In this document: positions 1 to 20,369 of the stretch, one piece after another
How the letters are laid out: every line of letters starts with the position of its first letter
How positions within the stretch are numbered: the first letter of the stretch is position 1
NCBI GenBank assembly: GCA_900128585.1
Contig: LT642378.1
Span: 1-20,369, forward strand
Reading direction: 5' to 3'
Source of the DNA: Stramenopiles sp. TOSAG23-3
Taxonomy: Eukaryota > Sar
DNA: 20,369 nt
The notes under the pieces: model-generated
Told to the model about the DNA's origin: nothing
Seen by the model: the letters and a program-made list of their open reading frames with translations, nothing else
Database searches by the model: none
Program-made: the position numbers and the translations under genes

Positions 1-40
1 CCTGCTAGTTTTTTAATTAAAAAAAGTTCACACACATACG

Positions 41-66
41 CACCCCTCTGGACACAAAACCGGTTA
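41..66 (+). repeat. Dispersed repeat, copy A
   Basis: The 19-mer CACCCCTCTGGACACAAAA, followed by a pyrimidine, CGG and TTAA, occurs here and again near-identically at 11617-11644, about 11.6 kb away. In both places it is followed within about 20 nt by a palindrome built on GTATTAATAC. It lies in AT-rich spacer upstream of the mannosidase gene. Two matching non-coding copies with the same arrangement suggest a short interspersed element or the end of a non-autonomous transposon, but no coding part or target-site duplication is visible. Confidence 0.6.
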
Positions 67-76
67 AGTACAATAA

Positions 77-113
77 TGTATTAATACAATAATACTAAAA
101 ATTTTTAGTATTA
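77..113. repeat. Adjacent perfect palindromes
   Basis: Two perfect palindromes are packed together: TGTATTAATACA at 77-88 and a 24-nt one at 90-113 (left arm TAATACTAAAAA, no spacer). They lie just downstream of repeat copy A. The 24-nt one could extrude as a hairpin or bind a dimeric protein. AT-rich spacer makes short palindromes common, but 24 nt without a mismatch is long. Confidence 0.6.
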
Positions 114-315
114 ATTATTTTTTATTTTTTTTGGTGATGAATGTTCAATTGCAACAAGCAAATCAGGAGGTTTGAAAATGCATTTTTGGATTACACATTT
201 AACTGTTTAATAATATTGTTTTCAAGGAGTTAAGTTTGAGGTGGATGTGTATACATTATTTAACGTCAAAAGAATTTCAACTGTAGGAAAACGCCAAATT
301 AGTAAATCCAGAAGA

Positions 316-3300
316 ATGCTTCGTGCTGTTCTTTGTACCTTTGTTATTTACCTTGCTTTTGGAGGTGGAGCTGCGACGGGCCATCTCGGGTTGAAGTCGG
401 GCGTCAGACCAACCCTTCGAGACAACCCGTTTCAAGGGAACCAGGTAGCCTATTTGACTGGGGAAGGTGCGGGGGCTTGGAAAGCGTGGACTTCCGGCCC
501 GCTCGCTGAGCGTAAGTGCGCGTATGAAAAAAATGTAGACTTTGACATAGGCTCCGTGACCGGAAAAACTGACGTTCAGCGCAACGGCCCCGTGACGACC
601 GAAGAGGCGTGCTGCGTTGCTTGCTTTGAAACTGCCGAGTGCGCTGCGAGTGTGTTCAACACTGCGACGTCTGAGTGCTGGCTGAAGAACCAGACGCAAC
701 TCAAAAAACGAGTTGTAAGAGCTGGACGTGTTGCATGCTTGAAAGAGGCCCGGGACGGCCAAGAAGAAATCGTGCGCACCCAGCCCCCCGCCGGCGCCCT
801 GGTGGTCCCTGCCACCGTGCCTGGAGATTTGATCACGGACCTTGAAAACGCAGGGCAAATCCAGGACCCACTCCATGAAATGAATTTTCTGAACAATTCG
901 CTGTGGGAGGACAATTCGTGGACATACTCTACCTCTTTCTCTGCCACGAAATATTACGATGGGACGTATGTTCTTGTCTTCGACGGAATAAAAATGGGCG
1001 CACGGATCGCCGTAAATGGGGTACAGCTCGGGACGGTGACAGATCAGTTTCTTAGGTACCGCTTTCCGCTGGCCAAAGCAGTTTTGCAGCGTTCTGCCAC
1101 CGACCAGCACGTCTTGACCGTGCAGTTCGACAAAACCTTAAAATGTGCCGGGCGGTGGATGGCGTGTACGGGAGGCTGGGATTGGGCGCCCTATAGTCAC
1201 ACCGCCCAGGAAGGGGCAAACACATTTTCGAAAGGTATTTGGAAAGACGTCTACCTGGTCCAGGTCAATTCTGGATCGGCCGCGATCGAACATTTCGTGC
1301 CGCACGTGTTTTACAACGGGCCCTACCCTGCCTCAGCTCTCCGGGAAGGTCATCATGGGGACTTTCGAGTGCACCTCACAGCCCACCTGTGGTCGGCAAC
1401 AACGTCGAAAGGCTCGATAACATTTCGAAACGAGTGGGGAGATTCTCCCTGCACCGTGCCGAATGTGGTCGTGCCGGTGTCTAAAACGACCATGGTGAAC
1501 TGTTCGTTCACCGCAACGGCATCGCAGATCCGTCTTTGGTGGCCCAACAATGTTGGCAAAGGCACACATCCCCTGTACGGCGTGTCTGTCGAGTACGTTT
1601 CGGAGAACACCGCGTCGGTCACGAGCAGCCCCGTCTCCACGTCGCGCAAAATAGGCTTCCGAACGTTTGCAATAGTTACTGGGCCCGATGAGAACCCAAG
1701 CTACGTGAACGCGTCCGTTGGCAAAGAAGGCACGGAAAACAACGGAATGTTTTTCCGAGTAAACGGTGCTGCCGTGTTTGCTCGAGGGGCCAACATGATT
1801 CCCATGGAAGAACTGGAAGGACGAGCGGACGCCAACGCGCTGCACGGTTTGGTTAAATCCGCCGCTGACGCAGGATTCAATATTTTGCGAAACTGGGGTG
1901 GCGGGGTATTCCAATACAATGCATGGTACGATGCTTGCGATGAGTTTGGTATTATGATATACCACGACATGATGTTTGCCCAGAGGGGCCACTCTCCGCA
2001 AGTGTCGAAAACGGAGGAGTTGGAGTTTCGTCACCAGGCCCGTCGTCTCGCCCAACACCCGTCCATAGTCATATGGGATGGCTGCAACGAATGCAAAGTT
2101 GACATGAGCGGCCCGACCGCAATATATGCAACGTTTTTGTTGACGGTAATTGCGGAGGAAGATCGCATGCGGTCCATTTGGCCGGCGTGTCCAGCAGCCG
2201 GGTGGAAATCTGGCGTCGATAGGCTTACTTCACGCCCAACGGGGACAGCGTTGGAAACCCAGTACCTGACCACGATGGAAACGCATGGGCCGTACCAGCA
2301 CGGGTTGCCTTCCAATTTTCCGTCCACAGATGCAGCGGCGTTCAATTTCTCAGACAACTGCGCCCCAACGAACGTTGTTGCTACTGATGTCATGGGAACT
2401 CAAGAAAAAAATATCTTCGCCTCGGAGTTTGGGTCTGTCGTCATGTCGTCGTTCGAGTCCATGAGCGCCATGTTGTCGCCCGAGCACTGGGCGCTGCATG
2501 GTGGCGCTCCATACACCCGTTGCGAATCGTGGCCGTGCACTGGAGCAAACCCAATGGTGGAAAGAAACTACGAGTGCACGCCACTGATTCGAAAATGGTT
2601 TGGGGACTCTGCCGCAAATTCGTTGAACACGACAGGGGAAACGGCTTTTAAGCGACAGCTGTACCAGTGCATGCTCGGCCAGGCTCTAGAAATGAAGAGC
2701 AACATAGAGCATCGGAGGTCCACCAATGTGTTTGGGATCATCGTCTGGCAGTTCAATGAGATTTGGCCCACTGGAGGGTGGGGGTCCATTGAGTATGGTA
2801 CTCCTGGAAAACAGGGGCAAGTGATAGGGGGACGATGGAAACCCCTTCATTACTTCTACGAATCACACTTGTACAGGGACGTTATTGCTGTATGTGGCAG
2901 CAAATCGTGCTATGTGAAAAACGACGGGGATGCAGAGCTTCGGGATGCTCGACTAGTCCTGGAGACAGTTGATCTAAGAAAGCGCGCCGATAATTCAGAT
3001 GTTTTTCTGGAGAAAAAAATTTCTCTGGGCAGCGGTCCTGGAGTGATACAACATTTTGAAGTCGACTTTTCTAAATTAAACTTCACCTTTCAAGTGGTTT
3101 CTGCAAAGGTTGTGGACAGCTCCGGTCAGACTCTGTCATCTAACTTAGTGACAATGACATACCCAAAGTTCCTTACATTGCCTAAAGCTACAGTAACTGC
3201 AACGGTGCGTAAGCCAGCGATCGCAAGTTCCCAAGGGTACGATGTGGAAGTGAAGACAGATGGACCGGCACTGTACATCATGCTGACAACGACGGCCCAA

Positions 3301-3438
3301 GGTCGGTTTTCAGAAAACTGCTTTTTTATTCCGGGAGAGGGAACAAAAGTTGTAAAGTTTTTGCCATTTGTGGAGGAAGATCAGTACCCTGAGCTTGAAA
3401 AGAGTCTTCGAGTGGAGCACGTGGGAGAGATGTTGTGA
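316..3438 (+). CDS. Secreted beta-mannosidase-like glycoside hydrolase (GH2) with N-terminal PAN/Apple-type domain
   Basis: Start taken at the ATG at 316 (1040 aa). The frame is open from 241 but offers no earlier ATG, and MLRAVLCTFVIYLAFGGG is a good signal peptide. Residues about 68-141 form a Cys-rich PAN/Apple-like module (C68, C99, C100, C103, C109, C121, C141). From about 160 the protein follows GH2 beta-mannosidases: the sugar-binding domain, a GGWDWAP motif, NWGGGVFQYN, the acid/base Glu in IWDGCNEC (E592), the nucleophile in ASEFGS (E704), and the late VWQFNEIWP...WKPLHY motifs. Family members remove terminal beta-1,4-linked mannose from glycans; action in the vacuole/lysosome or outside the cell is inferred from the signal peptide. 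Both catalytic residues are present, so it is probably active. The PAN module in front of GH2 is unusual. Specificity within GH2 is not proven. Confidence 0.92.
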   Translation: MLRAVLCTFVIYLAFGGGAATGHLGLKSGVRPTLRDNPFQGNQVAYLTGEGAGAWKAWTSGPLAERKCAYEKNVDFDIGSVTGKTDVQRNGPVTTEEACCVACFETAECAASVFNTATSECWLKNQTQLKKRVVRAGRVACLKEARDGQEEIVRTQPPAGALVVPATVPGDLITDLENAGQIQDPLHEMNFLNNSLWEDNSWTYSTSFSATKYYDGTYVLVFDGIKMGARIAVNGVQLGTVTDQFLRYRFPLAKAVLQRSATDQHVLTVQFDKTLKCAGRWMACTGGWDWAPYSHTAQEGANTFSKGIWKDVYLVQVNSGSAAIEHFVPHVFYNGPYPASALREGHHGDFRVHLTAHLWSATTSKGSITFRNEWGDSPCTVPNVVVPVSKTTMVNCSFTATASQIRLWWPNNVGKGTHPLYGVSVEYVSENTASVTSSPVSTSRKIGFRTFAIVTGPDENPSYVNASVGKEGTENNGMFFRVNGAAVFARGANMIPMEELEGRADANALHGLVKSAADAGFNILRNWGGGVFQYNAWYDACDEFGIMIYHDMMFAQRGHSPQVSKTEELEFRHQARRLAQHPSIVIWDGCNECKVDMSGPTAIYATFLLTVIAEEDRMRSIWPACPAAGWKSGVDRLTSRPTGTALETQYLTTMETHGPYQHGLPSNFPSTDAAAFNFSDNCAPTNVVATDVMGTQEKNIFASEFGSVVMSSFESMSAMLSPEHWALHGGAPYTRCESWPCTGANPMVERNYECTPLIRKWFGDSAANSLNTTGETAFKRQLYQCMLGQALEMKSNIEHRRSTNVFGIIVWQFNEIWPTGGWGSIEYGTPGKQGQVIGGRWKPLHYFYESHLYRDVIAVCGSKSCYVKNDGDAELRDARLVLETVDLRKRADNSDVFLEKKISLGSGPGVIQHFEVDFSKLNFTFQVVSAKVVDSSGQTLSSNLVTMTYPKFLTLPKATVTATVRKPAIASSQGYDVEVKTDGPALYIMLTTTAQGRFSENCFFIPGEGTKVVKFLPFVEEDQYPELEKSLRVEHVGEML

Positions 3439-3553
3439 CATAATTCTCTTAAAATAGCGTGAGCAAAAATTGTTCAATATGCCTGGACTTGAGCAACCTG
3501 TCGCAACATTCAGTGGCGTAAAAAAACCTTATTTTTTTATTTTATTCGTACAA

Positions 3554-3745
3554 CTATAGCATTTTTGTCCTGCTCCTACGAAGAATTGGTACAACTTTCG
3601 TTTTACTCGTAGCCCGTGCCTCTTCTTTGGACTCGTTGTCAGTCTGCCCATGCGGCTTAAGACCGCTCTTGGCGTTATCATCGCTTTCCCCGGAATGGTG
3701 CTTACGGTTAATACGAAGCGTTTTATACAGCAAAAAGATAATAAA
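3554..3745 (-). pseudogene. Possible gene remnant or terminal exon (no start codon)
   Basis: On the minus strand a frame is open from 3745 to a TAG at 3554-3556, about 63 codons, with base composition like the genes nearby and unlike the AT-rich flanks. The translation is hydrophilic and charged, with stretches such as HHSGESDDNAKSGLKPHGQ and SKEEARATSKTKVVP, resembling a disordered C-terminal tail. There is no ATG, and an in-frame TAA lies immediately upstream. It could be the relic of a lost gene, a last exon whose upstream part is not recognisable, or chance. No homology recognised. Confidence 0.25.
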
Positions 3746-3810
3746 TTATATATAAATAATTGATATATATTTTAATACTATATAATTTGTTTTTTTTTAA
3801 ATAATTGATT

Positions 3811-3851
3811 CTCCTCCCCTTATTTTAGACTAAGTAAAATTTAAGGAGGAG
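3811..3851. repeat. Imperfect inverted repeat upstream of the oxidase gene
   Basis: CTCCTCCCCTTATTTTA at 3811-3827 pairs imperfectly with TAAAATTTAAGGAGGAG at 3835-3851, leaving a loop of about 7 nt. The stem is interrupted by a few unpaired bases. It lies about 250 nt upstream of the oxidase ATG. It could be a hairpin in the leader RNA or a protein-binding site; function unknown. Confidence 0.45.
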
Positions 3852-4098
3852 GCAGTTTTTTTTTCGATTCTTCTAATATATCTCCTCCCTTCCTTCTTCT
3901 TCTTTTTTTTTTTTTTTTTAATAATTATTATATTAGTCTATTAAAAATAATTACCCCCCTCCCCCTCCCGACCCGCCGACGCCCCACCACCACAAAAATC
4001 AACAACGAATCAGTTTTTATACAAACATTAATTATAATTTCAATTTGATCCGTGTGTGTGTATTTTCTTTCGTACCGCTGAAATTAACCACCGTTCCA

Positions 4099-5601
4099 AT
4101 GGCGTCGATTGCATCGTCTTCGGTAGTGTACGATGTGGTTGTCATCGGTGCTGGGGTGGCGGGAATGGCAGCTGCGCAAACGTTGGCTGGGAAGAACAAG
4201 TCCGTCGTTGTCGTTGAGGGAAGGGGTAGGATTGGTGGGCGTATACAACCCGTGGACTTTCACGGTTCCAGGGTTGACTTGGGGGCGCAGTTTGTCCACG
4301 GGGCGTCGAAAGGTAACCCACTCGTGCGACTGTTGAAAGAGGCCGGCGCCGGGGCCTCCCCCTGTAAAATACACAAAGTGGACTGGGACGGTGGGTATTT
4401 TTATGCCGGCAGCGGGGCCGCCAGGGAAGTGCCGGAGAACAAACTAGACCAATGCTACAAGCTCGCGGAAAAGGCCGTAAGTATTGCGCACAACAAGCGT
4501 GGTCAAATTTACAACGCGAAAACGCGCGAAGCAGACTTGTCGCTCGGGGAAGAGCTTAAGAAGGCTATTGCAAAAATGAACAAAAAGCACAAGAAAGGGT
4601 TCGACGTCAAGCTGGTCACCCTGTGCGCCTCAAGCGAAATCGGTGATGATTACGCAGTCGACTTTGAGGAGCTGAGCCTGTGCTATTGGGACCAGGACGA
4701 CGAGTACAACGGCGGCGACGGCATCGTGAAGCAGAAGGGGTTCGAGCCGTTGCTGTCGTACCTATCGAACGGTCTGAATATTTTGCTGGACCAAGTCGTC
4801 ACCAGCATCGCGCGGGTGGGCAGCGGCGGGGAGGATCGCCACGTGCGCGTCTCCTGCAATGGTGGCACGTCCCACTTTTGCGGACGGCAAATCATTTGCA
4901 CGCTGCCCTTGGGCGTTTTGAATTCCGGCACGGTCTCGTTCGAGCCCGCGCTGCCGGCCCCGCTGGTGGAGTCGATCAGTAGCCTTGGCTATGGAAATAT
5001 GGAGAAAGTGGTGATGAAATTTAAGCAGCGATTTTGGCCGAACGATTCGGACTGCTTCTACAACATGTCTGGCAACCCGTTTCGCATTTGGCTGGACGTC
5101 GGGTACGCATACGAGCAAGAGGACAACGCGACGTTGATGTGCCTCGTTTGCGGCTCTTATGCAAAATCGCTCATGAGTACGGGGAGCGACAAGGACATTC
5201 TTCTTTTGGCAATGGCGTCGCTGCGGGAGATATTCGGGGCCGGCGTTGTCCCGAAGGACGAGGCCCGGACCTTGGCCATGGTAGATTCTCACATGATCAC
5301 GCGGTGGTGCACCGACCCCTTCGCGTTAGGGTCGTATTCCCACATTCGCCAAGGGGCGCTTCCATCGGATTACAGTGCTCTGGCAAGACGATACTGGGAC
5401 GGGGCGCTCCATTTTGCGGGGGAAGCAACGTCTCGTCGCTTTTGTGCAACCGTGCACGGGGCCATCTTGTCCGGGGAGAGGGCCGCAAAAAGTTGCCTTG
5501 CGAGTAATGCCGGCAACACTGCAAAAAAAAGTTCTGGGGGGAAAGCCAAAAAAGTGTGGGGCAGGAAGAACAATGCGGAGGGCAGTTGCCTTCAGTCGTG
5601 A
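4099..5601 (+). CDS. FAD-dependent amine oxidase (polyamine oxidase / LSD1-like family)
   Basis: The ATG at 4099 gives 500 aa; the frame is open from 4045 but without an earlier ATG. The N-terminus is a classic dinucleotide-binding fold: VVVIGAGVAG (G17, G19, G22), the ribose-binding acidic residue E40, then GRIGGR. The central part carries LPLGVLNSGTVSFEP and GNMEKVVMKFKQRFW, which contains the Lys conserved in polyamine oxidases. The C-terminus carries the second FAD-contact region, HFAGEATSRRF...VHGAILSGERAA. Family members oxidise polyamines, monoamines or methyl-lysine using FAD and O2, giving an aldehyde and H2O2. No SWIRM domain or N-terminal signal peptide is present, so a soluble polyamine-oxidase type is more likely than a histone demethylase. 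The last ~30 residues are a basic Lys/Gly/Ser tail. Convergent with the K+ channel gene. The exact substrate cannot be told. Confidence 0.93.
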   Translation: MASIASSSVVYDVVVIGAGVAGMAAAQTLAGKNKSVVVVEGRGRIGGRIQPVDFHGSRVDLGAQFVHGASKGNPLVRLLKEAGAGASPCKIHKVDWDGGYFYAGSGAAREVPENKLDQCYKLAEKAVSIAHNKRGQIYNAKTREADLSLGEELKKAIAKMNKKHKKGFDVKLVTLCASSEIGDDYAVDFEELSLCYWDQDDEYNGGDGIVKQKGFEPLLSYLSNGLNILLDQVVTSIARVGSGGEDRHVRVSCNGGTSHFCGRQIICTLPLGVLNSGTVSFEPALPAPLVESISSLGYGNMEKVVMKFKQRFWPNDSDCFYNMSGNPFRIWLDVGYAYEQEDNATLMCLVCGSYAKSLMSTGSDKDILLLAMASLREIFGAGVVPKDEARTLAMVDSHMITRWCTDPFALGSYSHIRQGALPSDYSALARRYWDGALHFAGEATSRRFCATVHGAILSGERAAKSCLASNAGNTAKKSSGGKAKKVWGRKNNAEGSCLQS

Positions 5602-5931
5602 GGAGAAATGTTTAATCTACTCACATGCACTGGTAGAAGGTAGAAGCACAATTTAATTCTAGAAAATAAAAAAAACATATCATAATTTTATAGTTGATAT
5701 AAAATGAGAGTCTTAAAAAGCATACTCTATTATAATTTGTTTTTCATTTGTTTTTGATATGATATCATATGCATATCATAGTTTGAATGATGAATACCAG
5801 AAGTCTTATTCTGGAACAAGGAGGAGTTTGGGTTCTTGAACGGTTTTTACCTTCTTTTTTCTTTTCTTTTTTTTGACAAGTCAGTATTAAAACATACTAT
5901 ATAATTTGTTTTTTTTTTATAATTTGTTTTT
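5602..5931. other. Spacer between convergent oxidase and K+ channel genes
   Basis: This 330-nt spacer must hold both transcript 3' ends. An AATAAA lies at 5665, about 65 nt after the oxidase stop. ATATGATATCATAT at 5757-5770 is a perfect palindrome. The ACTATATAATTTG plus T-run element occurs at 5896-5918, is partly repeated at once (TATAATTTG at 5919-5927), and has a relative at about 5726-5744. A GTTCTTGAAC element plus pyrimidine run is at 5818-5874 (separate entry). No gene seen. Confidence 0.5.
5818..5874 (+). repeat. Shared 3'-flank element, copy 1
   Basis: The order AGGAGGAG, a short gap, GTTCTTGAAC, a short gap, ACCTTCTTTTTTCTTTT is found here and again at 16124-16170. Both copies are in the same orientation and downstream of a plus-strand gene (the oxidase here, the beta-helix gene there). 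The internal GTTC-TT-GAAC can form a tiny hairpin before a pyrimidine tract. It may be a transcript-end signal or a dispersed repeat. Confidence 0.45.
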
Positions 5932-7419
5932 TTATCTAAAATGTGCTTTTTGTGACCGCCCTCCCCCAAACACCCTCCCGTGTGTGAGAATCTTTTTCAC
6001 ACGCTCCACCCACTCTTCGTCTTGGTCCCCTTCTTCGTTGGTCTGTACGGTCACATTGTGCAAGAGGAACAAGACGATATCGACAATATCGTGCTTTATG
6101 GAGTGGCATGCGAGTACAATATCTTTTGCGTGCGTCTCTATTTCTATCATTTTGTGCATTGGGGCATGCCCTTTTTTGAGGACATCGTCGATGCAATCGA
6201 ACAGCGACATAAGTTTCAGGTACTCTTTGGACCCTGCCCCGCAGGCGATCCTGACGGCTCGGGCACAGTCTGCTTTCTTCTTGTGCATTTCCTCCGTCTG
6301 TACGACGCCCTTAGTGTCGGGTTCTTCTTGTGTCGGTGCTTTCCCCCTTTTTTTTATTGCCGTTAATCTACGCGAAAAATTCTTCCTGAAGGACCTAACC
6401 TTCTTCAAAGCCACTCTGTTTAAAATTTCGACAATGTCCGCGCACGCAGCAATTATTGCACTAATCAGAGAGAGCCCAATCAAAAGCATAAAACTGAAGA
6501 TAAAGTAACCGACTATTCGTTCTCCCACGCCAGCGTCCGGGCTTGGGTGTGGGTAATAGTCGCCAAGCCCTACCGTTGTGAAGCTAACGATAGCAAAGTA
6601 CACGCCGTTTCCGAACCCCCAAGACTCTTTGAAATGCGTTGCGAGTGCAGCAAAAATTAAGACGTGCAGAACGCTAACAAACAGGATAAAGCTCAGCAAC
6701 TTGTAATCGACGTCGTTTTGCTTGCTCATCCTTTCCATGTGAATGTCTCGGAGTTCTTTTTCGGACTTACGCTGTAGTTTATGAAAGGTGTACTCCAGCA
6801 TGACCAACATCCGTTCTCCGACAAAGGACAAGACTATACCAAAGTACGATACCCCAAACAACGCCATAAACACCGTCAAGACTTTACCACCAACCGTCGA
6901 TGCTGTGAACGCGCCGTAACCAATAGTGGTAATGACCGTCAGACAGTAAAATATGGAGCCGGCAAGGCCCCAATGGCCTTCGCTCGGCTCGCTCCGCCGT
7001 TTTCCATTTACAAAGTCCCTGAGCGTGGATATCTCGTTGATTGTGTCAAAATCTTTCCTCAACTGCTTGATTCGCTCGAACGCTTCGCTTGCGTTCAACG
7101 CCTTGTCGCTCGTCGCTCGTTCCACGTCGTCCAAGAAAGTGCTCAATACCTCCCGTTTGGCGTTAAACCTGTCGCGTCTCTTCCTCTCTGCTGGGGCCTC
7201 GATGGTATGGAAGAGCCACCCGCCCACAAAGCAGAAAATCATGAGCCCAAGAATGGCACAGCAAGCTTGCTTTGTCCTCTTCTTGGATACGTCCGATCTC
7301 AACTTTTCAATCTCTCCGTCTAACATCCTTAACTCTTCCTCCTCGATCCCTCCCCCCACCAACGGCATAGGGGCTACTTTCGAACTCACAGGCTCCCCCG
7401 CTTTACTGGAGCCTTCCAT
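5932..7419 (-). CDS. Two-pore-domain potassium channel (K2P/TPK-like)
   Basis: The ATG at 7419 gives 495 aa ending at TAA. The order is typical of two-pore K+ channels: TM1 about 51-72; pore helix and filter TIGYG at 165-169 (nt 6913-6927); TM2 about 178-206; TM3 about 241-262; second pore and filter TVGLG at 282-286 (nt 6562-6576); TM4 about 300-331; then a cytosolic tail of about 165 residues. Both filters match K+-selective consensus, so a functional dimeric channel setting membrane potential is expected. The loop between TM1 and the first pore is about 80 residues, charged and probably helical, in the position of the extracellular cap. I see no EF-hand in the C-terminal tail, unlike plant TPK channels, but it is Lys-rich and helical. 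Plasma membrane or vacuole cannot be decided. Confidence 0.94.
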   Translation of the reverse strand: MEGSSKAGEPVSSKVAPMPLVGGGIEEEELRMLDGEIEKLRSDVSKKRTKQACCAILGLMIFCFVGGWLFHTIEAPAERKRRDRFNAKREVLSTFLDDVERATSDKALNASEAFERIKQLRKDFDTINEISTLRDFVNGKRRSEPSEGHWGLAGSIFYCLTVITTIGYGAFTASTVGGKVLTVFMALFGVSYFGIVLSFVGERMLVMLEYTFHKLQRKSEKELRDIHMERMSKQNDVDYKLLSFILFVSVLHVLIFAALATHFKESWGFGNGVYFAIVSFTTVGLGDYYPHPSPDAGVGERIVGYFIFSFMLLIGLSLISAIIAACADIVEILNRVALKKVRSFRKNFSRRLTAIKKRGKAPTQEEPDTKGVVQTEEMHKKKADCARAVRIACGAGSKEYLKLMSLFDCIDDVLKKGHAPMHKMIEIETHAKDIVLACHSIKHDIVDIVLFLLHNVTVQTNEEGDQDEEWVERVKKILTHGRVFGGGRSQKAHFR

Positions 7420-8619
7420 TTTATAACTACCTAAGTCGTTGTAACAATCAATAGCATCAGCACCTTTGAAATACGATTGTTCGTGCGTGAGAAACGCACA
7501 CTACTTACTCTTTTGTTTTAATGTACTACAATAGTCGTCTACGAATCATTCCTTCATTTTCTTTTAATCAATCATGTATTAAATTGAAACATCTCTTCAC
7601 TCATAATAATATATAATAACCAAAAAAACATTATTATTATTTTTTATTAATTTTTTTTTTAGGATGATTTTTTTTTATTAGTCGTCTGTCGTCTACGTAT
7701 TATTGATTTCTTTTAAATAAATATATTTTCACTATTATCGTATTATAAATATAGCCGTCTAGGTCTACACAACAAGTACAATGTTTTTGCTTTTTTTTAA
7801 AAAATATGAAATCTAAAAAAAGAACAAAAATATGTGAAATATGAAACCGATTTATTATAGAGATCGAATTAAATAGTGTCAAGACTCTAGAGAAACTAAG
7901 ACTCATACGAGGAGTATGTATTTGTAATACATATACGAGGAGTACGAAGTCTCTATACATACGAGTACCGTAGTGCAAGTAATTCCATTATATTTAGTTA
8001 TTAAATATTTCAACTCAAGAAGAAGAAGAAGAAGAATGATTAAATGAGGTTAAAAGATTTATTGTATATAATTAAATATGAGGAAATATATCAGCAGACC
8101 GACTAATGTAATAGAGTGGATAGAGCTATGATAGTTAAAATTAAAAATGTCTTTTATATTTTTGTATTATTTATAAATACACATTATTGGAATTATTCTT
8201 TTTGGACCGTTGGTATAATAATAATAATAATAGAACAAGAATATGTTTTGTGAAAAAGCAGAGATTATTACGTTGTGAAATTCGTATAAAATTTTGCGAA
8301 AGAGGGACGGGGACGGAGGAGGGTCAGAACGATGTGGTAATTTTTGTAATACCTACTGTGTACTTGTATAAAATAAAAATTCTACTCTGGTGTAAACAAC
8401 GAAATCATCATTCATCATCAGGCATGCATGATAAATAACATATATACATTGGTGATTATAAATGGTATATTATATATAATTATAGCTAGTAGGTGCAGAA
8501 AAAGAAAGTATCTAGAAACGAAACAAATTCTTTGTTCAGAGATTTCAAGTAGGAAAAAATTTGTTGTCGCAAGTAGGAAAAAAATTGTTGTCGCGAACCA
8601 TTGTGCTTTGGTGTAAGTG
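7420..8619. other. AT-rich divergent spacer between K+ channel and IQ-protein genes
   Basis: This 1.2-kb spacer should contain both promoters. No coding gene is supported; the short open frames in it are AT-rich and unlike proteins. It contains TAGTCGTCT motifs at about 7532 and 7679 and a related site at 7752, a repeat of ATACGAGGAGTA at 7905-7916 and 7933-7944 with a partial third copy at 7959-7968, an AGA microsatellite at about 8019-8035, an ATA microsatellite at about 8213-8232, and a 24-nt tandem duplication at 8546-8593. Confidence 0.5.
8546..8593 (+). repeat. 24-nt tandem duplication just upstream of a start codon
   Basis: Two head-to-tail copies (8546-8569 and 8570-8593) begin CAAGTAGGAAAAAA and end TTGTTGTCG, differing at one base (T/A). 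The second ends 26 nt before the ATG of the IQ protein, so it is in the presumed 5' leader. It is a recent local duplication or a doubled regulatory site. Confidence 0.75.
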
Positions 8620-11046
8620 ATGAAGTGGAACCGAAGCGAGGGGTTGTTGTCGGCGTATTTTGATTGTTTCGAGAATGCCAGCGGGGAGGAGCCATTTGGG
8701 AACTGGGAACTGGACATTATTGGGAAGCGCGCGCGGTGTATCAATCTGCCTCCCATCACGAGAAAGAAAACGGTGGAAGAGGAACAGCTGCCGAAGAACT
8801 CCAATTTGCGAAAGTTACTGGATTCGATAGCTCCTGACCGCCACAACCACAAGCACACCCTTACCTTGCTTTCCCAGGTTAGCGACGCGACTCGACCAAC
8901 AATTACCGAACACGAACTGCTGTCGAGGCTCCGTGCAGCCGAGGGTCGGCCAAATATTTTAAATTTTGATCACACGCTTTTCAACGAGTACGTCTTTGAA
9001 ATCCGGCGCAACCAAAAATTGTTAAAGAAGAGCACTTCCGAGCGGGTGCTGAAAAAGGTGCCGTCGGCGGTGAATGTCAACCTGGTGAGCAAAGGCAAGT
9101 TCGGGGTGAAAAATTCATTGCTGCCCCTGAAAAAGGTAGAGTGGGACAATTCTATAAAACTCCCACGAAAAAAGCGGAAGAAAGGGCAGAAGGTTCCGGT
9201 CCCTAGCCCCTCCAAAAAAATGGGGAAAGTGAAAATCGAGAAAGTGACGAAAGCAAGGAACGCGTTCTTGTCCAGCAGCAACAATTCGTCGCTGCAGTGC
9301 GTCGTGCTGAAGCAAATACAGCCGCACGTCTTTCGCGCCAACCAAAACCAAAAAGCGCAGCAATTTTGCTGGCTCACCTTCCTCAAGCTCTCCCAAATGC
9401 CATTGAAAACCCAGGAGCAGCTCTTGGAAGAACGGTTGAAGCGAATATTTCGATCAAAAACAGAAACTCTGGTGATCAAAGTTCAACGCAAGTGGCGAGC
9501 AAACCACCGCAAAAAGTGCAGCGAGCTTCTCCACGAGGCCGACCTGTTGAAGAAACACTTCTGGAGGATCCTCATCACCCTGCGCTGCCGGTACCGGTTG
9601 CGCATGGCGAGAACGATTCGTGCCTTTTGCAGAGATTACGCAAAGACCTCGAACCGCTTTGCGATCGTCATTAAGAAAACAAGATATCGCATCATCGTCT
9701 GCCAGCGGTACATTCGCGCGTTTCTGCGCTGCAAGCGGGCCCGCATGTTCGCGCTGCGCAAGCTGTGGGATAAACGCCTGGGCCGAAAGATGGTACCGTG
9801 CAAAAAGGCAGTCTTGAAGCATCATCAGAGACTATTGGCCCAGGCCAAGTGGAAACAAGAGCTGGAAGAACAGCTGGCCAAAAAGCTGAAGATGGAGATG
9901 GAGGAGGAGCGCCGGCGCCGGGAAGAGGCCGTGGTGCAGCACGTGGACATGGCCTTGTACGCAAAGCCGGGCGTAAAGCCTGCCGAGAAAGAAGTGAAGG
10001 AGAGGGAGCGGTGGCAAGAGCGGAAAGACAATCATCAGCTTATGGTCAAGTACAACAATCGCATCAATCGCATGAGAAAGATGATCCACGGGTTCGCGTC
10101 ACTGGAACGGAGCGACCAAACGCGGTCAAAAGAAGACACTCAGAAGGCCCTGGACATTCTTGCAGGGCGGCGGTTTGCAAGGTTCAAACGGCTGACGGCA
10201 GAAGAGAAAGAAGCCCAGGCGCGCGAACTACAGCAAACTCCCGTAGAAAAGATCCATCGGTATTTCCAACTGTACAAAATACCCCACAATATTGTGCACA
10301 TGTACATACATTGGCTCTACCGCAAATTTCGAAGGTGGCATGTGCACGTATCCAAACACAACATAAAATCTGATCAGACGTTTTCAATTACTGATATTAA
10401 ACATTTATTTTTCGACGGAGGCGACGAAGAGGAAGAGGAAGAGGAAGGGGAAGCTTTGGGCTCGGGGATGCAGGAGCGCACAGAGACACAGTCGGGCAAC
10501 AAGGAGAGCTACGTTGCCAAGAAGGAACGGGAGCTTGCGGAACGTCAAAAATGGCCCATGTTGAGAATTTGCTCATTGCTAAACGAAGATCGAATGGCGG
10601 CCCTGGCAGTGAACCTTGGGGTTGCCTCGCTGGTGCACGGTGTGGAAATTTTAGGACAGATGACACAGGTCGAAATCGATGTTGTATTTGAAGACATGCT
10701 TCTTACCTTGAGCCATCACAAAAGAAAAGTGGTGTCTAGTACCGTAGATTTTGATGTAGCCCGCGGCGACCAGACAGGGTCCACAAAGCGCGACGTGCAA
10801 GTCCGAAACACGGACGTCAACTTTCCCACAGTGCTGGACAGCATGGAAGTCCTCAAGCAAGCACCAACGTCCCCCCCTGCGCCGAAAAGGGGCCGCCCTG
10901 AGGTCACCATGTACACTCCCGCGGAGACAAACCCCCAGGCCCATTCTCGGTTGGCATTTTCTAGGCCATCGACAACAGCAACATCTGTCGCCCGACTTAG
11001 CAAACGCCCTGGAACCGGGGTGTCTAGTCGGGTGACGTTTGCGTGA
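8620..11046 (+). CDS. Large basic protein with IQ motifs and coiled coil, function unknown
   Basis: The ATG at 8620 gives 808 aa; a GTG directly before it is in frame but less likely. IQ-like calmodulin-binding segments are visible: VIKVQRKWRANHRKK at about 283-297 and VCQRYIRAFLRCKRA at about 360-374, with a weaker IRAFCRDY between them. Next comes a highly charged helix at about 411-445 (EEQLAKKLKMEMEEERRRRE), likely coiled coil. A run of acidic residues lies at about 603-612, and the C-terminal ~100 residues are Pro/Thr/Arg-rich and look disordered. Arg/Lys content is high throughout. This is the pattern of cytoskeleton- or flagellum-associated eukaryotic scaffold proteins that bind calmodulin or centrin, but I do not recognise a named family. 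No signal peptide or TM segment. Confidence 0.85.
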   Translation: MKWNRSEGLLSAYFDCFENASGEEPFGNWELDIIGKRARCINLPPITRKKTVEEEQLPKNSNLRKLLDSIAPDRHNHKHTLTLLSQVSDATRPTITEHELLSRLRAAEGRPNILNFDHTLFNEYVFEIRRNQKLLKKSTSERVLKKVPSAVNVNLVSKGKFGVKNSLLPLKKVEWDNSIKLPRKKRKKGQKVPVPSPSKKMGKVKIEKVTKARNAFLSSSNNSSLQCVVLKQIQPHVFRANQNQKAQQFCWLTFLKLSQMPLKTQEQLLEERLKRIFRSKTETLVIKVQRKWRANHRKKCSELLHEADLLKKHFWRILITLRCRYRLRMARTIRAFCRDYAKTSNRFAIVIKKTRYRIIVCQRYIRAFLRCKRARMFALRKLWDKRLGRKMVPCKKAVLKHHQRLLAQAKWKQELEEQLAKKLKMEMEEERRRREEAVVQHVDMALYAKPGVKPAEKEVKERERWQERKDNHQLMVKYNNRINRMRKMIHGFASLERSDQTRSKEDTQKALDILAGRRFARFKRLTAEEKEAQARELQQTPVEKIHRYFQLYKIPHNIVHMYIHWLYRKFRRWHVHVSKHNIKSDQTFSITDIKHLFFDGGDEEEEEEEGEALGSGMQERTETQSGNKESYVAKKERELAERQKWPMLRICSLLNEDRMAALAVNLGVASLVHGVEILGQMTQVEIDVVFEDMLLTLSHHKRKVVSSTVDFDVARGDQTGSTKRDVQVRNTDVNFPTVLDSMEVLKQAPTSPPAPKRGRPEVTMYTPAETNPQAHSRLAFSRPSTTATSVARLSKRPGTGVSSRVTFA

Positions 11047-11122
11047 GTAGAGAGACCAGATTGTAGAAAAAGTTGAAGTCAGTTGACGTAATATCTTCAT
11101 CAGAAAGAGTAGTGCAGTAGAA

Positions 11123-11416
11123 ATGAACAAAGCTATAGATGTTGCAAATCGAACAGAATGGAAACAAAACAAAATTGAATCCTCTCGAAAACAGAAGTCT
11201 CTTTTTGCAACATTGAATGATAATGACCATATTTTGCTAGGGAGATCTGCCGAAAGGATGAGAGAAAAGACCCTTTCAAGAAAAAAAAGCTGGAAAGCTG
11301 GTCCTCGCGAAAGACTTGGAGAAGAAAAATTAGATTCATTTGCTGCATTAGCATCGTCAGAGATTAAATTTCAGGAAGATTTAAACATAAAATTGACTTA
11401 TAGAGACACTCTCTAG
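11123..11416 (+). CDS. Small charged protein, hypothetical
   Basis: A 97-aa ORF begins 76 nt downstream of the IQ-protein stop on the same strand. It is Lys/Arg/Glu-rich, with an evenly mixed, protein-like composition (for example RMREKTLSRKKSWKAGPRER, then EEKLDSFAALASSEIKF), unlike translations of the AT-rich spacers. No signal peptide, TM segment or recognised domain. It could be an independent small protein; an in-frame stop separates it from the preceding gene in its own frame. It could also be the last exon of that gene if an unseen intron existed, but no clear splice sites support this. Confidence 0.42.
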   Translation: MNKAIDVANRTEWKQNKIESSRKQKSLFATLNDNDHILLGRSAERMREKTLSRKKSWKAGPRERLGEEKLDSFAALASSEIKFQEDLNIKLTYRDTL

Positions 11417-11431
11417 TAAGAGTCTAAAACT

Positions 11432-11461
11432 TAAAAACAAGAAAATTGGCTGTTATTTAAG
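11432..11461 (-). repeat. AATAACAGCCAATTTTCTTG repeat, inverted single copy
   Basis: On the minus strand this stretch reads TTAAATAACAGCCAATTTTC followed by TTG and T residues, nearly identical to the array copies at 16188-16512 about 4.8 kb away. The match extends into flanking TTAATTACTTAAA. It begins 16 nt after the stop of the small ORF. Confidence 0.75.
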
Positions 11462-11565
11462 TAATTAAATTTAGCTTCGTCATACCCTAATCCTAACTTG
11501 GTTCTGTAATTTTTTTTATAGTTCATTCTAAAACTTATAAAACTAATATCGACGTGTACGGGTAA

Positions 11566-11674
11566 AATATTAATACCGGTATATATGCTAATGTATATAA
11601 TATTAATACCGTTACACACCCCTCTGGACACAAAATCGGATTAAACGGAAGGACCTGGTATTAATACCGGTACC
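11566..11674. repeat. Dispersed repeat copy B with palindrome cluster
   Basis: AATATTAATACCG occurs at 11566-11578 and 11599-11611. Copy B of the CACCCCTCTGGACACAAAA repeat follows at 11617-11644. Then come perfect palindromes GGTATTAATACC (11657-11668) and GGTACC (11669-11674), and a TA run. The arrangement mirrors positions 41-113. The block sits just beyond the 3' end of the minus-strand gene at 11703-12803. Confidence 0.6.
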
Positions 11675-11702
11675 TATATATATATAATAATAACGTTGCA
11701 GT

Positions 11703-12803
11703 TTAAGATTCCGAGACAACTGACGCCAAGACGGTCGCCCCAGCAGCCCCAACTGCGGCGCCGGCCACGTACTTCTTGCTGCTCTTGGCCTCGCTAGTAT
11801 TATCATTTTTGGATTCCGCCTCGCCCTGTTTTGAAATGCGCTCCTCGCCTGACTCCATTTTATGATGCCCCGAGCCTAGCTCCGTTTCAAGCTCCCTCAG
11901 TTCACTTAACTGCTTGGTCAAGTACCGCAGTATCTGAAACGGAAACTGGTGGGTTTCAGGGAACAACATGGTAAAATCGTCCGTTTCCCACTCACGGAGA
12001 ATTTGAGCAAATTCAGTGGTCCATCCGATCAAGTCGATGTAGAAGACATTACGCAACCAACCGCTCTTTGCAACGCAGGGGAAGTCTTCCTTGAAAATGT
12101 CCGGGGTTGGAAACGCCGTCAGGCTCTGAGCCTCCTTCATGATCAAATCGCGCAAAGGGACCGCGTATTGCTCCACAATTCGCCGGCACACGGCGCGGTA
12201 CCGTGTGGCAAACTTTGATTTCGGCGACGCTCGAATTTCGTCCTCTAGCTCCCCGCCGACAAACGAAGGCAAATGGTTGAACCGGCCTTTTATGTAATCT
12301 GGCACAAACTTAAACTTCAAAACCTCGTTCCAATACTTTTCAACCCTCCCGTTGGATAATTTATTCAAATTGTTCCGCGGGGCAAAACCAAACTTATTGA
12401 TAGCGTCGTCCCCCATAACGTTCATCCACACCTCGTTCCAAAGCCCCATGCCCAGCATGGTCGCGGGCCCAACGAACCCAGTTATTTGAAGTCGAACCCG
12501 CACCAACCGTTGTTTTCGCAAATGCTGCTCATGCTCTATCTGGCTCTCCCGTTCCCTCTCCTTCCCTTTAAGTTTTGACTGAACGATGTAACCGACAACG
12601 CCAACGACTGCAGACAGAAAAATAAGGATGCCCTGGACTAGCTGCGCGGAACCGTAGTCGGCCGGCAAACTGCTGCTGCTCATCTGGCTCGAACGTATAT
12701 TGTACGGGTGAGTGGGTTGCACGAACGATTCGACGTAACAAGAAGAAGGATGGGGCCAGCTACAAACGAATTCGAAAGTAGGGCAAACGAGGAAGAAAAA
12801 CAT
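11703..12803 (-). CDS. Membrane-anchored protein of unknown function
   Basis: The ATG at 12803 gives 366 aa. A second in-frame ATG at 12683 (residue 41) would give 326 aa and place the hydrophobic segment (LVQGILIFLSAVVGVVGYIV) near the N-terminus, the more usual design; I slightly favour the shorter form. A strongly charged linker follows (KGKERERESQIEHEQHLRKQ), then a helical domain with several Trp (GLWNEVW, EKYWNEVLKF, IGWTTEF, REWETDDF). A Lys/Glu/Ser-rich linker leads to a second small hydrophobic stretch (YVAGAAVGAAGATVLASVV) at the C-terminus. The layout resembles uncharacterised single-pass proteins of marine phytoplankton, from general impression only. No enzymatic motif seen. Divergent from the beta-helix gene. 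Confidence 0.85.
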   Translation of the reverse strand: MFFFLVCPTFEFVCSWPHPSSCYVESFVQPTHPYNIRSSQMSSSSLPADYGSAQLVQGILIFLSAVVGVVGYIVQSKLKGKERERESQIEHEQHLRKQRLVRVRLQITGFVGPATMLGMGLWNEVWMNVMGDDAINKFGFAPRNNLNKLSNGRVEKYWNEVLKFKFVPDYIKGRFNHLPSFVGGELEDEIRASPKSKFATRYRAVCRRIVEQYAVPLRDLIMKEAQSLTAFPTPDIFKEDFPCVAKSGWLRNVFYIDLIGWTTEFAQILREWETDDFTMLFPETHQFPFQILRYLTKQLSELRELETELGSGHHKMESGEERISKQGEAESKNDNTSEAKSSKKYVAGAAVGAAGATVLASVVSES

Positions 12804-13208
12804 GGATATTTTAGTAAGAAACCTGCACTATTGGCCACACCACTGATGACAAATAACGGTGATCGATAATAGCTTATATATTTTTATTTTTATTTCATTG
12901 TAGTAGTATTAATACATACCTGGTACTGTACCCACGGTAACACCACAATAGTTGGATGATAATAAATAAAAAAATAATAATACGAAAAAATATATATAGA
13001 ACGAGAACGACTATGATATAATAATAATAAAATAAAGAAAATCCTTTTCGTAGGTACAGGTTCCATTGATTTCTGTCGATTCATGCTCGCGAGACGTCAC
13101 ACCGACTTCCACGTTTCCTACATTGCTATTATAAATTTTTCTTCTTTTGCATCGCTTGCCTGCTCTAAACCACGGCTGGATCCTGTACTTTCGAAACAAA
13201 CACACAAT
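12804..13208. other. Divergent spacer upstream of the beta-helix gene
   Basis: About 400 nt lie between the two divergent start codons. It is AT-rich, with the palindrome GTATTAATAC at 12906-12915 (the core also seen in both copies of the dispersed repeat) followed by a GGTAC-rich patch, and TA runs around 12960-13035. The frame of the beta-helix gene is open from an ATG at 13083, but 13083-13208 encodes no convincing signal peptide, so I treat it as probable 5' leader. Confidence 0.45.
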
Positions 13209-16097
13209 ATGCCAAGGCTCTCTTTTCTTATAGCATTTTGTTTCTCGGTTCTCGGGGTTTCCGTTTCCGAATTTCACAACAGCGGTACCCCCAACTATAT
13301 TTCAAAATCATTTGATTGCAATGTGCGAAAAGCGGCTTATGAATATGGAAAAGCACTGATACCCCGACGTGGGGACTTCAAAACTCTGTTTGACGCTCTG
13401 CAGCTTGGCAATGGTTGCAATGTGCCTGAGCCAAAGGGTCCGGTAGACGCTTGGAGTCCAACCAAGTATCCTACACCAAAGAGCAACGTTATATATGCAG
13501 ATGCTGCGAAAGGCTCTGACAGAACAGGGAGTGGCTCAAAATCAAACCCTTTTCAATCGATTGCCAAGGCTGTTTTTGCGGCGAAACATCACACAACCAT
13601 TCTTCTCCGCGGTGGAACTTACTTCACAGAACAAATTGAACTCGGCACTGAGCTTTCTGGGCTGACGATTCAAAATTACGATGGAGAACGGGTAACCGTC
13701 TCTGGGGGCATTCCGATAAATATAACAGGCCAAAGGTTATGGAAACCGTACAAAGTAAAGCACGGGTGGGACTCTCCTGCCTTAGGAGGTAATAATATTT
13801 ACGGCAAAGTTCCAGCGCCAAAGACCAACACGTCGCTAGTAAAATATTTGGGGTCATTTCCAACGCTTGCAGCATGCCAGGAGGCCGCCCGAGCTGATTT
13901 TGGAAGCGTAACATGGCACCACCCTGATTTTGATCGCAGTTGGGCTTCTCAGTGCTACGGTACTTTACAACGCTCGGGATGGTGGAATCCTTTCCGGGAA
14001 GAAGGGGTGGATTCTGTGCAATTTCTGAGGCAAAATATTTGGGTTGTTGATCTGAAAGAGGCAGACAAACTTGCGAACTCTCGCCTTGGCTCTGACGACT
14101 CGTCGTTTAAAGGGCTGCGAACACCGGACGGGCGCCGTGCCATACGGGCGAAATTTCCAAATGGTGACCCAGAGTTGAGTGGACAATGGTATGAATCATC
14201 TGATCCGGGAATGGGGGCTGGAGAATACGTAACCGGGTGGGTCACGCAGGACACAGAGTGGTTAAAGCCGGACAGAAAGCCAGATGCGACTGAGCTCGTT
14301 GCCAATGGAAAAGATTGGCCAGGGGTTTTCTGGCCTGACGCAGAAGAGGGCGGTTCGAAATGGACGGGGGAGGGGGACTGGGGTGATTTTCACATAGGAA
14401 TGGGCGGTTACTGTGACGATATTTTTCCACCGACAGGATATTGGTGCTCTATGAAACCGCCCCGTGGTCAATGTTTTGACAATAAGACAATGACCAGTAA
14501 GGGCTGCACTCAAACACATATGGCACCAATAGGAATCCGATATTCGGGTGTACTGGACCGTGTTGAGAATTATACAAACCCACAGGGTGCGATTGTGCAA
14601 GTCTGGCGCGGGGGGGGTAGGTGGTTCACGAACCTCTGTCGAGTCAGTAGGGTCGACAAAGCAAGTAAGATTATAGTGTTTTCAAAAGATGGGCCAGGCG
14701 GCGGTTGCAACCAAGGCGGAGAGGGAGAAGTGTCTGGTAGTCAGTGGTGGATTGAAAATGTGCTGGAGGAGCTGGACGAAGCTGGGGAATGGTATTTTGA
14801 TAAGAAAACTCGACTTCTATACTACGGCTTTAACCATACCAATACACCACCCATCAGTACGAACTGGGTAGCAACAAAAACAGAAGTATTGTTTAATGTA
14901 ACCGGTACAAGCCAATCCCTGCCTGTTCGCGGTATCACGATTCGTGGATTGGAGCTACGGGACACCTCATACACTTATATCGGAACCGGGAAAGCCGCAG
15001 TCCACGGGATGCCATCTGGTGGCGATTGGGGCCTTCAGCGTTCGGGTGCAATCTTGATTGAAAATTCAGAAGACGTAGTCGTCGATGGTAATTTTTTTAC
15101 GCGCATTGATGGCAATGGGATTTCGCTAAATAATTACAACCGTAGGGCAGTGTTTTCCAACAACGATTTTTCCTGGGTTGGTGATAGCGCTATGGCAAGT
15201 TGGGGTAGTACAGGTTACTGTATAAATGCAAACTGCTCCAACAAAATTGATTATCCAAGCGGCCCTGATGGAAGAGGTGGAAACCAGCCTCGATACACGA
15301 ATGTGACAGGAAATCTCGTGCGAGAAGTCGGTATATGGCAGAAACAGAGCAGCATGTGGTTTCAAGCAACCACCGCACGAACTTATTTTGCACGGAATGT
15401 GTTTTTCAATGGCCCAAGGGCAGCCCTAAATTTCAATGATGGGTTTGGTGGTGGGGACATCATTGAAAATAATTTACTTGCCAATTGTGTACGCGAATCT
15501 GGTGACCATGGACCATGGAATAGCTGGGATCGAATTCCATACATTACTGAGCTTGGAATGCTCCCCGATGCGTCGTCTCCAACCGGTTATAAAGATGCAG
15601 AGGGATATCCCTCTGTTGTCCCGACATTTCGAACCATTCGTTACAATTTTGTGTTTGATGTCTACTCGAGTCAAGAGGGTATTGACACTGACGATGGTAG
15701 TAGTTTTTATCACACACACGATAACTTTTTGGTGTATGCGGCTGCAGGATTAAAGAGTGATTTTGGAGGCCAATGGAACTGGCACTATGATAATGTATAC
15801 GCATATGTTGGACAATGTTTCGGAACGGGCAACAATCTAGCATTTTTTAACAACACATGCGCAACCTTTGGTGACGGGTATTTGTCTGACTGTCAAAAGG
15901 AAATGCCGAAAATTTACGGAAATGTGGTTAGTAATGAAAAGGGAGAGATGCACGTGTGTGGAGGCAAATCACTGAAAGAATGGGTCAAAGAAGGTCATGA
16001 TGAAGGCACAACAATTGGCAAGTGGCCGTCTGATGAAACACTGGTAAAGAGGGGGGTTGAAAAGGTCATGAAAGGGCTCAGAATTAGTAAAATTTAA
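13209..16097 (+). CDS. Secreted right-handed parallel beta-helix protein
   Basis: The ATG at 13209 gives 962 aa with a clear signal peptide (MPRLSFLIAFCFSVLGVSVS). An upstream in-frame ATG at 13083 would add 42 residues and bury the signal, so it is less likely. Around residues 92-160 is the DUF1565-type start of a beta-helix: IYADAAKGSDRTGSG...NPFQSIAKAV...ILLRGGTY. The middle (about 170-570) is a large, Trp- and Gly-rich insertion. About 577-895 contains irregular beta-helix coils with Asn ladders (VVVDGNFFTRIDGNGISLNN, FSNNDFSW, IIENNLLANC) and the motif GDHGPWNSWDR. Such proteins are often polysaccharide lyases or hydrolases; the catalytic residues cannot be assigned. Codon use looks more AT-rich than in the mannosidase and oxidase genes, possibly marking a different origin. 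An AATAAA lies just after the stop. Confidence 0.9.
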   Translation: MPRLSFLIAFCFSVLGVSVSEFHNSGTPNYISKSFDCNVRKAAYEYGKALIPRRGDFKTLFDALQLGNGCNVPEPKGPVDAWSPTKYPTPKSNVIYADAAKGSDRTGSGSKSNPFQSIAKAVFAAKHHTTILLRGGTYFTEQIELGTELSGLTIQNYDGERVTVSGGIPINITGQRLWKPYKVKHGWDSPALGGNNIYGKVPAPKTNTSLVKYLGSFPTLAACQEAARADFGSVTWHHPDFDRSWASQCYGTLQRSGWWNPFREEGVDSVQFLRQNIWVVDLKEADKLANSRLGSDDSSFKGLRTPDGRRAIRAKFPNGDPELSGQWYESSDPGMGAGEYVTGWVTQDTEWLKPDRKPDATELVANGKDWPGVFWPDAEEGGSKWTGEGDWGDFHIGMGGYCDDIFPPTGYWCSMKPPRGQCFDNKTMTSKGCTQTHMAPIGIRYSGVLDRVENYTNPQGAIVQVWRGGGRWFTNLCRVSRVDKASKIIVFSKDGPGGGCNQGGEGEVSGSQWWIENVLEELDEAGEWYFDKKTRLLYYGFNHTNTPPISTNWVATKTEVLFNVTGTSQSLPVRGITIRGLELRDTSYTYIGTGKAAVHGMPSGGDWGLQRSGAILIENSEDVVVDGNFFTRIDGNGISLNNYNRRAVFSNNDFSWVGDSAMASWGSTGYCINANCSNKIDYPSGPDGRGGNQPRYTNVTGNLVREVGIWQKQSSMWFQATTARTYFARNVFFNGPRAALNFNDGFGGGDIIENNLLANCVRESGDHGPWNSWDRIPYITELGMLPDASSPTGYKDAEGYPSVVPTFRTIRYNFVFDVYSSQEGIDTDDGSSFYHTHDNFLVYAAAGLKSDFGGQWNWHYDNVYAYVGQCFGTGNNLAFFNNTCATFGDGYLSDCQKEMPKIYGNVVSNEKGEMHVCGGKSLKEWVKEGHDEGTTIGKWPSDETLVKRGVEKVMKGLRISKI

Positions 16098-16123
16098 AAT
16101 TAATAAAGGGAAGGATCTGCAAT

Positions 16124-16170
16124 AGGAGGGGATATTGTTCTTGAACTGACACCTTCTTTTTTCTTTTTTA
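16124..16170 (+). repeat. Shared 3'-flank element, copy 2
   Basis: AGGAGGGG, a short gap, GTTCTTGAAC, a short gap, ACCTTCTTTTTTCTTTT, matching 5818-5874 in order and orientation. Here it lies about 27 nt after the beta-helix stop; at the first locus it is about 217 nt after the oxidase stop. Confidence 0.45.
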
Positions 16171-16187
16171 TATATTTTTTTTTAATC

Positions 16188-16512
16188 TTAAATAACAGCC
16201 AATTTTCTTGTTTAAATAACAGCCAATTTTCTTGTTTTTCAAGGATTGAGTCACCTATGAGTGAGATATCGGGTGAGGAAGTTGATTACGGTTCATTTGC
16301 AAGCATTGCTAATCCAGATTACCGATTCGGATCGTTCATGGACTCCACTCTAGATTTCAGTTTTCAGTTTTCAGTTCGCAGTACATTAATTTTAATTAAC
16401 TTAAATAACAGCCAATTTTCTTATTTTAATTACTATATAAAATAACAGCCAATTTTTCTTGTGTTTTATATTTTTTTAATTACTATAATAAAATAACAGC
16501 CAATTTTCTTGT
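16188..16512 (+). repeat. Array of AATAACAGCCAATTTTCTTG repeats
   Basis: Five direct copies at about 16188-16213, 16211-16239, 16401-16426, 16438-16466 and 16491-16512. The first two are immediate tandem copies with a 24-nt period. The last two are about 53 nt apart and share extra flanking sequence (TTTTTTTAATTACTATA), so there is a higher-order unit. An unrelated stretch of about 160 nt (16240-16400) separates the first pair from the rest. An inverted copy lies at 11432-11461. Spacers are too irregular and too short for a CRISPR. Confidence 0.8.
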
Positions 16513-16690
16513 ATTTAATTAATAAAAAAATTAGATCTTAAAAACATTTGTGCGCACTTGTGCATGGGTATTTTATAATTTTGTTCTGCAACAACAGAAT
16601 CATATAATTATATTTTTTTGTCCTGTGCGAATTTCTGCATTTAATGTATACCAGCAGAGTCCTCCTTCAGAGGCGCAGGTCCCATGACAA

Positions 16691-16768
16691 TCGTTCCACG
16701 TGGATTCTCGGGCTAGGTGTCCCCTTGTATGTTATTCGTTTTGGGAGCACAGCCGTCATTGGCAACAA
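16691..16768 (-). promoter_or_regulatory. SECIS element (selenocysteine insertion) in the GILT 3' UTR
   Basis: Read on the minus strand, a stem-loop starts 32 nt after the GILT stop. The lower helix pairs TTGTTGCCA (16768-16760, one bulged G) with TGGAACGA (16698-16691). Next is the ATGA quartet strand (16759-16756), then 13 nt (CGGCTGTGCTCCC) and AAAA at the start of the apical loop. The 3' arm GGGGACACCTAGCCC (16725-16711) pairs back: GGCT/AGCC, GTG/CAC, TCCC/GGGG, with a two-base bulge and one mismatch. It ends at the partner GA (16709-16708). ATGA, the spacing to the unpaired A run, and the opposite GA are the defining features of eukaryotic SECIS elements, which recruit SBP2 and EFSec. 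The apical loop is large and no extra mini-helix is clear, so it looks like form 1. Confidence 0.85.
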
Positions 16769-16799
16769 ATGTAGTGTAGATAAAGCGCCCTTTGGACAC

Positions 16800-17873
16800 T
16801 CAGAAAATGGCGGCACGTCCAGGCGCAACAGCCGATTGATTTTTTATGTTATTGCTTCCTATATTTGGAAATCCGTTTGATCCCATCGCCCAGGCCAAAA
16901 AGGGGCCAAAGTCGGATCCAGCAATCCCACCGAGAAGCACCGACTGGAACGCTTTTAAAGAGCGGATAGTGACATCGATTTGGACTGTGTCTTGGTCAAC
17001 GCTCTTTGCTGACGTTAACTGCACCGCGTCTACGGCAAAAATGTTCACGTAGCTCGGTGAATGGTCAGGCTGAGACGTTTGAAAGTTTATCGGAAGCCAC
17101 TCTTTGCTTCCCACAAAGTTGGTGGCCTCCAAGATGGCTTTATTGAAATTGTCAACGTGACCGTTTATATCAGATTTGTTCAGCCCTGTGTTCGCAAGGT
17201 AAAACGTCAAATCTAAGGGGACCGATGTGCACACTTCTGGCTCGTCTTTGGGTCCAATTTCCTGGCATAGAACACGGACCAAAGACGCCCAAGAATTGTT
17301 GTATAAATGCGCGCCGTTCACAAAAATGTGCGGAAACAGCCCTCGAGGGTGAAGTTTCTTGTACATCGGGGCCCGTGTTTTGTTCAAACTTTTCTCGATG
17401 CGCCCAACTTCCGTCTTGTTCGCCGCGCAACCACTGACCTGCTCGTAGTCGATGCCCGCCTCTTTTGCACACAGCGGTCGTCGCGCTGGATCCGGTGTTG
17501 CCTCGCGGTTGGCATATGGGCCCTCGAAGCACTTCAAAAAGTGGGCAACGTTTCGCTGTGAACTTGCGGAGCACTCGGATTGGAACCAGCAATATTCATG
17601 AACAAGGCAACTTTCGAACCTGACGCTGTCGCAGGCCATTCCGTCGCAAATGTAACTCCCTGAGACAGGGTCGATGTGGTTCAGCGGAAAGTACCGAAAT
17701 CGCACTCTCTCATTGAACGCGTCGAAAGCTAGTGTTTGGTATACTACATTGGATGCTTCGAAACAGTATTGTCACGTGCTGTAGCCGTACCAGTCTAAGG
17801 TAATCGGCGCCGTCGTCCCGTACACGAAACTGACCTGAAAAAATAAAACCAAGGCCGCAGTAGCAGAAACCAT
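16800..17873 (-). CDS. GILT-type thiol reductase selenoprotein (UxxC active site)
   Basis: The ATG at 17873 opens a frame of 357 residues to a TGA at 16800-16802, with a single internal TGA read here as Sec34. The start gives a signal peptide (MVSATAALVLFFQVSFVYG) directly before the thioredoxin-like strand ITLDWYGYST. The next four residues are Sec-Gln-Tyr-Cys, exactly where GILT proteins have CxxC. Other GILT features follow: the Cys/His cluster C89-x2-H92-x2-C95-x5-C101, further paired Cys, and LFPHIFVNGAHLYNN, like the family's HxYVPWVxVNG segment. GILT reduces protein disulfides in acidic lysosomes or vacuoles; Sec at the attacking position would strengthen nucleophilicity at low pH (inference). 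About 140 residues after the GILT domain are an unrecognised extension. A gene caller honouring TGA would start at about 17705 and lose the signal peptide and active site. Confidence 0.87.
17772..17774 (-). other. In-frame TGA proposed to encode selenocysteine (Sec34)
   Basis: The codon lies in frame with the upstream ATG (33 codons before it) and with the downstream 301-codon coding region, and it is the only internal stop. Context on the minus strand is AGC ACG TGA CAA TAC TGT, giving S-T-U-Q-Y-C. It aligns with the first Cys of the GILT CxxC, and a SECIS is present in the 3' flank. Confidence 0.87.
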
Positions 17874-18376
17874 TTTAAGCAGGGCAGTTTTGAATTATGA
17901 AATTATCAAATTGTATTTCAACTTTCAACCAACGTCCTTGTTGAATACAATAGAATATGGTCTACTTTCATTATAAACAAACATTCCTTATATACATTTC
18001 GTTTTTATTCTTTCCTTGCATTCTTCATCATCGTTTTTTCTTGTGAATGAAGAAAAAACGCACCGTTTAAAAAAAAGTACATATTAATATTTTATACTTC
18101 CTCCCCTTGAGCCTTGAATGATGATGGAGGACAATTATTTTTTTACAAGTCGTCTAACGACGGACGACGGAGGAGGAGGAGTCGCATTAATTTGATTTTG
18201 ATACGGTACCAGGTACGATAAAATATCTCCTCCTTTTTTTTCATTTCTTTTTTATCGCTTTAAAATCCCTAACACATAGTCGTCTAGTCAATGAAAGCGT
18301 TTGGTAATAGTGTGAAGTTTATTTCGTAAGCGTTGGTTTAATTATTTTTATTACCTAGTAGACTAGGTACTTTTAA
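17874..18376. other. Divergent spacer between GILT and nuclease genes
   Basis: About 500 nt hold both promoters. A perfect 11-bp inverted repeat, CGTTTTTTCTT / AAGAAAAAACG, is at 18032-18042 and 18050-18060 with a 7-nt loop. GTCGT-CTA-ACGAC at 18149-18161 is followed by GGACGACGG and GGAGGAGGAG. A TAGTCGTCTA motif is at 18279-18287, and ATATCTCCTCC plus a T run at about 18223-18240. No gene seen. Confidence 0.5.
18352..18369. promoter_or_regulatory. Perfect inverted repeat 7 nt before the nuclease ATG
   Basis: TACCTAGT-AG-ACTAGGTA: two perfect 8-nt arms with a 2-nt spacer, ending 7 nt before the start codon at 18377. The position suits an operator-like protein site or a hairpin at the end of the 5' UTR that could limit translation. 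The function is unproven. Confidence 0.55.
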
Positions 18377-19261
18377 ATGGCATCTTTAGCCAGCACCCGT
18401 GAACTGACCCAAGGGACCCCAGAATGGTTTGCGGCAAGAAGGAGTAGGCTGACGGCCTCTAATTTTGGGACGGCTGCAGGAATATCAAAGTACGTTAGCC
18501 CCAGATCATTGTGGCTGAAAATCACGAACCAAATAGAAGTTACTCGAAACGAGACTGCCGCAACGCAGCATGGTGTGGATAACGAAGACAAGGTCCGAAA
18601 AATGTACGAAGCAATCTCTGGGACCACGGTAACGGAGACTGGGTTTTGGGTTCATCCAAAACATGGTTGGCTAGGCGCATCGCCCGATGGTTTGGTTGGT
18701 GATATCGGTATGTTGGAAATTAAATGTCCCGTTTATCAAGTTCATGAGACAATTCCGGGTCATTACATGGCCCAGATACAGGGTCAGTTGGAATGTGCAG
18801 ATAGAATATATTGCGATTTTGCTAGTTGGCATGGGAACACATTGAACATCTGGAGAGTGTACCGGTCGAAAGTGTATTGGAACTGGTTGTATAGCATTTT
18901 GAAAGCGTTCTGGTTTTGCGTTGAGTGCCAAATAGATCCGTCGTCCAAGTGCCCCATCCCTCCTGAGCATCCTCCGCCACAGGTACAGATAGATTTCCTT
19001 TACAGCATGCCCCCGCCTTCCTCCAGGAAGAAGAAGAAAGCGCACTGCAATGCCGTTTGCAGCACAACGTCGAAACGGTGCAAGGTAACGTTTACTGTGC
19101 CAGAGCAAAACTTTAAGCCCTTGTTTTCGTATGTAAAGGGTCTAAGTCCAGGGCCCGTCCCATCCGTGCCTACGACTAACAGGTCTACAGCGTGCCTTTA
19201 CTGTCACATTCACAGTAGAAAATCGAGCATACCTCAACGAGAAGGTTCAAATCACGAGTAA
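18377..19261 (+). CDS. YqaJ/lambda-exonuclease-type nuclease with C-terminal Cys/His module
   Basis: 294 aa. Near the N-terminus the family motif GTPEWFAARRSRLTASNFGTAAG (13-35) matches the YqaJ signature (typically W..aR...iTAS..). PD-(D/E)xK catalytic residues are in place: E70, D104 in GASPDG, E114 and K116 in LEIKCP, then Q133/Q135 in AQIQGQLEC. Members are 5'-3' exonucleases in phage recombination systems; homologues occur in large DNA viruses and some eukaryotes. After the nuclease domain (to ~187) comes a Pro-rich linker, a basic patch (RKKKKAHC), and a Cys/His group (C224, C228, C235, C273, C276, H277/H279) resembling a small zinc-binding module, perhaps for DNA binding. No partner annealing protein is seen nearby. 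Probably descended from viral or phage DNA; whether it still serves a mobile element or the host is unknown. Confidence 0.88.
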   Translation: MASLASTRELTQGTPEWFAARRSRLTASNFGTAAGISKYVSPRSLWLKITNQIEVTRNETAATQHGVDNEDKVRKMYEAISGTTVTETGFWVHPKHGWLGASPDGLVGDIGMLEIKCPVYQVHETIPGHYMAQIQGQLECADRIYCDFASWHGNTLNIWRVYRSKVYWNWLYSILKAFWFCVECQIDPSSKCPIPPEHPPPQVQIDFLYSMPPPSSRKKKKAHCNAVCSTTSKRCKVTFTVPEQNFKPLFSYVKGLSPGPVPSVPTTNRSTACLYCHIHSRKSSIPQREGSNHE

Positions 19262-19432
19262 GTAATTTTTTACTAAGTCACTATTTTATTTCCAAAATAA
19301 AATTTTATTAAAGTTATTTATGATATAAGCATTTTTATCTATCAAAAAAGTACAAGTAAGAAAATAATTGTGTAGTTTCGGGGAGAAAGGGGTTTTGAAG
19401 AGAAAAAAGAGGAACGGACCAAAACTGCTGCC

Positions 19433-20047
19433 TCATAGTTCTTTATCTTTTTCAGGCGAAGATGGGGAAGAGGAAGACGGCGACGGTGAGGACGGCAGTT
19501 GGTCTCCAATCATAAATAAAACCTTGATGCCTTTGATGATTTTACGATGTTCATTTGCAAACCCAAGACCAAGCTTTTCCTCTTGCGTTCGCATCAAGGG
19601 CTCCAAAAGTGACACAGCGTGGGTCGCTCTCGCTCTCCCGGGGAATATGAGCACGTTTTCTTTCCGAAGATACCCTAAATCACAGAACATTACGATCTTC
19701 CCGAACCAGTGCATTACCCTACGCCTGGATGCGTCCAGCTGGCGCCCAAGCTCCAACTCGGCAGAAACTTCGTCTTTCGACTCTTTCGGTAAAAATACAT
19801 TTGCCGTCGTCTTCCTCACCAGCTGCTTCAAACGCACAAATTCTGAACCATAATCTTCCCCAGTAGCTTCCCGAAAACTCTCCAAGGCATCGAACGCATC
19901 TTGCATGTCACGATGAGCATACTCGGTGTGGATTGTGTTGAAAAAACCAGTCTGTGCCATCGACACGTACGTGTACGTGTAAAAGGCACTGGACAGCAAA
20001 CTCATCACCGAAACCGTCAGGGCCAACATTTCACCTAAAGACAACAT
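19433..20047 (-). CDS. Small membrane-anchored protein, DUF4760-like
   Basis: The ATG at 20047 gives 204 aa. Residues about 7-30 are a transmembrane segment (MLALTVSVMSLLSSAFYTYT). A soluble helical domain follows with ASRRRVMHWFGKIVMFCDLGYL at about 130-151, resembling the R-x2-V-x3-F-x2-I-G-x-L-x3-G-x-L pattern of DUF4760-type proteins. The C-terminus is a Ser/Pro-rich tail ending EKDKEL. No enzymatic motif. It is convergent with the nuclease gene; the gap is about 170 nt and has AATAAA just after the nuclease stop. The family link is from motif memory, not a search. Confidence 0.8.
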   Translation of the reverse strand: MLSLGEMLALTVSVMSLLSSAFYTYTYVSMAQTGFFNTIHTEYAHRDMQDAFDALESFREATGEDYGSEFVRLKQLVRKTTANVFLPKESKDEVSAELELGRQLDASRRRVMHWFGKIVMFCDLGYLRKENVLIFPGRARATHAVSLLEPLMRTQEEKLGLGFANEHRKIIKGIKVLFMIGDQLPSSPSPSSSSPSSPEKDKEL

Positions 20048-20316
20048 AATCGTAGAGTAATTTTAAACTGCTCGTCTTCTCTTTCTGGATCTTAAATTAT
20101 TAAATTCATTATTGTTTTTACAAGAAAGGAAAGAAATGTGTTGTTTGTTGTTGAAGTTGATGAAAAAGTGACATATTATTATACCCCCCCCCCCCCGCCC
20201 CACGCTGGGTTTTATAATTAATAATAACTATCATCATCCTATCAAATTAAAAATAATATATACTTATATATTAATAAGTATACTATTATACTAACTCATC
20301 CATAATCAATCTCAAA
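20048..20316. other. AT-rich spacer with poly-C tract
   Basis: About 270 nt separate the start of the minus-strand gene from the possible plus-strand start at 20317. It contains 13 consecutive C at 20184-20196, prone to sequencing error and able to form i-motif/G-quadruplex structures with its complement, and TA-rich stretches at 20250-20295. No gene seen. Confidence 0.5.
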
Positions 20317-20369
20317 ATGTACAACGCCGCTTCATTCTTCTTCTTCTTTCTTCTTCTTTCTTCTTCTTT
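20317..20369 (+). CDS. Possible start of a secreted or membrane protein, cut by the window end
   Basis: ATG at 20317 in a good context (CAAAATGT) is followed by 16 codons reading MYNAASFFFFFLLLSSS. This has the hydrophobic core of a signal peptide, similar to the N-termini of the secreted proteins in this window. The DNA is a TTC/CTT-rich simple repeat, so the translation could be a by-product of a microsatellite. The gene would run off the window. Confidence 0.3.
   Translation, partial: MYNAASFFFFFLLLSSS

Follow-up and report, generated by a model that had tools for sequence, protein, structure and literature searches.

Introduction

GILT and other CxxC enzymes share a mechanism in which the nucleophile attacks a disulfide and the second cysteine resolves the intermediate. 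A form of GILT with selenocysteine (Sec) is an already known family, described in 2008 in a paper that we take to be by Zhang and Gladyshev. That paper presented Sec-GILT as a new family of eukaryotic selenoproteins from three Global Ocean Sampling sequences, one of which had a predicted SECIS element in its 3′ UTR, and the hosts were unknown at that time (PMC2398784). Of two later papers, one lists a "GILT superfamily protein" with 35 selenoproteins of Aureococcus anophagefferens whose expression changed (2018; PMC5917014), and the other, an algal survey, places GILT among the least distributed selenoprotein families (2020; PMC7539508). Beyond these three papers, no title or abstract on Sec-GILT was seen among the matches listed in our literature search, which covered few subscription journals.

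Here we describe a gene in a window of 20,369 nucleotides (the whole stretch of DNA that was analysed, contig LT642378.1 of Stramenopiles sp. TOSAG23-3), which corresponds to contig C636 in the searched assembly of 12.9 Mb and 660 contigs. This gene, here called GILT1, very probably codes for a GILT-like thiol-disulfide reductase, secreted or lumenal, in which the nucleophilic active-site Cys is replaced by Sec.

Results

GILT1 contains a single in-frame TGA at the active site

The features of the gene and its 3′ flank were as follows.

16800..17873, minus strand: putative GILT-like selenoprotein gene (GILT1), with ATG at 17873, 357 codons (17873..16803) and a TGA stop at 16802..16800; the whole-genome self match has "1 TGA" inside
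17772..17774, minus strand: in-frame TGA, codon 34, predicted to be read as Sec, first position of UxxC (from frame reading, the paralogues, and the Cys of two Cys-type relatives in the same alignment column)
17763..17765, minus strand: codon 37, putative resolving Cys of U-Q-Y-C, invariant in a 7-row alignment
17817..17873, minus strand: putative signal peptide, about residues 1-19, judged by eye; residues 1-19 have pLDDT <50 in the model
17229..17810, minus strand: predicted GILT / DsbA-type thioredoxin-fold domain, about residues 22-215
16824..17228, minus strand: predicted C-terminal extra domain, about residues 216-350, strand-helix-strand-strand-helix-strand, SEA/ferredoxin-like in the structure model
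16705..16759, minus strand: SECIS-like element with ATGA quartet, helix, unpaired AAAA 13 nt from the quartet and 3′ GA (from scanner, shuffles and folding)

A previous sequence-only reading of this DNA had described a long frame with a single internal TGA on the first Cys of the GILT active site, preceded in the same frame by an ATG and a putative signal peptide, and all of these points held. The frame has 357 codons plus the stop and exactly one internal TGA, at codon 34 in S-T-U-Q-Y-C, the ATG is followed by an N-terminus that looks hydrophobic by eye, and on its upstream side the ATG is separated by seven codons from an in-frame stop.

Two observations were made on the surroundings of the gene. 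Between a 1004-aa ORF (13083-16097) and the 3′ end of GILT1 lie five repeat copies (window 16177-16521) with the core AAATAACAGCCAATTTT, unevenly spaced at 24-189 nt start to start. GILT1 is also adjoined by a YqaJ-like recombinase ORF (PF09588, E = 5.1e-26; window 18377-19261, plus strand).

Two paralogues have the TGA at the same position

A Pfam GILT search of the assembly found a second gene, GILT2, on contig C116, with one TGA inside. It encodes 230 residues, matches Pfam GILT with E = 1.8e-18, contains CQHGKEEC and has its single TGA at U31 in AEUPEC. When the assembly was searched with the window protein a third gene, GILT3, was found on contig C175 (E = 3.4e-15, 28% identity), which encodes 218 residues with a single TGA at U35 in ASWUPEC and then a TAG stop, and which in Pfam matches thioredoxin families and not GILT. 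Identities between the three proteins in BLASTP were 25% over 229 columns (GILT3 and GILT1), 21% over 242 columns (GILT3 and GILT2) and 19% over 126 columns (GILT1 and GILT2). In 3/3 GILT-type genes found in the assembly the only in-frame TGA is located at the same active-site position.

Sec machinery and other selenoprotein genes in the assembly

SepSecS was present in full (PF05889, E = 5.1e-127, profile positions 1-389 of 389) and a single glutathione peroxidase (GPx) gene was found, on contig C474 (L012:1450-1980, plus strand). Its TGA is at codon 48 in the motif NTAAEUAKK, presumably the position where GPx enzymes have Sec or Cys. The two paralogues, the TGA-containing GPx and SepSecS, all from the same assembly, give independent support to the Sec reading of GILT1.

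No tRNA-Sec was detected with a covariance model at E≤0.001 in the 12.9-Mb assembly (53 of 1003 candidates scored), our own pattern gave three hits in whose loci ARAGORN found no tRNA gene, and the window and six loci contained no tRNA according to ARAGORN. Rfam likewise gave no tRNA-Sec in the window or in the loci of GILT2, GILT3 and GPx. Searches of the 12.9-Mb assembly did not find SelD, eEFSec domain III (a search that was silent in controls too) or the PSTK/KTI12 family (PF08433). KTI12 is general in eukaryotes and is covered by PF08433; since a match to this family is due in any eukaryote, its absence indicated that the assembly is probably incomplete.

There were no further selenoproteins among the matches to MsrA (three) and Rdx (three) in the assembly, all six being without TGA. 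At C493:26693-27637, MsrA (PF01625) and Rdx/SelW-type (PF10262) sequences were observed in a single open frame of 486 aa that is free of TGA; the two families, whose members often are selenoproteins, appear to be fused here.

SECIS-like elements follow the stop codons

The 3′ flanks were searched with our own SECIS scanner, which uses an RTGA quartet, an upper stem, an unpaired AA or CC and a 3′ GA. SECIS-like hairpins were found downstream of the stops at +40 (GILT1), +100 (GILT2), +83 (GILT3) and +42 nt (GPx). The one of GILT1 is at 16759..16705; a SECIS-like stem-loop past the stop of this gene had also been noticed from the sequence alone. When the 300-nt flanks were dinucleotide-shuffled, the observed energy was reached by 0 (GILT1), 2 (GILT2), 17 (GILT3) and 0 (GPx) per 1000 shuffles. 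The scanner rules were written after the flanks of GILT1 and GILT2 had been viewed and were then kept unchanged, which leaves GPx and GILT3 as the blind tests; since the other two SECIS tests lack this independence, our high confidence in the main reading was lowered by a very small step. The background was estimated from the window and 13 loci, both strands (125,658 nt), where six other ATGA-type hits at ≤-9.5 kcal/mol were obtained. Two of the background loci overlap by 2,754 bases and have one hit in common, leaving five distinct hits in about 120,000 nt, which corresponds to 0.012 per 300 nt, and each of the four flanks has one.

The SECISearch rule, in the accessible part of its source, places the AA or CC at 10-13 nt from the quartet (PMC2375036). 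GILT1 and GPx agree with this published spacing (AA at 13), and it is missed by 1-3 nt in GILT3 (AA at 14) and GILT2 (CC at 14 or AA at 16). Folded with their flanks and compared with shuffles, the elements of GPx (z -5.2) and GILT3 (z -2.6) were more stable, and those of GILT1 (z 0.2) and GILT2 (z -0.4) were no more stable; the centroid fold of GILT1 has a lower helix, an internal loop and an upper stem. With Rfam no SECIS was reported for the window or for the GILT2, GILT3 and GPx loci, so that the GPx element was missed too. As judged from sequence, GILT1 appears to have the SECIS element in the 3′ UTR by which eukaryotic selenoproteins are recognised.

Relatives in protein collections start past the TGA

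Relatives of GILT1 in protein collections numbered 11 by single-sequence search and at least 34 by profile search, in which scoring was limited to the 8000 candidates with the most words in common. The U column is without a residue in all 34 relatives found: 29/34 start plainly past U, three have stray residues that the aligner placed before U (P0012, P0072, P0085) and two Aureococcus anophagefferens models (P0080, P0084) cross the U column with a gap. In the latter, VDVEWY is directly joined to CYEASNVV at the site where the window protein has LDWY-GYSTUQY-CFEASNVV; the likeness upstream of the gap is short and BLASTP aligns the downstream side only (P0080 and GILT1 are 40% identical, residues 36-206). 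The Aureococcus models appear to have been built around an in-frame stop.

For GILT2, 49 relatives were obtained (P0014-P0062, from metagenome and MMETSP-derived protein sets), with Pfam GILT precomputed for all 49. The pattern expected of bacterial-code gene callers was seen in 44/49, which start at residues 33-55, just past U31, and these GILT entries are probably annotated without the active site. Five relatives cover the U31 column, with two W (P0015, P0016), two C (P0047, P0050) and one misaligned P. Aligning with TGA treated as U, as the sequence-only reading had proposed, placed the U of GILT1 in the column of the Cys of P0047 and P0050. GILT1 thereby shows another feature by which eukaryotic selenoproteins are recognised, an in-frame UGA where homologues have Cys, in a conserved frame that is open elsewhere. 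No relatives were found in the scanned viral contigs or prokaryote genome contigs.

If the annotated starts were taken as they stand, the product would be a truncated protein starting at a downstream codon (e.g. residue 57 or 79), and the TGA would end a short upstream frame. Gene callers assign such starts in the relatives and the ORF list opens GILT1 at residue 57, but such a product would be without the hydrophobic N-terminus and also without strand 1, helix 1 and the active site (residues 24-48 of the model). In addition, the Aureococcus models keep a short likeness on either side of the gap (LDWY / CFEASNVV against VEWY / CYEASNVV, with only the downstream side aligned by BLASTP), and we consider a truncated product very improbable. 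Equally small is the probability that we give to a pseudogene or nonsense allele, in which a chance TGA arose in a formerly Cys-type GILT gene, or to a sequencing error. The TGA was read in a single assembly, which would allow such an explanation, but it is present at the same site in three diverged paralogues whose frames are otherwise open, a SECIS-like hairpin is located past the stop of each paralogue, and the plain starts past U in 44/49 and 29/34 relatives also argue against it.

TGA usage does not point to a reassigned code

The 11 other Cys codons of GILT1 are all TGC/TGT and the lone TGA is the catalytic one; the same holds for the other Cys codons in all three GILT genes (11-14 each). 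In eight other long window ORFs 95 TGC/TGT codons were counted and TGA is the stop in 4/8; that these ORFs have no internal TGA follows from the way the ORF list was made, in which every TGA ends a frame. A general code in which TGA is Cys is unlikely because open frames reach 1065 aa and would hardly remain open under it, Cys is encoded by TGC/TGT and 4/8 ORFs end in TGA. The W at the U column of P0015 and P0016 may represent TGA read with code 4, or a plain TGG, and would fit a reassignment of TGA to Cys or Trp across the nuclear genome. Such a reassignment is opposed by the codon counts of the window ORFs (with the stated restriction on internal TGA) and of the GILT genes, as well as by the six Rdx and MsrA matches without TGA, and it appears extremely improbable.

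GILT1 resembles GILT in its predicted fold

The GILT identity that had been proposed from the sequence was supported by fold and profile but not by Pfam GILT, which fails to detect GILT1. The GILT1 protein (P0001) matched 0 Pfam families at E≤1 and 4/35 subfamily members matched Pfam GILT (PF03227) weakly, with a best E of 0.04; at the Pfam GILT cut-off GILT1 fails and GILT2 passes. The GILT signature is presumably CQHGx2ECx2Nx4C, and GILT1, which is without CQHG, does not have it in the strict form. The segment CDGMACDSVRFESC of GILT1 resembles the signature by eye (spacing 4 then 7; 6 then 7 in P0012 and P0067), and the 7-row alignment instead places C95/C101 at the signature cysteines. In GILT2 the signature region is CQHGKEECDADKLEGC, where D replaces N. 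Against PDB sequences the GILT1 subfamily profile gave no match at E≤10 and the GILT2 family profile matched GILT 6nwx with E = 5.7e-30.

Two structure models were made. The first was based on 12 subfamily rows, 11 of them without the N-terminus, and was poor before residue 50; with this model plain Foldseek gave no match at E≤0.001, and GILT was absent from the 50 rows listed, whereas with VIA-align mouse GILT was the best thioredoxin-type row. For the second model 37 rows were used, six of which were added from outside the subfamily alignment (P0086, P0013, P0016, P0047, P0050, P0015), and P0064, P0081, P0084 and P0085 of the subfamily alignment were left out; this choice of rows may have biased the model toward a GILT-like result. 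As modelled, the protein would have the GILT fold with UxxC at the start of helix 1.

The absence of a Pfam GILT hit, the missing strict signature and the first place of DsbA in Foldseek's own ranking would also fit a Sec-containing DsbA-type or other thioredoxin-fold oxidoreductase, which would form or shuffle disulfides rather than reduce them and is compatible with Sec. We regard this assignment as rather unlikely. Judging from the model, GILT1 is no textbook GILT and belongs to a divergent subfamily of GILT-like proteins that carry an additional domain at the C-terminus.

Discussion

In the mechanism that we propose for GILT1, UGA codon 34 would be recoded via the SECIS element in the 3′ UTR, such elements being bound by SBP2 and eEFSec with Sec-tRNA(Sec). 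In mammalian genes a UGA that is too near the SECIS is reportedly not decoded. In GILT1 just 40 nt separate the terminal UGA from the SECIS quartet, so that this UGA could act as a stop, and it would terminate translation. U34, at the start of the first thioredoxin-fold helix, would attack substrate disulfides and C37 would resolve the mixed selenenylsulfide. Selenols ionise at lower pH than thiols do, a property that would suit an acidic compartment. We infer that Sec is inserted, that the protein is secreted and active as a reductase, that it works at an acidic or vacuolar site where the selenol is an advantage, and that the C-terminal domain has a role.

A wider proposal, plausible although we hold it with somewhat less than even confidence, is that GILT1 represents a clade of secreted selenoenzymes with two domains (GILT plus SEA/ferredoxin-like) in which Sec is universal and a Cys form does not exist. 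The host GILT family (3/3 genes found) would then be entirely Sec-based and lumenal disulfide reduction would have been made selenium-dependent. In the literature searched we saw no Sec-GILT-like protein with this C-terminal domain and no genome with three Sec-GILT genes, both of which may be contained in the supplements of the 2020 survey and its family database.

With these results Sec-GILT, whose hosts were unknown at its first description, can be placed in a genome, together with paralogues and SECIS-like elements. GILT1 also reveals a subfamily that is overlooked by Pfam and in which gene callers start past the Sec or model around it, and the starts of the relatives suggest that many GILT entries in protein collections are without the active site. 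The chemistry is testable, namely the benefit of Sec to a reductase working at low pH.

The Global Ocean Sampling Sec-GILT proteins are, by their description, likewise marine eukaryotic GILT with Sec (PMC2398784). The GILT selenoproteins of Aureococcus and other algae belong to the same superfamily by their family name (PMC5917014, PMC7539508). The relatives P0014-P0062, of the GILT2 rather than the GILT1 type, also open just past U (44/49). Mammalian GILT (IFI30), which has Cys at the nucleophile position, is represented by mouse 6nwx and PF03227; GILT1 as modelled would share its fold and the place of its active site, where helix 1 begins, and differs from it in having an extra C-terminal domain and no strict CQHG signature.
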